Assembly (NCBI RefSeq): GCF_003367375.1
Contig: NZ_CP031416.1
Location: 1,929,501-1,993,500 of the forward strand
Origin: Gallaecimonas mangrovi
GTDB lineage: Bacteria; Pseudomonadota; Gammaproteobacteria; Enterobacterales; Gallaecimonadaceae
DNA length: 64,000 nt
Reading direction: 5' to 3'
Below, piece by piece: positions 1 through 64,000 of the stretch; position 1 is the stretch's first letter, and every line of letters begins with the position of its first letter. The position numbers were made by a program, and so were the translations under genes. The notes beneath the pieces were generated by a model that saw only the letters and a list, made by a program, of their open reading frames with translations, did not search any database and was not told the origin of the DNA.

Positions 1-594
1 CGCTTTTTAGAACTAAAAAGCCTGCAATTGGCGGCCAGCATTGACTTGACGGCTTGGCAGGTTGAACCCGAACGCCGCCAATATATTAGCTTTATTCGTG
101 GCCGGGCCGGGCGCAAGGTGTCTGACTTTTTCCTCGACTTTCTCGGCTGCGAAGAAGGGGTAAATGCCAAAGCGCAGAGCCAAGCCTTACTAACGGCAGT
201 TGATGACTACTGCGCAGCCACAGGTCTTGAGGGTCAGGAACGCCAGGAAGTCGGCAAGCAGGTTTTTGATTACTGCAAAGAAAAGGCTGCTAGTGGCGAG
301 GAAGTCACGGTCAGTGAATTGTCTGACAGCCTGCCACCTTGGGAAGGTGAAAGCCGCTTTGCCGACTTTGCAGTACAGGGCGACTATGGCTTGGAAGACA
401 AATTCCCCGTCGAGCAAAGCGCACTTAAGCCATTGGTGAAATTCTCCGGTACCGGCGCTGGGGTTACTGTCAGCTTTGAAGAAAAGCACCTTGGCGAGCG
501 GGTACTGTATGACGCAGCTACCGATACGCTCACTATCAAAGGCCTGCCTGCCAACCTGCGCGAGCAACTTAAAAAGCGCTTAGGTGGGGGCTAA
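1..594 (+). CDS. yejK: Nucleoid-associated protein YejK (NdpA), 3' part only
   Basis: The reading frame is open from base 1, so this is the C-terminal 197 residues of a protein whose start lies before the window; full-length YejK is about 335 residues. YejK is a nucleoid-associated protein that has been linked to topoisomerase function. I recognise the C-terminal half by its pattern: the FLGC segment near the start, the alternating acidic/Ala-rich helices, and the end block with GERV, AATDTLTIKG and a basic tail. An internal ATG-less start at base 28 would produce only a shadow of the same frame and is not credible. A rho-independent terminator follows directly, so this gene ends its transcription unit. 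Confidence 0.9.
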   Translation, partial: RFLELKSLQLAASIDLTAWQVEPERRQYISFIRGRAGRKVSDFFLDFLGCEEGVNAKAQSQALLTAVDDYCAATGLEGQERQEVGKQVFDYCKEKAASGEEVTVSELSDSLPPWEGESRFADFAVQGDYGLEDKFPVEQSALKPLVKFSGTGAGVTVSFEEKHLGERVLYDAATDTLTIKGLPANLREQLKKRLGGG

Positions 595-597
595 TTC

Positions 598-624
598 AAA
601 AAACCGGCATCAGCCGGTTTTTTG
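598..624 (+). terminator. Rho-independent terminator after yejK
   Basis: An AAACCGGC/GCCGGTTT stem with an ATCA-type loop, followed by a run of T, lies three bases after the yejK stop codon. Confidence 0.85.
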
Positions 625-775
625 TTGTGCTAATTAGGTTGACCTTCTGGCGCTGGCGTATAAATTCTCGTCATAAGGTCAACTTCTCACCCTTGGTTCT
701 AAGCTGGTAAAGGGCAGAAGACAGCGACATTTTCGTGCCTTTATGCCGTGTATGCGGCCAACTAAGGGGAATACC

Positions 776-1054
776 ATGCTAAGAACCGACGATTTACGCC
801 GACAGCGCCGAATGGAAGTCAATTCCGAGGTACGGGTTACCGTTGAGGGGAGCGAACTCAGTGGCCTTTGCAGTAACTTAAGTGCTAACGGTATGGCCAT
901 TCGCTTGGAAACTGAAATTGCGCCGGGTAGCCATGTAACCGTGCACCTTGAAGGCGGTATGGCAAAACTCCCGCCCTTTGTAACAGAGGCCGTGGTGATC
1001 CGTTGTGACCCTGTTGAAAGCGGCTTCGAAGTGGGTGTCACCTTTGACGACTAG
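776..1054 (+). CDS. Small PilZ domain protein, putative c-di-GMP effector
   Basis: This 92-residue protein consists of little more than one PilZ domain, a fold that commonly binds cyclic di-GMP. The two ligand signatures are visible: an arginine cluster R8-x3-R12 (RRQRR) and N34-x-S36-x-x-G39, the (D/N)xSxxG motif. The domain ends in the usual GFEVGV strand. I chose the ATG at 776 because AAGGGGA lies five bases upstream; an in-frame ATG at 743 would add 11 residues and lacks such a site. There is no membrane segment or partner domain, so it probably acts as a soluble adaptor. It stands alone between the yejK terminator and a convergent peptidase gene, and its target cannot be read from context. 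Confidence 0.85.
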   Translation: MLRTDDLRRQRRMEVNSEVRVTVEGSELSGLCSNLSANGMAIRLETEIAPGSHVTVHLEGGMAKLPPFVTEAVVIRCDPVESGFEVGVTFDD

Positions 1055-1287
1055 TTAGTTTGCATTAAATCTCAAACGCTGACATTTTCAGCGCTAAAAG
1101 GCCTATCACTGCTGTCATCAAAAAATGCCAGTAAGGGCTGTGGCCTCTGCTAGAACTGCCGCTACTATGCTTTTGCCGCGGTCATGCCTTCGTCACTCTG
1201 ATTTACTTACTGTAAAAACGCCGTGAGCCGTCTGGTTCAACGACATCATTCCAGAGATTATCCTGCCACGACAGGTCGTCGGTTTTT

Positions 1288-3072
1288 TTAAAGAGCGACG
1301 GGGCAGTCTAAGCAAACGGCCAACACCCTAAAAAACTCAGCCTCTTCACCACTGACTCTGCCATCTTGGCGAATGGCTTTGAGCGCCCCTTGTAAGAAGC
1401 GCTGGCGCACGGGCTCTGACGCCTGTTGTAGTTGACTCAGGGCATTACCCAGTTCAGTTGGCGCTGGCACCTCTGGTAATAGCGATAGGCTGTAAAGGCC
1501 AATGGTATTGGCACCCATACCGAAGGCGCGCTCGGCACTACCGGCATCGAGGGTTTGCCAAGCCAGGGCGCTTAGCAATAGTTCTATCTGTGCGGCCACG
1601 CTTTTTAGGTTTTTAAACTTGGTTTTAACCACTGAATGCTCAAATTGGCCGCTAATTTGGTGGGTGACAAAGCGATAAAGCAGCCACTCAAACAAGCTGA
1701 CCCGGCCGTCTGCTTGCGTCAATTTAACCAAGGTGTCCTTGAACGTATTAAATTGCGTTTGTGACATCGTTTTAAGGCTAGGTATCGCTTTTTCCAGCAA
1801 TGGAAAGCGCTGCCCCGGTTGCAATTCGCTTAATCCCTCGTAGTAGCGCTCGGCGGGTTTGGGGTTATCCAATAACGCCAGTTGCCGTTCGCGAATAGTC
1901 GGATCTTGGTCCAGTAACATGGCAAAGGTCAGGTAGCAGGCATCTAACGGGTCGCGGCTGGCCTTATCTAACTGGTGGGGAAGGGTGGCTGCTAAGGCGG
2001 CAGTGGCTTGTATTGCGGCATTGGCCGACCGGCTATTTTGCACCTTGCTGCTGCGCTCATTGCCTTGATTGGGGCTGGCGCGCAGGTAATTTCCGTCCCA
2101 GTTTGGGTCAATACGTAAAATACGCTGCTTGAGTGGCGGATGGCTTGCCAGTAAACCGCCAAAGCTTGAGGTGCCGGCGGCACCGAAAAACAGATGGCTG
2201 AAATTTTGAGTATTGGCATGGCTGATAACCGAGGCGGTGCTATGGCCGCCAATTTTCTTTAGTGCCGAAGCCATGCTTTCAGGGTGTCTTGTAAACTGTA
2301 CCGAAGACGCGTCGGCCAAATACTCGCGCTGGCGATTAATGGCAGCCTGCATGATTTTCGACCAAAACACCCCCAGATACCCCATTATCACTAGGGCTAA
2401 ACCCAGCAGCGGCAGCGCGTTGTTATCTTTTTTATTGTTTGAAGACCGGCCAGAGCCGGCATACATCAAAATCCGGCCTAGCTCGCCAATGCAAACCAGT
2501 CCAAACAGCAGCGCCACTAACCGCAGGTTTAAGCGCATATCGCCGTTAAAAATATGGCTAAATTCATGGCCGATAACGGCTTGTAGCTCAGCGCGGTTGA
2601 ATGTGTCTACAGCGCCCCGCGTCACGCCAATTACCGCGTCATTTAGCGTAAAGCCGGCAGCAAAGGCGTTGATACCCGTCTCGTGTTCAAGAATGTAAAC
2701 CGGCGGCACCGCTACCCCTGAGGCGATAGCCATTTCTTCCACGACGTTGAGTAACTTACGTTCATTCAAGTCCTGGCTGTCAGGGTTGACCAAGCGGCCA
2801 CCGAGTGACTCCGCCACTTTGCGGCCGCCACCGCCTCGGAGCCCAACGTATTTAACCAAGGCTGCCAGTATCGCCCCAGCGGCGATAAAACCGGTAACGG
2901 ACAAATAAAGCTGAAGCGAGAAAATGGCTGGGTAACCCTGGTCTTGGCCATTCATGGCGTACCCAAGCAGCAGGGTGGTAATGAACGACAGTACCAGTAA
3001 TCCCGCCACAAAGAGGACCATCAGCCAGAAGGTATTTTTTCTGGCACGGTCCTGATGACTATAAAAATCCAT
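1288..3072 (-). CDS. Membrane M48 zinc metallopeptidase with C-terminal TerB-like repeats
   Basis: This is a 594-residue HtpX-related peptidase. Hydrophobic segments at about 14-38, 50-76, 184-204 and 219-240 place it in the inner membrane. The zinc site is HEFSH at 169-173, with the third ligand probably E250 in REYLADAS. It is twice the length of HtpX: after the HPPL.QR block near 310-318 comes a 270-residue tail with two similar segments, ADGRVS (454-459) and QDGRVS (569-574), each in a helical setting that resembles TerB-like modules. It starts three bases after the lemA stop, so the two form an operon; LemA and M48 peptidases are a recurrent pair. A canonical htpX is also present at 18.9 kb, so this is a distinct paralogue. 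Its substrate is unknown. Confidence 0.88.
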   Translation of the reverse strand: MDFYSHQDRARKNTFWLMVLFVAGLLVLSFITTLLLGYAMNGQDQGYPAIFSLQLYLSVTGFIAAGAILAALVKYVGLRGGGGRKVAESLGGRLVNPDSQDLNERKLLNVVEEMAIASGVAVPPVYILEHETGINAFAAGFTLNDAVIGVTRGAVDTFNRAELQAVIGHEFSHIFNGDMRLNLRLVALLFGLVCIGELGRILMYAGSGRSSNNKKDNNALPLLGLALVIMGYLGVFWSKIMQAAINRQREYLADASSVQFTRHPESMASALKKIGGHSTASVISHANTQNFSHLFFGAAGTSSFGGLLASHPPLKQRILRIDPNWDGNYLRASPNQGNERSSKVQNSRSANAAIQATAALAATLPHQLDKASRDPLDACYLTFAMLLDQDPTIRERQLALLDNPKPAERYYEGLSELQPGQRFPLLEKAIPSLKTMSQTQFNTFKDTLVKLTQADGRVSLFEWLLYRFVTHQISGQFEHSVVKTKFKNLKSVAAQIELLLSALAWQTLDAGSAERAFGMGANTIGLYSLSLLPEVPAPTELGNALSQLQQASEPVRQRFLQGALKAIRQDGRVSGEEAEFFRVLAVCLDCPVAL

Positions 3073-3075
3073 AAC

Positions 3076-3669
3076 TTAGAAGCTAACTTTTGGTGCAGCT
3101 TGTATCGCGGCGCTGTCTTCAAATTCCAACAGTTCGGCGTCCTTGGGGTGGCCAAAGCTACTGGCAACCACCACATTAGGGAACGACTTGCGGTAGATGT
3201 TGTAACTGGTGACTGCGTCATTAAAGGCTTGGCGTGCAAAGGCAACCCGGTTTTCGGTGGCCGTCAGCTCTTCGCTAAGCTGCATCATGTTTTGACTGGC
3301 TTTTAGGTCCGGATAGGCTTCAAGTTGCACGTTAAAGCCGGCTAAACTGCTTGAAAGCTGTTTCTCTGCCTGACTTAAGGCTTTGATGGCATCGGCATTG
3401 CCCGGCTGGCTACTGGCCGCTTGTAATGATGCCAGGGCTTGATTACGCGCTTCTGTTACCTTGGTCAGGGTTTCGCTTTCATGCTTGAGGTAGGCTTTGG
3501 CGGTTTCGACCAAATTGGGGATCAAATCGTAGCGGCGTTTTAATTGCACTTCGATTTGCGAAAAGGCATTTTCAAAGCGGGCTTTGAGGGTTACCAACTT
3601 GTTGTAAATCGATACCAGCCAAAAGGCGAGAATGGCAATGATCACAACAACTACGATAATTCCGGTCAT
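3076..3669 (-). CDS. lemA: LemA family membrane-anchored coiled-coil protein
   Basis: This 197-residue protein begins with a single transmembrane anchor (residues about 3-22) followed by the family hallmark YNKLV.LK..FENAFSQIEVQLKRRYDLIPNLV. It then forms a long helical bundle ending in a variable tail. LemA proteins have the helical body outside the cytoplasmic membrane; their biochemical role is not settled. It is the first gene of a two-gene unit with the M48 peptidase immediately downstream, and it lies just after the asnS terminator. The length and N-terminal signature are typical of the family, so the family call is firm while the function is not. Confidence 0.93.
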   Translation of the reverse strand: MTGIIVVVVIIAILAFWLVSIYNKLVTLKARFENAFSQIEVQLKRRYDLIPNLVETAKAYLKHESETLTKVTEARNQALASLQAASSQPGNADAIKALSQAEKQLSSSLAGFNVQLEAYPDLKASQNMMQLSEELTATENRVAFARQAFNDAVTSYNIYRKSFPNVVVASSFGHPKDAELLEFEDSAAIQAAPKVSF

Positions 3670-3711
3670 CTAACGTCTTCCTTGGTTGTTTGTCGCTAGG
3701 GTAATTTACAA

Positions 3712-3745
3712 CAAAAAGAAAACCCCGCCAAAGCGGGGTTTTTGT
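3712..3745 (-). terminator. Rho-independent terminator of asnS
   Basis: On the minus strand an AACCCCGC/GCGGGGTT stem is followed by a T-rich tract (TTTTCTTTTTG). It sits just after the asnS stop and separates it from lemA. Confidence 0.85.
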
Positions 3746-3746
3746 A

Positions 3747-5147
3747 TCAGAATTTTGCGCTGCCAGCGGCGCGAGGGAAGGGAATCACATCTCGCACGTT
3801 TTGGACACCGGTAACATAGGAAACCAAGCGTTCAAAACCCAAACCAAAACCGGCGTGGGGCACAGTGCCATAGCGGCGTAAATCTCGGTACCACCAGTAG
3901 TCTTCTTTGCTTAGGCCCATTTCTTCAAGGCGGGCATCAAAAACGTCCAGGCGTTCTTCACGCTGAGAACCACCGATAATTTCGCCAATGCCAGGGGCCA
4001 GCACATCCATCGCGGCCACGGTTTTACCGTCGTCGTTAAGGCGCATATAGAAGGCCTTAATGTCTTTGGGGTAGTTCTGCATAATAACCGGCGCGCCGAC
4101 ATGTTCTTCAGCAATGTAGCGCTCGTGTTCTGACTGCAGGTCCATGCCCCATTCCACCGGGTACTCGAAGGTTTTACCGCAGTTTTTCAGGATCTCGATG
4201 GCGTCGGTGTAATCCATCCGCACAAATTCGGCATCAACCATTTTTTCCAAACGGCTAATGGCGTCTTTATCTACCCGCTGCTGGAAGAAGGCCATATCGT
4301 CAGGACATTCTTCCAATACCGCCTTAAAGACAAACTTGAGCATGTCTTCAGACAACTGGGCAATGTCTTTTAGCTCGGCAAAAGCCACTTCCGGCTCCAC
4401 CATCCAAAATTCAGCCAGGTGGCGGCTGGTGTTGGAGTTTTCGGCGCGAAAAGTTGGGCCAAAGGTGTAAATTTTACCCAGCGCACAAGCGTAGGTTTCA
4501 CCATTTAGCTGGCCGGAAACGGTTAAAAAGGTTTCTTTGCCGAAAAAGTCTTCAGTAAAGTCAACATCACCTTTGTCTGTGCGGGGCAAGTTCGCCAGGT
4601 CCAAAGTTGATACCCGGAACATTTCGCCAGCGCCTTCGGCATCAGAGGCGGTAAGAATGGGGCTTGCCATCCAAAAATAACCGTTTTGGTGGAAAAACCG
4701 GTGAATGGCTTGGCTCAAGCAGTTACGTACCCGGGCCACCGCGCCAATAATGTTGGTGCGCGGACGCAGGTGCGCTACTTCGCGAAGATATTCAATGCTG
4801 TGGCGCTTGGCTGCCATTGGGTAGGTATCCGGGTCTTCAACCCAGCCCAAGACTTCAACGCTGCTGGTTTCCAGTTCAAAGGCCTGGCCAGAGGCCGGTG
4901 ACTCGACAATTTTACCGGTGATGGAAACTGAGCAGCCGGTGGTCAGCTTTTTAACATCGCTTTCGTAATTATCCAGGGAATTAGGCACAACGGCTTGCAG
5001 GGGATTGAAACAAGAGCCGTCATAAACGGCCACGAAAGAGATCCCAGCTTTTGAATCGCGGCGGGTACGTACCCAACCTTTTACCTGCACTTCGGCACCG
5101 ACCGGAAATTCCCCGGCCAATACTGCTTTTACCGACGCTTGCGCCAT
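3747..5147 (-). CDS. asnS: Asparaginyl-tRNA synthetase
   Basis: AsnS charges tRNA-Asn with asparagine using ATP in the cytoplasm. The protein is 466 residues, the same as in E. coli. It has an N-terminal OB-fold anticodon domain ([15 protein letters not shown]) and a class II catalytic core. Motif 2 is [15 protein letters not shown], and motif 3 is GFGLGFERL at about 433-441. The open frame extends 24 codons further upstream, but I place the start at the ATG at 5147: MAQASVK aligns with the family start and an AAGGAA site lies about seven bases before it. It is divergent from the borosin-like operon and is followed by its own terminator. Confidence 0.97.
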
Positions 5148-5191
5148 GCCTTTTTTCCTTTTGTTTGGCTTAACTGTGTTAAGGAGCAAAC

Positions 5192-5219
5192 ATGATACCT
5201 GCACGGCCAGACAAGACAA
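5192..5219 (-). promoter_or_regulatory. Candidate sigma-70 promoter of asnS
   Basis: Read on the minus strand: TTGTCT (5219-5214), a 16-base spacer, and TATCAT (5197-5192), about 45 bases before the asnS start codon. This rests on visual consensus matching only. Confidence 0.4.
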
Positions 5220-5236
5220 GGATCTCGGTAAGGCAA

Positions 5237-5264
5237 TTTACATCGGCCGTGAAAGGAGTACATT
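5237..5264 (+). promoter_or_regulatory. Candidate sigma-70 promoter of the borosin-like operon
   Basis: TTTACA (5237-5242), a 16-base spacer and TACATT (5259-5264), 33 bases ahead of the precursor start codon. It is the best-matching pair in the 150-base divergent gap between asnS and the precursor gene. Confidence 0.4.
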
Positions 5265-5297
5265 AGTTCTGGGTTAACCAATGAAGGTGACAAACTT

Positions 5298-5513
5298 ATG
5301 GTCGAGTTATTGGATTTTCTTTACGAGCTAGGTCGTGATGCGAGCCTGGTTCGTCAGTTTAATGAAAACCCCCTTGCGTTAATGGCTGCCAAAGGCCTAA
5401 GTGAAGATTGCCAGCAAGCGCTGGTGAATACAGATCTGGCCAAGCTCGGCGTACTGGCGGCTGTTGCGCCAGTGAATTCTATTCAGTCTGTTATTACCAG
5501 TTTCGGAGACTAA
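5298..5513 (+). CDS. SonA-like split-borosin precursor peptide (putative RiPP precursor)
   Basis: This 71-residue protein has an N-terminal helical domain of about 55 residues followed by a short C-terminal tail. The helical pattern (LGRDASLVRQFNENP, MAAKGLSEDCQQALV) matches the LigA-like 'borosin binding domain' of split-borosin precursors such as SonA of Shewanella oneidensis, which as I recall is nearly the same length and also ends in a short beta-branched core and Gly-Asp. The candidate core is residues 61-71, containing I62, V65 and I66 and ending F-G-D. Start: AAGGTGA lies seven bases upstream of ATG 5298. A stop codon directly abuts the GTG of the next gene, and a borosin-type methyltransferase lies two genes on. 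Without that partner this would be an unremarkable hypothetical. The methylation sites and the mature product are inference. Confidence 0.78.
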   Translation: MVELLDFLYELGRDASLVRQFNENPLALMAAKGLSEDCQQALVNTDLAKLGVLAAVAPVNSIQSVITSFGD

Positions 5514-7262
5514 GTGTCGAAGCTGGTTACCCGCCTAGGGATAATAGTCTTACTGCTTGTTTCCTTAGGCGGGCTTGTTGAAGTCGCAAAGGCTGCTGAG
5601 AGTGGCAATGATATCGAGCAGCTATTGGCAAAGGCCGAAGCCAGCCGCGTTAAAGACCCAGCCAATACTCAAGCCTTACTCGAAAAACTCGCTAACGAAA
5701 TTTCCCACGGAACCGATGACGAGCTTATCCGCTACCAGCTGTTAACAGCGCACCAACTGTTATTGCGGGGCCAGTACACGGATGCCATCACCTCGTTAAA
5801 GCAGGTGCTCGCCAGCACCGACAATCCTAACCGTAAAATGCGTGCGCTTTATTTATTGGCGCAGGCTGAAGGCATTTTGAGCCACTTTGACGCTAGCTTT
5901 GAATACATCATGCAAGCCAGCGAACTGTATTCAAAACTCACCGAAAAACAGGCCAAGGTCGATTACTTTTTCATCATGACCTACATGTACAGCCGTGTTG
6001 ATGACTTTGATACGGCGCTCAGTAATGCCGAGCACTTGGTCAAGTTGGCGGCAGACGGTGACCCTTATCAAAAATGCATCGCTCAACAATCCTTAACCAC
6101 TGTCTATTCCATGGAACACAGCATGGCTAAAGGGCTAGATGCAGCCAAGAAACAAATTGCGCTTTGCCAAACCAGTGGTGGCGCGCTTTATGTTGCTGAC
6201 GCTAACCTTTTTATTGGCCGCTATTATTTTTCAAAAAATCAGCCTACCGAAGCGCTAACGTCATTTTTAAAAGCCAAAAATGGTTTTGATGATGTCGGTT
6301 ATAAAACCGGCCAAATAAGTACCAGCGTTGGTATTGCCAAAAGCTTTTTTGCGGTGGGTAACAAAGCGCTGGCCTATAGCTGGGCCAATAAAGCGCTGGA
6401 AATGATAGACAGCCAAAACCAGTGGAAGGAACAAGCTGAGCTCTACCAATTGCTGGCAAAGATCACCGCAGAAAAGAGTGACAATACCTTGGTGATGTAC
6501 ACCGAGAAATATGCTCATGCGGTGGAGGTGCTGGCCAATGAAAGCAAAAACACCCGGCTGTCCTACTTACAAGCCAAGCTGCGTTTTGACACCCAGCGCC
6601 AGCGTATCTCGTTGCTGGAGCAGCAGAACCTCTTATTAAAACTGCAAGATGCCAATGCCAAGCAACATATCTGGCTGATGGTACTGGGCCTGATTGCCAT
6701 TGCGGCAGTTTGTGCTTCCCTTGGGCTGCTGCTGATGCGTAATCACCGCCAGCAAAAACGTTTAAGAAACCTCACCGAGCATGACAGCCTTACCGAGCTA
6801 TTGAATCGGCAAACGCTTTTAAAAAGGGCGGAGTTACTGAGCAGTACAGGCAAGCCGGTAGCGGTGGTGGTGGCCAGTGTTGACGACTTTTCGCGTTTTA
6901 ACTTGCAGTACGGTATGCAAACGTCTGACCGGGTAGTGCGGCGGGTTGCAGAACGCTTTGAAAAGGCGTTTGGAAGCTTGGGCATTGTTGGGCGGCTGGG
7001 AGCGGCGGAATTAGCCGTGGTGGCGCTAGACGTTGAACCCGAACAGGTACATGACGCTGTGCGTCTTTGTCAGCGCCCCGGTATGAAAGGCGCCGATGCC
7101 AATTTGGATTTATTGTATTCCATCAGTTTTGGTTTGGCGCTGGGCCACGGGGATGAGAGTTTTGATTTTCTGCTGCAACAGGCCCAAAAAGCCTTAAAAG
7201 AAGCAAGGGAAAAGGGGCAAAGTTGTCTGGATATGACCAAGGAGAAGGAGACGCTGTCATGA
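5514..7262 (+). CDS. Membrane TPR protein with degenerate GGDEF domain, in the borosin-like operon
   Basis: This is a 582-residue protein. A signal sequence (about 5-27, ending VAKAAE) precedes about 350 residues of TPR-like helical repeats predicted to be periplasmic. A transmembrane helix follows (386-408, after a short coiled coil), then a cytoplasmic GGDEF-fold domain (about 421-575) that starts HDSLTELLNR. The domain looks catalytically dead: the signature GGDEF reads GAAEL (496-500), and the first metal-binding Asp of the usual DxD segment is replaced by S455. It therefore probably works as a sensor or scaffold rather than a diguanylate cyclase. It starts with GTG directly after the precursor stop (CGGAG five bases before) and its stop overlaps the methyltransferase start as ATGA, so all three genes should be co-translated. 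Confidence 0.85.
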   Translation: MSKLVTRLGIIVLLLVSLGGLVEVAKAAESGNDIEQLLAKAEASRVKDPANTQALLEKLANEISHGTDDELIRYQLLTAHQLLLRGQYTDAITSLKQVLASTDNPNRKMRALYLLAQAEGILSHFDASFEYIMQASELYSKLTEKQAKVDYFFIMTYMYSRVDDFDTALSNAEHLVKLAADGDPYQKCIAQQSLTTVYSMEHSMAKGLDAAKKQIALCQTSGGALYVADANLFIGRYYFSKNQPTEALTSFLKAKNGFDDVGYKTGQISTSVGIAKSFFAVGNKALAYSWANKALEMIDSQNQWKEQAELYQLLAKITAEKSDNTLVMYTEKYAHAVEVLANESKNTRLSYLQAKLRFDTQRQRISLLEQQNLLLKLQDANAKQHIWLMVLGLIAIAAVCASLGLLLMRNHRQQKRLRNLTEHDSLTELLNRQTLLKRAELLSSTGKPVAVVVASVDDFSRFNLQYGMQTSDRVVRRVAERFEKAFGSLGIVGRLGAAELAVVALDVEPEQVHDAVRLCQRPGMKGADANLDLLYSISFGLALGHGDESFDFLLQQAQKALKEAREKGQSCLDMTKEKETLS

Positions 7263-8023
7263 GTCTGGTCATTGTTGGTTTAGGCATTACCTTAGGCAAA
7301 CATTTAAGTGAACGTGCGCACAGCGAAATCGACAGTGCTGACACGGTATTTGCGCTAGTTGATGGTCTTGCCCTGGCCTGGCTGCAAAAACAGCGGCCAG
7401 ACATGATTTCCCTGCATCCTTTTTATCAGCAGGGTGAAACCCGGTTACAGAGTTACCAGTTAATGCGCGACCGCGTTATGGATGCTGTGAAGGAAGGTGG
7501 CCGTGTTTGCGCTGTCTTTTATGGGCATCCTGCGGTGTTTGCCGATGTACCACATATGCTGATGAAAGCCGCGGACGCTGCCAACATCAACGCCAGGCTC
7601 GACCCTGGTATCTCGGCTGATGCCTGTCTCTATGCTGACCTTGGCCTTGACCCTGGCCGGCGCGGTGTCACCGGTATGGAGGCCACCCAGTTTTTGATTT
7701 TTAAACGGCAAATTGATCCCGGCAGTTTACTGATCCTTTGGCAGGTTGGGGTGACGGGCGATTTGACCTTAAAGCGTTTTGATACCGAGCCTAACCGGTT
7801 GGCACTGCTGACCGAAAAACTCTGCCAATGGTATCCCAACGATCACGAAGTGATTTTGTACGAAGCCAATATTTACCCTATTGGCGAGTGCCGGGCTGAC
7901 TATATTCCGTTAAGCGAGCTAGCAAACCAACCTACCAGTCAAATAACCACCCTGGTGGTGCCGCCCTTAACCGAACCTTTAGCGGTCGATCATTTATGGC
8001 GACAGAGACTGGAGGCACTTTAG
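7259..8023 (+). CDS. Borosin-type peptide backbone alpha-N-methyltransferase (SonM/OphMA-like)
   Basis: This is a 254-residue enzyme of the tetrapyrrole (corrin/porphyrin) methylase fold, predicted to use SAM. It shows borosin-enzyme signatures rather than those of cobalamin enzymes: FYGHPAVF (87-94), PGISADACLYADLGLDP (116-132), EATQFL and ILWQVG. The catalytic residues established for the fungal OphMA (Y66, R72, Y76, Y98) align with Y56, R62, Y66 and Y88 here, each offset by exactly ten. No precursor is fused at its C terminus, so it would act in trans as in split borosins, on the SonA-like peptide encoded at 5298. The start is ATG 7259, with AAGGAGAAGGAG eight bases before it, overlapping the upstream stop. 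No corrin pathway gene is nearby. Confidence 0.88.
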   Translation: MSLVIVGLGITLGKHLSERAHSEIDSADTVFALVDGLALAWLQKQRPDMISLHPFYQQGETRLQSYQLMRDRVMDAVKEGGRVCAVFYGHPAVFADVPHMLMKAADAANINARLDPGISADACLYADLGLDPGRRGVTGMEATQFLIFKRQIDPGSLLILWQVGVTGDLTLKRFDTEPNRLALLTEKLCQWYPNDHEVILYEANIYPIGECRADYIPLSELANQPTSQITTLVVPPLTEPLAVDHLWRQRLEAL

Positions 8024-8066
8024 CTTGGTAGCGTAAGCTAAAGCCGATTGTGTTAGGAGAGTAAAG

Positions 8067-8318
8067 ATGAAGCCCTGGATCCTTCCCATTGTTGTTGCGG
8101 CATTATTAACAGGCTGCTCGAAGGTCACTGTGAAAAATTACAACGAGCTCAGTGTGGGTATGAACAGAGATAAAGTCGAAGATATCTTAGGCTCACCCAA
8201 TAACTGTGGCGATGCGGTATTAAAGGCGCAGTCCTGCCAATGGAAAGATGGCAAGAAAACGATAACGGTACAGTTTTTAGGCGATACCGTGGCAGTGTAT
8301 AGCCGCCAAGGATTTTAA
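8067..8318 (+). CDS. Small lipoprotein, DUF3862/SmpA-like fold
   Basis: This 83-residue protein has a short lipoprotein signal: basic start, hydrophobic core, and the lipobox LLTGC with Cys18. It is followed by a compact domain with the pattern YNELSVGMNRDKVEDILGSP, typical of the two-layer BLIP/SmpA-like (DUF3862) lipoproteins. Two more cysteines (about 47 and 57) could pair. It begins 43 bases after the methyltransferase stop with a clear TTAGGAGAG ribosome site and ends at a shared terminator, so it may be the last gene of the borosin-like operon or may have its own promoter. No role in peptide modification or export can be claimed from sequence. Related small lipoproteins occur widely in marine gammaproteobacteria. 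Confidence 0.75.
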   Translation: MKPWILPIVVAALLTGCSKVTVKNYNELSVGMNRDKVEDILGSPNNCGDAVLKAQSCQWKDGKKTITVQFLGDTVAVYSRQGF

Positions 8319-8347
8319 AAAGCCGCCCAAGGGCGGCTTTTTTATAA
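8316..8347. terminator. Bidirectional terminator between lipoprotein gene and bioA
   Basis: An AAAAGCCGCCC/GGGCGGCTTTT stem with a short AA-type loop, A-rich on the left and T-rich on the right, lies between two convergent genes and can serve both. Confidence 0.85.
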
Positions 8348-9613
8348 AACGGCTTTAATGGCGCAGGTTAGTTTGCTGAGCTCCGATGGCGAGATAACAT
8401 AAGGCGGCATTACGTAAATCAGCCGGCCAAATGGCCTTATCCACACCCCAAGTGCCACAAATTGCGCCTGCAGTTTTGCCATGTCGACAGCCGTTTTCAC
8501 TTCGACTACGCCAATGGCGCCCAGTACCCGCACATCAGCAACAGCTTCATGGTTCTTAAGGGGCAGCAATTGGGCTTTAAGCTGGCTTTCAATCATCAAC
8601 ACTTGCTGCTGCCAACGGTTTTCACTTAGTAGTGCCAGGCTTTGGCAAGCAACGGCGCACGCCAATGGGTTACCCATAAAGGTGGGGCCGTGCATAAAGC
8701 AACCGGCCGGAGAATCGCTAATGCCGTCGGCAACCTCTTGCGTAGTCAGGGTTGCAGCCAAGGTCAGGTAGCCACCGGTTAGGGCTTTACCCAGGCACAG
8801 AATGTCCGGGCAAATATCTGCCCACTCCATGGCAAAAAGTTTACCCGTGCGGCCAAAGCCGGTGGCAATTTCATCCAGTATCAGTAGTACTTCATAGCGG
8901 TCGCAAAGGGCGCGAATACCTTTTACATAGCCAGGGGAATAAATGCGCATGCCGCCGGCGCCTTGTACCACGGGTTCTAAAATAACGGCCGCCAATTGTT
9001 GGTGGTGCTCGGCAAAATAGCGCTCTGCCTGTACAAGATCTTGCTCGGCACTTTCGTCAAAACCGGCCTCTGGCATCGGCATAAACAAGTGGCCTGGCAG
9101 CAAGCCTTTAAACATCCAGTGCATGCCGGAGTCCGGGTCGGTTACCGACATAGCGCCAAAGGTGTCGCCGTGGTAGCCGCGCCGAGGGGTAAGGTAGCGG
9201 CACTTTTCGGGTCGGCCGCGGCCTTGCCAGTACTGCACCGCCATCTTCAGTGCTACTTCCACACTAATAGAGCCGGAGTCTGCCAAAAATACCTTCTCGA
9301 GGGGAGCCGGGGTCATGGCCACTAGCTGTTGGCATAGACGAATGGCGGGTTCATGGGTGATGCCACCAAACATCACATGGCTCATTTTACTCAGCTGCTC
9401 CGTTGCAGCGGCATTAAGGGCAGGGTGGTTATAGCCGTGAATAGCGGCCCACCACGATGACATGCCGTCAATGAGCTCTCTGCCGTTTTCAAGGTAAAGA
9501 CGTACGCCCTCGGCCCGGGTTACCGGATAAGTCGGTAAGGGGTCGCGAAGGGCAGTATAAGGATGCCAAATATGCTGGCGGTCAAACTGGCGGTCAGAAT
9601 CTGAAATGCTCAC
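8342..9613 (-). CDS. bioA: Adenosylmethionine-8-amino-7-oxononanoate aminotransferase
   Basis: BioA makes 7,8-diaminopelargonate from 8-amino-7-oxononanoate with SAM as amino donor, using PLP. The 423-residue protein is a class III aminotransferase. The substrate-pocket WHPYT (16-20), the glycine turn [17 protein letters not shown] with PLP-binding D247, and LGKALTGG with the Schiff-base lysine K276 are all present. It is divergent from bioBFCD, with the two start codons 98 bases apart around a BirA-like operator, as in enterobacteria. Its 3' end uses the shared terminator with the upstream lipoprotein gene. I see nothing missing or truncated. Confidence 0.96.
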
Positions 9614-9624
9614 AAATCAACCAA

Positions 9625-9658
9625 CTGTAAACTATATTTAACTGGTAGGCGTTGACAG
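9625..9658. promoter_or_regulatory. BirA operator between bioA and bioB
   Basis: Half-sites CTGTAAAC (9625-9632) and GTTGACAG (9651-9658) form an inverted repeat with one mismatch and an 18-base interval. That is the same geometry as the E. coli bio operator, where TTGTAAAC and GTTTACAA are 18 bases apart. It lies between the divergent bioA and bioB genes and overlaps the -35 of the bioB promoter. Confidence 0.8.
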
Positions 9659-9679
9659 CTTACTGGCTATCTCTACACT
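9652..9679 (+). promoter_or_regulatory. bioB promoter
   Basis: TTGACA (9652-9657), a 16-base spacer and TACACT (9674-9679). The -35 lies inside the right half of the BirA operator, so bound BirA would block it. Confidence 0.6.
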
Positions 9680-9711
9680 AGCCAAGCAAAGACAAACAAT
9701 AAGGACTGACT

Positions 9712-10746
9712 GTGAGCCTCCGTAACGATTGGACTATCAACGAGATCCAAGATCTCTTTAATCTGCCGTTTAACGATTTATTATTCCGCGCCCAAAGCAC
9801 CCACCGCGAAAATTTCAATCAAAACGAAGTACAGGTCAGTACGCTGCTGTCTATTAAAACCGGTGCTTGCCCAGAAGACTGCAAATATTGCCCACAGTCA
9901 GGCCACTACCACACCGAAGTCGAGCGCGAGCGACTGTTGGAAGTGGAAAAGGTTGTGGCCGAAGCCCGCCGTGCCAAAGAAGTTGGGGCCACCAGGTTCT
10001 GTATGGGCGCGGCTTGGAAAAACCCGAAAGAAAAAGACATGCCCTATGTGATGACCATGGTCAAAGAGGTAAAAGCCCTTGGCCTTGAAACCTGCATGAC
10101 CCTGGGGATGCTGACCTCTGACCAAGCTTTGTCACTCAAAAGCGCTGGCCTTGATTATTACAACCATAACCTCGATACCAGCCCCGAGTTCTACGGGCAA
10201 ATCATTACCACCCGTACCTACCAAGACCGCTTGGACACCCTGTCTCACGTACGTGATGCCGGCATGAAAATTTGCTCTGGCGGCATCGTCGGTTTGGGGG
10301 AAGATGCCCGTGACCGCGCCGGTTTGCTGCAGCAACTGGCCAACCTTGATGTTCACCCGGAATCGGTGCCAATCAACATGCTGGTTAAGGTAAAGGGTAC
10401 GCCGCTGGAAAATGTCGACGATTTAGATCCTATCGAGTTTGTGCGCACCATTGCCGTTGCCCGCATTCTGATGCCCCACAGCCATGTGCGCCTGTCCGCT
10501 GGCCGCGAAAAAATGAGCGAAGAAATGCAGGCGTTGTGTTTCTTTGCCGGTGCCAACTCGATTTTTTATGGTGACAAACTGCTGACCACTAAAAATCCGG
10601 AAGCCAATAAAGATCTGCAACTGTTTAGAAAGCTTGGTATTAATACCGAGCAGTATCACGGCGCCGATGACGAGACCACCGAAGCCGTACTCTCGGCACA
10701 AATTGCCATGGAAAATGCACCAACCAATTACTACGAAGTGCGCTAA
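9712..10746 (+). CDS. bioB: Biotin synthase, radical SAM
   Basis: BioB inserts sulfur into dethiobiotin to make biotin, using a radical-SAM 4Fe-4S cluster and a sacrificial iron-sulfur cluster. In this 344-residue protein the radical SAM motif CxxxCxxC is C53-C57-C60 (CPEDCKYC), and [12 protein letters not shown] and the GIVGLGE and SAGRE blocks are intact. It starts with GTG at 9712, six bases after AAGGA. It is the first gene of bioBFCD; its stop TAA directly abuts the ATG of bioF. Transcription should be repressed by BirA-biotinyl-AMP through the operator overlapping its promoter. Confidence 0.97.
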
Positions 10747-11835
10747 ATGCTCAGTAGCTGGTTGAGCCCGCGTTTAGATAAAGCGCGGGCAGACGGCCTT
10801 TGGCGGCAAAGTCGCCAAGTTGAACGGCTTGACAGTGGCAATGTGAAGGTGGCCGGTTTTACCGCCCTGGATTTGGCCGGCAATGACTATCTCGCCCTGG
10901 CACAAGAAAGCCATACCGATGGCGGTGGCGCTGGTGCGTCGCCCTTGGTCAGCGGCCACAGCGATGCCCACCAGGCACTTTGCGAACAGCTTGCCGACTG
11001 GCTGGGCTTTGAAACCGTCAGGCTGTTTTCTTCAGGCTTTGCGGCTAATAGTGGTGTGCTGTCGCTGTTCGGGGACGTGCCGGTTTTTCATGACCGCCTA
11101 AACCACGCCTCGCTTTTAGATGGCAGCCGCCACAGCCAGGGGCGCTTTCGCCGCTATCGCCATCTGGATGTTACGCAGCTTAATGCTTGGCTTAAGGCGC
11201 CTAGCCTTATTGTTAGCGACGGCGTTTTTTCTATGGACGGCGACACCGCTGACATACCGGCACTCAATGCCTTAGGTCACACCCTTTACATTGATGATGC
11301 CCACGGCATTGGTGTGCTGGGGCAAAACGGCCGCGGTTTGATGGAACTGCAAGGGCATAAGCCCGATATATTAATGGCTACCTTTGGTAAGGCACTTGGC
11401 GCCGGCGGCGCCTTTATCGCCGGGCCAAAGGTGCTGGGCGAGGCTATTGATAACCTTTGCCGAGAATACATTTATTCAACGGCGTTGCCGCTGTCGACAG
11501 TTAACTTGGTGATGCACAACCTTAAAAAGGTGCAAACCCAGGCTTGGCGGCGGGAAAAATTGGCAGTGCTGATTGGCTTTTTTCAAGCGCAGTGCCAGCA
11601 GCGTGGTATTGCTGTGCTCCCCTCAAACACCGCCATCCAACCGGTACTTTGCCCAAGTAGCCAAGCCGCGGTTAGCCTTTCACAAACCTTATTGGAAAAA
11701 GGCTATTTTTGTCCGGCTATCCGGCCACCAACGGTGCCACAAGCAAGGCTGCGTATTACCCTTAACGCCGGGCTTGAATGTAGCCAGTTAAGCGGCCTAT
11801 TAGACTGCTTGGAGGCGCATCATGGCCTTGGCTAA
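10747..11835 (+). CDS. bioF: 8-amino-7-oxononanoate synthase
   Basis: BioF condenses pimeloyl-ACP with alanine, with loss of CO2, in the first ring-building step of biotin synthesis. It is a PLP enzyme of the alpha-oxoamine synthase family. At 362 residues it is slightly shorter than the E. coli enzyme (384). DDAHGIGVLG (from residue 183) carries the PLP-ring Asp and His, and TFGKALGAGG holds the Schiff-base lysine K215. The start codon follows the bioB stop without a gap, which suggests coupled translation. Its 3' end overlaps bioC by 14 bases. Confidence 0.95.
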   Translation: MLSSWLSPRLDKARADGLWRQSRQVERLDSGNVKVAGFTALDLAGNDYLALAQESHTDGGGAGASPLVSGHSDAHQALCEQLADWLGFETVRLFSSGFAANSGVLSLFGDVPVFHDRLNHASLLDGSRHSQGRFRRYRHLDVTQLNAWLKAPSLIVSDGVFSMDGDTADIPALNALGHTLYIDDAHGIGVLGQNGRGLMELQGHKPDILMATFGKALGAGGAFIAGPKVLGEAIDNLCREYIYSTALPLSTVNLVMHNLKKVQTQAWRREKLAVLIGFFQAQCQQRGIAVLPSNTAIQPVLCPSSQAAVSLSQTLLEKGYFCPAIRPPTVPQARLRITLNAGLECSQLSGLLDCLEAHHGLG

Positions 11836-12559
11836 TGTTGCCCGCGCTTTTGGTAGCGCGGCCCAGCACTATGATAGCCGCGCCGCATTGCAGCAGCAGG
11901 TTGGCGATTGGCTGTTAGCTGCGCTCCCGGTTGCGGCAACGCAGGTCTTGGATATCGGTTGCGGTACCGGGCATTGCCTAGCAAGGGTGAACGCCGAGCG
12001 GCGCTGGGGCCTGGATTTAAGCGCCGCGATGCTGGCACAAACCGCCGGTAAAGTGCCTGATGCCATGTTGATACAAGCCGATGCCGAGCAGTTGCCCTTT
12101 GCCGAAGGGAGCCTCGATTTAGTGGTGTCTAACTTGGCAATGCAGTGGTGCCCAAACCTTCAAAAAGCGCTCAATGAAGTGGCACGGGTGCTCTCGCTAG
12201 GCGGCCAGGCGACAATAACGCTGCCTCTTGCCGGCAGCCTTCAGGAGCTTGCCAACGCTTGGGGGCAGGGCCAGGGCCACCTGTTAACCATGCCGGATGA
12301 AGCCGCTGTTAAGTTGGCGATGCCCCTTGGCGCCCGTTTGGACGTGAAAGAATTTGTAGTGCACTTTGCTGACTTAAAAGCCCTTCGCCAAAGTCTAAAA
12401 GGGGTAGGGGCGCACCATGTGCCAGAGCGGGCGAAGGGGCTGACGGGCAAAACCCAATATCATAATTTTGTAGCGGCCATGGAAGCGCAGCGCGTCGCCC
12501 TTGGCCTGCCGCTGACTTACCGAGTGGGACTGATTTCATGGCAAAACGCCTTTTTGTAA
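11822..12559 (+). CDS. bioC: Malonyl-ACP O-methyltransferase
   Basis: BioC methylates malonyl-ACP so that the fatty acid machinery can build the pimeloyl chain. This 245-residue class I SAM methyltransferase has the glycine-rich motif I DIGCGTG at 44-50, followed by the DLSAAML acidic loop and the SNLAMQWC segment typical of BioC. The N-terminal ARAFGSAAQHYD matches the family start. It overlaps bioF by 14 bases and bioD by 22 bases, so the bio genes are packed as a coupled operon. I see no bioH or other pimeloyl-ACP esterase gene in the window, so chain release must be supplied from elsewhere. Confidence 0.94.
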   Translation: MALANVARAFGSAAQHYDSRAALQQQVGDWLLAALPVAATQVLDIGCGTGHCLARVNAERRWGLDLSAAMLAQTAGKVPDAMLIQADAEQLPFAEGSLDLVVSNLAMQWCPNLQKALNEVARVLSLGGQATITLPLAGSLQELANAWGQGQGHLLTMPDEAAVKLAMPLGARLDVKEFVVHFADLKALRQSLKGVGAHHVPERAKGLTGKTQYHNFVAAMEAQRVALGLPLTYRVGLISWQNAFL

Positions 12560-13176
12560 CCGGCACCGATACGGATGCCGGCAAAACCCATATTAGCTGT
12601 GCCATCTTGGCGCATCTTGCCCGCCAAGGCGCTGTGGTTGCCGGCTTAAAGCCGATTGCCTCTGGTGGCCGGGATGATGCCCAAAGGCTTTGGCAGCATT
12701 CGAATCTGCAGCTAGCGCTGGATACTCACAACCCTTTTTACTTCGCGCCGCCTGTGGCGCCGCATTTAGCCGCTGCTGAGGCTGGGCTGAGTTTGAGTGT
12801 AGAAGGGGTGCTGGCCGCTATGGCGCCTTGGCAACAACAGAGTGCCGATTGGCTGTTAATGGAAGGGGCCGGTGGTTGGCGGGTACCGCTGAACAACCAA
12901 CAGCGGTTTTCTGACCTTGCCCGGCAGTGGGGCGGCGGCGTTATTTTGGTGGTGGGGATGAAGCTTGGCTGCGTAAACCATGCCTTGCTGACAGCCGAAG
13001 CCATTCGCGCCGATGGCCTTGAGCTTGTTGGCTGGGTGGCCAATTGTGGGTTAGGTGAAATGGCCCGCTTAAGAGAGAACCTTGATTACCTTGAAGCGCA
13101 TCTCGGCGCGCCGCTGTTGGCCACCGCCGGCCACAGCCCAAACCCTGGCGATATCGAAGTTCACTGGCATCCGTGA
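12538..13176 (+). CDS. bioD: ATP-dependent dethiobiotin synthetase
   Basis: BioD closes the ureido ring of dethiobiotin from diaminopelargonate, CO2 and ATP. The protein has 212 residues. The P-loop variant TGTDTDAGKTH is at about 8-18, followed by KPIASGG, the acidic EGAGGWRVPL block and the HALLTAEAI region. It is the last gene of bioBFCD and its start lies inside the bioC end. No clear terminator follows; yjjG begins 39 bases later with its own ribosome site and could be read through from the biotin promoter. Confidence 0.95.
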   Translation: MAKRLFVTGTDTDAGKTHISCAILAHLARQGAVVAGLKPIASGGRDDAQRLWQHSNLQLALDTHNPFYFAPPVAPHLAAAEAGLSLSVEGVLAAMAPWQQQSADWLLMEGAGGWRVPLNNQQRFSDLARQWGGGVILVVGMKLGCVNHALLTAEAIRADGLELVGWVANCGLGEMARLRENLDYLEAHLGAPLLATAGHSPNPGDIEVHWHP

Positions 13177-13215
13177 TAGGCTGCCAGCCCGCTTTTAGGT
13201 CACCATGGAGATGTT

Positions 13216-13884
13216 ATGCAGTATCAATGGGTGCTTTTCGATGCCGACGAAACCCTGTTTTACTTTGATTCCAAAGGTGGCTTAGGTAGCTTGCTGGCTC
13301 GCTATAACCACACCATGACTGAGCAGTGCTACAGCAATTTTCAAACCAAAAACCAAGCGCTATGGGACCAATACCATTTGGGCCAAATTGATATGCTCAC
13401 CTTGCAACAAAGCCGGTTTGCGCATTTTGGTGAACGTTTTGGTGTTGCCCCTACGGTGCTTAATAGCCAGTTCCAGGAAGCAATGGTCGATAACTGCCCG
13501 CCGATGGCAGGGGCTGATGCGTTACTTAAGAGCCTCAAAGGCCGTGCGAAACTGGGCATTATCAGCAATGGCTTTAAAGCCATGCAGCCCGGGCGGTTAG
13601 CCAAAGCTGGCTGGCATGACATCTTTGATGTGGTGATCACCTCAGAAGAAGCCGGTATCGCCAAACCGCACCCCGATATTTTTCATTTCACCTTTGAGCA
13701 AATGGGCGGAAAGCCGCAAAAAGCACTGATGGTAGGGGATAACCCCCATGCCGATGTCGCCGGTGGCGCTGGTGTGGGCCTTGATACCTGCTGGTTTAAT
13801 CGCCACGGCAAGGCTCGCCCGGACGGCATCACCCCGACTTTTGAAGTGAGCGCCCTTAGCGATCTGCAGGCGCTGCTGGCCTAA
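13216..13884 (+). CDS. yjjG: Pyrimidine 5'-nucleotidase YjjG, HAD superfamily
   Basis: YjjG is a HAD-family nucleotide monophosphatase that prefers dUMP/UMP and dTMP and helps to clear non-canonical pyrimidines. The protein is 222 residues. Motif I is FDADET with nucleophile D9 and acid/base D11, motif II is IISNG, the motif III lysine is in AKPHPDIF, and motif IV is GDNPHADV. The helical cap lies between motifs I and II. The start is ATG 13216 after GGAGAT. It is convergent with the AraC-type gene; their stop codons overlap by four bases (CTAA) with no terminator between them. Confidence 0.9.
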   Translation: MQYQWVLFDADETLFYFDSKGGLGSLLARYNHTMTEQCYSNFQTKNQALWDQYHLGQIDMLTLQQSRFAHFGERFGVAPTVLNSQFQEAMVDNCPPMAGADALLKSLKGRAKLGIISNGFKAMQPGRLAKAGWHDIFDVVITSEEAGIAKPHPDIFHFTFEQMGGKPQKALMVGDNPHADVAGGAGVGLDTCWFNRHGKARPDGITPTFEVSALSDLQALLA

Positions 13885-14825
13885 CGGCTGCGAAGGGCCC
13901 CCGGCGTCTGGCCGGTGGCCTTTTTAAAGGCGCGAGAAAAAGCGCTACTCGAGCCGTACCCCAACCGATACACCACTTCCGATAACGCCATCTTGTCCTG
14001 CTCCAGCCACTGGCGAGCCAGCTGCATGCGAAGTTCACTCAAGTAAGTAAGAGGCGTCAGGCCCGTCATGACTTTAAAGCGCTCGGCAAATACCGAGCGG
14101 GACATGCCGATATGGCTGGCCATGGAGGCTACGGTCCAGCCTTGGCCAGGGGCTTGATGCAGAGCGCTTAGCAAGGTACCCATACGTGGATCTTTGATGG
14201 CTTGTATCCAGCCTGTACTGTTATCACACTGGCATTCTACCCAGCCACGAATGAGGGTGGCGGCCAACACTTCGGCCAGACGCGACAAGATCCCCGCTGC
14301 ACCGGCCCGCATCAAAGACGACTCACGGCGCATGGCATCGAGGATGGCACCAAGCTCGGGGTAGCGGCCCAGCAGGGTGCCAACGTGGATCACCTCCGGC
14401 ATTTGCGCCACCAGCGGCTGCATCGGTCCCAGATCCATGGCCATACAAGCACTGAAAAAGCGGTGGCTGCTGTCCGGGTTGGCCCCCAGGCACCCGAAAT
14501 GATCGCACACCGGTTCGGCGTCCAAAGAGAGAATATCGGCGCAAGGTAGTTCCCGTTCGCTTAGCAGCGCGTGTTCCTGGCTGCGCGGCAGCAGCAAAGC
14601 ATCCCCGGGCAGCAAACGCTGGTAACCACTGGCGGTGCGCAGCTCCAACTCGCCCTCAATCACCATATGCAGCTGGCTGCGGCCGGGCTGATGACTGTAG
14701 CTCAGGCCAAAGGGCGCTTCGGCCTGCACATGGCGATAACAAACGCCAAAAAGGCGCATACCCATCAGCAGTTGGCTGAGCCGGTCCTGGTTGGACTGCG
14801 GATTTTCAGACAATATATCAATCAT
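13881..14825 (-). CDS. AraC family regulator with N-terminal cupin domain
   Basis: The protein is 314 residues. An N-terminal cupin of the AraC_binding/cupin_6 type (about residues 20-200, with HMVIEGELELR and LLPGDALLLPR) precedes a C-terminal double helix-turn-helix DNA-binding domain (about 210-310). That domain ends in the family signature GYGSSSAFSRAFKKATGQTPGALR. The gene is divergent from an MFS exporter gene with a 78-base gap, which suggests that it senses and controls the exporter's substrate. It ends overlapping yjjG by four bases. The ligand cannot be inferred; cupin_6 AraC proteins are often paired with drug or small-molecule efflux genes. Confidence 0.9.
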   Translation of the reverse strand: MIDILSENPQSNQDRLSQLLMGMRLFGVCYRHVQAEAPFGLSYSHQPGRSQLHMVIEGELELRTASGYQRLLPGDALLLPRSQEHALLSERELPCADILSLDAEPVCDHFGCLGANPDSSHRFFSACMAMDLGPMQPLVAQMPEVIHVGTLLGRYPELGAILDAMRRESSLMRAGAAGILSRLAEVLAATLIRGWVECQCDNSTGWIQAIKDPRMGTLLSALHQAPGQGWTVASMASHIGMSRSVFAERFKVMTGLTPLTYLSELRMQLARQWLEQDKMALSEVVYRLGYGSSSAFSRAFKKATGQTPGALRSR

Positions 14826-14903
14826 TGCGGACTTGGTGTGATAGTTCGTCCGAAAAGCTTACCGTATTCTTAGCCTCGATTTTGAATAATTTCAGAGGTA
14901 AGC

Positions 14904-16082
14904 ATGTCCAACTCTTCCAATCCTGCCGCGGCCAAGGCCTCCAGTACCGGCTGGGCTGCGGTCTGGTCCATTGCCATGGGGGTATTCGCTCTGGTTACGG
15001 CCGAATTCTTGCCGGCCAGCCTGCTCACCCCCATGGGCAACGAGCTTGGGGTCAGTGCCGGTCAAATGGGCCAGGCGGTAACAGTGACGGCAGTGATGGC
15101 ACTGTTGGGGGGGCTTGCCGTTGTGCCTTTTACCGCCAATATCGACCGGCGCCGGGTGATGGTGAGCCTGAGCGGCCTGATGTTGCTGTCCAACCTGATG
15201 GTGGCCACCGCGCCAAACCTGTGGGTGCTGCTGGCTGCGCGTATCGGCCTAGGCTTGGCGTTGGGCGGCTTTTGGGCCATAGCCGCAGCCACCACCATTC
15301 GCTTGGTCAGCGAAGAGCAGGCGCCGAGGGCTCTATCCCTTATCTTCAGTGGTGTGCCGCTGGCTACGATCACCGCAGCGGGTCTTGGCAGTTATCTTGG
15401 CGGGCTGTTGGGCTGGCGTGAGGTGTTTATGATGGCATCAGTACTCAGTGCCCTTACCATGGTGGGCCAATGGCTGTTGTTGCCGCCGCTGAGCCCGCAA
15501 GCCGGCGGCAGCGTGTCGGGACTGTGGGCGGTACTGAAAAGGCCGGGTATTGGCCTGGGTATAGGAATGGTGGTGCTGATCTTTACCGCCCACTTTGCCG
15601 CTTTTACCTACCTTCGCGATTATCTTGAGAGCCAGCAGCTCGGGCTGCAAACCATCGCGTTGGTACTGCTGGGCTTCGGGCTTGCCAATTTCTTCGGCAC
15701 CTTGCTGGCCGGGCGTTTGATTGGCCAGCACCTGGCCAAGGTTTTGTTGCTCACTGCGCTGGTGATGATGGCGGCTTTGCTGGCCTTGTGGGCGATGGGT
15801 AGTGCGGGGCTATTGTGCCTGCCGGCCATCGTGCTGTGGGGGCTTGCCTTTGGCGGCACGCCGGTCAGCTGGTCAACCTGGATCACCAAGGTGGTGCCGG
15901 ACCAAACCGAGAGCGGCGGCGCGTTGATTGTTTCTGCTATTCAATTAGCCATTGCTCTGGGGGCGGCCCTTGGCGGCGTGATTGTCGACAGTAGCGACGC
16001 CCTGGGCGTGATGCTGGCGAGCGGCATATTGATGCTGGTCGCCGCGGCCATTACCTACCGCTCGCTGTGTAAGCTACGTTGA
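14904..16082 (+). CDS. MFS efflux transporter, DHA1/NepI-like
   Basis: This 392-residue integral membrane protein has about 12 hydrophobic segments. It has the drug:proton antiporter (DHA1) features: FALVTAEFLPASLLTPM in helix 1, a short charged loop DRRRVM between helices 2 and 3 (motif A region), and the GLGLALGGFWA helix 4/5 stretch seen in NepI and sugar/drug exporters. It uses ATG 14904 with AGAGGT in front and ends at its own terminator. It is divergent from the AraC gene and probably regulated by it. The substrate is unknown; purine ribonucleosides, sugars or drugs are possible from the family alone. Confidence 0.87.
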   Translation: MSNSSNPAAAKASSTGWAAVWSIAMGVFALVTAEFLPASLLTPMGNELGVSAGQMGQAVTVTAVMALLGGLAVVPFTANIDRRRVMVSLSGLMLLSNLMVATAPNLWVLLAARIGLGLALGGFWAIAAATTIRLVSEEQAPRALSLIFSGVPLATITAAGLGSYLGGLLGWREVFMMASVLSALTMVGQWLLLPPLSPQAGGSVSGLWAVLKRPGIGLGIGMVVLIFTAHFAAFTYLRDYLESQQLGLQTIALVLLGFGLANFFGTLLAGRLIGQHLAKVLLLTALVMMAALLALWAMGSAGLLCLPAIVLWGLAFGGTPVSWSTWITKVVPDQTESGGALIVSAIQLAIALGAALGGVIVDSSDALGVMLASGILMLVAAAITYRSLCKLR

Positions 16083-16083
16083 A

Positions 16084-16110
16084 AAGGCCGCCCAAGAGGC
16101 GGCTTTTTTA
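16084..16110. terminator. Terminator between MFS and nlpC genes
   Basis: GCCGCC (16087-16092), loop CAAGA and GGCGGC (16098-16103) followed by six T. It overlaps the last codons of the convergent nlpC-like gene. Confidence 0.8.
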
Positions 16111-16572
16111 CTGGAGTATTCGCCGCGCCGTCCAATAATGGGCCTGCCAGTACGGGTCTTTTATCGATGAGACCGTAACGCCAAGGCTGGTTGATGCATG
16201 CAGGAAAAAGCCACCGCCCTGATAAATGCCAACATGCCGGTAACCGCGGATCTTGAAAAACACCAGATCGCCCGGTTTGAGTTTTGCTTGCGAAACCCAA
16301 TGGCCCTGGTGCACTTGCTCTGAAGTGGTGCGTTTAAGGGGGGTGGCAAATTGCTGCATGAAAGTGATTTGGGTAAAGGCAGAACAATCGACGCCGCTTT
16401 TACTGGTTCCCCCCAAGCGGTATTTCACGCCGCGCCAATGCCGGTATTGCTGATGCAGCTTTTCAACAACAGTGTTAGCAGCCTGGGGATTAGCAGCGGG
16501 TGCCGGTGGTGGTGCCTTGCTGGCACAGGCTGATAACCCTAAACACAAAAACAGCAACAGCGCCTTTTTCAT
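16108..16572 (-). CDS. nlpC: NlpC/P60 family lipoprotein, peptidoglycan endopeptidase
   Basis: This 154-residue envelope protein is the same length as E. coli NlpC. A lipoprotein signal ends LGLSAC with Cys16, and a short Pro/Ala linker leads to the NlpC/P60 cysteine peptidase domain (about 40-154). The catalytic residues are clear: C63 in GVDCSAF, H113 in YRHVGIY, and a third polar residue H125 in FFLHAST. Members cleave peptide stems of peptidoglycan. It is probably anchored to the outer membrane, as residue 2 of the mature protein is Ala rather than Asp. It is convergent with the MFS gene and monocistronic. E. coli NlpC and MepS are similar; the short length favours NlpC. Confidence 0.9.
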   Translation of the reverse strand: MKKALLLFLCLGLSACASKAPPPAPAANPQAANTVVEKLHQQYRHWRGVKYRLGGTSKSGVDCSAFTQITFMQQFATPLKRTTSEQVHQGHWVSQAKLKPGDLVFFKIRGYRHVGIYQGGGFFLHASTSLGVTVSSIKDPYWQAHYWTARRILQ

Positions 16573-16650
16573 TCACTCTCCACAATCATTTTTGGAGGAC
16601 ACTAGCACTGTGGTATCGCCTTGCCCAGGGAACAGGGCTCAATGTTAAGG

Positions 16651-17316
16651 TTATTTAAGCGCTAACACTTTCGTTAGCCACTGGCCGATATCTTTAACTT
16701 GCTCAAAGCATAGGCAATGCTCCATCGGATAAGTGCGATAGTGGGGGGCAAGGCCTTTTTGCTGCAGCGCAGCCTTTGCTTGCTGGCCAAGAAGCTCTGG
16801 CACTACCGGGTCTTGTGTGCCGTGGTAAATTGCCACTGGCAGTGATTGGTTGGCAGCACTGACGTTGACGCTTTGGCGGGTGGCAAAATAGGTGGAAAGT
16901 GCAAGCAAACCGGCCAAGGGTTTGCCAAAACTTAATGCCGCTTCATAGGCTACGGCGCCACCTTGGGAAAAGCCGGCAACAACAATGTGTTCGCTGCTGA
17001 TACCGCGTGCGATTTCCCGTTCAATCAGCGCCTGAATAGCATGGCTTGACGCCTGAAGCTGGCTTTGGTTCAGCTTTCGCTCGATATCTAAACTCAGAAT
17101 GTCATACCAGGCGGGCATCACATAACCGCCGTTTACTGTCACCGGTATGGCTGGCGCATTAGGGAAAATAAAACGCACGCCAGCACCTGCCGGTAAACCC
17201 AGTTCTGGCACCATGGGCACGAAGTCGTCGCCGCTGGCACCAAGCCCATGCAGCCATATAACTGATGCGGTGATATTGGCCCCAGTCTCGACGATTTGGT
17301 GAGGTAAATAGTCCAT
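16651..17316 (-). CDS. Alpha/beta-hydrolase, carboxylesterase/phospholipase family
   Basis: This 221-residue serine hydrolase resembles the EstB-type carboxylesterase 2/acyl-protein thioesterase family. The oxyanion strand is IWLHGLGASGDDF, and the nucleophile elbow is GFSQGG with S117. The acid is probably D169 in HGTQDPVV, and the histidine H200 in PMEHCLC, where a cysteine follows the His instead of the usual Ser/Thr. It has no signal peptide, so it should be cytoplasmic. It lies just downstream of the fklB terminator and has its own weak upstream region. The physiological substrate is unknown. Confidence 0.88.
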   Translation of the reverse strand: MDYLPHQIVETGANITASVIWLHGLGASGDDFVPMVPELGLPAGAGVRFIFPNAPAIPVTVNGGYVMPAWYDILSLDIERKLNQSQLQASSHAIQALIEREIARGISSEHIVVAGFSQGGAVAYEAALSFGKPLAGLLALSTYFATRQSVNVSAANQSLPVAIYHGTQDPVVPELLGQQAKAALQQKGLAPHYRTYPMEHCLCFEQVKDIGQWLTKVLALK

Positions 17317-17326
17317 AGGATTTCCA

Positions 17327-17356
17327 TGAAAAAAGGCAGCCTAAGCTGCCTTTTTG
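17327..17356 (-). terminator. Rho-independent terminator of fklB
   Basis: On the minus strand GGCAGC-CTAA-type loop-GCTGCC is followed by TTTTTTC, directly after the fklB stop. The A run on the other side makes it near-symmetrical. Confidence 0.8.
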
Positions 17357-17359
17357 CTG

Positions 17360-17974
17360 TTACTCGATGTCGAGAAGTTCGACTTCAAATACTAAGGTGG
17401 CGAAAGGCGGAATAGCACCACCCGCGCCTTGCTCGCCGTAGGCCAAGTCGTGAGGAATGGCCAAACGCCATTTGGAACCGACAGGCATCAGTTGCAGGGC
17501 TTCAACCCAGCCTTTAATCACACCGGTAACCGGGAAGCTGATAGGCTCGCCGCGAGAAACAGAGCTGTCGAAAACAGTACCGTCAGGCAGAGTGCCGTGA
17601 TAATGCACTTTTACTTTGTCAGCGGCAGTCGGCACGGCGCCATTGCCTTCGGTCAGCACTTCATACTGCAAGCCAGAATCGGTAACGGTTACACCGTCTT
17701 TTTTGGCATTGTCGGCCAAGAAGGCTTCGTTGGCGGCAATAAAAGCGGCATGACGGGCTTTGTCTTCTGCTTCTAAGCGAGTACGAATAACGTCAAAAGC
17801 GGCGTTGATTTCGTCGGGAGCAATGGCGAACTCTTCGCCGCGCAGAGCATCGGCCAGACCTTGCTGAACGGCAGGAATGTCGAGGCCGTCAAAGGCTTGT
17901 TGGGCTAACTGGTCGCCCATCTGGCGGCCTACACCGTAGCTGGCTTTCTGTTCTGTGGTTTGATAATCAGCCAT
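17360..17974 (-). CDS. fklB: FKBP-type peptidyl-prolyl isomerase FklB
   Basis: This 204-residue prolyl isomerase is close to E. coli FklB (206). An N-terminal helical dimerisation domain (about 1-90, ASYGVGRQMGDQLA) is followed by a linker and an FKBP domain (about 110-204). The domain has VKVHYHGTLPDGTVFDSS, FPVTGVIKGWVEAL, MPVGSKWRLAIP and GGAIPPFATLVFEVELLDI. It has no signal peptide, so it acts in the cytoplasm, unlike FkpA. The ATG at 17974 is preceded by a purine-rich AAAAGGAAAACGAG stretch. It is monocistronic with a clear terminator. Confidence 0.94.
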   Translation of the reverse strand: MADYQTTEQKASYGVGRQMGDQLAQQAFDGLDIPAVQQGLADALRGEEFAIAPDEINAAFDVIRTRLEAEDKARHAAFIAANEAFLADNAKKDGVTVTDSGLQYEVLTEGNGAVPTAADKVKVHYHGTLPDGTVFDSSVSRGEPISFPVTGVIKGWVEALQLMPVGSKWRLAIPHDLAYGEQGAGGAIPPFATLVFEVELLDIE

Positions 17975-18023
17975 GTCTGACTCGTTTTCCTTTTTGAATA
18001 AGAAGGGCGATCTTAACAGAGCG

Positions 18024-18734
18024 CTACGGGCGCAGCCAATGTGTGATGTCGGTTGCAGGCTCAGCGGTTTGCGTATCGTTAAATGCCATTAAATACGCTT
18101 CTTTATTACCTAAAAGTGTCATTTGCTTGCCATCAAGTGCCAGGGCCGTCCCTTCGGGTAGGCAAGCCACTTTTTCTTCTGGGCAGAGGGTGAGAAATTC
18201 GTTGAGTCTGTCGGTACGTGTTTCGCCGTTATGGCCTGGCTGTATGTAGTTACTGAAATGGGGATTAATTTGCAGCGGTAATAGGCCGAGGGCATCGAAG
18301 CTTGGCGGGTAAACAATGGGCATATCATTGGTGGTGCGAATGCTTTTACCTGCCACATTTGAACCGGCACTCCAACCAATATAGGGCAGCGAACCGCCTT
18401 TAACGCGTTCAGCGATAGCGCCCAGCAGTTGGCGCTGATAAAGCTCGGTCAAAAGCCTGAAGGTATTACCGCCACCAATGGCAATGGCCTTGGCTTTGGC
18501 AATGGCCGCAAGGGGATCGTCAACAGTATGAATGCCGGTTACGGTAATTCTCAGTGGCGCTAATGCTTGGGCGACTTTAGCGCTGTATTGGTCCCAATCC
18601 AGTGTCACCCCGGCGAAGGGTACAAAGAGCAATTCACGTTCATCTTCTGCAAGCAGTTTATCAATCAGCGGTAAAGCATGAGCCAAGAACGGGGTGTCAC
18701 CTTCACGGGAGGCGGATAACAACAGAGCACGCAC
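18024..18734 (-). CDS. pepE: Dipeptidase E (alpha-aspartyl dipeptidase)
   Basis: PepE is a cytoplasmic serine peptidase (family S51) that cleaves N-terminal Asp-X dipeptides. The 236-residue protein shows the family pattern: GGGNTFRLL (87-95), GWSAGSN with the nucleophile S122, and a downstream DALGLLPLQINPHFSNY with the histidine region. The length matches E. coli PepE (229). It is divergent from htpX, with 133 bases between the starts. No terminator is obvious between its end and fklB, 49 bases away on the same strand, so fklB could be co-transcribed behind it. Confidence 0.93.
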   Translation of the reverse strand: MRALLLSASREGDTPFLAHALPLIDKLLAEDERELLFVPFAGVTLDWDQYSAKVAQALAPLRITVTGIHTVDDPLAAIAKAKAIAIGGGNTFRLLTELYQRQLLGAIAERVKGGSLPYIGWSAGSNVAGKSIRTTNDMPIVYPPSFDALGLLPLQINPHFSNYIQPGHNGETRTDRLNEFLTLCPEEKVACLPEGTALALDGKQMTLLGNKEAYLMAFNDTQTAEPATDITHWLRP

Positions 18735-18816
18735 AAATAAAATCCCTTCAACGGATACAAACGTATTAATGATAACGAAATTTTCTTAATGCGGGGGCTT
18801 GAAAAGCCAAAAGCTG

Positions 18817-18829
18817 GACATATTATGTC
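18817..18829. promoter_or_regulatory. 13-base palindrome in the htpX upstream region
   Basis: GACATA-T-TATGTC is a perfect inverted repeat about 39 bases before the htpX start codon. A heat-shock-like CTTGAAA lies at 18798-18804, with a CATAT element after it at sub-optimal spacing. It is an operator or sigma-32 promoter candidate only. Confidence 0.3.
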
Positions 18830-18867
18830 AGTCAGACCAACGCGTCTTTGACCAAAGGAGTCTTATT

Positions 18868-19746
18868 GTGAAACGCGTCCTTTTATTCCTGGCAACCAAC
18901 CTGGCAGTGATCCTGGTATTGTCGGTGGTCCTCAATCTGGTGATGGCCGCTTTGGGGGTGCAGTATTACTCCATCGGCGGTTATCTGGTTATTGCTGTTG
19001 TTTTCGGTTTTGGTGGCAGCTTTATTTCACTGTTTATGTCGAAATGGATCGCCAAGCGTTCCGTTGGCGCCTATGTGATTGAGCAGCCCCGAGACCAAAT
19101 GGAGCAGTGGCTGGTTAATACCGTTGCCCGTCAAGCGCAGGCGGCAGGTGTAAAAATGCCAGAAGTGGCGATTTACGACTCACCTGATATGAACGCTTTT
19201 GCCACTGGCCCCAGCAAAAACAACTCGCTTATCGCCGTATCAACCGGTCTTTTATACAAAATGGACCGCGATGAGGTTGAGGCGGTGCTGGGCCATGAGA
19301 TGTCCCACGTGGCTAACGGTGACATGGTCACCATGACCTTGATCCAGGGTGTGCTCAATACCTTTGTTATCTTCTTGGCAAGGGTCATCGCCGGGGTTAT
19401 CTCCAATGCCATGCGTGGTAACGACCAGCAGGGCCAAGGCCTGGGCGGTTTGGCGTATTTTGCGGTAGTGATGGTACTGGAACTGGTGTTTGGTATTGTC
19501 GCCTCGGTTATTGTTGCCTGGTTCTCTCGCCAGCGGGAATATCGCGCTGATGCCGGTGGTGCACAATTGGCCGGCCGCCAGAAGATGATCAGTGCTCTCG
19601 AGCGCTTAGGGCGGGCCCATGAAGAGCCGCATTTGGAAGGGCAACTGGCCGCTTTTGGTATTCAAGGGGGCAAACGCACCCTGGGTGAATTGCTGATGAG
19701 TCACCCACCCATCGAGAAACGTATCGCTGCCCTTCGCGGTATGTAG
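18868..19746 (+). CDS. htpX: Membrane protease HtpX
   Basis: HtpX is an inner-membrane zinc endopeptidase of family M48 that helps to remove damaged membrane proteins, partly overlapping with FtsH. The protein is 292 residues (E. coli 293). Two N-terminal membrane segments (about 4-28 and 35-57) precede the zinc motif HEMSH (H143, E144, H147); the third ligand is in REYRADAG. Two further hydrophobic stretches follow the active site. I start it at GTG 18868, because AAAGGAG lies seven bases upstream and the N terminus then aligns with E. coli. The frame is open 23 codons further, without support. It ends at a strong terminator. Confidence 0.95.
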
Positions 19747-19765
19747 TAACGACGTTGTCTGCTCT

Positions 19766-19793
19766 AATTGGCCGCTTTTGCGGCCTTTTTTCT
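19766..19793 (+). terminator. Rho-independent terminator of htpX
   Basis: GGCCGC-TTTT-GCGGCC (19770-19785) is followed by seven T about 20 bases after the htpX stop. Confidence 0.88.
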
Positions 19794-19856
19794 GCCTCAC
19801 TCACAACGCGGCTGCGCTAGGCTGATAGAAGTCGTCACACTGCGTGGAGTCTTCAA

Positions 19857-20378
19857 ATGGATATGTTGTGGAAAGGTCCCTGGCAAAGCTTAGAGCACTT
19901 GAGTTTTAATCATCACGATCTGGACGGCACCGTACTTGGCCTCTACGAAGGCGACCCTTTTGCTATTGATTACGAGATCCGCTGTTTTTCCAGCTGGCGC
20001 ACCCGGCAAGCAACCGTTATTCCTAAAGGCGGCATGCCGGTGCAAATTATGGGAGACGGGGAGGGCTGCTGGACGATGGATGGTGCCCCGCAGCCGCAGT
20101 GGCAAGGTTGTTTGGATGTTGACCTTGGCTTCACCCTTGCCACCAACATGCTGCCTATTCGGCGCTTAGACTTAACGGTTGGCGACGATAAAACCATTAA
20201 GGTTATTTGGTACCGCTTTCCCCAGGGCCGCTTTGAAGTCATAGAGCAAAACTACGCACATTTAGCACCGCGGCTTTACCGCTACACCAACCTTTCTACC
20301 GGCTTTACAGCCGAACTTAGCATCGACGATAACGGCATGGTTAAAGACTATGGCGAATTGTGGTGCCAGCTACGTTGA
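19857..20378 (+). CDS. Putative glycolipid-binding family protein
   Basis: This 173-residue soluble protein is recognisable as the 'putative glycolipid-binding' family (PF06475) by its conserved path: an early DYEIRC and WRTRQATV, then GEGCWTMDG, GCLDVDLGFTLATNMLPIRRLDL and the closing YRYTNLSTGFTAEL-DNGMVKDYGELW. The fold is a beta barrel-like domain whose binding activity is named from structure, not from demonstrated physiology. There is no signal peptide. The start ATG follows a GGAG at 19845-19848. It stands alone between the htpX terminator and an AT-rich gap of about 200 bases before the next gene. Confidence 0.75.
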   Translation: MDMLWKGPWQSLEHLSFNHHDLDGTVLGLYEGDPFAIDYEIRCFSSWRTRQATVIPKGGMPVQIMGDGEGCWTMDGAPQPQWQGCLDVDLGFTLATNMLPIRRLDLTVGDDKTIKVIWYRFPQGRFEVIEQNYAHLAPRLYRYTNLSTGFTAELSIDDNGMVKDYGELWCQLR

Positions 20379-20509
20379 TGCCCGGGTATCACAATGACAT
20401 TTTTTTAATGCTAACTTCCTGTTTTTACTGCCATAACAATGTGAGGTTCAGAAGGCGAGCTTTACATTCTAACTTACCAAAATTAATCTTTTAAAATTTT
20501 ATATATTCA

Positions 20510-20537
20510 TTGACTGTCTTATTTTTATCCGTAAAAA
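20510..20537 (+). promoter_or_regulatory. Candidate promoter of the kfrA-like/recombinase/radD operon
   Basis: TTGACT (20510-20515), a 16-base spacer and TAAAAA (20532-20537), in an AT-rich region that contrasts with neighbouring DNA. The -10 overlaps the left edge of the repeat cluster described next. Confidence 0.45.
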
Positions 20538-20571
20538 TGTGTGTAATGTAAATATTACAGTTTTACGTAAA
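20530..20571. promoter_or_regulatory. Nested inverted repeats, candidate KfrA-type operator
   Basis: Inner repeat TGTAAT-N6-ATTACA (20542-20559) is flanked by CGTAAAA (20530-20536) and TTTTACG (20561-20567). A further perfect palindrome TTTACGTAAA lies at 20562-20571. The cluster covers the -10 and the region up to nine bases before the start codon, as expected for autorepression by the encoded DNA-binding protein. Confidence 0.5.
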
Positions 20572-20579
20572 GGTGCTTT

Positions 20580-21569
20580 ATGCAACGTAACCCCTTGGGC
20601 CAGCAACTTCGGGCAAATCGAGACAACGTATGGAAAGCCGCTCAGACCTTGGTTGACCAGGGGGCGCAGCCTTCAGTGAATAATGTACGCCAGTGGTTAG
20701 GGGGCGGCTCCAATAGTTCTATTAGCCGTTATCTGCAGGAATGGCATGCCTCTTCCCAAGAGGAAAGAAGTGTAAGGCTTGCTACACCTTTACACTTGCA
20801 GCAGTCGCTGGATTCGCTTTTTCAGCAAATGGAACAAGAGAAAGCGGCGGCAATTAATGCGGCAGAAAAGGCCTTGGTAGACCGGCTAGCCAAGCTTGAA
20901 CACGACAAGGCTGAAGCAAACAGTGAGCTTGCAAAAACGCAGCAGCAATTAGCTGAAACAGCCGCAGCACTGGCAAAGAAAGAACAGCAGCTAGGTGATG
21001 TGCAAACCGAGTTGGCGCAGCAACAGAAGCTGCTGTCAGAAAGTCAGCGGCAGTTGGCCTTGGTTCGCCAACAAGCGAGCCAATGGCAACGGGAAGCCGA
21101 AGATAACAGGGCGCAAGTTAATCATCTTTTTCACCAGCAGCAACATTTTCAAGAACGTTGGCAAGCAGAAGCCGCTAAGCGCCAGGAAGCAACTGAAGAA
21201 GCACGTTGGCAATGGCAAAATGAAAAACAACAGCTCAATGTTGCTGTCGAAGAAGCGCGGGAGGAAATTCGTAACCTCAATGGCATCTTGGTGGAGTATC
21301 AACGCAAGGCCAGTGCTGTTGATGACATTCAGCGTGTTGCCGACCAACACCAACAGGCCTATCAGCAGGCAGCACAAGAAATTAAGCAGCTTCAGCTAAG
21401 GCTTGCTGATGTATTGCCGCAGCGCGACTTCGCTGAACAAATGCGCCAGCAGCAACAGCTACTGGCTCAGCTTTTTGACGATGTTAGCTTTCTCACCGAA
21501 CAAGTGAAGAAACGCCAGCAACTAAAAAGTGAGTTAGAAGCCCTTAAATCCTCGTTAGGTGGCGCGTGA
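20580..21569 (+). CDS. KfrA/TnpT-like DNA-binding coiled-coil protein
   Basis: This 329-residue protein has an N-terminal KfrA-type helix-turn-helix (about 10-60: VWKAAQTLVDQGAQPSVNNVRQWLGGGSNSSISRYLQEW). The rest, about residues 75-325, is one long Gln/Glu/Ala-rich coiled coil. Plasmid KfrA and the TnpT cofactor of Tn4651-type recombination share this layout. It probably binds a palindromic site, forms filaments or dimers, and represses its own promoter through the repeats just upstream. The stop overlaps the recombinase start (GTGA), so the two proteins should be made together. There is no plasmid or transposon backbone nearby, so this looks like a chromosomal derivative. Confidence 0.8.
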   Translation: MQRNPLGQQLRANRDNVWKAAQTLVDQGAQPSVNNVRQWLGGGSNSSISRYLQEWHASSQEERSVRLATPLHLQQSLDSLFQQMEQEKAAAINAAEKALVDRLAKLEHDKAEANSELAKTQQQLAETAAALAKKEQQLGDVQTELAQQQKLLSESQRQLALVRQQASQWQREAEDNRAQVNHLFHQQQHFQERWQAEAAKRQEATEEARWQWQNEKQQLNVAVEEAREEIRNLNGILVEYQRKASAVDDIQRVADQHQQAYQQAAQEIKQLQLRLADVLPQRDFAEQMRQQQQLLAQLFDDVSFLTEQVKKRQQLKSELEALKSSLGGA

Positions 21570-22453
21570 AGCTACCGGCATTGCCTGACAACTGGCTGCA
21601 AGCGGCGACGGCAGCCAGTACTCGTCACCAATACAGTGCGGGCTTAAAGCAGTTTATTATCGCCGGTTTCACCTTGCCGGCGACCCCTAGCCAGTTAACA
21701 CGCTATTTAGGTTTAAAAGGGGCACAGTTATCGGTAAGCACGCTTCGAAGCCACATCAGTGCGGTTAAAGCCTGGCATCGCCAACAGGGGTTTAGCGATC
21801 CGGTAAATGAAGATGTGCGCTTGGCTTTTAAGGCCCTAAGCCGCCTTAAAAAGGGCAGTGACAAGAAAAAAGCCGCAAGCCTTACGCGGCAGCAAATTAA
21901 TGCCTTGCTGGGCGACTGCTTGGCGGATGCATTATTCGGTGCCAGAGACGGTTTGATGATAAGCCTTGGCCTGGCAGGAGCGCTTCGCCGGTCTGAGCTG
22001 GCCGCCTTACGATTTGAGGACGTTGAAACAACTGATGCCGGGTTAAGGCTGCACATCCGTTTTTCAAAAACGGATCAAACCGGCCAAGGTAAATATCTTA
22101 CGCTGCCAGCACTACCAAAGCCTCTAGATCCGGTAGCTTGGTTACAGTGCTGGCAGCAACAAAGTGGCCTGACATCTGGGCCATTGCTGCGCCGTATTAA
22201 TCGGCATCAACAGGTTCAAGAAGGCAGCATGACCACTCACGGCTTAAACCATGCGCTGCAGAAAAGGGCACAACGGCTGGGGCTAAAAGGCGTGAGCTGT
22301 CATAGTCTTCGCCGCAGTTTTGCCACCCTAGCAGTACGTAATGGCGTGAGTTTAGTGGATGTTGCCGCTGTTGGCCGCTGGCAAAGCCTGGACAGTTTAA
22401 AAGAATATGTCGATAGCGCCCCGAAAGAAGCCATTGCTAAGGCATTTTCATGA
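21566..22453 (+). CDS. Tyrosine site-specific recombinase
   Basis: This 295-residue integrase-type recombinase has an N-terminal SAM-like core-binding domain (about 8-100) and a catalytic domain (about 105-295). The active-site set is complete: R141 in GALRRSEL, K168 in FSKTDQ, H246-x-x-R249 in CHSLRRSF, W272 in VGRWQS (the position often held by His) and nucleophile Y281. It starts with GTG 21566 overlapping the upstream stop and overlaps radD by ATGA. The neighbours suggest a resolvase-like pair (compare TnpS-TnpT) rather than a phage integrase: no tRNA, excisionase or direct repeats are visible. Its target site is unknown. Confidence 0.88.
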   Translation: MKLPALPDNWLQAATAASTRHQYSAGLKQFIIAGFTLPATPSQLTRYLGLKGAQLSVSTLRSHISAVKAWHRQQGFSDPVNEDVRLAFKALSRLKKGSDKKKAASLTRQQINALLGDCLADALFGARDGLMISLGLAGALRRSELAALRFEDVETTDAGLRLHIRFSKTDQTGQGKYLTLPALPKPLDPVAWLQCWQQQSGLTSGPLLRRINRHQQVQEGSMTTHGLNHALQKRAQRLGLKGVSCHSLRRSFATLAVRNGVSLVDVAAVGRWQSLDSLKEYVDSAPKEAIAKAFS

Positions 22454-24123
22454 AATTACGGCCCTATCAGCAACAAGCCGTGCAAGCTACCGTCAATTAC
22501 TTCAAAAAAAACCGCGAACCGGCGCTGATTGTTTTACCTACCGGTGCCGGTAAAAGTTTGGTAATAGCTGAGTTGGCGAGGCTGGCCAAAGGGCGAGTAT
22601 TAATGCTGACCCATGTGGCTGAGTTGGTTGCTCAAAATGCCGCGAAATACGCCCAGGTGAGAACCGACGGCAGTATTTATGCCGCAGGCCTGAAGGCGAG
22701 AGATGCCGAGGGCAAGGTGGTTTTTGCCTCTATTCAATCGGTGGCGCCTAACCTCAGGCAATTTGATAGCGACTTTTCGTTGGTGATTATTGATGAGTGC
22801 CACCGCATAAGCGCTGATGAGCAAAGCCAATATCTTAAGGTGCTAAAGCATTTCCAAAGCAGCTTTGTACTAGGACTGACCGCTACGCCTTATCGTCTTG
22901 ATGGTGGCTGGCTTTATCAGTTTCATGTGGCAGGACAGGTGCGAAGTACCGCTAGCAAGCTTTTTAAATACTGCGTGTATGAACTGCCACTGCGTACCCT
23001 TATCAAAGACGGTTTTTTAACGCCGGTACAGATGGTGCCAGCCCCTGCTATTCGTTATCAGTTTGCAGAGCAAATTAGTCACTGGACTCAAGCTGAATTA
23101 GATAAAGCATTGGCAGGGCAGGGGAAATTAACCCCCGCTATTGTGAAGCACTTGCTTGAACTCAGCCGGCAACGCCGCGGGGTGATGATTTTTGCCGCTA
23201 CCCGCAAGCATGCGCGAGAGATCATTGCCGAACTGCCTGAGAAGCAGGCGGCGCTGATATTAGGCGATACGCCAGTGGCTGAACGCCAAGGGCTGATCGC
23301 GGCCTTTAAAGCCCAACAGCTGAAATATCTGGTCAACGTGTCGGTGTTAACCACTGGCTTTGACGCTCCGCATGTGGACGTTATAGCGTTGATGCGACCA
23401 ACTGAGTCGGTGTCACTGTTCCAGCAAATGGTGGGCCGGGGGCTGCGTTTATACGACGGCAAAGAAGATTGCCTAGTACTTGACTATGCCGGTTCTGGCT
23501 TTGATTTATTCAGCCCTGAAATTGGCGAGCCACGCCCCCCGGGCACCGTGCCGGTTACTGTGCCTTGCCCTGTCTGTGATTTTCAAAATACCTTCTGGGG
23601 GAAGGTGGATGACGATGGCGACATCATTGAACACTTCGGGCGCCGCTGCCAGGGCATGACGGGCCCCGATAAGCAATGTGACTTTCGCTTTCGTTCGCGC
23701 CTTTGTCCTCATTGTGGTGGCGAGGCCGATATTGCGGCACGGCATTGCCCACACTGCCAGCAGGCGCTGGTGGATGTGGACAAGCAGTTAAGAGAGGCGA
23801 TGAAAAATCGCCAGCAGCATCTATTTCGTGTGGCTGATTGGCAATTAACCTTAAATGGCGAGCTGTTAGAGGTTTGCTATCGCGATATTGAGGGGCAACC
23901 GTTTAAAGAGTCTCTCAAACTTAAAAGCAAAGGGCTGCGGCGTTTCCTTGTGGAAGCAAACCGCGCGCCCGGTGTGCACTTTATTCCTGATGATGCTCGT
24001 TTGGTTGGGCATTTAGCTGCGCTGCGCCCACCCAAGTTTTTGCTGTTAAAACAGCAAAAAGGCTGGCGCCTTGAAAGCCGGCTTTTTGACTACCAAGGCC
24101 GGATAGCCGATCACCAGTCTTAA
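22450..24123 (+). CDS. radD: DNA repair ATP-dependent helicase-like protein RadD (YejH)
   Basis: RadD is a superfamily 2 protein that works with RecA and SSB in recombinational repair. The 557-residue protein starts LRPYQQQAV (Q motif region). Walker A is LPTGAGKS (29-36), the DEAH-like box is DECH (115-118), motif III is GLTATPYRL, and [10 protein letters not shown] and [10 protein letters not shown] are motifs V and VI. The C-terminal part has zinc-ribbon-like pairs (CPVC, CPHCGG, CPHC), as in E. coli RadD (586). The start overlaps the recombinase stop as ATGA, a coupling that I do not know from E. coli, where radD is not behind a recombinase. It is convergent with the chemoreceptor gene, with a four-base stop overlap. 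Confidence 0.93.
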
Positions 24124-25421
24124 ACGGCCATGGTTAGTTCATGCACCAAGCGGGTGAAATCACTGACCCCTTTTTCAACCTCTTCCATCCCCTGATTAAT
24201 CGCCGAAATCATATGCTGGCCTTGGCCAGCTTCAGCGGTAATGCCGTCCATTTGTTTAACGATGGTATTAATAAGCTCGCTGTTGGCTAATACCACCTTT
24301 GAAATTTCTTCTGTGGCTTCGCCTGTTCGGGTGGCGAGTTTTCTTACCTCGTCAGCCACCACCGCAAAGCCACGGCCTTGTTCTCCGGCGCGGGCCGCTT
24401 CGATAGCGGCATTCAGCGCCAATAAATTGGTTTGCTCAGCAATTGCCCTGATGGTGGAAACAATCTCGGTGATAGCAGAGGAATGTGATTGCATGGTGGT
24501 ACTGGTTTTTCGAGCGGCTTTTACTTGCTCTGAAATATGTTCAGACGCCGTTACCGCGTCAACCAAAGCGTTCTTGGCATTGGTTGTTATTTGCGAGGTT
24601 TCTTCTGAGGTGGTAGCGGCTACTTCAGCCGCTTGCTGCAGTTGGTAAACACGGTTAGTAATATCGCTGGCAAATTTAATGATTTTATAGACCTTGCCGG
24701 CTTCATTAAAAATGGGGTTATAGGTAGCCTCTAGCCAAACAGCATTGCCATTGGCTTTAACGCGCTCGAATTTCCCAACAAAATGCTGGCCTGATTGTAA
24801 TCGCTTCCAAAACTGGGGGTTTTTCTCATAAAAAGCCGGTTTGCAAAACATTTTATGGTGTTTTCCCTGCACCTGGTGCAGTTCATATCCGAAGCAATGC
24901 AGAAAGTTGCTGTTTGCATTAAGCACGTAGCCGTCTGGGGTGAACTCAATAATGGCCTGAGAAAGGTCAACAGCCTTCGATATCGCATTTTTTTCTTGCA
25001 GGGCAAGGTAATTTTCGGTGATGTCCGACGCTATTTTTATCACTTTACTGACACTGCCAGTGTCATCGATAACAGGAAAATAAGTGGCCTCTAACCAAAT
25101 AACGGCTTTGTCTTTTCGCACGCGGTTAAATTGACCTTTTTGCGGAATACCCGCTGCCAGGTCTTGCCAGAATTTTCGATATTCATTGGATGACCGGTAT
25201 TTTTCATCGCAAAGCATGCCATGGTGATGGCCAACCAATTCACTTTGGGAATAGCCAGTGACCTGGCAAAACATGTCGTTAACTTCCTCAATGGTGCCAT
25301 CAGACGCGAAGCTAATAAAACCGATGTTGTTCTTGATTGCAGCCAGTTCATGCCGGTAGGTGGCGGCCGCTTGTTGTAGAGCGTCTACCTGCTCAAGCCA
25401 TCGCTTTTTTTCTTGAAACAT
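24120..25421 (-). CDS. Soluble PAS-PAS methyl-accepting chemoreceptor, BdlA-like
   Basis: This 433-residue protein has no membrane segment. A short N-terminal coiled coil (1-22) precedes PAS1 (about 25-135, with [17 protein letters not shown] and a PAC motif) and PAS2 (about 145-255, [12 protein letters not shown]). The C terminus is an MCP signalling domain (about 265-433) with the hairpin tip [35 protein letters not shown]. Each PAS carries a WLEATYxPxxxxxG segment, typical of flavin/heme-type PAS repeats. The architecture and length match BdlA, the cytoplasmic dispersion regulator of Pseudomonas aeruginosa (417 residues). No che gene is nearby. It probably senses redox state or an internal metabolite and feeds a CheA complex or c-di-GMP enzymes. 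The BdlA role itself is inference. Confidence 0.87.
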
Positions 25422-25683
25422 GTTGTCCCTCTATTGTTCAACGCCTTTGGCTAGTTAATCTTTGCACAAGGAAACCCACATAACGTCGTGCTATAAAATA
25501 GTGAGATATTTACTGCAATTAGTATGCCCAAGCGGCGACATACCAATAAATTGTAGCTAATTGGCAAGTGCGCATCTGTCTATTTTCCGGGGTGTTTTTT
25601 TTATTTGTATCTGTATCTTAGACGCTAGAGGTACTAGCGGCCTTCATGGAAGACGCCGATATGCAGTCAGATGGATAAATGTG

Positions 25684-26163
25684 ATGAATATAAAAAAAGT
25701 TAAAATCCTCTTTGTGTGCATGGGGAATATTTGCCGGTCACCCACAGCGGCAGCGGTGGCGTTAAAGCGCATTAAAAACGCTGGGCTGGAGGTTGATATT
25801 GACTCTGCAGGCACCATTGCCTATCACGCAGGGGAAGGGCCGGACTTGCGAGCAAAGGAAGCGGGGCAGCGCCGAGGCTATGATTTTTCGCAGATGATTG
25901 CGCGCCAGGTGATCAGTGAAGATTTTGTACGCTTTGATTTGCTGCTGGCGATGGATAAGCGCAACTATGGCGACTTAATGAGTCGCTGCCCAGAAAGGCA
26001 CAAGCATAAAGTAAAATTATTGATGGATTATGCGCAGCAGACGCAGCTGAGTGAAGTGCCCGACCCTTATTATGGGGGCGAACAAGGTTTTGAAGACGTT
26101 CTAGACTTGGTTGAAGCCGCTGTTGATGGCTTGATTGCGGCGCTAAAAACAAAAAGCGTGTAA
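25684..26163 (+). CDS. Low-molecular-weight protein-tyrosine phosphatase
   Basis: This 159-residue phosphatase has the P-loop C12-x5-R18 (CMGNICRSP) near the N terminus and the acid/base loop DPYYGG near residue 123, both typical of the LMW-PTP family. Such enzymes act on protein tyrosine kinases (often for capsule synthesis) or other phospho-substrates; no kinase or polysaccharide genes are near. I start it at ATG 25684, where the family alignment begins; the frame is open another 41 codons but those are compositionally unlike the protein. GTG 25681 is an alternative. The ribosome site is weak. It ends at a terminator shared with rne. Confidence 0.88.
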   Translation: MNIKKVKILFVCMGNICRSPTAAAVALKRIKNAGLEVDIDSAGTIAYHAGEGPDLRAKEAGQRRGYDFSQMIARQVISEDFVRFDLLLAMDKRNYGDLMSRCPERHKHKVKLLMDYAQQTQLSEVPDPYYGGEQGFEDVLDLVEAAVDGLIAALKTKSV

Positions 26164-26198
26164 ATAAAAGGCCTTGGTCAGCGTGATAATTGGATAAT

Positions 26199-26227
26199 AA
26201 AAAGGCACCCGAAGGTGCCTTTTTTAC
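26199..26227. terminator. Bidirectional terminator between phosphatase gene and rne
   Basis: AAAGGCACC-CGAA-GGTGCCTTT (26201-26222) has A runs before and T runs after it, between two convergent genes. Confidence 0.88.
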
Positions 26228-26228
26228 T

Positions 26229-29042
26229 TTATAGCTTAGCCATCGGGCTGGAAGCTCTGGAACTCGGGTTGTTGAGTCCGCCTGCCTTACCACTGTGTGA
26301 TACCGCTTCCCTAGCGAATGGTTGCGGGTTGCGTTCCACTTTTGGCAGTGCCACTTCAGCCGGTTTAGTGGTCGGCGCTTGGGCGCGACCTTCTGGCTTA
26401 GCAGCTTTTACCGGTGCAGCTTTCGGTGTTTGCTCTATTTCCACCGGTGCCGCTTCAGGCGTTTCTACTTGCGAAGGCGCAGCTGTTGGCTCGACGCTAG
26501 GTTGTGCGACTGGCTCAACGACTTTCACTTCCGGCTCAACCATTTTTGCAGCGGCTTTATCAACGGCCTCAGGCGGGGTTGATTCAACAGCTTTTGCCTC
26601 ATTTATTACAGCTGGTGTTACCGGTGCTTCGGCTTCAACTTTTGCCACCTCAACGGGCGCTTCCTGAGTTTGCTCCGCTGTCCCAAGATCCAACTCTTGT
26701 TGGCGCTCTGGACGCTGACGGCGATGCCCACGCAGGTGACGCGGACCTCGGCGACGCTGACGGCCATCATCGTCTGTTACTTGTGTTTGAGGGGCGTCCG
26801 CTTGGCTAACCGGTTGCGAAGCGGTGGCGGCTTGCGTCTCCACTTTAGCAACAGGGGCTTCGTTGACGGCTGCTTTCTCAGGCTCAGCAACAACGTCCTT
26901 AACGGCGTGAGTTTCACCTTCGGTGGCACGTACAGACTCGGTCAGTTGGCGGCGTTCACGGCGCGGCTGAACCGGCTTTTCTTTACGCTCAACTTTTTTC
27001 TCGGCCTGCTGCGCTTCAACCGCTGGCTGCTCGTCTTGAGCTTTTTGTTGCTGACGCTTGTCTTTAACGTCTTCCTGACGCTGACGGCGTTTGTTATTGC
27101 GGTCATCCTGGCGACCGTTATCACGGGTCTCCTGGGACTTATCGCTGCGATTATCCGCCTTGTTGTTATTGCTGCGGCGGTCGCGGCGTTCATTGCCGGC
27201 ATCAGCTTTCTGGCGATTATCGTCATTGTTGCGGCCATTGCGTCCTTTTTGCTGACGGCGCGCATCCACACCCTTGCGGTTGTGCTGCTGACGATTGCTA
27301 TTTTCTTTAACCTGAGGTTTGGCCTCGGTTTTTTCAGGCGCACCAAACAATGCTTTGATGATGCGGCTTAATAAACCCGGTTGTGGGGCAGAAGCTGCTT
27401 TCACCTCTTTATTGGGTTTGGCCTTGGCCGAAGGCGCAGGCGCCGCCGGTGCTTGCAAACCTTTAAGGACAGGCTCTTCTTTCTTATGTTTAGAAGCTAC
27501 CGGCGGTACGTAAACCGCTTTGTCTTGCTCGGGCGTTTTCGCCAAGTCGTAAGAGGGGTCTTCAATTTCGTCATCTTCACGGTGACGAATAACCTCGTAA
27601 TGCGGGGTTTCCAGATGCGGGTTAGGCACGATGAAAACGCGAACATCATGGCGCTGCTCAATAAAGCGGATAGCGCCCCGTTTTTCGTTCAACAGGTAAG
27701 CGGCAACGCTGACCGGCACCTGGGCTTCTACCTGGGCGGTGTTGTCTTTTAATGACTCTTCTTCAATTAAGCGAAGAATTGACAGCGCTAGCGACTCGGT
27801 AGAGCGGATAAAACCGGTGCCTACGCAGCGTGGGCAAACGTGGTTTGATGCATCACCTAGCGAAGGGCGAAGGCGCTGACGCGACATCTCCATCAAACCA
27901 AAACGGCTGATCCGGCCCAGTTGCACGCGGGCCCGATCAGCACGTACGGCTTCGCTTAAACGGTTTTCCACTTCCCGTTGATGGCGGGCCGGGGTCATAT
28001 CAATAAAGTCGATAACCACCAAACCGCCTAAATCGCGCAGGCGCAGTTGGCGCGCAATTTCGTCGGCTGCTTCAAGGTTGGTATTAAGCGCGGTTTCTTC
28101 AATATCGCCGCCCTTGGTAGCGCGGGAAGAGTTGATATCAATTGCGGTTAGGGCTTCAGTGGTGTCGATAACAATAGAACCACCAGAAGGCAAACGCACT
28201 TCGCGCTCAAAAGCAGACTCAATTTGCGATTCAATTTGGTAGTAATTGAACAGCGGAATTTCGCCTTTGTATTGTTTCACCCGGTTCAAAAAGTCCGGAC
28301 GCATGGTTTGAATGTGGTTTTTAACCTGCTCAAAAACCCGGGTGTGGTCGATAACGATCTCACCCACGTCACGGCGCAGGTAATCACGAATAGCCCGCAC
28401 AATAACGTTAGATTCTTGGTGAATAAGAAAAGGGGCAGGGCGGCTAGCAGCTGCTTCTTGAACGGCTTGCCAGTGGTGCAGCAGTACATCCAAATCCCAT
28501 TTCAGCTCTTCTGCTGATTTACCCACGCCGGCGGTGCGTACAATCAGGCCCATTCCGTCTGGAAGCTGCAGGCTGGAAAGCGCTTCTTTTAGCTGGGTAC
28601 GCTCGTCGCCCTCGATACGGCGGGAAATGCCACCGGCACGAGGGTTATTAGGCATCAACACCAAATAAGAGCCAGCAAGGCTTAAAAAGGTAGTGAGGGC
28701 CGCGCCCTTGTTACCCCTTTCTTCCTTATCGATTTGAACAATCACCTCTTGGCCTTCTTTCACCACATCTTTGATGTTGGGACGGCCAGAGATTTTTGCG
28801 CCATCGATAAAGTAGTCGCGGGCAATTTCTTTTAACGGAAGGAAACCATGACGTTCGGCGCCGTAATCGACAAAAGCCGCTTCTAGGCTGGGTTCAACGC
28901 GAGTGATTTTACCTTTATAAATGTTGGCTTTTTTTTGTTCGTGACCAGGGTGTTCGATATCCAGATCATAAAGTTTCTGGCCGTCCACCAAAGCCACCCG
29001 CAACTCTTCAGCTTGAGTTGCGTTGATTAGCATTCTTTTCAT
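26229..29042 (-). CDS. rne: Ribonuclease E
   Basis: RNase E is the endonuclease that starts mRNA decay, matures rRNA and tRNA, and scaffolds the degradosome. The protein is 937 residues. The catalytic half (about 1-510) holds an S1 domain ([25 protein letters not shown]), the 5'-sensor/RNase H region, DNase I-like region with AIDINS and IDFIDM metal ligands, and the zinc-link CPRCVGTG. The C-terminal half is disordered, first Arg/Gln/Asn/Asp-rich (RNA binding) then Ala/Val/Pro/Glu-rich, ending with a short conserved-type block [10 protein letters not shown], the likely PNPase-binding end. I start at ATG 29042 ([10 protein letters not shown]) and not at the upstream in-frame ATG. A leader of about 340 bases with hairpins precedes it. 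Confidence 0.97.
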
Positions 29043-29383
29043 AAGTGACTCATTACCTTGTAATGGCCACAGCACTCACAGTGACTGAGTGCGCATCCTC
29101 TGGGCCTGGCCCCGTGCAGGTCTATCGTACAGCCTCACGGCTGGGTAAAGGTTGGGGCGCGCTCGGCGTTTCCACTTGTTATTCGTTTGAACGATGTCTG
29201 GTGAATGGACAATCTGTTGTCCGAGGAATAGTTCACCAAAAAGGCATCCAGTCGTTTTGCAAGTCCAGTGACGCGCACTTAATCGGCGCGAAGCTGTGCC
29301 TTTTTCAATATCAAAGCTCGGTAATTGACCAAACTCTGTAAATTCATATGGCCTGATACATCATAGTCGATGCAGGCTTGCGT
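29043..29383 (-). promoter_or_regulatory. Long structured 5' leader of rne
   Basis: Reading toward rne, the leader contains a compound hairpin: GGTGAA (29237-29232) pairs with TTCACC (29205-29200) and encloses GGACAA-CAGA-TTGTCC (29222-29207). Nearer the start codon is CACTCA-N7-TGAGTG. In E. coli the 361-base rne leader holds a hairpin by which RNase E lowers its own mRNA, so the same kind of feedback is likely here. No ORF with support lies in this stretch. Confidence 0.55.
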
Positions 29384-29413
29384 ATTATCTCATTGAATCA
29401 AGAATTTCAGCAA
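29384..29413 (-). promoter_or_regulatory. Candidate rne promoter
   Basis: On the minus strand TTGCTG (29413-29408), an 18-base spacer and GATAAT (29389-29384). The distance to the start codon gives a leader of about 335 bases. Confidence 0.4.
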
Positions 29414-29415
29414 GC

Positions 29416-29445
29416 TTACTGCGGCCATTTTCGCTGTGGTAGAAT
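29416..29445 (+). promoter_or_regulatory. rluC promoter, start point next to the start codon
   Basis: TTACTG (29416-29421), an 18-base spacer and TAGAAT (29440-29445). The expected transcription start, about seven bases after the -10, is only a few bases before the rluC ATG at 29455. No ribosome binding site lies between them. Confidence 0.5.
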
Positions 29446-29454
29446 GCGCGCCCT

Positions 29455-30417
29455 ATGAGCACAGCCAATAACACCGCCACAGTGCAGTATGTGGCCGTTG
29501 ATCCGGATCTTGCCGGCCAACGCATTGATAACTTCTTAAGGACCTTCCTCAAGGGAGTGCCTAAGAGCCTCATTTACCGTGTTTTACGCAAGGGCGAGGT
29601 GCGGGTCAACAAAAAGCGCGTAAAACCGGACTATAAACTGGCTGCCGGTGACGAAGTGCGCATTCCGCCGTTGAGAGTGGCAGAAGAAAAAGCGCTGCCC
29701 AATGCCAATCTAAGCCAGGTTTCCCGGCTTAATGATTGCGTGCTTTACGAAGACGACTATTTGATGGTGGTTAATAAGCCAACGGGGCTGGCTGTGCATG
29801 GTGGCTCGGGTTTGTCGTTTGGGCTGATTGAAGGCTTAAGAGCGCTTCGCCCTGACGCGCGCTTTTTAGAGCTGGTACATCGGTTGGACCGCGATACATC
29901 AGGCTGCATCCTAATTGCCAAAAAGCGCTCGGCCCTGCGCGGCTTGCATCAGGCCCTTCGCGAGAAAACCATGCAAAAAGATTATCTATGTTTGGTGCGA
30001 GGTGATTGGCCGGGTAATAAAAAGGTCATTCGCGCGCCGCTGTTAAAAAACACCTTGCAGTCGGGCGAGCGAGTGGTGCGGGTAGACACCGAGGGGAAAC
30101 CCTGTGAAACCCGTTTTAAAGTAGAGCGCCGTTTTGCGGGTATGGCGACCTTAGTGAATGCTTTTCCGGTAACGGGTCGTACTCACCAAATTAGGGTGCA
30201 TACCTTGCACGCCGGTCACCCCATTGCCGGTGATGACAAATATGGCGACAAAGATTTTGACGCACGTTTAAAGGCCCAAGGTCTCGACCGTTTAATGCTC
30301 CATGCTTGGCATCTTTCTTTTGATCACCCCAATAAAGAAGGTGAAAGGATTTCGGTCACTGCGAAACCCGATGGTAGCTTTGCCGCCTTAGTGCAGACCT
30401 TGGAGAAAAACTGTTGA
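29455..30417 (+). CDS. rluC: 23S rRNA pseudouridine(955/2504/2580) synthase
   Basis: RluC converts three uridines of 23S rRNA to pseudouridine. The 320-residue protein has an N-terminal S4 RNA-binding domain (about 20-80, RIDNFLRTFLKGVPKSLIYRVLRKGEVRVN) and a RluA-family catalytic domain with HRLDRDTSG (142-150, nucleophile D145) and TGRTHQIRVH. The position back-to-back with rne is the same as in E. coli. The ATG lies within about ten bases of the predicted -10, so the mRNA would be close to leaderless. The downstream HAD gene starts inside its stop codon (TTGA). Confidence 0.95.
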   Translation: MSTANNTATVQYVAVDPDLAGQRIDNFLRTFLKGVPKSLIYRVLRKGEVRVNKKRVKPDYKLAAGDEVRIPPLRVAEEKALPNANLSQVSRLNDCVLYEDDYLMVVNKPTGLAVHGGSGLSFGLIEGLRALRPDARFLELVHRLDRDTSGCILIAKKRSALRGLHQALREKTMQKDYLCLVRGDWPGNKKVIRAPLLKNTLQSGERVVRVDTEGKPCETRFKVERRFAGMATLVNAFPVTGRTHQIRVHTLHAGHPIAGDDKYGDKDFDARLKAQGLDRLMLHAWHLSFDHPNKEGERISVTAKPDGSFAALVQTLEKNC

Positions 30418-31055
30418 GTGATATCGAATTAGTGGTTTTTGATTGGGACGGCACCCTGATGAATTCGGTTGGCCGAATTGTATCAAGCATGCAAGAAACG
30501 GCCAGAGCACTGCAGCTACAAGAGCCCACTGAAGAAGCTGTGCGCAATATTATCGGGCTCAGTTTGGGGCCTGCATTTGACCAGCTTTTCCCCGGGCTTA
30601 ATCAAAAAGGCCGGGATGAACTGTTGGCCGTTTACCGCGACCAGTACGTTGAACTCAACCCAACGCCAACGCCGCTTTTTCCTGGTGTTAATGACATGCT
30701 GGTTGAGCTGAAAAACACCGGTAAAACCTTGGCCGTTGCCACCGGTAAAGCCCGGGCCGGGCTCGACCGCGTTTTTGGTGCTACCGGGCTGGCGCCGCTT
30801 TTTACCACTACTCGTACTGCCGACGATGCGAAATCAAAACCGCACCCCGATATGCTCGAACAAATCCTTGCTGAAACCGGCATCGATGCAGACAAGGCGC
30901 TGATGATTGGTGATTCGGTGCTGGATATTGGCATGGCAAAAGCGGCAGGAATGCGCGCCATGGGAGTAACCTTTGGTGTCCATGGCGGCGAAAAGCTAAA
31001 AGCGGCCGGTGCTGATGCCCTGATCGATGACTGGCGCTGCTGGGCTCTTGCCTAA
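30414..31055 (+). CDS. HAD-IA family phosphatase, Gph-like
   Basis: This 213-residue HAD hydrolase has motif I FDWDGTL (D10, D12), a helical cap, motif II AVATGKA, the motif III lysine in KSKPHPD and motif IV IGDSVLDIGMAKAAG. It resembles phosphoglycolate phosphatase/beta-phosphoglucomutase relatives, and the exact substrate is not decidable. It begins with TTG overlapping the rluC stop, so it is translationally coupled; a rluC-HAD pair recurs in Shewanella and Vibrio. It is convergent with yceF with a four-base stop overlap (CTAA). Confidence 0.85.
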   Translation: MSDIELVVFDWDGTLMNSVGRIVSSMQETARALQLQEPTEEAVRNIIGLSLGPAFDQLFPGLNQKGRDELLAVYRDQYVELNPTPTPLFPGVNDMLVELKNTGKTLAVATGKARAGLDRVFGATGLAPLFTTTRTADDAKSKPHPDMLEQILAETGIDADKALMIGDSVLDIGMAKAAGMRAMGVTFGVHGGEKLKAAGADALIDDWRCWALA

Positions 31056-31633
31056 TCTAAAGGGCCTGCACCTTCGGCTTCGAGCATGGCGGTAAGGGCA
31101 ATTAGTGGTAAACCAATCAGGGCATTAGGGTCACGGCCAGTTAAGCGTTCAAAAAGCGCAATACCTAACCCTTCACATTTAAAGGCACCGGCACACCAGA
31201 AGGGTTGCTCTTTATCAACATAGTGCTCGATTTGTCGCTGAGTCAGCGTTCTAAACACCACTTCAAAAGGCTCAACGGTGGATTGGCAATGGCCGGTTTG
31301 GCTGTTGAAAAGGGCAAGGCCGGTGTAAAAAGTTACGGTTTTACCCGCCGCTGCCTGTAACTGCGCCACCGCATTTTCTCGGTTGAGCGGTTTTCCACAT
31401 ATTTGCCCTTCGACTACGCACAACTGATCGGAGCCGATAACAAGGGCAGGGCGGGCAGCTATTTTTGCAGCCGCTTGGGCTTTTTCAATGGCGAGACGCT
31501 CTACTAGCGCGGTAATTGACTCACCGGGCTTTGGGGTTTCGTCTATATTTGGGCTGATAACGTCGAAGCCGGTTGTGAGTTTTTTAAGCAACTGCTGCCG
31601 AAATTCTGAGCTGGACCCTAAAATTACGTCCAT
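31052..31633 (-). CDS. yceF: 7-methyl-GTP pyrophosphatase YceF, Maf family
   Basis: This 193-residue nucleotide pyrophosphatase of the Maf fold hydrolyses modified NTPs, m7GTP in the E. coli YceF subgroup (194 residues). Visible family blocks are ILGSSSEFRQQLL at the start, NIDETPKPGES, the catalytic GSDQ with the acidic residue, GKPLNRENA, TFYTGLALF and the closing GRDPNALIGLPLIAL. I use ATG 31633 (MDVILGSS), since the open frame extends 29 codons further without family similarity; AGGT lies before it. It is divergent from yceD, as in E. coli. Confidence 0.93.
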   Translation of the reverse strand: MDVILGSSSEFRQQLLKKLTTGFDVISPNIDETPKPGESITALVERLAIEKAQAAAKIAARPALVIGSDQLCVVEGQICGKPLNRENAVAQLQAAAGKTVTFYTGLALFNSQTGHCQSTVEPFEVVFRTLTQRQIEHYVDKEQPFWCAGAFKCEGLGIALFERLTGRDPNALIGLPLIALTAMLEAEGAGPLD

Positions 31634-31747
31634 GACATACCTATTTATCTTCACTTGTACTGCTATTTTCACGTAAAATGACTCGACAAAACAGGCCGTG
31701 TAACGGCTTTGTTTGATCATGGGCCCGTCAGGGCCTGTTGGCTTTTT

Positions 31748-31776
31748 TTGACAGGGACTTAGGTCCCGAGTAAGAT
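31748..31776 (+). promoter_or_regulatory. Strong promoter of the yceD-rpmF-plsX-fab operon
   Basis: TTGACA (31748-31753), exactly 17 bases, and TAAGAT (31771-31776). Transcription would begin about three bases before the yceD ATG at 31786, so the first cistron appears to be nearly leaderless. Confidence 0.7.
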
Positions 31777-31785
31777 GCGCGCCTT

Positions 31786-32307
31786 ATGCGAAAAGTTAAG
31801 CTGCCCTTAACTCTCGATCCGGTTAAAGCTGCACAGCGTCGTGATGATTACGACGGTGTGGTGCCGGTGACCGAATTGACGCGTTTGATGGAATTGTCAC
31901 TGACCCGGCAGGGTGAAGTGGACGTACAGTTACATTGTGGTGTTGACCCCCAGGGGTTGGTCTTTACCGAAGGTAAAGCCGCCGTGGAGCTTGAGCTGGA
32001 GTGCCAGCGCTGCAATAAGCCGATGTCCTTCCTCGCAGAGGTAAACTTCGCCTATACGCCAGTTTTTGCCAAAACCGTAATAGAAGAGCTCCCGGAAGCT
32101 TATGAGCCTGTCGATTTCGATGAAAACGGTGAGATCGACCTGCGAAAGCTGATTGAAGATGAATTGATCCTGGCACTGCCCTTGGTCGCAATGCATGCTG
32201 AAGACCAGTGTGCAGTGTCGTCGTCTGAAATGAGTTTTGGCAAGATCGCACCTGCTGATGAGCGTCCGAATCCCTTTGCTGTTCTTGAACAGTTAAAGAA
32301 GAAGTGA
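31786..32307 (+). CDS. yceD: 23S rRNA accumulation protein YceD (DUF177)
   Basis: This 173-residue protein of the DUF177 family is linked in bacteria and plants to the accumulation of 23S rRNA; its mechanism is unknown. The family signature is present: a CQRC pair (ELECQRCNKPM) in the middle and, near the C terminus, HAEDQC, which could make a small metal site, then a tail with PFAVLEQLK. It is the first gene before rpmF, an arrangement conserved from E. coli to Gram-positives. No Shine-Dalgarno is visible because the promoter runs up to the ATG. Confidence 0.92.
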   Translation: MRKVKLPLTLDPVKAAQRRDDYDGVVPVTELTRLMELSLTRQGEVDVQLHCGVDPQGLVFTEGKAAVELELECQRCNKPMSFLAEVNFAYTPVFAKTVIEELPEAYEPVDFDENGEIDLRKLIEDELILALPLVAMHAEDQCAVSSSEMSFGKIAPADERPNPFAVLEQLKKK

Positions 32308-32330
32308 TCACGATTTAAGGAGACTAGTCA

Positions 32331-32498
32331 ATGGCCGTTCAACAGAACCGTAAAACCCGGTCCAAGCGTGGTATGCGTCGCTCTCACGATGCGCTTACCT
32401 CTGCTAGCCTGTCTGTGGATAAGACTTCCGGTGAAACTCACCGTCGTCACCACGTGACTGCCGACGGTTTTTACCGTGGCAAGAAGGTCATCGGTTAA
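32331..32498 (+). CDS. rpmF: 50S ribosomal protein L32
   Basis: This 55-residue ribosomal protein begins [20 protein letters not shown] and ends RGKKVIG. Length and sequence match gammaproteobacterial L32 (57 in E. coli), including the [11 protein letters not shown] centre; it is the zinc-free form, with no cysteines. A good AAGGAG site lies eight bases upstream (32317-32322). It sits 23 bases after yceD in a conserved order before plsX, which links ribosome and lipid synthesis in one transcript. Confidence 0.97.
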
Positions 32499-32513
32499 GC
32501 ACCGGTTACTGAC

Positions 32514-33536
32514 TTGCAAGCGTTTACCATAGCGGTAGATGCCATGGGCGGGGACCTAGGCCCCGCCGTAACAGTGCCCGCCATAGCGCGGGCACTGCTG
32601 CTTTACCCCTCTCTGTCTATCCGCTTATTTGTCTGCGGCGATATCAGCAGTGATATTCGCGCCGCCGGACTTGAAAATCATCCACGGTTATTACTCGTTT
32701 CGGCCGCCTGTACTGTGGGTATGGACGAGCGTCCATCCAGCGCCTTGCGTAGCAAACGGGACTCCAGTATGGGAGAAGCCGTTAAAGATGTTGCTGACGG
32801 TCAATCTCAGGCCTGTGTCAGTGCGGGTAATACCGGTGCCTTGATGGCATTGTCCCGTCACTTTTTGAAAACCTTACCGGGTATTGACCGGCCCGCCATT
32901 GTGTCAGCCATGCCGGCGGTGAATGGTAAACGGGTGTACATGCTGGATTTAGGGGCCAACGTTGCCTGTGATTCGGAAACCCTTTATCAATTCGCCGTGA
33001 TGGGGGCTGCCATGGCCCGCACCGTTGAGCAGATCTCATCACCCAAGGTGGCGTTACTGAATATCGGCGAAGAAGAAGTGAAAGGGAACGATCAGGTGCG
33101 TCACGCTGCTAACTTGCTGCAAGATGCTGCCAGCATTAATTACATTGGCTATTTGGAAGGCCACGACATCTTCTCTGGTAAGGCAGACGTCATTGTCTGT
33201 GACGGTTTCGTTGGCAATGTGACGCTCAAAACCTGCGAAGGTATCGCGCAATTCTTTTTGAACCAGCTCAGAGAGAGCTTCGGGCAAAGTCTCTGGGGAC
33301 GAGTATTAGGTTGGATGATCCGGCCTTTTATTAGAAAGGTTTACGCTCGAGTGAACCCCGACCAGTACAACGGGGCCAGTCTGGTAGGATTGCGCGGTAT
33401 TGTCGTGAAAAGCCACGGGAATGCCGGCATTGATGCTTTCTTTAATGCGATAGAGCAGGCTGTGCACAGCGCAGAGCGACATTTGCCTGATGGCATTGAA
33501 AGCAGCATCGGCACCGTTTTATTGGACAAGCACTGA
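32514..33536 (+). CDS. plsX: Phosphate acyltransferase PlsX
   Basis: PlsX makes acyl-phosphate from acyl-ACP for phospholipid synthesis. The 340-residue protein shows [10 protein letters not shown] at the N terminus, [25 protein letters not shown] and [11 protein letters not shown]. The start codon is probably TTG at 32514: the first in-frame ATG is inside the conserved DAMGGD motif and would destroy it. The ribosome site is poor, which together with TTG suggests low or coupled translation after rpmF, 15 bases upstream. fabH follows after seven bases. Confidence 0.94.
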
Positions 33537-33543
33537 GCCTTAC

Positions 33544-34497
33544 ATGCATTCAAAAATTCTGGGTACAGGTAGTTATTTGCCTGGTAAGGTGCGCACCAAC
33601 GCCGATTTAGAAGCGATGGTGGAAACCAGCGACCAGTGGATCGTTGAGCGCACCGGGATCAGCGAGCGTCGTATCGCCGCTGAAGATGAAACTGTCATTA
33701 CTCTCGCCGTTCCTGCCGCAAAGGCCGCTATTGAAGCTGCTGGCATTGATGCGAGCGATATCGACCTTATCGTTTTTGCTACCACCTCGGCTCCCCATGC
33801 ATTTCCCTCTGCAGCCTGCTGGCTGCAAGCCGAGCTTGGCCTGACCGGTATCGGTGCCTTTGATGTGGGCGCTGCTTGCTCTGGCTTTACCTACGGCCTG
33901 ACCATTGCTGACCAATTTATTCGCGCCGGCAGTGCCAAAAAGGTACTGGTAGTCGGGGCTGATGTCCTTTCCAAGCTCTGTAACCCTGAAGACCGCTCTA
34001 CCATTATTTTATTTGGCGATGGTGCCGGTGCTGTTGTTTTAGGCGCTAGCGAAGAGCCGGGTATTTTGGGCAGCTGTATTCATGCCGATGGCCATTATGG
34101 CGATCTGTTATGTGCGCCGCATGCCAGCCGGGTCAAGCAAGAAGCGGATGCCTGGTTGCAAATGAAAGGCAACGAAGTATTCAAAGTGGCGGTCACTAAG
34201 CTTGCACATGTGGTTACCGAGATCCTCGAAGACAATCAACTTGAAAAACAAGACATTGATTGGCTGGTGCCTCATCAGGCTAACCTTAGGATCATCAATG
34301 CCACCGCTAAAAAATTAAGCATGGGTATGGACCGGGTCGTGGTGAACCTCGACAAATACGGTAATACCTCTGCGGCGTCGGTTCCTGTTGCCTTGGACGA
34401 GGCAGTCAGGGACGGACGTATTCAACGCGGGCAACTCCTGCTGCTGGAAGCCTTTGGCGCTGGCTTTGCATGGGGCGCAGCCCTGGTTCGTTACTAA
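33544..34497 (+). CDS. fabH: Beta-ketoacyl-ACP synthase III
   Basis: FabH starts fatty acid synthesis by condensing acetyl-CoA with malonyl-ACP. The protein is 317 residues, identical in length to E. coli FabH. The catalytic triad sits at the same positions: C112 in GAACSGF, His at about 244 in VPHQAN, and Asn at about 274 in YGNTSAAS. I chose ATG 33544 ([14 protein letters not shown]) over an upstream in-frame start that overlaps plsX by some 16 codons and lacks similarity. Order plsX-fabH-fabD-fabG-acpP-fabF is as in E. coli. Confidence 0.96.
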
Positions 34498-34513
34498 TAA
34501 GGCGCAATAAAAG

Positions 34514-35440
34514 ATGCAACAAACTGCCTTTATTTTCCCGGGACAGGGATCGCAAAGCGTCGGTATGCTGGCGCAGTTGGCCGAGGCACATCCGGTGGTA
34601 CTGGATACCTTTAAAGAAGCTTCCGATGTACTCGGCTATGACCTTTGGGCACTGGTTCAAAACGGCCCTGAAGCCGATCTGAACGCGACAGAGCGCACGC
34701 AGCCAGCACTGCTGGCCGCCTCAGTTGCCACGTATCGCGTTTATTTAGAACTTGGCGGCAAAGCACCAGCCGTGATGGCGGGGCATAGCCTTGGTGAATA
34801 CTCGGCGCTGGTTTGTGCCGGTAGCCTCGATTTTAAAGACGCGATTGCCTTAGTTGAGGCCCGTGGCCAATTTATGCAAAGCGCGGTACCGGTGGGAACC
34901 GGCGCCATGGCGGCCATCATCGGTTTGGATGACGCCGCTGTGGTGGAAGGCTGCAAAGAAGCAGCACAAGGTGATGTACTTGAAGCGGTGAATTTTAATA
35001 GCCCAGGTCAGGTGGTTATTGCCGGTTCTAAAGCCGCTATTGACCGCGGTTGCGAGCTTTTAAAAGCCAAAGGTGCGAAGCGAGCCTTGCCACTGAGTGT
35101 GTCTGTGCCTAGCCACTGCGCACTGATGAAGCCAGCTGCTGAGAAGTTGTCTGCGCGTTTAAATGCATTAGAAGTTAAGGCGCCCGCCATTGTGGTCGTC
35201 AATAACGTGGATGTAGCCAAAGAAAATAGTCCGGCTGCCATTAAAGAGGCATTGGTTCGTCAGCTCTACAGCCCAGTGCGCTGGACCGAAACCGTGCAAG
35301 CCATGGCGAAAGACGGTATTACCGAATTGTATGAATGCGGCCCAGGTAAAGTCCTTAGTGGCCTTGCCAAACGGATTGATAAAGGCTTGACCGCCAGTGC
35401 CCTGCACTCGAGCGAAGAGCTACAAGCTGCAATTAAGTGA
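34514..35440 (+). CDS. fabD: Malonyl-CoA:ACP transacylase
   Basis: FabD transfers malonyl from CoA to ACP. The 308-residue protein has FPGQGSQSVGM at the N terminus, the nucleophile S92 in AGHSLGEYSALV, a Q-rich ERTQPALLA loop and the histidine SVPSHCALM. Its size is equal to the E. coli enzyme. A short 16-base spacer (AATAAAAG) precedes ATG. fabG begins eight bases after its stop. No anomaly is seen. Confidence 0.96.
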   Translation: MQQTAFIFPGQGSQSVGMLAQLAEAHPVVLDTFKEASDVLGYDLWALVQNGPEADLNATERTQPALLAASVATYRVYLELGGKAPAVMAGHSLGEYSALVCAGSLDFKDAIALVEARGQFMQSAVPVGTGAMAAIIGLDDAAVVEGCKEAAQGDVLEAVNFNSPGQVVIAGSKAAIDRGCELLKAKGAKRALPLSVSVPSHCALMKPAAEKLSARLNALEVKAPAIVVVNNVDVAKENSPAAIKEALVRQLYSPVRWTETVQAMAKDGITELYECGPGKVLSGLAKRIDKGLTASALHSSEELQAAIK

Positions 35441-35447
35441 GGAAATA

Positions 35448-36191
35448 ATGTCTGACTTTATGTCATTGGCCGGCAAAGTGGCGCTGGTAACCGGTGCCAG
35501 TCGTGGTATTGGCCGGGCCATTGCCGAGCGTCTGACTGCCCAAGGCGCCACCGTATTCGGCACCGCCACCTCTGAAAAAGGGGCGCAGGCCATCAGTGAT
35601 TATTTGGGTGAAGGCCGTGGTCTTAACCTCAATGTCACCGATAACGACAGCATTGAAGCAACCTTGTCTACCATCAAAGAACGGGCAGGGGATGTTGATA
35701 TTCTGGTAAACAATGCCGGTATCACCCGCGACAACCTGTTAATGCGGATGAAGGACGAAGAATGGGATTCGGTGATCGACACCAACCTTAAATCCCTTTA
35801 TCGTCTGTCCAAGGCAGTGTTGCGCCCAATGATGAAAAAACGGGTCGGCCGGATCATCTCGGTCGGTTCTGTGGTTGGCACCATGGGCAACCAGGGACAG
35901 GTTAACTACGCAGCCGCCAAGGCGGGTTTGCTGGGCTTTACCAAGTCTCTGGCTCGCGAGCTGGCATCGCGCAATATCACCGTTAATGCGGTAGCTCCGG
36001 GTTTTATCGATACCGATATGACACGCGAGTTGACTGAAGAGCAAAAAGCCGGGATCTTCGGGCAAGTACCCCTTGCACGTTTGGGCGATCCTAAAGAAAT
36101 TGCCAGTGCTGTTGCCTTTTTGGCCTCTCAAGAGGCGGGCTATATCACTGGTGAAACCCTGCACGTCAATGGCGGCATGGTGATGGCGTAA
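35448..36191 (+). CDS. fabG: 3-oxoacyl-ACP reductase
   Basis: FabG is the NADPH-dependent reductase of the elongation cycle. The 247-residue short-chain dehydrogenase has TGASRGIG (cofactor glycine turn, about 15-22), NNAG, the catalytic Ser in ISVGSVVG and Y-x3-K in NYAAAKAG, and ends GGMVMA. I start it at ATG 35448 with GAGGAAAT in front; the ORF extends upstream into fabD without support. It is followed by a 156-base gap holding the acpP promoter. Confidence 0.96.
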   Translation: MSDFMSLAGKVALVTGASRGIGRAIAERLTAQGATVFGTATSEKGAQAISDYLGEGRGLNLNVTDNDSIEATLSTIKERAGDVDILVNNAGITRDNLLMRMKDEEWDSVIDTNLKSLYRLSKAVLRPMMKKRVGRIISVGSVVGTMGNQGQVNYAAAKAGLLGFTKSLARELASRNITVNAVAPGFIDTDMTRELTEEQKAGIFGQVPLARLGDPKEIASAVAFLASQEAGYITGETLHVNGGMVMA

Positions 36192-36272
36192 GTGGTGGGA
36201 AATTGCGCTAAGTGCGTCTAATTTCGGCATTAAGTCGTGGTTTGACCAGCAACTTCGCGGAATTCCTTTCCC

Positions 36273-36300
36273 TTGCAAAGATTTGGGGATCGAATACACT
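36273..36300 (+). promoter_or_regulatory. Candidate acpP promoter
   Basis: TTGCAA (36273-36278), a 16-base spacer and TACACT (36295-36300), 48 bases before acpP. An internal promoter for the abundant ACP is expected here. Confidence 0.45.
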
Positions 36301-36347
36301 ACCCCCCATTCGCTATTCACAGCGTACTGCTAAGGAAATAACAAGCT

Positions 36348-36584
36348 ATGAGCACTATCGAAGAACGCGTTAAGAAAATCATCGTCGAGCAACTGGGCGT
36401 TAAAGAAGAAGAAGTGAAAAACGAAGCTTCTTTCGTAGACGATCTCGGCGCTGACTCTCTGGACACCGTTGAGCTGGTGATGGCGCTGGAAGAAGAGTTT
36501 GACACTGAGATCCCGGACGAAGAAGCCGAGAAGATCACTACCGTGCAAGCGGCTATCGATTACGTTACCGCTCACCAAGGCTAA
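36348..36584 (+). CDS. acpP: Acyl carrier protein
   Basis: This 78-residue, highly acidic four-helix protein carries growing acyl chains on a 4'-phosphopantetheine arm. The attachment serine is S37 in [19 protein letters not shown]. The length and sequence are near identical to the enterobacterial AcpP. A strong TAAGGA site precedes the ATG. It is followed by a long perfect hairpin before fabF. Confidence 0.98.
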
Positions 36585-36590
36585 TCTTCC

Positions 36591-36620
36591 AAACAGGCGG
36601 CCCTTTGTGGCCGCCTGTTT
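36591..36620 (+). terminator. Perfect hairpin between acpP and fabF, partial terminator or processing site
   Basis: AAACAGGCGGCC (36591-36602) pairs perfectly with GGCCGCCTGTTT (36609-36620) around a six-base loop. The 3' T run is short, so it may attenuate rather than stop transcription, giving more acpP than fabF mRNA. Confidence 0.6.
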
Positions 36621-36662
36621 CCTATCTATACCCTCTATTAAATCCTTTCGGAGGCAAACGCC

Positions 36663-37901
36663 GTGACCAAGCGTCGTGTCGTTGTAACCGGTATGGGCAT
36701 GCTATCGCCGGTGGGGAATAGCGTGAGTGCATCTTGGCAGGCTCTGTTGGCAGGCCAAAGCGGCATTGATAAGGTTAACTGTTTTGATACCAGTGCCTTT
36801 TCTACTCATATCGCTGGTAACGTCAAAAATTTTGATGTCAATGAATATCTGTCCACCAAAGACGCCAAGAAAATGGATGTTTTCATCCAATATGGCGTGG
36901 CCGCTGGTATCCAAGCGGTTAAAGACAGTGGCATTGATTTAGAAAAAACCGACCTGACCCGTTGTGGTGTCGCCGTTGGCTCCGGTATCGGTGGTCTCGG
37001 CCTTATCGAAAAAAACCATGAAGCGTTGCTCGCCAATGGTCCTCGTAAGATGTCGCCCTTTTTCGTGCCCAGCACCATTATCAACATGGTTGCCGGTCAC
37101 CTTTCAATGTTGCATGGCCTGCGTGGCCCCAACATTGCCATTACCACGGCTTGCACCACCGGCGTTCATAACATCGGCCATGCGGCGCGGATGATTGCTT
37201 ACGGTGATGCCGATGTCATGGTGGCCGGTGGCGCTGAAATGGCCTGCACACCGCTGGGCTTAGGTGGCTTTGGTGCCGCCAGAGCGCTGTCGACGCGTAA
37301 TGACGACCCTAAAGCGGCGAGCCGCCCCTGGGATCGCGACCGTGATGGCTTTGTGCTGGGTGACGGCGCCGGCATTATGGTGCTGGAAGAATACGAACAC
37401 GCGAAAGCGCGCGGTGCACGTATTTATGCCGAATTTACCGGTTTTGGTATGAGTGGTGATGCTTACCACATGACATCACCACCGGACAACGGTGCCGGTG
37501 CCGCCTTGGCCATGACCAACGCCATTAAAGATGCCAAGCTGACACCAGCGCAAATTGGTTACATCAATGCCCATGGTACATCCACCATGGCCGGCGATTT
37601 AGCGGAAAGCAATGCGGTGAAATCCGTCTTTGGCGCTGACGCCGGTAAGGTTATGGTGAGCTCTACCAAATCGATGACCGGTCACTTGTTAGGTGCCGCC
37701 GGTGCAATCGAAGCTATCATTTCGGTGATGGCACTGTATGACAATGCCATTCCGCCGACCATTAACCTCGACAATCCGTCTGAAGGTTGCGATCTGGACT
37801 ACGTTCCCCATGAAGCGCGTCAAGCCAAGGTTGAACACACCTTGTGCAATTCCTTTGGCTTTGGTGGCACTAACGGTTCTTTGCTGTTCAGTCGCATCTA
37901 A
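36663..37901 (+). CDS. fabF: Beta-ketoacyl-ACP synthase II
   Basis: FabF elongates acyl chains and controls unsaturated chain length with temperature. The 412-residue thiolase-fold enzyme has its nucleophile C164 in [10 protein letters not shown] (E. coli TACTSGVHN), histidines in [11 protein letters not shown] and [14 protein letters not shown], and a C-terminal [10 protein letters not shown]. It starts with GTG 36663, eight bases after CGGAGG. It ends at a strong terminator. Confidence 0.96.
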
Positions 37902-37916
37902 AAAGGTGTAACTCGA

Positions 37917-37958
37917 TAAAAACGCCTGATAACCTAACGGCTTATCAGGCGTTTTTTA
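37917..37958 (+). terminator. Rho-independent terminator of fabF
   Basis: AACGCCTGATAA (37921-37932) and TTATCAGGCGTT (37942-37953) make a 12-base perfect stem followed by TTTT. The next start codon (pabC) is only 12 bases after the stem. Confidence 0.85.
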
Positions 37959-37965
37959 TGGTTTT

Positions 37966-38727
37966 ATGCTGAGCCAGACACCTTACCCAAGCCGGCTTCA
38001 GTACGGTGATGGGCATTTTACTACCGTTAAAGTGACTCAGGGCGCTGCTGTTAACTGGGCTGCCCATAAAGCGCGGCTCGATGAAGCCTGTGCGCGTTTA
38101 GCCATGGCACCGATAGACTGGCAGACGTTAGCGCCTGCGGTCTTTGCCAAAGCGAAAGCCTTAGGGGAAGGGGGCTTAAAAATACTGGTAGCCCGCGCCG
38201 CCGGTGGCCGCGGCTATAAGCCCGCAGCAGGGGCTAACGCCGTTTGGCTGAGCGACTTCCAAGAACCCGCCCATTATCCGCTTTGGCGAGAGCAAGGCAT
38301 TGCGCTTAGCTTACTGCCTGTCACATTGGGCTCAAGCCCATTATTAGCCGGGCTCAAACATTGTAATCGTTTAGAGCAAGTGTTAGCGGCGCAAAGCCTT
38401 GAGGCGTTATCAGCTGATGAAGGCGTCTTGCTTGACGAGCAGGGGCAACTGGTGAGCGCTGTGTCAGCCAATATTTTCTGGTTTGAAGGCGATAAGCTTT
38501 TCACCCCTCGTCTTGAGCGCTGCGGTGTGGCTGGAACGCTGCGCGCCTTGGTTATCGACAAGGCAGAAGTCAATAAGGTCACCGCCGATTTTTCGCGACT
38601 ATTGGCCGCCGATGAGATTTTTATCACCAACGCCCTGATGGGCATTGTGCCGGTTCGACAGCTCGAAGCGCGCACCTTTTCCGCTTTTCCCCGGACCCGC
38701 TTAACGATCGGTAACTTGCACTTATGA
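37966..38727 (+). CDS. pabC: Aminodeoxychorismate lyase
   Basis: PabC releases p-aminobenzoate from aminodeoxychorismate for folate synthesis; it is a fold-type IV PLP enzyme. The 253-residue protein starts near the conserved RLQYGDGHFTT and has LKHCNRLEQVLA with the likely PLP lysine region, a VSANIFWF block and AGTLRALV. The start ATG 37966 sits 12 bases after the fabF terminator stem and has no Shine-Dalgarno. The family alignment agrees with this start, but expression must come from read-through or a hidden promoter. The stop overlaps mltG as ATGA. Confidence 0.88.
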   Translation: MLSQTPYPSRLQYGDGHFTTVKVTQGAAVNWAAHKARLDEACARLAMAPIDWQTLAPAVFAKAKALGEGGLKILVARAAGGRGYKPAAGANAVWLSDFQEPAHYPLWREQGIALSLLPVTLGSSPLLAGLKHCNRLEQVLAAQSLEALSADEGVLLDEQGQLVSAVSANIFWFEGDKLFTPRLERCGVAGTLRALVIDKAEVNKVTADFSRLLAADEIFITNALMGIVPVRQLEARTFSAFPRTRLTIGNLHL

Positions 38728-39716
38728 GAACACTGCTTTGGATCCTGGCGGCATTGATGGCTGCGCTGGTTGCGGGTATTGCCTTTGTAACATGGCAATA
38801 CCGCCAAACCCTTGAGACACCCCTGCCATTAAGTAAAGCGCAGACCATTCATATCAAAGCCGGTACCAGTGCTTATCGGCTGGTACGCGAACTCCAAGAG
38901 AAGGGCTGGGTTAAAAGCCGTTGGCCTTACAAAGTCTTTGTAAAGCTGCACCCGGAGCTTGCCGACATCCGTGCCGGTTGCTACGCCGTTGAACCTGGTA
39001 TGCGCCCTCAGCAGTTGCTGGCCAATGCTGCTGCCGGTAAAGAACAGACATTTTTGGCAACCTTGGTCGACGGCGAGAAATTCAGCCAGTGGCTGAGCTA
39101 CCTGCAATCATTACCAGAGCTGCGTGCCGATAAACTGAGTAAACAGCAGCTTGCCGCCAAGCTCGGGGTCGATAACCCCGAAGGTTGGTTGATGCCAGAT
39201 ACCTACCAGTACCGCTGCGGCGATGATGCCTTGTCAATTCTTACCCAGGCCCATGACGCCATGACCGCCTATTTGGCCACCGTCTGGCCCAAGCGGGAAG
39301 ATGGCTTGCCGTTTGAGGACAGCTATCAGGCGCTGATCATGGCCTCAATTGTGGAAAAGGAAACCGCTGCGCCCAAAGAACGGCCGCTTATCGCTTCGGT
39401 CTTCATTAATCGTTTGCAAAAGGGCATGCGGCTACAAACCGACCCAACGGTGATTTATGGCCTGGGAGACAAGTACGACGGCAACATTACCCGCGCTGAC
39501 TTAAAGACGCCAACCCCGTACAATACCTATGTCATTAAAGGGTTGCCGCCAACACCCATTGCGATGCCGTCACGGGCTTCTATCGATGCGGTTTTGCACC
39601 CCGATAGCGCAGATTATTTGTATTTTGTCGCTAAGGGCGACGGTACCCACGTATTTTCCAAAACGCTTCGCGAGCATATTAACGCCGTGAACCGTTATCA
39701 AAGAGGCCATAAATGA
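38724..39716 (+). CDS. mltG: Endolytic peptidoglycan transglycosylase MltG
   Basis: MltG cuts nascent glycan strands in the inner membrane and so sets their length. The 330-residue protein has a single N-terminal transmembrane helix (4-22), a LysM-like segment ([16 protein letters not shown]) and the YceG catalytic domain. The catalytic Glu is E211 in ASIVEKETA (E218 in E. coli), with [11 protein letters not shown] and [15 protein letters not shown] afterwards. It is coupled by four-base overlaps with pabC before and tmk after, as in E. coli's pabC-mltG-tmk-holB run. Confidence 0.95.
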
Positions 39717-40345
39717 CCCTTAAAGCTCCTGGATTTGTGGTGATAGAAGGCCTGGAAGGGGCAGGGAAATCGACAGCGGTTGCCCGGGTAAGGGCCTTTA
39801 TTGAAAGCCGGGGCGGCCAGGTGGTGCAAACTCGCGAGCCCGGCGGCACGCCGCTCGCCGAGAAAATGCGGGACCTGGTTAAAAATATTCATGACGAGCC
39901 TTTAACACCGCAAGCAGAATTGTTGTTGATGTATGCGGCTCGGGTGCAACTGGTTGAAAATGTAATAAAACCCGCCCTTAAAAGCGGTGCTTGGGTTGTT
40001 GGTGACCGCCATGACCTGTCCAGCAGGGCTTACCAAGGTGGTGGCCGCCAGATTGACAGCGCCTTGATAGACAATATTCGCCACGCGGTGTTGGGCGACT
40101 TTGCACCGATGCTAACGCTTTATCTGGATATTGACCCAAAGCTTGGTTTGGAGCGCGCCCGTGCGCGCGGCGAGCTGGACCGTATTGAGCTTGAGCAACT
40201 GAGCTTTTTTGAACGCACTCGCGACTGCTACTTGGCCATTGCCAAGACCGACAGCCGCATTGTTATCATCGATGCCAGCCAGTCTCTTGCCCAGGTTCAC
40301 GCCGATATTGATGCCGCCTTAGTGCAGCATTTGGAGTGCCATTGA
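39713..40345 (+). CDS. tmk: Thymidylate kinase
   Basis: Tmk phosphorylates dTMP to dTDP. The 210-residue P-loop kinase has [10 protein letters not shown] (12-21), the dTMP-binding [26 protein letters not shown] with the DR(Y/H) motif, and a short lid with [11 protein letters not shown] His replaces the more usual Tyr in DRY/DRH, which is common in this group. It overlaps mltG by ATGA and holB by TGATG. Confidence 0.96.
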
Positions 40346-41289
40346 TGCTGCCTTGGCTAACCCCGTATTTGGACCGCTTTGCAAAATGGCAAGCCCATGG
40401 ACGACTGGCGCATGCGTATTTGCTCACCGGACCTAACGGCGTTGGTAAAGGACAGTTGGCTGATGTATTGGCGCAACATTTGTTGTGTAAGAACGGTGTG
40501 GCCTGTGGCCAGTGTCACAGCTGCCAGTTGTTTGCCGCTGGCACCCATCCTGATTTTCATCGCGTTGTCCCGGAAAAAGGCGCCATTCGCGTGGATGCTA
40601 TTCGGGCCCTGATTGGCCCTGTGTATGGCGCTGCATTAATGGGCGGCGCCAAAGTGGTGGTAATGAATGAGGCCGATGCCCTAAACATTAACGCCGCTAA
40701 CGCCTTGCTGAAATCTCTAGAAGAGCCGCCCGATAACACCTTTTGGCTGCTAACCAGCAGCCAGCCAGGGCAGCTATTGCCGACGATTCTATCGCGTTGT
40801 CAAAAACTGCATATTGCCGCGCCAGAGCAGTCTTTAGCACTGGCATGGCTTGAAGGGCAGGATATTAAAGCCTCGGTTGCGCTGCTTAATCGTTTTCATG
40901 GTGCGCCGTTAGCCGTTAGCCAAGCATTAGCCGCAGGTTATCTTGAGAAAGTGGGCAAACTGCAAACTGACCTGGTGGCATTGGAAACACGCCGCTTGTA
41001 CCCGGAAACCTTTGCTGACCGCTGGCACAAAGAGGCTTTGTTTTGTTTGGATGAGCTGGCGCACCGGTTGTTGGATCAGGCGCGTTTGGCCAATGGCCTT
41101 GCGCCTCTGTATCATGAGCGGCTTGATCGCCAGGAGCGACTCAGTGGTTCGGCCCTAACGCGGCTCTGGCAAGCGGTGTTGGGGCAGCGAAAGTTGTTGT
41201 CTGAGCAGCCCGCCCTTAATGGCAAATGGTTGCTGATGGACATTGCCTGGCAGTTGTTAGACGGAAGGAGTGAAAACCTTGTTGGTTGA
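40345..41289 (+). CDS. holB: DNA polymerase III delta' subunit
   Basis: HolB is the delta' subunit of the clamp loader. The 314-residue AAA+ protein has TGPNGVGKGQ (Walker A variant) and a zinc module C-x8-type CKNGVACGQCHSC. It also has MNEADALNINAANALLKSLEEPP and the SRC-like motif ILSRCQKL. The C terminus is the clamp-loader collar. ATG 40345 overlaps the tmk stop (TGATG) with TTGGAG eight bases before; GTG 40336 is an alternative three codons upstream. The tatD-like gene begins inside its end. Confidence 0.93.
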   Translation: MLPWLTPYLDRFAKWQAHGRLAHAYLLTGPNGVGKGQLADVLAQHLLCKNGVACGQCHSCQLFAAGTHPDFHRVVPEKGAIRVDAIRALIGPVYGAALMGGAKVVVMNEADALNINAANALLKSLEEPPDNTFWLLTSSQPGQLLPTILSRCQKLHIAAPEQSLALAWLEGQDIKASVALLNRFHGAPLAVSQALAAGYLEKVGKLQTDLVALETRRLYPETFADRWHKEALFCLDELAHRLLDQARLANGLAPLYHERLDRQERLSGSALTRLWQAVLGQRKLLSEQPALNGKWLLMDIAWQLLDGRSENLVG

Positions 41290-42061
41290 TTCCCATTGCC
41301 ACCTCGAACGCCTGAAATTAGAGGGCGATGACACCTTAGCCGCCGCCCTTGAGCGTGCTAAAGCGCGCGGTGTTGAGCAGTTTTTATGTGTCTGCGTTAC
41401 CTTGGAAAACTTTCCAAAGATGATGGCGGCCATTAACGATTTTGATTTTGTTGCCGCCAGTTGCGGTGTGCATCCTTTGGACCAAAAGGAAGCGCAAGAC
41501 TTAAACGACCTCTATGCGTTGTCTGGGGATCCCAAAGTCGTTGCCATTGGTGAAACCGGTTTGGACTATCACTACGCGCCGGAAACGGCAGAGGTGCAAA
41601 AGTCGTCGTTTCGCCATCATATTCAGGTGGCTCGTCAGCGCCAATTACCGCTCATTATTCACACCCGCGCCGCCAAGGAAGACACCTTAGCCATTTTGCG
41701 AGAAGAACAAGCGCAAGAAGTGGCGGGGGTATTGCACTGCTTTACCGAAGATTTAGATATGGCCGAGCAGGCCATTGAGCTGGGCTTTTATATTTCGATT
41801 TCCGGTATCGTGACCTTCCGTAATGCCGAAGCGCTGCGCGAAACGGTAAAAGCGCTGCCCTTGGAGAGATTACTGGTGGAAACCGACAGCCCTTACTTGG
41901 CGCCGGTACCCCATCGCGGTAAATCCAACGAGCCGCAATATGTGCGAGAGGTGGCAGAGTTTGTGGCAGAGCTAAAAGGCATCAGTGTTGAAGAGCTCGC
42001 GGCAATCACCACGGCTAATTTTTATCGCTGTTTCCCCAAAGCTGCGGCACTCTTTCAATAA
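41279..42061 (+). CDS. ycfH: TatD-family metal-dependent hydrolase YcfH
   Basis: This 260-residue TIM-barrel hydrolase of the TatD DNase family has DSHCHL at the N terminus and E in GETGLDY. It also has IIHTRAA, LHCFTED and ETDSPYLAPVPHRGK with metal-binding residues. The E. coli counterpart YcfH lies in the same place after holB. I place the start at TTG 41279, since AAGGAG is eight bases upstream and MLVDSHCHL aligns with the family; GTG 41270 would leave no spacing. Its biological substrate is uncertain (3'-5' nuclease activity is known in the family). Confidence 0.9.
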   Translation: MLVDSHCHLERLKLEGDDTLAAALERAKARGVEQFLCVCVTLENFPKMMAAINDFDFVAASCGVHPLDQKEAQDLNDLYALSGDPKVVAIGETGLDYHYAPETAEVQKSSFRHHIQVARQRQLPLIIHTRAAKEDTLAILREEQAQEVAGVLHCFTEDLDMAEQAIELGFYISISGIVTFRNAEALRETVKALPLERLLVETDSPYLAPVPHRGKSNEPQYVREVAEFVAELKGISVEELAAITTANFYRCFPKAAALFQ

Positions 42062-42064
42062 AAT

Positions 42065-42092
42065 AAAAAAGGCGCCAATGGCGCCTTTTTTA
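42065..42092. terminator. Bidirectional terminator between ycfH and the WrbA-like gene
   Basis: AAAAAAGGCGCC-AAT-GGCGCCTTTTTT (42065-42091), between two convergent genes. Confidence 0.88.
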
Positions 42093-42644
42093 TCAAGCAA
42101 ATTTGGCCGTGATGTCGGCAACCCGTTTGCCGTATTGGCTTGCGGTTTTAATGTCGCCACTGGGAATAACCTCGGCGCCGGCATCTGCCGGGGATTGCAC
42201 CAACACCCCTACAGAGCCACCTAAATTGTTGATGTCTTCGCGCGTAGAGGCTTGGGTATTGGCGGGTAAAAGGCCAAGACTCACCCAGATACCGCCATGT
42301 TGACTGGCCAGCACCTGTAAATAATTGAGCGTCGACTGCTTATCGCCGTTGAGGCTGGCACTGTTGGTAAAGCCGCCAAAGATTTTGTCTTTCCAGCTTT
42401 GTTTCATCCAGGCCTTGGATGTGGCATCGGCAAATTTTTTAAATTGCCAGCTAGGACCGCCCATGTAGGTTGGGGTACCGAAAATAATAGCGTCGGAGTC
42501 ATCAAGGGTTTGCCAGTCGCTATCGCTTAACTCACCCTCAGCACTGATGGCAATCAGCTTGGCACCAGCCCCTTCGGCAACGGCTTCGGCAACCCGCTGC
42601 GTGTGACCATAACCAGAATGATAAACCACTGTTACTTGAGCCAT
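42093..42644 (-). CDS. Flavodoxin-fold NAD(P)H-dependent oxidoreductase, WrbA-like
   Basis: This 183-residue flavodoxin-like protein has the FMN phosphate loop SGYGHTQRVAEAVAEG near residue 10. It also has PTYMGGPSWQFKKFADATSKAW (the WrbA-type GTPTRFG region) and GGFTNSASLNGDKQSTL. Members reduce quinones with two electrons and guard against oxidative stress. It is a little shorter than E. coli WrbA (198) and lacks part of its insert, so I leave the symbol open. The ATG at 42644 has AAAGGATTGA before it. It shares a terminator with ycfH. Confidence 0.85.
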   Translation of the reverse strand: MAQVTVVYHSGYGHTQRVAEAVAEGAGAKLIAISAEGELSDSDWQTLDDSDAIIFGTPTYMGGPSWQFKKFADATSKAWMKQSWKDKIFGGFTNSASLNGDKQSTLNYLQVLASQHGGIWVSLGLLPANTQASTREDINNLGGSVGVLVQSPADAGAEVIPSGDIKTASQYGKRVADITAKFA

Positions 42645-42729
42645 ATTTCAATCCTTTTGCTCGATGGAGAGCTTACATCCTAAGAAATTACTCAGGCTTT
42701 GCTAAAGGCTTTTTGCTGTTCAGTAAGGG

Positions 42730-42771
42730 ACAGTTAAAAGAAGCCCGAAACGAGATCCTTGTTTCGGGCTT
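42730..42771 (-). terminator. Terminator-like hairpin downstream of rsmF
   Basis: AAGCCCGAAAC (42741-42751) pairs perfectly with GTTTCGGGCTT (42761-42771). On the minus strand it is followed by CTTTT. It lies 146 bases after the rsmF stop. A second hairpin, GGCTCTC-GGT-GAGAGCC (42780-42796), precedes it. Confidence 0.55.
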
Positions 42772-42917
42772 AGGGGAATGGCTCTCGGTGAGAGCCGTGC
42801 GCTAATTAACAACGGGAACGGTGTGCATAAAGTGTGCAAAACCTGTGTTTTAGGTTAGAACAGGTCGTTGTATTTTGCCTAATCTTCCCCTGGTTTATTC
42901 AGCTTGCTTTTGGGGTT

Positions 42918-44330
42918 CTATTTCAAAACCACTTGATCTTTAACCAATTCCCTCGGTAAACGATTCTTCAGTTTTTGCTTTACCACCTTCACGCTACCCA
43001 GTGGATAACCGTCAAGGGCCACCAACTGTTCGCCTGTAGCCGAGGTATCAAAAGACAGATCCCGGCCTTTTAGGTATTCGGTTGCTTGTTCTAAAGATAA
43101 CGCCAGTGGCTGACAGTGCCTGCCAAAGGCCTGAATAAAGTCTTGATGCAGTTTCCATTCCTTACCGGCTGGCTCGGCAATGCGAATACCGATGCGGTCC
43201 ATCCGAAAACGGCCAATGAGATCTTCGCCTGCAACGGGGAAGTGCCAGAAGCCGCCGTCACGCATCCAAAGATTAAGTGGCTCATCAAAGCCAAACTGCC
43301 TTTTTAGGTAGTTACACAAATCGGCTGCTTGGCGCTTACTGGCTTTCTGGTAGGGAAATTGGCCGAGCTTAAAGGTAGGGCTTGGCGCCGAAACCGCTTG
43401 GGTTTTGCGAATTGCAGCGACAAAAAAACCTTCGGAGTCAAAGATCTGTGGCCAAATATGTAGATAACCCTGCTCGGTAAGGGCTCTATCGGCACCATCA
43501 AAAAGACCGCTGAGGGAGATTGTTTCAACCGCATCGGGGTAGCGTGATAGCAAGCTGGTCAGCACGTCTTGGTTTTCTTGCTGATTCAGCGTGCAGGTGG
43601 AATACACCAAGACCCCACCGACTTTCAGTGCTTGAAAGGCCGACACCAGCATTTCTTGCTGCAAGGCACTGACTTCATCAATGTGCTGCCAAGACCAGTT
43701 CTTTAACGCATCAGGGTCTTTGCGGATAGTGCCTTCGCCGCCACAGGGCGCGTCCAACAAAATGGCATCAAAGGTGTCGGTAAGCGCCGCCCCAAACACC
43801 CGGCCATCAAAATGGCTAAGGGCAACATTGGCAACCCCCAGGCGTTGTAAGTTAGCGGCCATCGATTTTAGCCTTGAAGAAGACAACTCATTGGCCACCA
43901 GTACGCCATGGTTTGCCATGAGCGCCGAAAGCTGTGTGGTTTTGGAGCCGGGTGCGGCGGCCATATCTAAAACCGTGGTTGGCATGTCTGTCATCAGGTG
44001 CCAGAGCGCCTGTGGCGGTAGCATCGATGACGCCTCTTGCACGTAGAAAAGCCCCAGCAAATGCTCGGTTTCATTGCCAAGCATCACGCTTTCGTCTTCC
44101 CGCTCTATCCAAAATCCGGCGCTGCACCACGGAATGGCTTGAAGGTGCCAGCCTTTGGCTGTCATGCGCTCAACAAAGTCTGTAACGCTGATTTTTAGGG
44201 TATTGACGCGAATAGCCTTGCGCAGTGGTGTTTGGCATGCGGCTTTGAAATCGTCGCGTGACAAAGACGCCGGCATAATTGCGTCCATGGCGGCAAGGAA
44301 TGCGTCGGGGAGGTAAGCCTTGTTGTGCAC
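42918..44330 (-). CDS. rsmF: 16S rRNA m5C1407 methyltransferase RsmF
   Basis: RsmF methylates C1407 of 16S rRNA with SAM. The 470-residue NSUN-family enzyme has the SAM-binding MAAAPGSKTTQLSA, a catalytic Cys in DAPCGGEGT and the releasing Cys in YSTCTLN. A C-terminal PUA-like region is present in YebU-type proteins (E. coli 479). It lies downstream of letAB on the same strand with a 44-base gap, the same order as yebS-yebT-rsmF in E. coli. Confidence 0.94.
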   Translation of the reverse strand: MHNKAYLPDAFLAAMDAIMPASLSRDDFKAACQTPLRKAIRVNTLKISVTDFVERMTAKGWHLQAIPWCSAGFWIEREDESVMLGNETEHLLGLFYVQEASSMLPPQALWHLMTDMPTTVLDMAAAPGSKTTQLSALMANHGVLVANELSSSRLKSMAANLQRLGVANVALSHFDGRVFGAALTDTFDAILLDAPCGGEGTIRKDPDALKNWSWQHIDEVSALQQEMLVSAFQALKVGGVLVYSTCTLNQQENQDVLTSLLSRYPDAVETISLSGLFDGADRALTEQGYLHIWPQIFDSEGFFVAAIRKTQAVSAPSPTFKLGQFPYQKASKRQAADLCNYLKRQFGFDEPLNLWMRDGGFWHFPVAGEDLIGRFRMDRIGIRIAEPAGKEWKLHQDFIQAFGRHCQPLALSLEQATEYLKGRDLSFDTSATGEQLVALDGYPLGSVKVVKQKLKNRLPRELVKDQVVLK

Positions 44331-44374
44331 GTTATTTCTCGGGCCAAATTCAGGCCCGAGAGTTTAACAAAGCC

Positions 44375-46891
44375 TCAGCCCGCAGGCACAGCACTTGGTG
44401 CCCAATGCTGCCAATCTTTGGGCGCCACGTCGGACAAGGGTAGGGGGCCGGTTACGGTTTTTCCTGCGCCTTTGGTGGCAAATTGCACGCCGCCTTGGGC
44501 AATGCTTTGCAAGGTATCAGATTTCAGCTTTAAACCGTCGAAAAGGCCAAAACTGGCGTTAAATCCGGCTTTTACCCAAAACTGACTGCTACTGGATACC
44601 CAATGTGCAGCTTCGTTGTTGATAGCCACTTTGACATATACCCCTTTACCTGACGGCATCAAGCTAAGGCTAAGAATTTCACCTACCGGCAAATCGCGAT
44701 ACCAAACCGGCGCACCAACACTGAGGCCATAGCCTCTTGAGGCGGCCAGGGTGAATTCTTGGTGGGGATAAAGTGTTGGCGACAGGCTGAAATGGTCTTG
44801 TAGCGGCGAGGCTTTATCGCCAGGTACTGCGGCAATGTAGGGCGCGATCACCGCATCAAGGTGTTTGATGCCAGCGATAGAGATCTCTGGGGTAACTAAG
44901 CTAAAGGCGCTGCCCTGGCGGGCAAAGCGTTGGCCCAGTTCGCCGTCAAAACGCAGTGTTAGCAAGCGATACTGGCCGCTGTCTTTAAGCGACACCACCT
45001 TGCCAATGGGATTGCCAAAATATTTAACCATTATGCCTGGCTGTACATCGCTATCGAGCGGCACCTTTAAGGTTACCTCTGGGCCAACCGCCAAAGCGCT
45101 TTGGCGGTTACTAAAAAGCAGGCGGCTGCTTTTAGCGTCGGCGGTGTTTGCTTGCACCATTTCGATACTACCGGCCACGGCTGAGGCCAAATCGGCCACT
45201 TTCATGTGTATGCCGCGAAGATCTGCTTTTAAATCCAGTGGCGGCTTCCAATAAAAACGGCTAAGTGGCGATACCGCTAAATCTTTGCGTATCTCAACGG
45301 TGATAACGGCCTTTTGCCCGCCTTTGGCCAAGGTGCTGCTAACCACTTTGCCAACCGTAAAACCATGCTGATGAATTGGCGTATCCGCGGGCAGAGAGCG
45401 GGGCGGCGACGCGCTGAGCGTAACGGTTTGCATTAACGCTTGTTGCTGCGGGTCCAGCTGAAATTGGCTGTTATAAGGGGCAGCAGCGCCGGTGCCCGGC
45501 GTTAAGGCAATAGCGCCTTGCCACCATGTTTCAAGGGGCGCGGTTTTAAGCTGCAGGTGCTGAAAACTGGCATCAACCTGTAACGGTTCAGTCGAGTGAA
45601 ATTGGCTATTTTTATGAATAAAATGGCGGTAATCCCCTTCAATACTGACTTCGGCGATAGCTTGCTCACCTTGCAGCGTAGAATAAATCACTTCGCCTAC
45701 TGTAAAGCCTTTGTACTGAATCGGGGTGCCGTCAGCGAGCTTTTTAGCGCTGACTAACCGTAATAAAAGCTCGCTGTCATGGGGGCCCGGCAGTGGCGGC
45801 TGCTCATGCAATTGATGGCGGCCATCAACGCCCTGCAGCAAACGAATATAACGTGGGTGCAGTAGGGTGGTGGCATCAAGATTTTTTAGTGACCGCTGGG
45901 CAATCCAGGCATAAAAAGGGTTAATCGGCTCTTCATTAAAACCAAGCAAAACGCCGGAGTCATTACTGTCAACGACTTCGCCAATCACATGCTGGCGGGC
46001 AATGATCGGAGTGCCTTTGGGTAAAAAAGTGGGGGTTGCTAAGGTCAGGTGAACTTGATGTGAGAAGCGCCGCTCTTTATCCAGCACATAACGTTGCCCG
46101 TATTTGGCCGGCGGCGAGTCATCCGGTGAGTCCATTTGCAAACCGCCGGTGAGCATGGAAACAAGACCGCCAGCATCAAGCTTAATACCGGAAAGGTCGG
46201 CTTTAACCTTAATGCCCGAGACATCTTTAAAGTGGCTGTCTCGCTTGACCAAGTCGGCGTAGTTTTTATCAAAGGTGAGTTGCAATATGACCGCATCGCC
46301 GCCTTTGTCCAGCCGGTAACTGTGCACTTGGCCAATGGGCACCTTGCGGTAATAAATGGGAGAACCTTCGGTTAAGGTGCCAAGGTTGTGCAGCGCCAGC
46401 TCAACCATAAACATGCCTTCTGGCACCGGCTCCGGTGGTGGCGTGCGCCGCGCCACAAAATCGCGCTTTGGCTTACCCGTGCCGGGCAACATGGCGATGT
46501 AATTACCTGACAGCAACGTATCTAAACCGGAAACACCCAACAAACTGGCGGTGGGTTTAACCAGCCAAAATTGAGTGTGGTCTTTAAGCAGCGGTTCTAA
46601 ATCGCGCATGGCGCTGATGTGGGCAGTAAATTCGCCCGATTTAGCGTTAAAGCTCAGGTGGCTGACCACCCCGACTTTAAAGCCCTGGTAGCGCAGTTCC
46701 GTTTTACCTGGCACCAAGCCTTTCGCTTCAGGAAATGTCAGAGTTAACAGTAACCCCCTTTCAACAAACTGCTGGTAAATCAAATAGCTGGCTAGAGCAA
46801 TGGCCAAGAAGGGCACCACCCACACCAACGAAAGCCGTCTTACCCTGCGGATCTCAGGCTGGTCCATCACTTTGACGACGGTTTTTTTCAT
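44375..46891 (-). CDS. letB: Lipophilic envelope-spanning tunnel protein LetB (YebT), seven MCE domains
   Basis: LetB forms a tunnel for lipids between inner and outer membranes. The 838-residue protein has one N-terminal transmembrane helix (about 20-42) and seven MCE domains in tandem. Each domain starts with a strand and the G-x-P-V-x-Y-x-G-x-x-V-G-x-V pattern, from LVPGKTELRYQGFKVGVV to LSVGAPVWYRDLPVGEIL. Seven is the E. coli LetB number (877 residues), which sets it apart from PqiB (three) and MlaD (one). I use ATG 46891 (MKKTVVKVMDQ) with GGATACAAG before it; ATG 46867 is possible. It overlaps letA. Confidence 0.93.
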   Translation of the reverse strand: MKKTVVKVMDQPEIRRVRRLSLVWVVPFLAIALASYLIYQQFVERGLLLTLTFPEAKGLVPGKTELRYQGFKVGVVSHLSFNAKSGEFTAHISAMRDLEPLLKDHTQFWLVKPTASLLGVSGLDTLLSGNYIAMLPGTGKPKRDFVARRTPPPEPVPEGMFMVELALHNLGTLTEGSPIYYRKVPIGQVHSYRLDKGGDAVILQLTFDKNYADLVKRDSHFKDVSGIKVKADLSGIKLDAGGLVSMLTGGLQMDSPDDSPPAKYGQRYVLDKERRFSHQVHLTLATPTFLPKGTPIIARQHVIGEVVDSNDSGVLLGFNEEPINPFYAWIAQRSLKNLDATTLLHPRYIRLLQGVDGRHQLHEQPPLPGPHDSELLLRLVSAKKLADGTPIQYKGFTVGEVIYSTLQGEQAIAEVSIEGDYRHFIHKNSQFHSTEPLQVDASFQHLQLKTAPLETWWQGAIALTPGTGAAAPYNSQFQLDPQQQALMQTVTLSASPPRSLPADTPIHQHGFTVGKVVSSTLAKGGQKAVITVEIRKDLAVSPLSRFYWKPPLDLKADLRGIHMKVADLASAVAGSIEMVQANTADAKSSRLLFSNRQSALAVGPEVTLKVPLDSDVQPGIMVKYFGNPIGKVVSLKDSGQYRLLTLRFDGELGQRFARQGSAFSLVTPEISIAGIKHLDAVIAPYIAAVPGDKASPLQDHFSLSPTLYPHQEFTLAASRGYGLSVGAPVWYRDLPVGEILSLSLMPSGKGVYVKVAINNEAAHWVSSSSQFWVKAGFNASFGLFDGLKLKSDTLQSIAQGGVQFATKGAGKTVTGPLPLSDVAPKDWQHWAPSAVPAG

Positions 46892-48065
46892 CTTGTATCC
46901 ATAACCAACGAGTATCAAAGCGCATGGTCACCAACATGGTTAACACCACGACCAGCGCAAAGGGGGTGGCCGCAGGGCCAACTTGAAAACGCGACAGCAC
47001 ACCTTGGTCAACAAGGGTAACCATAATGGCGATCACAAAGATATCCAGCATCGACCAACGGCCAATGAAATGCACTAGCTTAAACAGCTTTTGTGCTCTT
47101 TTCGGCGACAATTGCGAACCTTTTGACCAAAAGAGAATAGTGCCCATCAGCAAAATTTTACCGACCGGCACCACAATCGACGCCACAAAAACCACCAGTG
47201 CAATACCGGCATTACCTGAATTGCTTAACGCCAGTACCCCGGAAAAAATGGTATCGGCTTCGGTAGAGCCAAAAGAGGTGGTGTAACTGATGGGCAGTAA
47301 GTTTGCTGGCAGCAACAACACAGCCGAAGCTATCAGCAAGGTCCAACAAAAACGCCGCCCTTGTATTGGCCGGCTTTCCAGTTGCCGATGACAGCGCCAG
47401 CAATGCTGGGCTGAAGGCACGTTCATGGCATAGCAATGCACACAGCAGCGCAACCCCTTGGCGTTATGGCTTACCGGTTGCTCTGCAATGCGTTGCCAAA
47501 GCAGCACCGGGCGAATGCCTTGCAGCAATGCCGCCATCGCCAATTGCCCCAATACCAAACACCACATGCCCGCTTTGAGTTGTAAATCGCCAAAATCTCC
47601 CAGCTTGACCATCGACACGCAAAGCCCCACCAATAAGATGTCGAGCATGCACCACTCTTTGAAATACCTCAGCGCCACAAGGCTTTGGCGGCACATGTAG
47701 CTATCAGGGGCAAAAAGCACGAACAGCAACAAAAACGACATCAGTAGTGGTATCGCCAGGGCCGTTAAAAACACCAAGATGGATGGCAACCACTGGCCTT
47801 GTTGGGCGAGGGCAACTATGCCTTTAAGCAAGGTGGCATCACTGCGAATACCAAACACGCTAAAACTCAGCAAAGGGAGGAACAATACCCCCAAGGTGCC
47901 GGTTGCCAACGCCATGGCCAAACCAACCATGGAACGGGTTTTAAAGTGGCGCCCCTCGGCTATCACGCCGCCGCAGCGCGGGCACCAGGCGTTGTGGGTG
48001 GTATCAACCACACAGCCTGTCATATGCAGCTGGCAGAAAGGGCAAATCAGTTGCGGTTCGCTCAT
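46854..48065 (-). CDS. letA: Membrane protein LetA (YebS), PqiA family
   Basis: LetA is the inner-membrane partner of LetB in lipid transport between membranes. The 403-residue protein has two PqiA modules, each with a zinc ribbon and four predicted helices. The first ribbon is CPFC...CPRCGG (near residues 8-33) and the second CCVHC...CWRC (near 205-225). The start is ATG 48065 (MSEPQLICPFC); an ATG eight codons upstream lacks a ribosome site. It overlaps letB, and letA-letB-rsmF form an operon. It is divergent from prpB. Confidence 0.92.
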   Translation of the reverse strand: MSEPQLICPFCQLHMTGCVVDTTHNAWCPRCGGVIAEGRHFKTRSMVGLAMALATGTLGVLFLPLLSFSVFGIRSDATLLKGIVALAQQGQWLPSILVFLTALAIPLLMSFLLLFVLFAPDSYMCRQSLVALRYFKEWCMLDILLVGLCVSMVKLGDFGDLQLKAGMWCLVLGQLAMAALLQGIRPVLLWQRIAEQPVSHNAKGLRCCVHCYAMNVPSAQHCWRCHRQLESRPIQGRRFCWTLLIASAVLLLPANLLPISYTTSFGSTEADTIFSGVLALSNSGNAGIALVVFVASIVVPVGKILLMGTILFWSKGSQLSPKRAQKLFKLVHFIGRWSMLDIFVIAIMVTLVDQGVLSRFQVGPAATPFALVVVLTMLVTMRFDTRWLWIQDEKNRRQSDGPA

Positions 48066-48156
48066 GGGCCCGGCCTGGAAAGAAACCATTCTATGCTATC
48101 TGCCGGTACCGGTGGCGGCAAGGTTCGGGATCCCGCTTTAGCAAATGGATTTTATG

Positions 48157-48172
48157 TTGACGTTAACGTAAA
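48157..48172. promoter_or_regulatory. LiuR/PsrA-type palindromic operator candidate before prpB
   Basis: TTGACGTT-AACGTAAA is an inverted repeat with one mismatch and a perfect ACGTTAACGT core (48160-48169). It resembles the operator remembered for MerR-family LiuR, the regulator of branched-chain amino acid breakdown in gammaproteobacteria. It contains a TTGACG -35, with TAGTCT 18 bases on (48181-48186), so a bound repressor would block prpB. Confidence 0.5.
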
Positions 48173-48216
48173 GGTGGATTTAGTCTAAAAACACTCATTC
48201 CCAAACGAGGTTTGTT

Positions 48217-49089
48217 ATGTCTCAGGGACGCCAATTTCGTGACTTGGTTGCCAGCGCGCAACCGCTGCAAATTGCCGGCACCATTAACGCCTATATGGCG
48301 CTTATGGCTAAGGCCGCTGGCTTTAAAGCCCTTTATCTTTCTGGTGGCGGTGTGGCTAACGCCAGTTTTGGCCTGCCCGATTTAGCCATTACCACCATGA
48401 ATGATGTGGCTGCCGATGCCGAGCGCATCACTGGCGCTGTCGATCTGCCGTTGTTGGTTGACATCGATGTGGGCTGGGGCGGCGCTTTTAATATTGCCCG
48501 CACCATTAAAGCCATGGAACAAGCCGGCGTTGCGGCAGTACACATGGAAGACCAAGTGGCGCAAAAGCGCTGCGGCCATCGGCCCAATAAAGAAATTGTA
48601 TCTATCCAGGAAATGCAAGACCGCATTAAAGCGGCGGTAGATGCCAGACGAGACAGCGGCTTTGTGGTGATGGCCCGTACCGACGCCTTGGCTGTTGAAG
48701 GGCTAGAAGGTGCCATTGAAAGAGCTGCAGCTTATGCCGAGGCAGGCGCCGACATGATTTTTGCCGAAGCTATGACCGATTTAAGCCACTATGACCGCAT
48801 TAAAGCCGCTTGCGGTGTGCCGGTGCTGGCTAATATGACCGAGTTTGGTCAAACCGAGCTTTACCACAAGCAGCAGCTGGCCGAGCACGGTGTGGATATG
48901 GTCCTCTACCCGCTGTCCGCTTTTCGCGCCGCCAACGCTGCGGCCATGAAAGTCTTTGAAGCCATTTTGCGAGATGGCCACCAAAACGCGGTGCTCGACA
49001 GCATGCAAACCCGCAACGAACTCTACGACTTCCTTAACTATCACCAATACGAGCAAAAGCTCGACGCCCTTTTCGCCAAAGACAAATAA
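48217..49089 (+). CDS. prpB: 2-methylisocitrate lyase
   Basis: PrpB splits 2-methylisocitrate into pyruvate and succinate, the last step of the methylcitrate route for propionyl-CoA. The 290-residue enzyme of the isocitrate lyase superfamily has the catalytic loop KRCGH with C119, D in VDIDVGWGG, and the MARTDAL segment. It starts at ATG 48217 after AGGTTTGTT. It is the first gene of prpBC-acnD-prpF; prpC follows after ten bases. Confidence 0.96.
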
Positions 49090-49099
49090 GGACGCCATC

Positions 49100-50227
49100 A
49101 TGGTTGAAAAAACACTGACTGGCGCTGGCCTTCGTGGCCAGGTTGCCGGGCAAACCAGTATCTGCACCGTTGGCAGCCAAGGCAATGGCCTACATTACCG
49201 TGGCTATGACATCGAGGAGCTGGCCGATAAAGCCAGTTTTGAAGAGGTTGCATTCTTGCTGCTACGCGGCGAATTGCCTAACGAGGCTGAGCTTAGCCAA
49301 TACCGGCAAAAGCTAAGAGAGCGTCGCAAACTCCCTGATGATTTGTGTGCGGTATTGGAAAAGTTGCCTGCCAACAGCCACCCCATGGACGTGTTGCGCA
49401 GTGGCTGCTCGGTGCTAGGTAATCTGGAACAAGAAACCGACTTTGCCAAGCAAATGGATGTGGCTGACCGGCTGTTGGCGGCTTTCCCTGGCATCATTTG
49501 CTACTGGTACCAGTTTGCTCACAACGGCCGGCGCATTGATACCGAATCCAATAGTGACTCCATTGGTGGCCACTTTTTACATCTTTTGCATGGCAAAGCG
49601 CCCAGTAAACTGTTTGAAAAAGTGATGAACGTGTCGCTTATTTTGTATGCAGAACACGAGTTTAACGCCTCTACCTTTACCGCCAGAGTCTGCGCGTCCA
49701 CCTTGTCTGACATGCATTCGTGTGTCACTGCCGCTATTGGCTCGCTGCGTGGTCCCTTACATGGCGGCGCCAACGAGGCGGCGATGGCGATGATTGAAAA
49801 CTGGCGTAGTGAAGAAGAAGCCCTAACCAAGCTTAAAGCCAAGCTCGATGCCAAAGAAAAGGTCATGGGCTTTGGCCACGCCATTTATCGCACCCGGGAT
49901 CCGCGCAATGCGGTTATTAAGTATTGGTCAAAAGAATTGGCGAAGGCTTATGGTGATGACTGCCTCTACCGGGTATCCGAAGCGGTAGAAAGCTTTATGT
50001 GGGAGCAGAAAAAACTGTTCCCAAACGCTGACTTTTTCCATGCTAGTGCTTACCACTTTATGGGCATTCCCACCGCGCTTTTTACACCCATCTTTGTGTG
50101 CTCAAGGGTGTCGGGCTGGGCCGCCCATGTGATGGAGCAGCGGGCCAATAACCGCATTATTCGCCCCTCGGCCGACTACACAGGTCCTGCCGCCAGAGCC
50201 TTTATTCCCTTGGTCGAACGGCCCTGA
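49100..50227 (+). CDS. prpC: 2-methylcitrate synthase
   Basis: PrpC condenses propionyl-CoA with oxaloacetate. The 375-residue citrate synthase homologue has the substrate and catalytic residues in [24 protein letters not shown] and the C-terminal RPSADYTG. I start it at ATG 49100 ([13 protein letters not shown]), seven bases after AAGGA; the frame opens further into prpB without similarity. It lies ten bases after prpB and is followed by a small UUCG hairpin before acnD. Confidence 0.95.
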
Positions 50228-50232
50228 ACAAG

Positions 50233-50252
50233 TGGCCCTTCGGGGCCATTTT
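50233..50252 (+). terminator. Small attenuator-like hairpin between prpC and acnD
   Basis: TGGCCC-TTCG-GGGCCA (50233-50248), a stem with the stable UUCG loop followed by four T. It is short, so partial termination is likely. Confidence 0.45.
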
Positions 50253-50282
50253 GCCATTCAACAATGAACATGAGTTCTCGCT

Positions 50283-52874
50283 ATGAACAGTCAATATCGC
50301 ACGCGCTTGCCCGGTAGCCAGCTTGATTATTTTGATGCCCGCGCGGCCGTTGAAGCCATTGCCCCTGGCCGGTTTGAAACCTTGCCTTATACGGCCAGAG
50401 TGCTTGTTGAAAACGTTGTGCGCCGGGCCAATCCAGAGCAGCGCGATGACTATCTTCGCCAGTTTGTTGAGCAAAAAAACGACCTCGACTTTCCCTGGTT
50501 TCCGGCGCGGGTGGTTTGCCACGATATTTTGGGTCAAACCGCATTGGTTGATTTAGCCGGGCTGCGTGAAGCCATTGCCAAACAAGGTGGCGATCCTGCC
50601 AAGGTTAACCCGGTGGTACCCACCCAACTGATAGTTGACCACTCCTTGGCCGTTGAGCACGGCGGTTTTGAAAAGGACGCTTTTGAAAAAAATCGCGCCA
50701 TTGAAGACAGACGCAACGAAGACCGTTTCCACTTTATTAACTGGACCCGCCAGGCCTTTGAAAACGTCGAGGTAATTCCGCCGGGTAACGGCATCATGCA
50801 CCAGATCAATCTCGAAAAAATGTCGCCGGTGGTGCAGGTAAAAGATGGCGTGGCCTTTGCTGATACCTTGGTTGGCACCGACAGCCACACCCCTCATGTT
50901 GATGCCCTCGGGGTTTTGGCGGTTGGAGTAGGGGGTTTGGAAGCAGAAAGTGTCATGCTGGGCCGAGCATCCTGGATGCGCTTGCCTGACATGGTGGGGG
51001 TGGAGCTTACCGGCAAACCTGCACCGGGCATTAGCGCCACCGATATCGTGCTGGCCATTACCGAGTTTTTACGGGCCGAAAAGGTGGTCGGTGCCTATTT
51101 GGAGTTCTTCGGTGCCGGCGCCGAGCAGCTTACGGTGGGTGATAGAGCCACTATTTCTAATATGACGCCTGAATACGGTGCCACGGCAGCGCTGTTTTAT
51201 ATCGACCAGCAAACCCTTGATTACCTGCGCCTCACCGGCCGGGAAGAACAGCAAGTGGCCTTAGTTGAGTGTTACGCCAAAGCCAGTGGCCTTTGGGCGA
51301 GCGACCTTAAAAAGGCGCAGTACCCTCGTACCTTGCGGTTTGATTTAGCCGCGGTGACACGCAATATCGCAGGCCCCTCTAATCCGCATAAAAGGGTAGC
51401 GGTGGCTGACCTGGCGGCAAGCGGCATTGCCGGCCCTTGGCAACAACGGCCTGGCAAAATGCCAGATGGCGCTGTCATCATTGCCGCCATTACCAGCTGC
51501 ACTAATACCTCAAACCCGCGCAATGTGATTGCTGCCGGGCTCTTGGCAAGAAACGCCGTAAAGGCAGGGTTGGCGCGCCAGCCCTGGGTTAAAACGTCGC
51601 TGGCCCCCGGCTCTAAAACGGTCGAGCTCTACTTAAAAGAAGCCGGTTTACTCACTTACTTGCAGCAGCTGGGTTTTGGCGTGGTTGGCTTTGCCTGTAC
51701 CACCTGCAATGGCATGAGTGGCGCCTTAGATCCGGCTATTGAAAAAGAACTGCTTGAGCGCGATTTATATGCCACGGCAGTGTTGTCGGGTAACCGCAAC
51801 TTTGATGGCCGTATTCACCCCTACGCCAAGCAAGCCTTTTTAGCGTCGCCACCTTTGGTTGTGGCTTATGCCATCGCCGGTACCATTCGCTTTGATATCG
51901 AAAAAGATGTGCTTGGCACCACCGTAGATGGCAAGGCGATACGGCTTAGCGACCTTTGGCCTGATGACGCAGAAATCGACGCCATCATCAAAGCCAGTGT
52001 AAAGCCAGAACACTATCAAGCTGTTTACCAGCCGATGTTTGACGTGAAAGTCGATTACGCAAAAACAGTAACGCCACTGTACCCTTGGCGGCCACAAAGT
52101 ACCTACATTCGCTGCCCACCCTATTGGCAAGGCGCATTGGCCAGCCCCCGTACCCTAACCGGCATGCGGCCCTTAGCAGTGCTTGGCGACAATATCACCA
52201 CCGATCACCTGTCGCCGTCCAATGCCATCATGGCCAGCAGCGCTGCCGGCCAGTACCTGGCGAAAATGGGGTTGCAAGAAGCCGATTTTAACTCTTACGC
52301 CACACACCGGGGCGACCACCTCACCGCCCAACGCGCCACTTTTGCCAACCCCAAACTCATCAATGAAATGGCCATCGTCGATGGTAAGGTGCAACAAGGC
52401 TCGCTGACCCGCCTAGAGCCGGAAGGCAAAGTCATGCGGATGTGGGAAGCCATTGAATGTTATATGGCGAGGCGGCAGCCGCTGTGCATTATCGCCGGTG
52501 CTGACTATGGCCAGGGCTCAAGCCGGGACTGGGCGGCCAAAGGTGTTCGCCTGGCCGGGGTTGAGGTTATTGTTGCTGAGGGTTTTGAACGTATCCATCG
52601 CACTAACCTGATTGGTATGGGGGTGTTGCCGCTGGAGTTTATGCCCGGTACCACCAGGCTCACCTTACAGCTTGATGGCAGTGAAACCTATGATGTCGAT
52701 GGTGAGCCAATCCCTGGTGCAGTACTGCAATTAAATGTTCACCGCCAACAGGGCGAAACCCTGGCAGTGCCGGTGCGTTGCCGCCTTGACACCCGTGAGG
52801 AGCTGTCTATTTACGAGGCGGGCGGTGTGTTGCAACGTTTTGCCCAAGACTTTTTAAGTGCCGCTAATGGTTAA
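50283..52874 (+). CDS. acnD: 2-methylcitrate dehydratase, Fe/S-dependent (AcnD)
   Basis: AcnD dehydrates 2-methylcitrate to 2-methylaconitate; its product needs PrpF to be usable. The 863-residue aconitase-family enzyme has cluster ligands in SCTNTSN and in CTTCNGMSG. It also has HQINLEKMSP and GTDSHTPHVD in the N-terminal part and the swivel-domain GADYGQGSSRDWAAKG. It replaces prpD, as in Shewanella. It is 55 bases after prpC with a weak ribosome site and 37 bases before prpF. Confidence 0.95.
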   Translation: MNSQYRTRLPGSQLDYFDARAAVEAIAPGRFETLPYTARVLVENVVRRANPEQRDDYLRQFVEQKNDLDFPWFPARVVCHDILGQTALVDLAGLREAIAKQGGDPAKVNPVVPTQLIVDHSLAVEHGGFEKDAFEKNRAIEDRRNEDRFHFINWTRQAFENVEVIPPGNGIMHQINLEKMSPVVQVKDGVAFADTLVGTDSHTPHVDALGVLAVGVGGLEAESVMLGRASWMRLPDMVGVELTGKPAPGISATDIVLAITEFLRAEKVVGAYLEFFGAGAEQLTVGDRATISNMTPEYGATAALFYIDQQTLDYLRLTGREEQQVALVECYAKASGLWASDLKKAQYPRTLRFDLAAVTRNIAGPSNPHKRVAVADLAASGIAGPWQQRPGKMPDGAVIIAAITSCTNTSNPRNVIAAGLLARNAVKAGLARQPWVKTSLAPGSKTVELYLKEAGLLTYLQQLGFGVVGFACTTCNGMSGALDPAIEKELLERDLYATAVLSGNRNFDGRIHPYAKQAFLASPPLVVAYAIAGTIRFDIEKDVLGTTVDGKAIRLSDLWPDDAEIDAIIKASVKPEHYQAVYQPMFDVKVDYAKTVTPLYPWRPQSTYIRCPPYWQGALASPRTLTGMRPLAVLGDNITTDHLSPSNAIMASSAAGQYLAKMGLQEADFNSYATHRGDHLTAQRATFANPKLINEMAIVDGKVQQGSLTRLEPEGKVMRMWEAIECYMARRQPLCIIAGADYGQGSSRDWAAKGVRLAGVEVIVAEGFERIHRTNLIGMGVLPLEFMPGTTRLTLQLDGSETYDVDGEPIPGAVLQLNVHRQQGETLAVPVRCRLDTREELSIYEAGGVLQRFAQDFLSAANG

Positions 52875-52910
52875 TCCTCACTTGGCAAAGCGGCATTATG
52901 GAGTGAAGTG

Positions 52911-54083
52911 ATGTTCAAGCCACAGCTTAAGATCCCGGCTACTTATATGCGCGGCGGCACCTCTAAAGGGGTATTTTTTCGGTTGGAAGATTTACCCCTG
53001 GCCGCCCAAAAACCGGGGCCAGCACGCGATGCGCTGCTACTAAGAGTGCTAGGCAGCCCCGACCCTTACGGTAAGCAAATTGATGGTATGGGGAATGCCA
53101 GTTCCAGCACGTCAAAGGCGGTTATTGTCAGTAAAAGCCACCGCCCAGGCCACCAGTTAGATTACCTTTTTGGCCAAGTCAGCATTGATAAGCCCTTTGT
53201 TGATTGGAGCGGTAACTGCGGTAATTTATCGGCAGCGGTGGGCGCTTTTGGCATTCATGCCGGGCTTATCGCCCCCCAACTATTGCCGCAAAATGGCCAC
53301 GTCGATATTCATATCTGGCAGCAAAACATTGAAAAAACACTGATAAACCGCGTTGCCATTAGCCAGGGCGCGGTGCAGGAAACCGGCGACTTTGAACTTG
53401 ACGGTGTGACCTTTGCCGCCGCAGAAGTGCCGGTAACCTTTGTTGAACCGGCGGCAGATGGCGACTTGTTTCCTACCGGCAATGTCATTGACCGGCTTGA
53501 GGTGCCCGGTGAAGGGCACTTTGCTGCCACCTTAATTAACGCCGGCATTCCCACCGTTTTTCTGCGTGCGGGCGACCTTGGCTACCAGGGAACCGAGCTG
53601 CAAGAGGCGATTAACGGCGATGAACAGGCGCTGGCGCGTTTCGAGCGTATTCGCGCTTATGCGGCGCTGAAAATGGGCCTTATTGATAGCCTTGACCAAG
53701 CCGCGTTACGCCAGCACACCCCTAAAATTGCCTATGTGGCGCCGCCGCAAGACTACCGGTCGGCCGCTGGAAAAACCATTTTGGCGGCCGACACCGATCT
53801 GCTGGTGCGAGCCCTTTCCATGGGGAAATTGCACCACGCCATGATGGGCACCGCCGCTGTTGCTATTGCTACGGCGGCGGCCATTCCTGGCACTTTGGTC
53901 AGCGAAGCGGCTGGCAAGGCCACACCGTTGGTACGTTTTGGTCACCCCTCAGGCACCTTGCAAGTCGGTGCAACGGCGCAGCAAGGCCCAGACGGGCAAT
54001 GGCAAGTGATGGCTGTTCGTATGAGCCGTAGCGCCCGCATTTTAATGGAAGGCTGGGTGCGGGTGCCGGAAGATTGTTTCTAG
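52911..54083 (+). CDS. prpF: 2-methylaconitate cis-trans isomerase
   Basis: PrpF converts the AcnD product (the trans form) into the cis-2-methylaconitate that the aconitase step uses. The 390-residue protein of the diaminopimelate epimerase-like fold shows YMRGGTSKGVFF, the typical start with the catalytic Cys site replaced by Ser/Thr. It also has DWSGNCGNLSAAVG, with the second cysteine region, and GHPSGTLQVG. Start: ATG 52911 with TGGAGTG about seven bases before; GTG 52908 is adjacent and less likely. It ends the prp cluster. Confidence 0.94.
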   Translation: MFKPQLKIPATYMRGGTSKGVFFRLEDLPLAAQKPGPARDALLLRVLGSPDPYGKQIDGMGNASSSTSKAVIVSKSHRPGHQLDYLFGQVSIDKPFVDWSGNCGNLSAAVGAFGIHAGLIAPQLLPQNGHVDIHIWQQNIEKTLINRVAISQGAVQETGDFELDGVTFAAAEVPVTFVEPAADGDLFPTGNVIDRLEVPGEGHFAATLINAGIPTVFLRAGDLGYQGTELQEAINGDEQALARFERIRAYAALKMGLIDSLDQAALRQHTPKIAYVAPPQDYRSAAGKTILAADTDLLVRALSMGKLHHAMMGTAAVAIATAAAIPGTLVSEAAGKATPLVRFGHPSGTLQVGATAQQGPDGQWQVMAVRMSRSARILMEGWVRVPEDCF

Positions 54084-54171
54084 GCCCCCTTTAGTCACAG
54101 AACATTCAGAAAGCTCTGTAATACTGACTTTTCCATCTCCTTGACGTGATGACGTCAGCCTTCTTATGCGC

Positions 54172-54191
54172 TACTGTATGCGCGTACAGTA
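54172..54191. promoter_or_regulatory. LexA operator (SOS box) before yebG
   Basis: TACTGT-ATGCGCGT-ACAGTA is a perfect match to CTGT-N8-ACAG with symmetrical flanks, 17 bases before the yebG start. E. coli yebG is also a LexA target. Confidence 0.9.
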
Positions 54192-54208
54192 AAATCAGGA
54201 GTCGCTAA

Positions 54209-54457
54209 ATGGCTGTCGTTATTCAATACGTTGTTGTCCGCAAGGGGATAGAGAAAATGACCTTCACCAGTAAGCAGGAAGCCGATGCCTACGACAAATT
54301 GCTCGATAGCGCCGACTTGCTTGCCGATTTACTGGAACAAGGGCCTGTTACGCTTAACGAGGAAGACCGGGAACAACTGGGTTTGTACCTGGCGACCCAC
54401 AAAGACGACGTGCTGGCAGCCATGAAAGGGAAAACGATGGCTGCCAAGAAAAAATAG
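54209..54457 (+). CDS. yebG: SOS-induced protein YebG
   Basis: This 82-residue protein matches E. coli YebG (96) in VIQYVVVRKGIEKMTFTSKQEADAYDKLLDSADLL; it is a small DNA-damage-induced protein of unresolved biochemical role. It has a short basic tail (AAKKK) in place of E. coli's longer acidic one. A perfect LexA box lies just upstream. The SIMPL-family gene follows after eight bases and is likely to share SOS control. Confidence 0.92.
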   Translation: MAVVIQYVVVRKGIEKMTFTSKQEADAYDKLLDSADLLADLLEQGPVTLNEEDREQLGLYLATHKDDVLAAMKGKTMAAKKK

Positions 54458-54465
54458 GAGCAGCG

Positions 54466-55128
54466 ATGAAAAAGGCAACGTTGATGGCGCTGGGTGCCAT
54501 GTTACTGGCAAGCCCTGCAGTCTTTGCCGCCGAACGGTATATCGCCGTTAATGGGCAGGCCTCAGCGGCAGTGACACCGGATGAAGTGGTGTTAACGGTG
54601 GCTTTTAGTGATAACGGCCAAGAGGCCGACCAGCTGCTGGCCAATATTCGCCAGCAGGCACTGCCTTTTCTCGATGCCATCCAAAAACTGGGTATAGCCA
54701 AAGCCGATATCCAAGGTAGCCGCTTTGAGGTTTATCCCCGCTATGAAGACAGCAAGAACGTTGGCCTGACGGCGAAGCAGAGTTACCGCATAACGATGCA
54801 TGAGTTTGCCCTTTACCCGAAAGTGTTAACTGCCGCCGTTACGGCCAAAGCCGACAACATTGGCCAGGCGCAATTGGCATACTCAAAACAACCGGAACTT
54901 TATAAAAAGCTGCTGGCCAAAGCGGTGAAGGATGCCAAAGAAAAGGCCACCATTTTGGCGCACGCTGGCGGTAGCCAACTTGGAAAAGTGATTAATATTG
55001 AAGAGCAGGGCAGCAACCGGTCGCCTGTTATTGCCATGAAGGTCATGGCTGCCAGAGCGCCAATACAAACACCGGGGCAAATAGAAGTGGATGCAGCGGT
55101 ACAGGCCCGTTTTTCCATCAAGGATTAG
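54466..55128 (+). CDS. Secreted SIMPL-domain (DUF541) protein, YggE-like
   Basis: This 220-residue protein has a cleavable signal peptide (about 1-21, MKKATLMALG to ASPAVFA, then AERY), so it should act in the periplasm. The rest is a SIMPL/DUF541 domain: an initial RYIAVNGQASAAVTPDEVVLTVAFS strand, KLGIAKADIQGSRFEVYPRYED, and a second half with KDAKEKATILAHAGGSQLGKVINI. Members such as YggE have been tied to oxidative stress and oligomeric lumen structures, but the function is not settled. It is eight bases after yebG, probably one transcript under LexA. Confidence 0.85.
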   Translation: MKKATLMALGAMLLASPAVFAAERYIAVNGQASAAVTPDEVVLTVAFSDNGQEADQLLANIRQQALPFLDAIQKLGIAKADIQGSRFEVYPRYEDSKNVGLTAKQSYRITMHEFALYPKVLTAAVTAKADNIGQAQLAYSKQPELYKKLLAKAVKDAKEKATILAHAGGSQLGKVINIEEQGSNRSPVIAMKVMAARAPIQTPGQIEVDAAVQARFSIKD

Positions 55129-55249
55129 CGCTTTGTGCCGCAAAATGCAGCTTTAAGCCTTTTACAGCGTAACGAAGCTGGACAGGGCACTGCCGACTAC
55201 GTTATACCGACAGTTTAAATTCAAGGCCTTTGGGCGAAATCTGAAATTT

Positions 55250-55723
55250 ATGAGTGACAAAGCCGCCTTTTATACCGATTTGACCCAGATGGCTATGGGG
55301 CTTATCGACGGCGAACCCGACCTAATTGCCAACCTGGCCAATATCAGTGCCGTATTAAACGACAATCTTGCTGATCTTAACTGGGTTGGTTTCTATCTTC
55401 TCCAAGGTGACACATTGGTGCTGGGGCCCTTTCAGGGCAAAGCGGCCTGTGTGCGCATCGAAGTAGGCAAGGGCGTTTGTGGCACCGCGGTTGCAGAAAA
55501 AGCCACCCAACGTGTTGCAGACGTACATGCTTTCCCTGGTCATATCGCCTGTGACGGCGCCTCCAATTCTGAGATAGTGGTGCCGTTAGTTGTTAATGGC
55601 AGCATTATTGGGGTGTTGGACGTCGATTCTCCTTCATTAAATCGTTTTGATGCCGAAGACGAGGCGGGCTTGAACGCGTTTGTTGACGCTTTAGGCAATG
55701 CCCTTGGCAAGACTGGTAAATAA
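55250..55723 (+). CDS. msrC: Free methionine-(R)-sulfoxide reductase
   Basis: MsrC (fRMsr) reduces free L-methionine-(R)-sulfoxide. The 157-residue GAF-domain protein has the three cysteines in fixed places: C67 (KAACVRI), C77 (KGVCGTA) and C101 (HIACDGAS), equal to E. coli C84, C94 and C118 with a constant offset of 17. The acidic substrate residues are in VLDVDSPS. It lies before proQ, as yebR does in E. coli. The ribosome site is weak. A TACGCCAG/CTGGCGTA hairpin (55751-55774) lies between it and proQ. Confidence 0.94.
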   Translation: MSDKAAFYTDLTQMAMGLIDGEPDLIANLANISAVLNDNLADLNWVGFYLLQGDTLVLGPFQGKAACVRIEVGKGVCGTAVAEKATQRVADVHAFPGHIACDGASNSEIVVPLVVNGSIIGVLDVDSPSLNRFDAEDEAGLNAFVDALGNALGKTGK

Positions 55724-55792
55724 GTCGTCGGTAAATTTAGAATAAGCCGCTACGCCAGTGACAAGGCTGGCGTATCAGGCAAAGGAATATTC

Positions 55793-56407
55793 ATGGAACA
55801 AACTGAAAGCTCACCGAAACTCCCCGATACCAAGGCTGTGATCGCCTTTTTAGTCGAGAGTTTCCCTAATTGCTTTTCCATAAAAGGCGAAGCCAAACCG
55901 CTGAAAATTGGTGTTTTTCAGGACTTGGCTGAGCGTCTCGAAGGCGATGAGCGTGTATCAAAAACGCAATTGCGTGTGGCGCTTCGCCATTACACCAATG
56001 CTTGGCGCTACCTGCGTGGCGTTAAAGCGGGTGTGGCTCGTGTTGACTTGGACGGTAATGCCACAGATGCGGTTACCGACAGTGAAGCCGAGCACGCATT
56101 AACCAACCTGCATGAGTCCATGCGCAAGGCAGGTGTCGATCCGGATAAAAAGCCGCAACGTAAACCGGCTGAGTCCAAAGGACCGCGCGCCAACCCGAAA
56201 GCGAGCAAGCCCAAGCCGAAAGGTAAGGCGCCGCGCCTGGATATCAACAAACTCAGCATCGGCGACGAAGTCCGCGTGGTGGGTGGCCAGCGGCCACTGC
56301 CGGGTACCGTTGTTGCCGTCGACAAAGATTCAGTGCAGGTACAATTGGTGACCGGCATGGTCATGCATGTCAAAGGCGAGCATCTGATCGCCGCGAAGGG
56401 AGAGTAA
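55793..56407 (+). CDS. proQ: RNA chaperone ProQ
   Basis: ProQ binds structured small RNAs and mRNA 3' ends. The 204-residue protein has an N-terminal FinO-like domain (about 8-120, with VESFPNCFSIKGEAKPLKIGVFQDLAERL and LRVALRHYTNAWRYLRGV). A basic Lys/Pro/Ala linker (about 120-150) follows, then a small Tudor-like C-terminal domain (155-204, IGDEVRVVGGQRPLPGTVVAVDKDSVQVQL). It has ATG 55793 after AAAGGAAT. prc begins three bases after its stop, the E. coli order proQ-prc. Confidence 0.95.
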   Translation: MEQTESSPKLPDTKAVIAFLVESFPNCFSIKGEAKPLKIGVFQDLAERLEGDERVSKTQLRVALRHYTNAWRYLRGVKAGVARVDLDGNATDAVTDSEAEHALTNLHESMRKAGVDPDKKPQRKPAESKGPRANPKASKPKPKGKAPRLDINKLSIGDEVRVVGGQRPLPGTVVAVDKDSVQVQLVTGMVMHVKGEHLIAAKGE

Positions 56408-56409
56408 GG

Positions 56410-58440
56410 ATGGTAAAGGTGATTCGACTGGCCGCTCTGGCTGCGGCCATGGTTTCGACGTTCAGTTACGCGGTGCAACCGACGATAGCTGAATCGGCGT
56501 TACCCAAACTGGCACCTGAAGCTCAGCATACGACCGAGACCAAGCGGATCACCACCATGCTGCGCCGCTCCCACTACAAGCATTTCAACCTCGACAATAA
56601 ATTGTCGGGCGAAATTCTTGACCGTTACCTTAAAAACCTCGATTACAACCGCAGCATCTTCCTGCAAAGCGACATCGATAGCTTTAACAAAGCCTACCGC
56701 GACCAGGTTGATGACGATTTAATTGAAGGTAACAACCAATGGGCTTATGCCATTTACGATTTGGCCATGAAGCGCCGCTACGAGCGTTTAGCTTATGCCT
56801 TGTCGCTGCTGGACAAGCCCATGGATTTCACCAAGCCAGACAAATATGCCTACGACCGCACCAAGGCGCCATGGGCGAAAAACGAAGCTGAGCTGAATGA
56901 AATTTGGCGGGAGCGGGTTAAATACGACGCCCTGAACTTAGACATGACGGGCAAAAAATGGCCCGATATCAAGAAAACCCTGACCAAGCGTTATAACAAC
57001 GCCATCAAGCGGTTAACCCAGTCGCAAAGCGAAGATGTCTACGAGCTGGCAATGAACGCGTTCTGTGGTCAGCTCGACCCGCATACTAGCTATATGTCTC
57101 CCCGCAGTGCCGAGCGTTTCGATGTTGAAATGAATCTGCAACTGGAAGGCATTGGCGCGGTACTACAGTCGATTGACGACTACACCGTTATTGCCTCTTT
57201 GGTGAAAGGCGGCCCGGCCGACAAGTCTGGCGAGCTCAAGCCAGAAGATAAAATCATCGGCGTTGCCCAAGGTAAAAAGGGCGAGTTTGTTGACGTTGTT
57301 GGCATGCGCCTAGACGACGTTGTGGAACTGATTAAAGGTAAAAAAGGCACCGAAGTACGGCTGCAAATTCTGCCGGGCGGTTCGGTGTCGGCTAAGCCGA
57401 AAGTCATTACCTTGACCCGTGCCAAGGTGCGCTTGGAGGACCGCGCCGCCAAGGGCGAGGTCTACACCATTCCTTATGGCGAGTACAAAGGGCAGAAAGT
57501 AGGCGTGATTAACGTGCCTAGCTTCTACGTTGGCTTGTCTAAAGACGTGAAAAAAGAGCTGAAAAAGCTTGAGAAAGAGAAGGTCACATCGGTTGTTATG
57601 GATCTGCGCGGCAACGGTGGCGGCGCCTTAACCGAAGCCTCTGAGCTGACCGGTCTCTTTATTGACCAAGGCCCGGTAGTACAAGTACGCACCGGCGACG
57701 GCCGCGTTGATGTGGAAGGCGATAGCGACGGTGAAGTTACCTACAGCGGCCCGCTGACAGTATTGATTGACCGTTACAGTGCCTCGGCGTCCGAGATCTT
57801 CTCCGCTGCCCTGCAAGACTATGGCCGGGCGCTCATAATCGGTCAAAACTCTTACGGCAAAGGCACTGTGCAGCAGCACCGTGGCGTCGGTCGTTTGTAC
57901 GATATGTTCGACCACAAAATGGGCTTTGTGCAGTTCACCATTGCCAAGTTCTACCGCATCAATGGCGGCAGCACGCAGCATAAAGGGGTGAAACCAGATG
58001 TCACCTTGCCGCCGGAAATCGACCCTGAAAAAGTCGGTGAAAGCACCAACGACAACGCGCTGCCGTGGGACCAAATTCCACCGGCCCAGTACCAGCCCTA
58101 CAATATGGTTAGCCATGTTGCTGAGCTGCAAAAGCTGGACGATGCCCGTTTGGCCAAGGACCCTCGTTATGCTTACGTACTGGCTGAAATCAAAAAGTAC
58201 AACGAGCATAAAGACGACAAAACCGTGTCCTTGAACAAGGCGGACCGCGAGAAAGAGCGCAAAGAGGATGAGGCGACACGTCTTAAGCGCATTAACACCT
58301 GGGCCGAGTATGAAGGCAAGAAACCCTTCAAGACCCTGGATGATGTGCCAAAAGACTTCAAACTCCCCGATGTGGAGCTGGCGGAAGCCGCCCGTATCAC
58401 CATCGATTATGAAAAAATCGACCACTTGAATAAAAAATGA
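56410..58440 (+). CDS. prc: Carboxy-terminal (tail-specific) protease
   Basis: Prc is a periplasmic serine protease that degrades or trims proteins with nonpolar C termini, including MepS and PBP3 in E. coli. The 676-residue protein has a signal peptide (about 1-22, ending SYAVQ) and an N-terminal helical region. A PDZ domain follows (about 240-330, IGAVLQSIDDYTVIASLVKGGPADKSGEL), then the catalytic domain with S459 in YSASASEIF and K484 in NSYGKGT. It starts three bases after proQ and ends at a good terminator. Confidence 0.95.
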   Translation: MVKVIRLAALAAAMVSTFSYAVQPTIAESALPKLAPEAQHTTETKRITTMLRRSHYKHFNLDNKLSGEILDRYLKNLDYNRSIFLQSDIDSFNKAYRDQVDDDLIEGNNQWAYAIYDLAMKRRYERLAYALSLLDKPMDFTKPDKYAYDRTKAPWAKNEAELNEIWRERVKYDALNLDMTGKKWPDIKKTLTKRYNNAIKRLTQSQSEDVYELAMNAFCGQLDPHTSYMSPRSAERFDVEMNLQLEGIGAVLQSIDDYTVIASLVKGGPADKSGELKPEDKIIGVAQGKKGEFVDVVGMRLDDVVELIKGKKGTEVRLQILPGGSVSAKPKVITLTRAKVRLEDRAAKGEVYTIPYGEYKGQKVGVINVPSFYVGLSKDVKKELKKLEKEKVTSVVMDLRGNGGGALTEASELTGLFIDQGPVVQVRTGDGRVDVEGDSDGEVTYSGPLTVLIDRYSASASEIFSAALQDYGRALIIGQNSYGKGTVQQHRGVGRLYDMFDHKMGFVQFTIAKFYRINGGSTQHKGVKPDVTLPPEIDPEKVGESTNDNALPWDQIPPAQYQPYNMVSHVAELQKLDDARLAKDPRYAYVLAEIKKYNEHKDDKTVSLNKADREKERKEDEATRLKRINTWAEYEGKKPFKTLDDVPKDFKLPDVELAEAARITIDYEKIDHLNKK

Positions 58441-58469
58441 GATAAGGCCCCGATTTCGGGGCCTTTTTT
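58441..58469 (+). terminator. Rho-independent terminator of prc
   Basis: AAGGCCCCGA-TT-TCGGGGCCTT followed by TTTT, starting five bases after the prc stop. Confidence 0.9.
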
Positions 58470-58522
58470 CATTTGGCCCCCTCTGCTAGGGTTTTAACAC
58501 CTCATAACAAGAAGGAAGGGTC

Positions 58523-59899
58523 ATGCAGCAGGGTAGTGCTTCAAAAGACTCAACACGTTGGTCAAGTCGTTTTGCCTACATTCTTGCCGCCACTGGTGCC
58601 GCGGTGGGCCTTGGCAATATCTGGAAATTTCCTTACATCACTGGTGAAAACGGCGGCGGTGCTTTCGTACTGGTGTATCTGGTCTGTATCCTCTTTATTG
58701 GCATTCCGGTGATGATGGCCGAAGTCTCTATCGGTAAGTTTGGGCGCCATACGCCGGGAAAATCCACAGTCGAGGTCGCCAAAGCTTCCGGTAAACCGGC
58801 CTTTTGGGGCTTTATTGGCTGGATGGGCGTGCTGTCTGGCTACCTTATTTTGTCGTTTTATGTGGTGATCACCGGCTGGGGGCTTGCTTATATCTTTAAA
58901 GCCGCTGACGGGGCCTTCGGTAATGGTACACCGGCGCACATCCAAACCCTTTTCGCCGATTTAACCGCTAATGGTTGGGCCCTGGTGGGCTGGACCAGCC
59001 TGGTGGTGCTGGGCACGGTGCTGGTGGTAGGGAAGGGCGTTAAAGCCGGGCTTGAGCGGGCCGTTTCTGCCTTGATGCCGATTTTATTTTTACTGCTCAT
59101 TATCCTGGCGGTCTATGCAGCCATTGAAGGGGATTTTTGGGCAGCGCTGCACTTTATGTTTGACCCGGACTTTTCCAAGCTCACCATCAACGGAGTGGTG
59201 GTGGCTCTTGGCCATTCGTTTTTCACCCTGAGCTTGGCGTCGGGGATCATGATCATGTACGGCGCTTACCTGCCGGAAGGCGTTTCCATTGCCAAAAGCT
59301 CGTTATGGATAGCCTTCTTTGACACCCTGGTGGCACTGATTGCCGGTATGGCTATCTATCCGATAGTTTTTGAACACCACTTGGCACCGGGCTCAGGCCC
59401 GGGGCTCATTTTCCAAACCCTGCCGATTGCCTTTGGGCAAATGCCGGGTGGTCAATTGGTAGGCACCTTGTTTTTCATCATGCTGGTGTTCGCCGCCTTT
59501 ACCTCGGCGCTGGCGCTGATTGAATCTTCGGTGGCCTGGCTGGTGGAAAAGCGCGGTTTTAGTCGCTGGGCGGCCGCTTTTACCGCCGGTTTTGGCATTT
59601 GGCTGCTGTCCCTTGGTACCATTGCTGCCACCTGTGGGCTACCGATCGCCATCTTCAACACCCCCTGGGGCCAAACCAACTTTTTTGACGCCCTTGATTA
59701 TCTAACCGCCAATATTCTGCTGCCCATCGGCGGATTATTGCTGGCCGTCTTTACTGGCTGGATCGCTAACAAAAAATTGATTGCCGATATGATAGATTCG
59801 CCAGCGGTATTTCGGTTATGGCAACCGATCATCAAATTTTTGGCACCTATCGCCATTTTGCTTGTCTTCTTGCAGTTGGTGGGCATTATTCACCTTTAA
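58523..59899 (+). CDS. Sodium-dependent neurotransmitter-symporter (NSS) family transporter
   Basis: This 458-residue inner-membrane protein has about 12 transmembrane segments of the LeuT fold. The N-terminal helix 1 carries the hallmark FAYILAATGAAVGLGNIWKFPYITGENGGGAFVLVY, which holds sodium and substrate contacts, and SFFTLSLASGIMIMYGAYLP is helix 6. Bacterial members take up amino acids such as Trp, Tyr or Leu with sodium; the substrate here is not evident. It begins with AAGGAAGGG before ATG 58523. A sodium/proton antiporter gene follows on the same strand after 40 bases. Confidence 0.9.
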   Translation: MQQGSASKDSTRWSSRFAYILAATGAAVGLGNIWKFPYITGENGGGAFVLVYLVCILFIGIPVMMAEVSIGKFGRHTPGKSTVEVAKASGKPAFWGFIGWMGVLSGYLILSFYVVITGWGLAYIFKAADGAFGNGTPAHIQTLFADLTANGWALVGWTSLVVLGTVLVVGKGVKAGLERAVSALMPILFLLLIILAVYAAIEGDFWAALHFMFDPDFSKLTINGVVVALGHSFFTLSLASGIMIMYGAYLPEGVSIAKSSLWIAFFDTLVALIAGMAIYPIVFEHHLAPGSGPGLIFQTLPIAFGQMPGGQLVGTLFFIMLVFAAFTSALALIESSVAWLVEKRGFSRWAAAFTAGFGIWLLSLGTIAATCGLPIAIFNTPWGQTNFFDALDYLTANILLPIGGLLLAVFTGWIANKKLIADMIDSPAVFRLWQPIIKFLAPIAILLVFLQLVGIIHL

Positions 59900-59939
59900 A
59901 ACAACAGAAGGGCACTGACAGGCCCCATAAGAGAACCAG

Positions 59940-61403
59940 ATGAAAGAACAGACCAAAGCCCCATCCTTTTGGGATGCATTGATACCTGTGGTTGTTTTGA
60001 TCGCCTTATTAGCCGCCTCGGTGGCGCTATTTCATGACGATTCATCCTACGGGCCAAACCAAATAGCCCTGCTGCTGGCGACCATGGTGGCCACCATCAT
60101 TGCCATGAAAAATGGCCATAAATGGCTGGAAATTGAAAAGGGCATTATTAAAGGCATCAGTATTTCCCTTGGGGCAGTACTGATTTTGCTGGCTGTGGGC
60201 GCCTTAATTGGTACCTGGCTGCTGGCTGGCACCGTGCCCAGCCTGATTTACTTCGGCCTGAAGTTGCTCAGCCCCAGTATTTTCTTTGCTGCCTCCTGCG
60301 TGATTTGCGCGGTGGTGTCATTGTCGATTGGCTCTAGCTGGACCACCGCTGCCACCATCGGTGTGGCGTTGATGGGTGTTGCCAGTGGTTTGGGCTTGTC
60401 ACAAGTTATCACCGCTGGTGCTGTGGTCTCTGGCGCTTATTTTGGCGATAAACTATCGCCACTGTCTGACACTACCAACCTGGCGCCAGCCGTTGCCGGC
60501 TCTGATTTGTTCTCGCATATTCGCCATATGATGTGGACCACAGTGCCGTCGTTTGTACTGGCTCTTATCATTTTCTTGGCGCTGGGCTTTGGTGCCAGTG
60601 GCCACGCGTCCTCAGCACGGATTGACAGTATCTTAAGCGGGCTGGAAGGCACCTTTAGTATCTCTATTTGGCACTTGGTGCCGTTAGTGGTGCTGCTAGT
60701 ATTGGCAGTGCGTAAAATGCCGGCATTTCCTGCCGTTTTTATTGGCGCTTTGCTGGGGGCGGTGTGGGCGTTGTTGTTTCAGCATCCGTTGGTGGAAAAG
60801 CTGGCCGGTCATACCGATTTGGTGAGTTCGTTAAAGCTGGTTTGGTCAACGCTTTTTAACGGCGTTACCATCGAAACCGGTAACAGTACCTTGGATAAAC
60901 TGCTCTCTGGTGGCGGCATGAGTTCGATGCTAAACACCGTATGGCTCATTATGTGCGCCATGGCCTTTGGCGCGGTAATGGAACGCACCGGGCTGCTGCG
61001 CCGCTTGATCCAAGGGTTGCTGGGGGCTGCTAAAAGCACCGGCAGCTTGGTGGCTGCCACAATAGGCACCTGTATCAGCACCAATATTCTGACCGCTGAT
61101 CAGTACATGTCTATCGTGATCCCGGGGCGAATGTACAAGGAAGAATTTGAACGTCGCGGCTTGGCACCTGTCAATTTGTCGCGTTCCTTGGAAGATGGCG
61201 GTACCATTACCTCCGCTTTGGTGCCGTGGAACACCTGTGGTGCGTACATGCATTCGGTGCTGCATGTTTCCCCGGCCGACTATATTTTTTATGCTTTCTT
61301 TAATCTCATAAACCCAGTGCTGGCGATTATCTACGCTTATCTGGGAATTAAGATCCTCAAGCTGCAGCCGCCTCATGTGCATTCATCAACGGCGCAGCAG
61401 TAA
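59940..61403 (+). CDS. nhaC: Na+/H+ antiporter, NhaC family
   Basis: This 487-residue inner-membrane protein has about 11-12 hydrophobic segments and the NhaC pattern ISISLGAVLILLAVGALIGTWLLAGTVPSLIYFG. SLSIGSSWTTAATIGVALMGV, GAYFGDKLSPLSDTTNLAP and the C-terminal NTCGAYMHSVLHV also fit. It would expel sodium in exchange for protons or carry a sodium/lactate-malate-like exchange, as in related members. It follows the NSS gene directly, so the two may balance sodium used for uptake. A hairpin after it may stop transcription. Confidence 0.88.
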   Translation: MKEQTKAPSFWDALIPVVVLIALLAASVALFHDDSSYGPNQIALLLATMVATIIAMKNGHKWLEIEKGIIKGISISLGAVLILLAVGALIGTWLLAGTVPSLIYFGLKLLSPSIFFAASCVICAVVSLSIGSSWTTAATIGVALMGVASGLGLSQVITAGAVVSGAYFGDKLSPLSDTTNLAPAVAGSDLFSHIRHMMWTTVPSFVLALIIFLALGFGASGHASSARIDSILSGLEGTFSISIWHLVPLVVLLVLAVRKMPAFPAVFIGALLGAVWALLFQHPLVEKLAGHTDLVSSLKLVWSTLFNGVTIETGNSTLDKLLSGGGMSSMLNTVWLIMCAMAFGAVMERTGLLRRLIQGLLGAAKSTGSLVAATIGTCISTNILTADQYMSIVIPGRMYKEEFERRGLAPVNLSRSLEDGGTITSALVPWNTCGAYMHSVLHVSPADYIFYAFFNLINPVLAIIYAYLGIKILKLQPPHVHSSTAQQ

Positions 61404-61412
61404 AATTTGATT

Positions 61413-61438
61413 AAAAAGCCCGGCGTTGCCGGGCTTTG
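61413..61438 (+). terminator. Terminator-like hairpin after nhaC-type gene
   Basis: AAAGCCCGGC-GTT-GCCGGGCTTT. The stem is strong but only three T end it, about 10-35 bases after the stop. Confidence 0.6.
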
Positions 61439-61455
61439 ACCATCAAGGAGATGAC

Positions 61456-63963
61456 ATGGCCAACAAGGCTGTAAAACGTTTGGCAGACTATCAGTCTCCC
61501 GCCTTCCTTATCACGCATCTGGATCTGACTTTTGAACTGGATGACACCCAAACCCGTGTCACCGCCGTCAGCAAATTGAAGAAGAACGGTACCGACAGTG
61601 CCTTACGCCTCGATGGCGAGCACCTAGAACTGGTATCGGTTGAATTAGACGGTAAAACCGTTGAGCCCCGCTTTGAAAACGAGCAACTGGTGATTGATGT
61701 TGCCGGTGACAGTGGCGAGCTGAAAATTGTTACCCTGACCAATCCTTCCACCAATACCGCCCTTGAAGGCCTTTACAAGTCCGGTGGCGCGTTTTGCACC
61801 CAGTGCGAAGCCGAAGGCTTTCGCCGTATCACCTATTTTATGGACCGCCCCGATGTGCTGGCCATTTACAGCAGCAAGGTGATTGCCGATAAAGAAAAAT
61901 ACCCACAGCTGTTGTCCAACGGTAACTTGGTGGAATGCGGCGACCTCGACGGTGGCCGTCACTTTGCAACCTGGCAAGACCCATTCCCTAAACCCTGTTA
62001 CCTCTTCGCTTTGGTGGCGGGCGACTTTGATATTCTTGAAGACAGCTTCACCACCATGAGCGGCCGCGATGTGTTGCTGCAAATCTATGTGGATAAAGGC
62101 CGCCGCGCCCAAGCCACCCATGCCATGACCGCCCTTAAAGCATCCATGAAGTGGGACGAAGACACCTACGGCCTGGAGTACGATCTCGACCGCTTCATGA
62201 TTGTGGCGGTGGATTTCTTCAACATGGGCGCCATGGAAAACAAAGGCCTTAACGTCTTTAACGCCAAATTCGTGCTGGCCGATGACAACACCGCTACTGA
62301 TGCAGACTACGACCGCATTGCCGGCATTATCGCCCACGAGTATTTCCACAACTGGACCGGTAACCGCGTTACCTGCCGTGACTGGTTCCAGCTGAGCCTC
62401 AAAGAAGGCTTGACCGTCTTTCGCGACCAGTCCTTTAGCGCCGATTGGGCGGGCTCGTCTGCCACCCGTATTCACGAAGCGCAATTGATGCGTACCGCCC
62501 AGTTTGCCGAAGATGCGGGCCCCATGAGCCATCCCATCCGGCCGCAAGAAGTGGTGGAAATGAATAACTTCTACACCGTTACCGTCTATGACAAAGGTGC
62601 AGAAGTAATTCGTATGTTGCATGGTCTGTTGGGTAAGGCCGGTTTTCGCGCCGGTATGGACTTGTACTTCAAGCGCCACGACGGCAAGGCCGTTACCTGT
62701 GACGATTTCGTTGACGCCATGGCCGATGCCAACGACGTTGACTTAACCGCCTTTAAAGGTTGGTACAGTCAGTCAGGCACGCCCATTGTGACCGTCACCG
62801 AGCTTTGGGAGAACGGCCAATACGGCCTCAAACTCAGCCAAGTTACACCGCCCACCGCTGACCAAAAAGAAAAAGGGCCTTTGCCGCTGCCGTTTGCCAT
62901 CGAGCTGTTAGGCCACAGCAAACAAGTGCTGCAACTGCAAGGCGCCGAGCAAACTTTTGCCCTGGGTCACTTTGACGAAAAGCCGGTGCTGGCACCGCTT
63001 TGTGGCTTCTCAGCACCGGTTAAATTGGTGTTTGAGCAATCTGACGACGAGTTGGCAGCCTTGATGGAAAAAGCCGAAGACGGCTTTGTGCGCGTCGATG
63101 CGGCTGAACGCTTACTGCAGCGCCTGGTTGCCGCCTGGCTTGAAGGCCAAGAGCACCCAGCCCTTGAGCTGTGGCTTAACGCGTTGCACGGCATTGCCAG
63201 CCGTCCGTTGACCGATGCCTTCTTGGACGCCGAACTCTTTAAAGTGCCGTCGGTTAACGCCATGCTCGGCTGGTTTGAAAACATCGACCTCGATGGTCTG
63301 GTGGCAGCTCGTACCCGTCTTCGCAGCCAAGTGCGTGAACGCCTGTTTGCGGTGCTGCATGACCGTTATCAGATGGTCAAAGACGTTAAAGAGAAGGGCG
63401 CCCGTGCCCTGACCAATAGCCTTTTAGTGCTGCTGGCCGAGTCGTTGGAAAATGCCATCGAAGAACGTTACTTCCAAGCCCGTAACATGACCGAGCGTCA
63501 AGGCGCTTTGGCCGCGGCGGTGGCCGGTAACCTTGCCATCAGCGACAAACTGCTTAGCGACTTTGACGACAAGTTTGGTGACAACCTGCAAGTAATGGAC
63601 AAGTGGTTAATGCTGCAAGGCCAGCGCAGCGGTGCGCTTAAGCGTATGCCCAAGCTCACCGAGCACAGCGCCTTTAGCTGGAATAACCCTAACCGCACCC
63701 GTTCCTTGATTGGTGTCTTTATCGCCCATAACCCAGAAGCCCATTCCGATGCCGGTTACCAGTGGTTAAGTGAAGTGTTGCCGAAGCTTGATAGCATCAA
63801 CCCGCAAGCAACAGCGCGTATGGTTGGGCCCTTGCTGCAATGGCGCCGCTTTGATGCCAAACGCCGCCAAAGCTTGGAAGCGCTGCTAACAGGCCTGCAA
63901 ACGCCTACCACCTCGGCCGACCTTGGTGAACTGCTGGGCAAGGCCCTGGCGAAAAAGGACTGA
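61456..63963 (+). CDS. pepN: Aminopeptidase N
   Basis: PepN is a broad cytoplasmic zinc aminopeptidase of family M1. At 835 residues it is a little shorter than E. coli PepN (870). The zinc site HEYFHNW has H294, E295 and H298, with E317 in LKEGLTVFRDQ as third ligand, each offset by three from E. coli (H297, E298, H301, E320). The exopeptidase motif is GAMENKG. I start it at ATG 61456, five bases after AAGGAG; the frame is open ten more codons. The stop lies two bases before the next ATG, so it seems to be in an operon. Confidence 0.96.
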   Translation: MANKAVKRLADYQSPAFLITHLDLTFELDDTQTRVTAVSKLKKNGTDSALRLDGEHLELVSVELDGKTVEPRFENEQLVIDVAGDSGELKIVTLTNPSTNTALEGLYKSGGAFCTQCEAEGFRRITYFMDRPDVLAIYSSKVIADKEKYPQLLSNGNLVECGDLDGGRHFATWQDPFPKPCYLFALVAGDFDILEDSFTTMSGRDVLLQIYVDKGRRAQATHAMTALKASMKWDEDTYGLEYDLDRFMIVAVDFFNMGAMENKGLNVFNAKFVLADDNTATDADYDRIAGIIAHEYFHNWTGNRVTCRDWFQLSLKEGLTVFRDQSFSADWAGSSATRIHEAQLMRTAQFAEDAGPMSHPIRPQEVVEMNNFYTVTVYDKGAEVIRMLHGLLGKAGFRAGMDLYFKRHDGKAVTCDDFVDAMADANDVDLTAFKGWYSQSGTPIVTVTELWENGQYGLKLSQVTPPTADQKEKGPLPLPFAIELLGHSKQVLQLQGAEQTFALGHFDEKPVLAPLCGFSAPVKLVFEQSDDELAALMEKAEDGFVRVDAAERLLQRLVAAWLEGQEHPALELWLNALHGIASRPLTDAFLDAELFKVPSVNAMLGWFENIDLDGLVAARTRLRSQVRERLFAVLHDRYQMVKDVKEKGARALTNSLLVLLAESLENAIEERYFQARNMTERQGALAAAVAGNLAISDKLLSDFDDKFGDNLQVMDKWLMLQGQRSGALKRMPKLTEHSAFSWNNPNRTRSLIGVFIAHNPEAHSDAGYQWLSEVLPKLDSINPQATARMVGPLLQWRRFDAKRRQSLEALLTGLQTPTTSADLGELLGKALAKKD

Positions 63964-63965
63964 CC

Positions 63966-64000
63966 ATGCGTCAGTTTGCTCTGACCATTGACTTTGACTA
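63966..64000 (+). CDS. Start of an unidentified gene, cut by window end
   Basis: An ATG lies two bases after the pepN stop and opens MRQFALTIDFD, running to the window edge without a stop. The spacing suggests a gene co-translated with pepN. The beta-strand-like start could belong to a small DUF2835-type protein seen after pepN in related bacteria, but 11 residues are too few to claim this. Confidence 0.5.
   Translation, partial: MRQFALTIDFD

Follow-up and report, generated by a model that had tools for sequence, protein, structure and literature searches.

Three tightly coupled genes at positions 5298-8023 of the window (the whole stretch of 64,000 nucleotides that was analysed) very probably form a type IV, or split, borosin cassette, in which a membrane protein, G, is coupled to a precursor peptide, A, and a peptide methyltransferase, M. 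This judgement leaves aside the question of what ligand G might bind. The assignment of A as a SonA-type precursor and of M as a SonM-type enzyme, together a "split borosin", is well supported by sequence comparison: the locus encodes an enzyme of the OphMA/SonM family with its active-site residues and no fused core, and a discrete precursor lies in the same operon. The features of the locus are as follows.

5298-5513, + strand: sonA-like precursor gene (A); ATG start, 71 aa; borosin-binding domain (BBD) at about aa 1-53, then a linker and a C-terminal core
5481-5510, + strand: predicted core IQSVITSFGD, aa 62-71, at the position of the SonA core
5514-7262, + strand: TPR-TM-GGDEF membrane protein gene (G); GTG start, 582 aa; Pfam GGDEF and TPR; AlphaFold mean pLDDT 90; in related loci beside or fused to the methyltransferase
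5535-5594, + strand: N-terminal hydrophobic segment of G (signal peptide or anchor), aa 8-27, by hydropathy
5601-6503, + strand: TPR superhelix, predicted periplasmic, aa 30-330, from the AlphaFold model and Foldseek
6075-6077, + strand: codon of Cys188 in the TPR domain, conserved in 123/123 aligned TPR-GGDEF proteins
6165-6167, + strand: codon of Cys218 in the TPR domain, likewise conserved in 123/123
6669-6737, + strand: transmembrane segment, about aa 386-408 (hydropathy segment 382-411)
6777-7223, + strand: GGDEF domain, aa 422-570 (Pfam GGDEF, E=3.7e-19)
6999-7013, + strand: degenerate active-site motif GAAEL replacing GG(D/E)EF, by motif reading
7259-8023, + strand: SonM-like peptide backbone N-methyltransferase gene (M); ATG start, 254 aa; phmmer matches to SonM and OphMA
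8067-8318, + strand: small BamE-like lipoprotein gene, 83 aa (Pfam BamE, E=3e-5)
8322-8343, + strand: likely intrinsic terminator, GCCGCCC-AA-GGGCGGC-TTTTTT, read directly in the sequence

The window is part of one complete 4.07 Mb chromosome, and the adjoining genes (asnS and the biotin operon) are ordinary. The three open reading frames lie where the earlier note had placed them and are coupled as it described: the GTG of G begins at the base right after the TAA stop of A, and the ATG of M overlaps the TGA of G as ATGA (4 bp). A four-gene transcript is possible, since M is followed by the BamE-like gene and then by a strong hairpin and a run of T; the hairpin was missed by a pattern scan that required a minimum loop of 3. 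The BamE-like gene also lies downstream of M in three other loci (L034, L035, L036) and was not found in the remaining loci examined, so that it is possibly the last, lineage-specific fourth gene of the operon, kept only in the window's genus. The A-G-M arrangement is retained in three of the four other genomes of the genus that were searched. Compared with congeners, the window's A, G, and M show dN values of 0.2-0.7, with dS above 1 or saturated; wherever dS could be estimated, dN lies far below it in all three genes. This constraint, with the retention of the genes among congeners, argues that the operon is not a chance assembly.

The methyltransferase and its precursor

By sequence, M is placed in the SonM-type family of backbone N-methyltransferases. 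Its best match is the solved SonM (7ltc_A; phmmer E=4e-62), with the OphMA-type fungal enzymes second at about E=2e-33. Residues Y56, R62, Y66, and Y88 are invariant in an alignment of 11 diverse homologues and correspond to Y58, R67, Y71, and Y93 of SonM, the residues studied in PMC8429565. The chain of 254 aa ends about 17 residues past the domain and carries no fused clasp or core. M also matches Pfam TP_methylase (E=2e-16), the parent superfamily, a match that would suit a tetrapyrrole methylase of cobalamin or siroheme synthesis as well. Such a corrin or porphyrin methylase is nevertheless so improbable that it was rejected: the best match is not a cobalamin/siroheme equivalog, the NCBIfam models CobI, CobF, CobM, and CobJ reach only E=0.02-0.1 against the value for SonM, the borosin residues are invariant, and a SonA homologue is linked to the gene. 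The comparison with TP_methylase subfamilies had been recommended in the earlier note, whose identification of a borosin-type enzyme without fused substrate is upheld by it.

The same holds for the 71-residue protein that was proposed there as a SonA-type precursor. A matches SonA (PDB 7ltc_B) over the borosin-binding domain (phmmer E=2.9e-7), has the same length, aligns with SonA of S. oneidensis, and shares an operon with M. It is the sole gene of its kind in the genome, and no signal peptide was found in it. In SonA the core comprises residues 62-71, and methylation occurs at L63 and I65 (PMC8429565). Two pairs in A, S64/I66 and Q63/V65, are aligned or equidistant to L63/I65, and because both match, the exact sites are ambiguous; methylation is likely to fall around V65/I66 and two residues before. 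I66 is nearly invariant in the alignment that includes SonA, and throughout the A-G-M clade to which the window belongs the cores follow approximately the motif (T/N)xx(I/V)x(A/S/T)(F/Y). As judged from the alignment, this conservation looks unlike that of a diversifying toxin. Methylation of the backbone of A by M can be predicted with high confidence.

Other loci hold further kinds of precursor. A second class in M-A-G loci (L041-L047, L113, and others) carries, after the BBD, a motif like (V/I)CxxxPAEDD and then an extended acidic tail, in place of the short hydrophobic core. Two or three precursor genes may also stand beside one methyltransferase gene (L058:7310-8065; L122:8005-9764; L064:6632-7109).

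Association of the membrane protein with borosin genes

Neighbourhoods were rebuilt for 124 M genes. A TPR gene adjoins M or is fused to it in 118 of them (105 with GGDEF), counts that are not independent because the loci are related, were drawn from best hits with a bias to close homologues, and include duplicates (L037=L079, L042=L129). M-A-G is found in 71 cases and A-G-M in 22; in 25 more, A precedes a fusion of G and M. These fusions, about 25 in all, are open frames of 816-1142 aa with A directly upstream, and two of them lie at the end of a contig. Among the six exceptions are two loci at contig edges, one with a divergent TPR-GGDEF gene, and one with a GGDEF fragment. From the 53 GGDEF matches in the window's genome, a GGDEF gene would be expected by chance among four neighbours in about 5% of loci, and G is the only one of the 53 that has the TPR half. 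The idea that M merely happens to lie near one of the genome's numerous GGDEF genes was rejected on this ground and on that of the association in 118 of 124 loci.

The association extends to gene content across genomes. Of 296 genomes searched in the order, 70 carry an M homologue. A contig scan with a single enzyme query returned no matches, and one with an alignment query found M homologues to be widespread in Lysobacterales and other Proteobacteria. The TPR module occurs in 71 of the 296; both are present in 64, M alone in 6, the TPR module alone in 7, and neither in 219 (relatedness uncorrected). One congener genome (G060) that lacks M also lacks the TPR module. The TPR family is not exclusive to borosin loci, an idea that was rejected on the seven genomes with the module and no detected M; in the six of these that were opened (L165-L170), no M or A was found near the TPR proteins. 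The occurrence of G's family without borosin genes nearby is a point against coupling. In L165-L173, where neither M nor A could be detected, the relatives of the TPR protein include several tandem pairs of about 600 aa.

In the enzyme tree the window belongs to a starred clade supported by an SH-aLRT of 98, whose 32 rows are all A-G-M or fused. The fusions make up one starred group inside this clade, except for the truncated row L101, and from this nesting the fusion probably arose out of the overlapping A-G-M order. Apart from M, A, and G, no family was found to be conserved across loci; no exporter, protease, or immunity gene recurs among the loci, and the other clusters had the look of antisense or flanking open reading frames. 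Divergence of M is correlated with that of the TPR domain (r=0.81) and of the GGDEF domain (r=0.80), values that do not separate sensor from output. An AlphaFold model of a natural G-M fusion reached a pTM of 0.46, with the methyltransferase part modelled too poorly to judge its contact with the GGDEF domain. On these comparative grounds, G in all likelihood functions together with A and M as a regular part of the cassette.

The same gene is found in the model system. SonM and SonA of Shewanella oneidensis MR-1 (SO1478/SO1479) constitute a type IV split borosin (PMC8429565). In the genome with a 100% SonM match (G345, locus L164), sonM and sonA are followed, directly past the sonA stop, by a gene for a TPR-TM-GGDEF protein of 596 aa with an intact GGEEF. 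The two systems thus share a separate methyltransferase with the same catalytic residues, a precursor of about 71 aa with BBD and core, and a TPR-TM-GGDEF gene that completes the operon. They differ in gene order (M-A-G there, A-G-M in the window), in the GGDEF motif (GGEEF there, GAAEL in the window), and in the core (YLVISHGNGD there, that of A in the window). The earlier note had contrasted an adjacent precursor and enzyme in Shewanella with a pair interrupted here by an apparently undescribed membrane protein gene. The adjacency is real; the novelty of the interruption is not supported, since the TPR-GGDEF gene stands third in L164 and the contrast reduces to a change of gene order within one three-gene cassette. 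The view of the membrane gene as an insertion was accordingly rejected, given the S. oneidensis operon, the A-G-M order across the clade, and the many G-M fusions.

Sensor architecture and output domains

The domain that precedes GGDEF in G, left unnamed in the earlier note, is a TPR superhelix. A Foldseek search of the PDB with this half gave as best matches Rap of phage Phi3T with its pheromone (TMt 0.63), NprR (0.57), and LGN; the C-terminal half matched diguanylate cyclases. Cys188 and Cys218 are 30 residues apart, on neighbouring antiparallel helices in the model, and a disulfide between them is likely from their modelled positions. The two hydrophobic segments, the basic stretch after the second, and the invariant cysteine pair together favour a disulfide-bonded TPR domain outside the cytoplasm, and a periplasmic location is held to be highly probable.

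Whereas the sensor is constant, the output domain has been exchanged. The TPR protein ends in HisKA/HATPase in the deep-branching loci L057, L059, L062, L066, L070, and L071, sometimes with a receiver and Hpt. L057 lies within the GGDEF clade and keeps the cysteine pair with a HisKA output, which indicates that the output was swapped and the sensor retained. TPR-only proteins are encoded in L048 and L072. Proteins of this kind, about 350-370 aa and without GGDEF, often stand in tandem beside borosin genes (L048:4496-6676; G106, G135, G161).

The GG(D/E)EF motif is intact in nearly all of 124 full-length proteins, and its apparent death is the distinctive trait of the window's genus, as read from the motifs of four members: GAAEL in the window, and GAAEF, SGAEF, and CGAEF in the others. 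G therefore lacks the motif of an active diguanylate cyclase, and the description of a degenerate GGDEF in a membrane protein is confirmed (motif R-L-GAAEL), the domain itself being real by its Pfam match. G might on this account be a decaying remnant in the genus, with only A and M still functioning. The loss in all four congeners would fit decay, as would the lower identity to the closest congener in the GGDEF part (52%) than in the TPR part (70%), yet decay is quite improbable: all four keep the reading frame, the cysteine pair, and the operon coupling, dN is below dS where dS is estimable, and the TPR domain is the better conserved of the two. Low dN together with the loss of the motif indicates that G is maintained without it, which would fit a function that lies in the TPR half or in binding by the GGDEF half.

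Proposed mechanism and known systems

Of the mechanisms considered, the likeliest is a signalling module, with the TPR domain as a reader of the methylated core. The BBD of A would bind dimeric M, which would move methyl groups from SAM to backbone amides of the C-terminal core of A (about residues 62-71). G would span the inner membrane with its TPR domain outside and its GGDEF domain inside; the TPR domain would read the methylated core, either free or still on its leader, and would then switch the cytoplasmic output domain. This output would be an active diguanylate cyclase in most relatives and a histidine kinase in the deep relatives; in the window the catalytically dead GGDEF would act by binding and not by synthesis of c-di-GMP. 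The step in which the peptide is the TPR ligand is tentative, though slightly favoured over the reverse direction, from sensor to methyltransferase. Among solved structures the TPR half is most like proteins that bind peptides (the receptors Rap and NprR, and LGN), a likeness that was counted for the peptide-to-sensor reading; the TPR superhelix is a generic fold, however, so that the resemblance says little about the ligand. The main difficulty is how a leaderless peptide would cross the inner membrane, given that A lacks a signal peptide and the locus does not encode an exporter. N-methylation favours membrane permeability in general (PMC8429565), a statement that carries no evidence for the peptide of the window.

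Two other directions of the argument have to be weighed against peptide-to-sensor signalling. The fusion of the two proteins would be explained just as well by control of M by G, with the TPR domain sensing an envelope signal and switching methylation through c-di-GMP or GTP binding by GGDEF or through direct contact, so that M is the output domain. The natural fusions do put M at the sensor's C-terminal output end, and in the window the two genes overlap. Such control is plausible at somewhat lower odds than the peptide as ligand, because in M-A-G lineages G is last and unfused, those kinase versions that carry a receiver and Hpt resemble output chains complete in themselves, and co-expression of SonM with SonA is enough to give methylation (PMC8429565). 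Borosins are, on the other hand, a natural-product family (PMC8429565), and GGDEF proteins commonly regulate; the peptide might then be an ordinary secreted product, antibiotic or metallophore-like, with G regulating only expression or export of the operon. This is unlikely in view of the conserved core, the position of G inside the operon and sometimes fused to M, and the lack of a recurring protease, exporter, or immunity gene among the loci.

The presence of a constant sensor beside the enzyme, or fused to it, suggests that the peptides work in cell signalling. A broader proposition is more speculative than the ligand step itself: that the split borosins of Proteobacteria are a form of peptide signalling, with a backbone N-methylated ligand, a dedicated periplasmic TPR receptor, an interchangeable output, and sender enzyme and receptor sometimes fused. 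Bacterial split borosins are widespread, and no biological role was given for them in the literature surveyed. A constant membrane-sensor partner, present also in the model Shewanella operon, offers a direct genetic and biochemical handle on that role, and the question to ask becomes which signal is passed, no longer which toxin is made.

Borosin types V-X are reportedly the subject of Imani 2022 and Cho 2022. A literature search whose scope did not extend to these two found no paper linking borosins with TPR or kinase receptors and none on SO1480. The legend of Fig. 1 in PMC11395268 lists GGDEF among borosin architectures, so the association with GGDEF is at least partly published. As far as that legend goes, the likeness to the window is a GGDEF domain in at least one borosin type; the published type may correspond to the fusion of TPR, GGDEF, and methyltransferase that occurs, among the loci analysed, in Luteimonas, Rubrivivax, and others. 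The window differs in its separate proteins and its degenerate GGDEF.

The module resembles the RRNPP systems in its TPR superhelix, for which Rap and NprR are top PDB matches, and in a small linked peptide gene. RRNPP receptors are cytoplasmic and belong to Gram-positive bacteria or phages. G, in contrast, does not fit the pattern of a receptor in the cytoplasm whose target is DNA or a response regulator: it has N-terminal hydrophobic and transmembrane segments, a TPR domain that is predicted to be periplasmic and bears a conserved cysteine pair, and a GGDEF output (or, in relatives, a kinase), and its peptide is expected to be N-methylated. Fungal OphMA/dbOphMA (types I-III) share a homologous methyltransferase and its catalytic residues; their precursor is fused to the enzyme, and that of the window is separate.

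Some loci depart from the simple cassette. Tandem methyltransferase genes occur in L071:6122-7778, and whole cassettes are repeated in L139:3780-10059 (M-A-G twice) and L109:2154-7765 (two A genes plus G-M fusions). L073:585-2516 encodes a protein of 643 aa with a divergent methyltransferase in mid-chain and a BBD-like stretch after it, and looks like a fused bacterial borosin.

What the first reader, a model, noticed from the sequence alone, without database searches (positions are those of the whole stretch)
5298..5513. Candidate borosin precursor with core region SIQSVITSFGD
The first 55 residues are a compact helical module (LGRDASLVRQFNENP...GLSEDCQQALV) and the last 11 are unlike it: short, rich in Ile/Val/Ser/Thr, ending F-G-D. 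In SonA, methylation falls on beta-branched residues of the C-terminal core, so I62, V65 and I66 are the best guesses here. A strong ribosome site and first-gene position would give excess peptide relative to enzyme, which suits a substrate.
Basis: partly seen in the sequence, partly recalled or inferred. Interest (0 to 1): 0.85.

Follow-up and report, generated by a model that had tools for sequence, protein, structure and literature searches.

The report
Split borosin precursor beside inactivated GGDEF protein
A 71-residue bacterial peptide gene looks like the substrate of a known kind of enzyme that adds methyl groups to peptide backbones, and it travels with a membrane sensor-like protein whose usual signalling active site has been lost in this genus.

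Summary
The ORF 5298-5513 is real and, by every test I could run, a split (type IV-like) borosin precursor. Residues 1-54 match the SonA borosin-binding domain in sequence (E 2.9e-7) and predicted fold (0.7 A over 54 residues). The gene at 7259-8023 is a SonM-like methyltransferase (E 4e-62) with the four studied active-site residues. N-methylation itself was not shown; I66 and V65 are the best guesses for its sites. The finding does not mention the gene in between, 5514-7262: a TPR-membrane-GGDEF protein. It accompanies precursor and enzyme for 56 of 85 enzyme ORFs in the order sample and in 68 of 80 further loci, fused to the enzyme in 25. In this genus its cyclase motif is degenerate in 4 of 4 genomes that have it; 114 of 115 other rows keep it. 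A fifth congener lacks all three genes at the same site. The boldest reading left open is that the methylated tail is a ligand of the TPR domain; the evidence is mixed. A GGDEF domain in borosin architectures is already in print (legend only seen).

The parts
5298..5513 (+). split borosin precursor, 71 aa
   Evidence: SonA match E 2.9e-7; model and SonA fold matches
5298..5459 (+). borosin-binding domain, residues 1-54
   Evidence: 0.7 A over 54 residues to SonA chain 9ch7_H
5469..5510 (+). tail / putative core, residues 58-71; most likely methylation sites I66 and V65 (inferred)
   Evidence: alignments; SonA sites L63 and I65
5514..7262 (+). TPR - membrane helix - GGDEF protein, 582 aa, GTG start
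   Evidence: Pfam and NCBIfam, model pLDDT 89, hydropathy
5658..6467 (+). TPR solenoid, residues 49-318, with C188 (6075-6077) and C218 (6165-6167), invariant in 119 of 119
   Evidence: model, alignment
6999..7013 (+). degenerate GGDEF signature GAAEL, residues 496-500
7259..8023 (+). SonM-like alpha-N-methyltransferase, 254 aa
   Evidence: SonM match E 4e-62; Y56, R62, Y66, Y88 invariant in 13 of 13

Best explanation
5298-5513 encodes a split borosin precursor. Its N-terminal five-helix domain docks on the SonM-like enzyme encoded at 7259-8023, which adds alpha-N-methyl groups from SAM to one or more hydrophobic residues of the C-terminal tail (58-71, most likely I66 and/or V65), N to C. The tail is then presumably released by a host protease, as none is in the cassette. 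Shown here: homology, predicted fold, active-site conservation, gene order, joint absence in a congener. Inferred: docking, methylation, sites, direction, release. The TPR-GGDEF protein between them is a conserved partner of the pathway; in this genus it is probably no longer a diguanylate cyclase.
For: Precursor-SonA match, profile match (E 6.9e-30; the profile holds Shewanella-like precursors close to SonA), predicted fold. Enzyme-SonM match with Y56, R62, Y66, Y88 invariant, matching SonM residues whose mutants were assayed in PMC8429565 (section 9). Precursor, enzyme and TPR-GGDEF gene all present in 4 of 5 congeners and all absent in the fifth. Conserved three-gene association.
Against: No mass spectrometry. 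SonA sites map to Q63 and V65 in the ungapped register, so the sites are unsure. Leader and tail are equally variable within the genus. No protease gene in the cassette.
Confidence: 0.88

Rival explanations
1. Peptide signalling, built on the best explanation: the released, N-methylated tail is a ligand of the TPR domain, which controls the GGDEF domain (c-di-GMP output in most relatives; a protein-contact output or none in this genus).
For: Three-gene association and fusion of TPR-GGDEF to the enzyme. Precursor and TPR-GGDEF repeated as pairs beside one enzyme in 7 of 160 loci. Tail distance follows TPR distance after removing enzyme and GGDEF in the order sample (partial r 0.48, 0 of 300 permutations; 0.44 in the MAG order set). 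TPR fold near Rap and NprR pheromone receptors (Z 21-24). In RcbB a TPR domain represses a linked GGDEF cyclase (PMC12282931, abstract).
Against: In the window's own clade the tail follows the enzyme (0.36) as much as the TPR domain (0.28), and in Xanthomonadales MAG loci the link is weak (0.14, 6 of 200). Permutations ignore shared ancestry. APPBP2 and APC subunits match the TPR fold better (Z 27-28). The cyclase motif is degenerate in this genus. Export of the peptide is unexplained.
Confidence: 0.22
2. Reverse control: the TPR-GGDEF protein senses another signal and controls or anchors the methyltransferase at the membrane; the peptide acts elsewhere, for example as an ordinary secondary metabolite.
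For: Fusion of TPR-GGDEF to the enzyme in 25 of 80 loci. In the AGM and fused clade tail, leader, TPR and enzyme distances are all correlated.
Against: Precursor and TPR-GGDEF are repeated as pairs without a further enzyme in 7 of 160 loci. In the MAG order set the tail follows TPR-GGDEF and not the enzyme.
Confidence: 0.35
3. The ORF is a LigA-like small protein with a structural C-terminal helix and no modified core.
For: LigAB and DesB match the model at Z 8.4-8.6 over 66-67 residues, tail included; the tail is modelled as a low-confidence helix 62-70. Weak Pfam LigA match, E 0.03, below cut-off.
Against: SonA matches are closer (0.7 A, 39% identity) and the neighbouring gene is a SonM-like enzyme, not a dioxygenase. 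An unmethylated SonA tail was itself helical in one structure (PMC8429565, passages).
Confidence: 0.05

Closest known systems
SonA/SonM, type IV split borosin of Shewanella oneidensis MR-1 (PMC8429565: abstract, sections 6, 7, 9 and passages read)
   Same: Separate 71-aa precursor with five-helix binding domain and separate methyltransferase; same active-site residues.
   Different: Gene order precursor - TPR-GGDEF - enzyme rather than enzyme - precursor - TPR-GGDEF as in the Shewanella-like loci; different tail; a separate branch of the enzyme tree.
Borosin types drawn with a GGDEF domain in PMC11395268, Fig. 1 legend (part 1 of the text and passages read)
   Same: A GGDEF domain is named as part of borosin architectures.
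   Different: Which type carries it could not be seen; the degenerate motif of this genus is not in the passages that I read.
Fused TPR-GGDEF-methyltransferase loci of Luteimonas and relatives (this work, L149-L196)
   Same: Same three parts in the same order behind a precursor gene; sister group on the enzyme tree.
   Different: One polypeptide instead of two; intact GGDEF or GGEEF motif.
RcbB of Vibrio vulnificus (PMC12282931, abstract read)
   Same: N-terminal TPR and C-terminal GGDEF; its TPR domain regulates the cyclase.
   Different: Its partner is RcbA, not a RiPP precursor; sequence relation not tested here.

Membership tests
Type IV split borosin | Separately encoded methyltransferase and precursor (PMC8429565, section 6) | tested here: met
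   Two genes, 5298-5513 and 7259-8023
Type IV split borosin | SonM-like methyltransferase with conserved active-site residues | tested here: met
   E 4e-62 to SonM; Y56, R62, Y66, Y88 invariant
Type IV split borosin | Precursor with N-terminal five-helix borosin-binding domain | tested here: met
Type IV split borosin | Backbone alpha-N-methylation of the C-terminal core | not testable with these tools
   needs tandem mass spectrometry
Type IV split borosin | Dimeric enzyme bound to precursor | not testable with these tools
   no complex was modelled
Active diguanylate cyclase | Intact GG(D/E)EF signature | tested here: not met
   GAAEL in the window; degenerate in 4 of 4 congeners, kept in 114 of 115 other rows
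RRNPP peptide receptors (Rap, NprR) | TPR fold of this kind | tested here: inconclusive
   Z 21-24, but unrelated TPR proteins reach 27-28
RRNPP peptide receptors (Rap, NprR) | Receptor in the cytoplasm (recalled) | tested here: inconclusive
   The TPR part lies between two hydrophobic stretches and is predicted periplasmic by simple hydropathy only

The most novel reading that the evidence does not exclude
The cassette is a Gram-negative peptide-signalling unit: a ribosomal peptide made protease-resistant and membrane-permeant by backbone N-methylation is the cognate ligand of the periplasmic TPR domain of its own TPR-GGDEF receptor, and the window's genus carries a version whose receptor has lost cyclase activity while keeping the peptide, the enzyme and the TPR domain.
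Probability: 0.22. Interest if true: 0.85.

Novelty: new variant of a known kind. Interest (0 to 1): 0.5.

Why it matters
The passages on bacterial split borosins that I could read give no biological function. A conserved sensor-like partner, fused to the enzyme in one clade and inactivated as a cyclase in another, makes the function testable: bind the methylated tail to the TPR domain, or delete the genes and measure c-di-GMP.

Tried and rejected
Rejected: that the BamE-like lipoprotein gene 8067-8318 belongs to the cassette; a homologue is kept at the same site in G002, which lacks the other three genes. Rejected: chance ORF. Rejected: viral relatives of the precursor fold; none convincing (best E 4.5). 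The promoter scan gave nothing above chance; a stem-loop with a T run after 8318 is seen by eye only and was not listed by that scan.

Led nowhere: SonA/SonM locus tags beyond the original paper; borosin with c-di-GMP, 0 papers; borosin with GGDEF, 1 paper, in a figure legend. 32 held papers contain the word borosin, 30 were listed. I recall further borosin surveys (Imani 2022, Cho 2022, Lee 2024) that I could not read; one look-up by DOI was not held. They may already describe the TPR-GGDEF association, so I do not claim it as unpublished.

Limits of the counts. The 80 stretches surround mostly the higher-scoring matches, not all of them. One search kept the best 80 of at least 586 relatives, so it leans to window-like enzymes. 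Identical enzymes were counted once (56 to 55 sets). In one search I dropped five rows of the second set (L150 and L212, which I took for copies of L059 and L063 by coordinates and contig length; L146, L156 and L201 as badly delimited), leaving 119. Of the 46 rows of the window's clade, a filter on the letters PAE removed two, leaving 44; by comparing the printed rows these are L084 and L199, the latter unintended. The 125 motif rows hold the window twice and the L150 and L212 copies; one row (L156) was unresolved. The 12 of 17 and 2 of 42 table was counted by hand. One search translated the enzyme without its first codon; searches used 7259-8023.

Full report
Observation. The ORF at 5298-5513 exists as described: ATG start, 71 codons, tail SIQSVITSFGD. 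It is the first of three tightly packed genes. The second starts at 5514, the base after the precursor's stop; the third overlaps the second by ATGA at 7259-7262. Divergent asnS lies upstream, and a small BamE-like lipoprotein gene and bioA lie downstream (asnS and bioA named from their translations, recalled).

Precursor. Against all PDB chain sequences the best matches are SonA chains (E 2.9e-7 for 7ltc_B), aligned without gaps over residues 3-61. The predicted model has helices 2-13, 15-23, 25-31, 36-43 and 47-53, then a low-confidence tail. The 18 best Foldseek matches are all SonA; VIA-align gives 0.7 A over 54 residues at 39% identity, Z 9.8. LigA-type dioxygenase domains follow at Z 8.4-8.6; PMC8429565 (section 7) also reports dioxygenase homologues of the SonA domain.

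Enzyme. 7259-8023 matches SonM at E 4e-62 and fungal OphMA-type enzymes at about 2e-33. Y56, R62, Y66 and Y88 are invariant in 13 of 13 aligned relatives; by alignment these are SonM Y58, R67, Y71 and Y93, whose mutants were assayed in PMC8429565 (section 9).

Distribution. In the genus, precursor, enzyme and TPR-GGDEF gene are present in G000, G001, G003 and G004 and not found in G002. In G002 asnS is followed directly by the lipoprotein gene and bioA. Of 59 genomes searched, 6 have a precursor match and 17 an enzyme match; the single-sequence precursor search misses distant precursors. Of 394 genomes of the order, 94 have the enzyme.

The middle gene. 5514-7262 encodes an N-terminal hydrophobic stretch, a TPR solenoid (49-318), a long helix with a membrane stretch (323-422) and a GGDEF fold, model pLDDT 89. 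Two cysteines, C188 and C218, are invariant in 119 of 119 relatives, which would suit a periplasmic disulfide (inference). A simple hydropathy test found both hydrophobic stretches in 85 of 119.

Association. Of 85 enzyme ORFs in the 80 order loci, 56 have precursor and TPR-GGDEF on the same strand within 4.5 kb: 47 in the order enzyme-precursor-GGDEF (MAG) and 9 precursor-GGDEF-enzyme (AGM, the window's order). Of 80 further loci, 28 are MAG, 14 AGM, 1 in another order, and 25 have TPR-GGDEF fused to the enzyme; 12 lack a complete set, some at contig ends. Pfam confirms one fused protein (L151). On the enzyme tree (quick method), 19 of 21 AGM rows and all 25 fused rows lie on one side of a branch (86); without L076 the group is starred (98*). 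The fusions form one group (96*), and the four congeners group together (98*). Among 59 relatives, a match to the window's TPR domain occurs in 12 of 17 genomes with the enzyme and 2 of 42 without (Fisher p 4e-7). In 7 of 160 loci precursor and TPR-GGDEF are repeated as pairs beside a single enzyme.

Inactivation in this genus. The signature reads GAAEL, GAAEF, SGAEF and CGAEF in the four congeners; of 115 other rows, 114 keep both glycines, an acidic third residue and Glu, the exception being L101 with GGQQF. The window also lost K460 (115 of 115 elsewhere) and D464 (114 of 115). In 5 of 6 congener pairs GGDEF identity is lower than TPR identity; among 289 other pairs of similar TPR identity this holds for 1%. 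The gene stays open in all four. So the cyclase part is relaxed while the TPR part, enzyme and precursor are kept. That it is inactive as a cyclase is inferred from established GGDEF biochemistry.

The tail. In 44 precursors of the window's clade mean entropy is 2.10 bits for 58-71 and 1.57 for 1-54 (p 0.017). Position 66 is I/V in 43 of 44, position 69 Y/F/H in 41 of 44. SonA sites L63 and I65 map to Q63 and V65 in ungapped register or to about S64 and I66 in the tail alignment. I rank I66 and V65 first.

Does the tail bind the TPR domain? In the first 55 sets, tail distance correlates with TPR distance after removing enzyme and GGDEF (partial r 0.48, 0 of 300), more than with GGDEF (0.25) or enzyme (0.13); leader-TPR is -0.02. 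On the larger set with ranks, in the order tail-TPR, tail-GGDEF, tail-enzyme: all 119 rows 0.25, 0.21, 0.16; MAG order set (46) 0.44, 0.35, -0.05; Xanthomonadales MAG (27) 0.14 (6 of 200), 0.21, -0.06; window's clade (46) 0.28, 0.06, 0.36, with leader-TPR 0.33; SonA-like tails (11) 0.40 (3 of 200), 0.23, -0.28. The result supports a tail-TPR link in one large set, weakly in another, and does not single it out in the window's own clade. The permutations do not account for shared ancestry, and a fast-evolving TPR domain could track a fast-evolving tail without contact. The TPR part resembles Rap and NprR pheromone receptors (Z 21-24), but APPBP2 and APC subunits score higher (Z 27-28). I give the receptor reading 0.22.

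Known or new. Split borosins are known (PMC8429565: abstract, sections 6, 7 and 9 and passages read). A GGDEF domain is named in the Fig. 1 legend of PMC11395268 (part 1 of the text and passages read); which type carries it I could not see. A review (PMC11285071, passages) calls type IV clusters widespread in bacteria and cites types V-X. The held library has no paper with both borosin and c-di-GMP. Not found in the passages I read: the genus-wide loss of the cyclase signature, the absence of the whole cassette in a congener, the repeated precursor-GGDEF pairs and the divergence test.

Noticed in passing
L138 1-4407 (G002), compared with window 5158-8066: Natural empty site: a congener has asnS, lipoprotein gene and bioA in a row without the three-gene cassette.
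   Followed up: yes
window 8067-8318: Small BamE-like lipoprotein gene next to the cassette, found in the 4 congeners with the cassette and, as a homologue, in G002 without it.
   Followed up: partly
L061-L130 and L174-L221: A second class of precursors has tails of the kind VCxxxPAEDDD followed by acidic stretches, also paired with TPR-GGDEF genes.
   Followed up: partly
L134 600-2516 (G285): A 638-aa protein with an N-terminal region of unknown kind, a methyltransferase domain and, by eye, a C-terminal region like the binding domain: a fused borosin-like protein.
   Followed up: no
L195 and L204 (Rhodanobacter): Runs of several precursor genes: five in L195, four in L204, beside one methyltransferase.
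   Followed up: no
L156 (Natronospiraceae MAG): GGDEF-like partners of more than 1000 aa on both sides of a single methyltransferase; the GGDEF signature of the one examined did not align.
   Followed up: no
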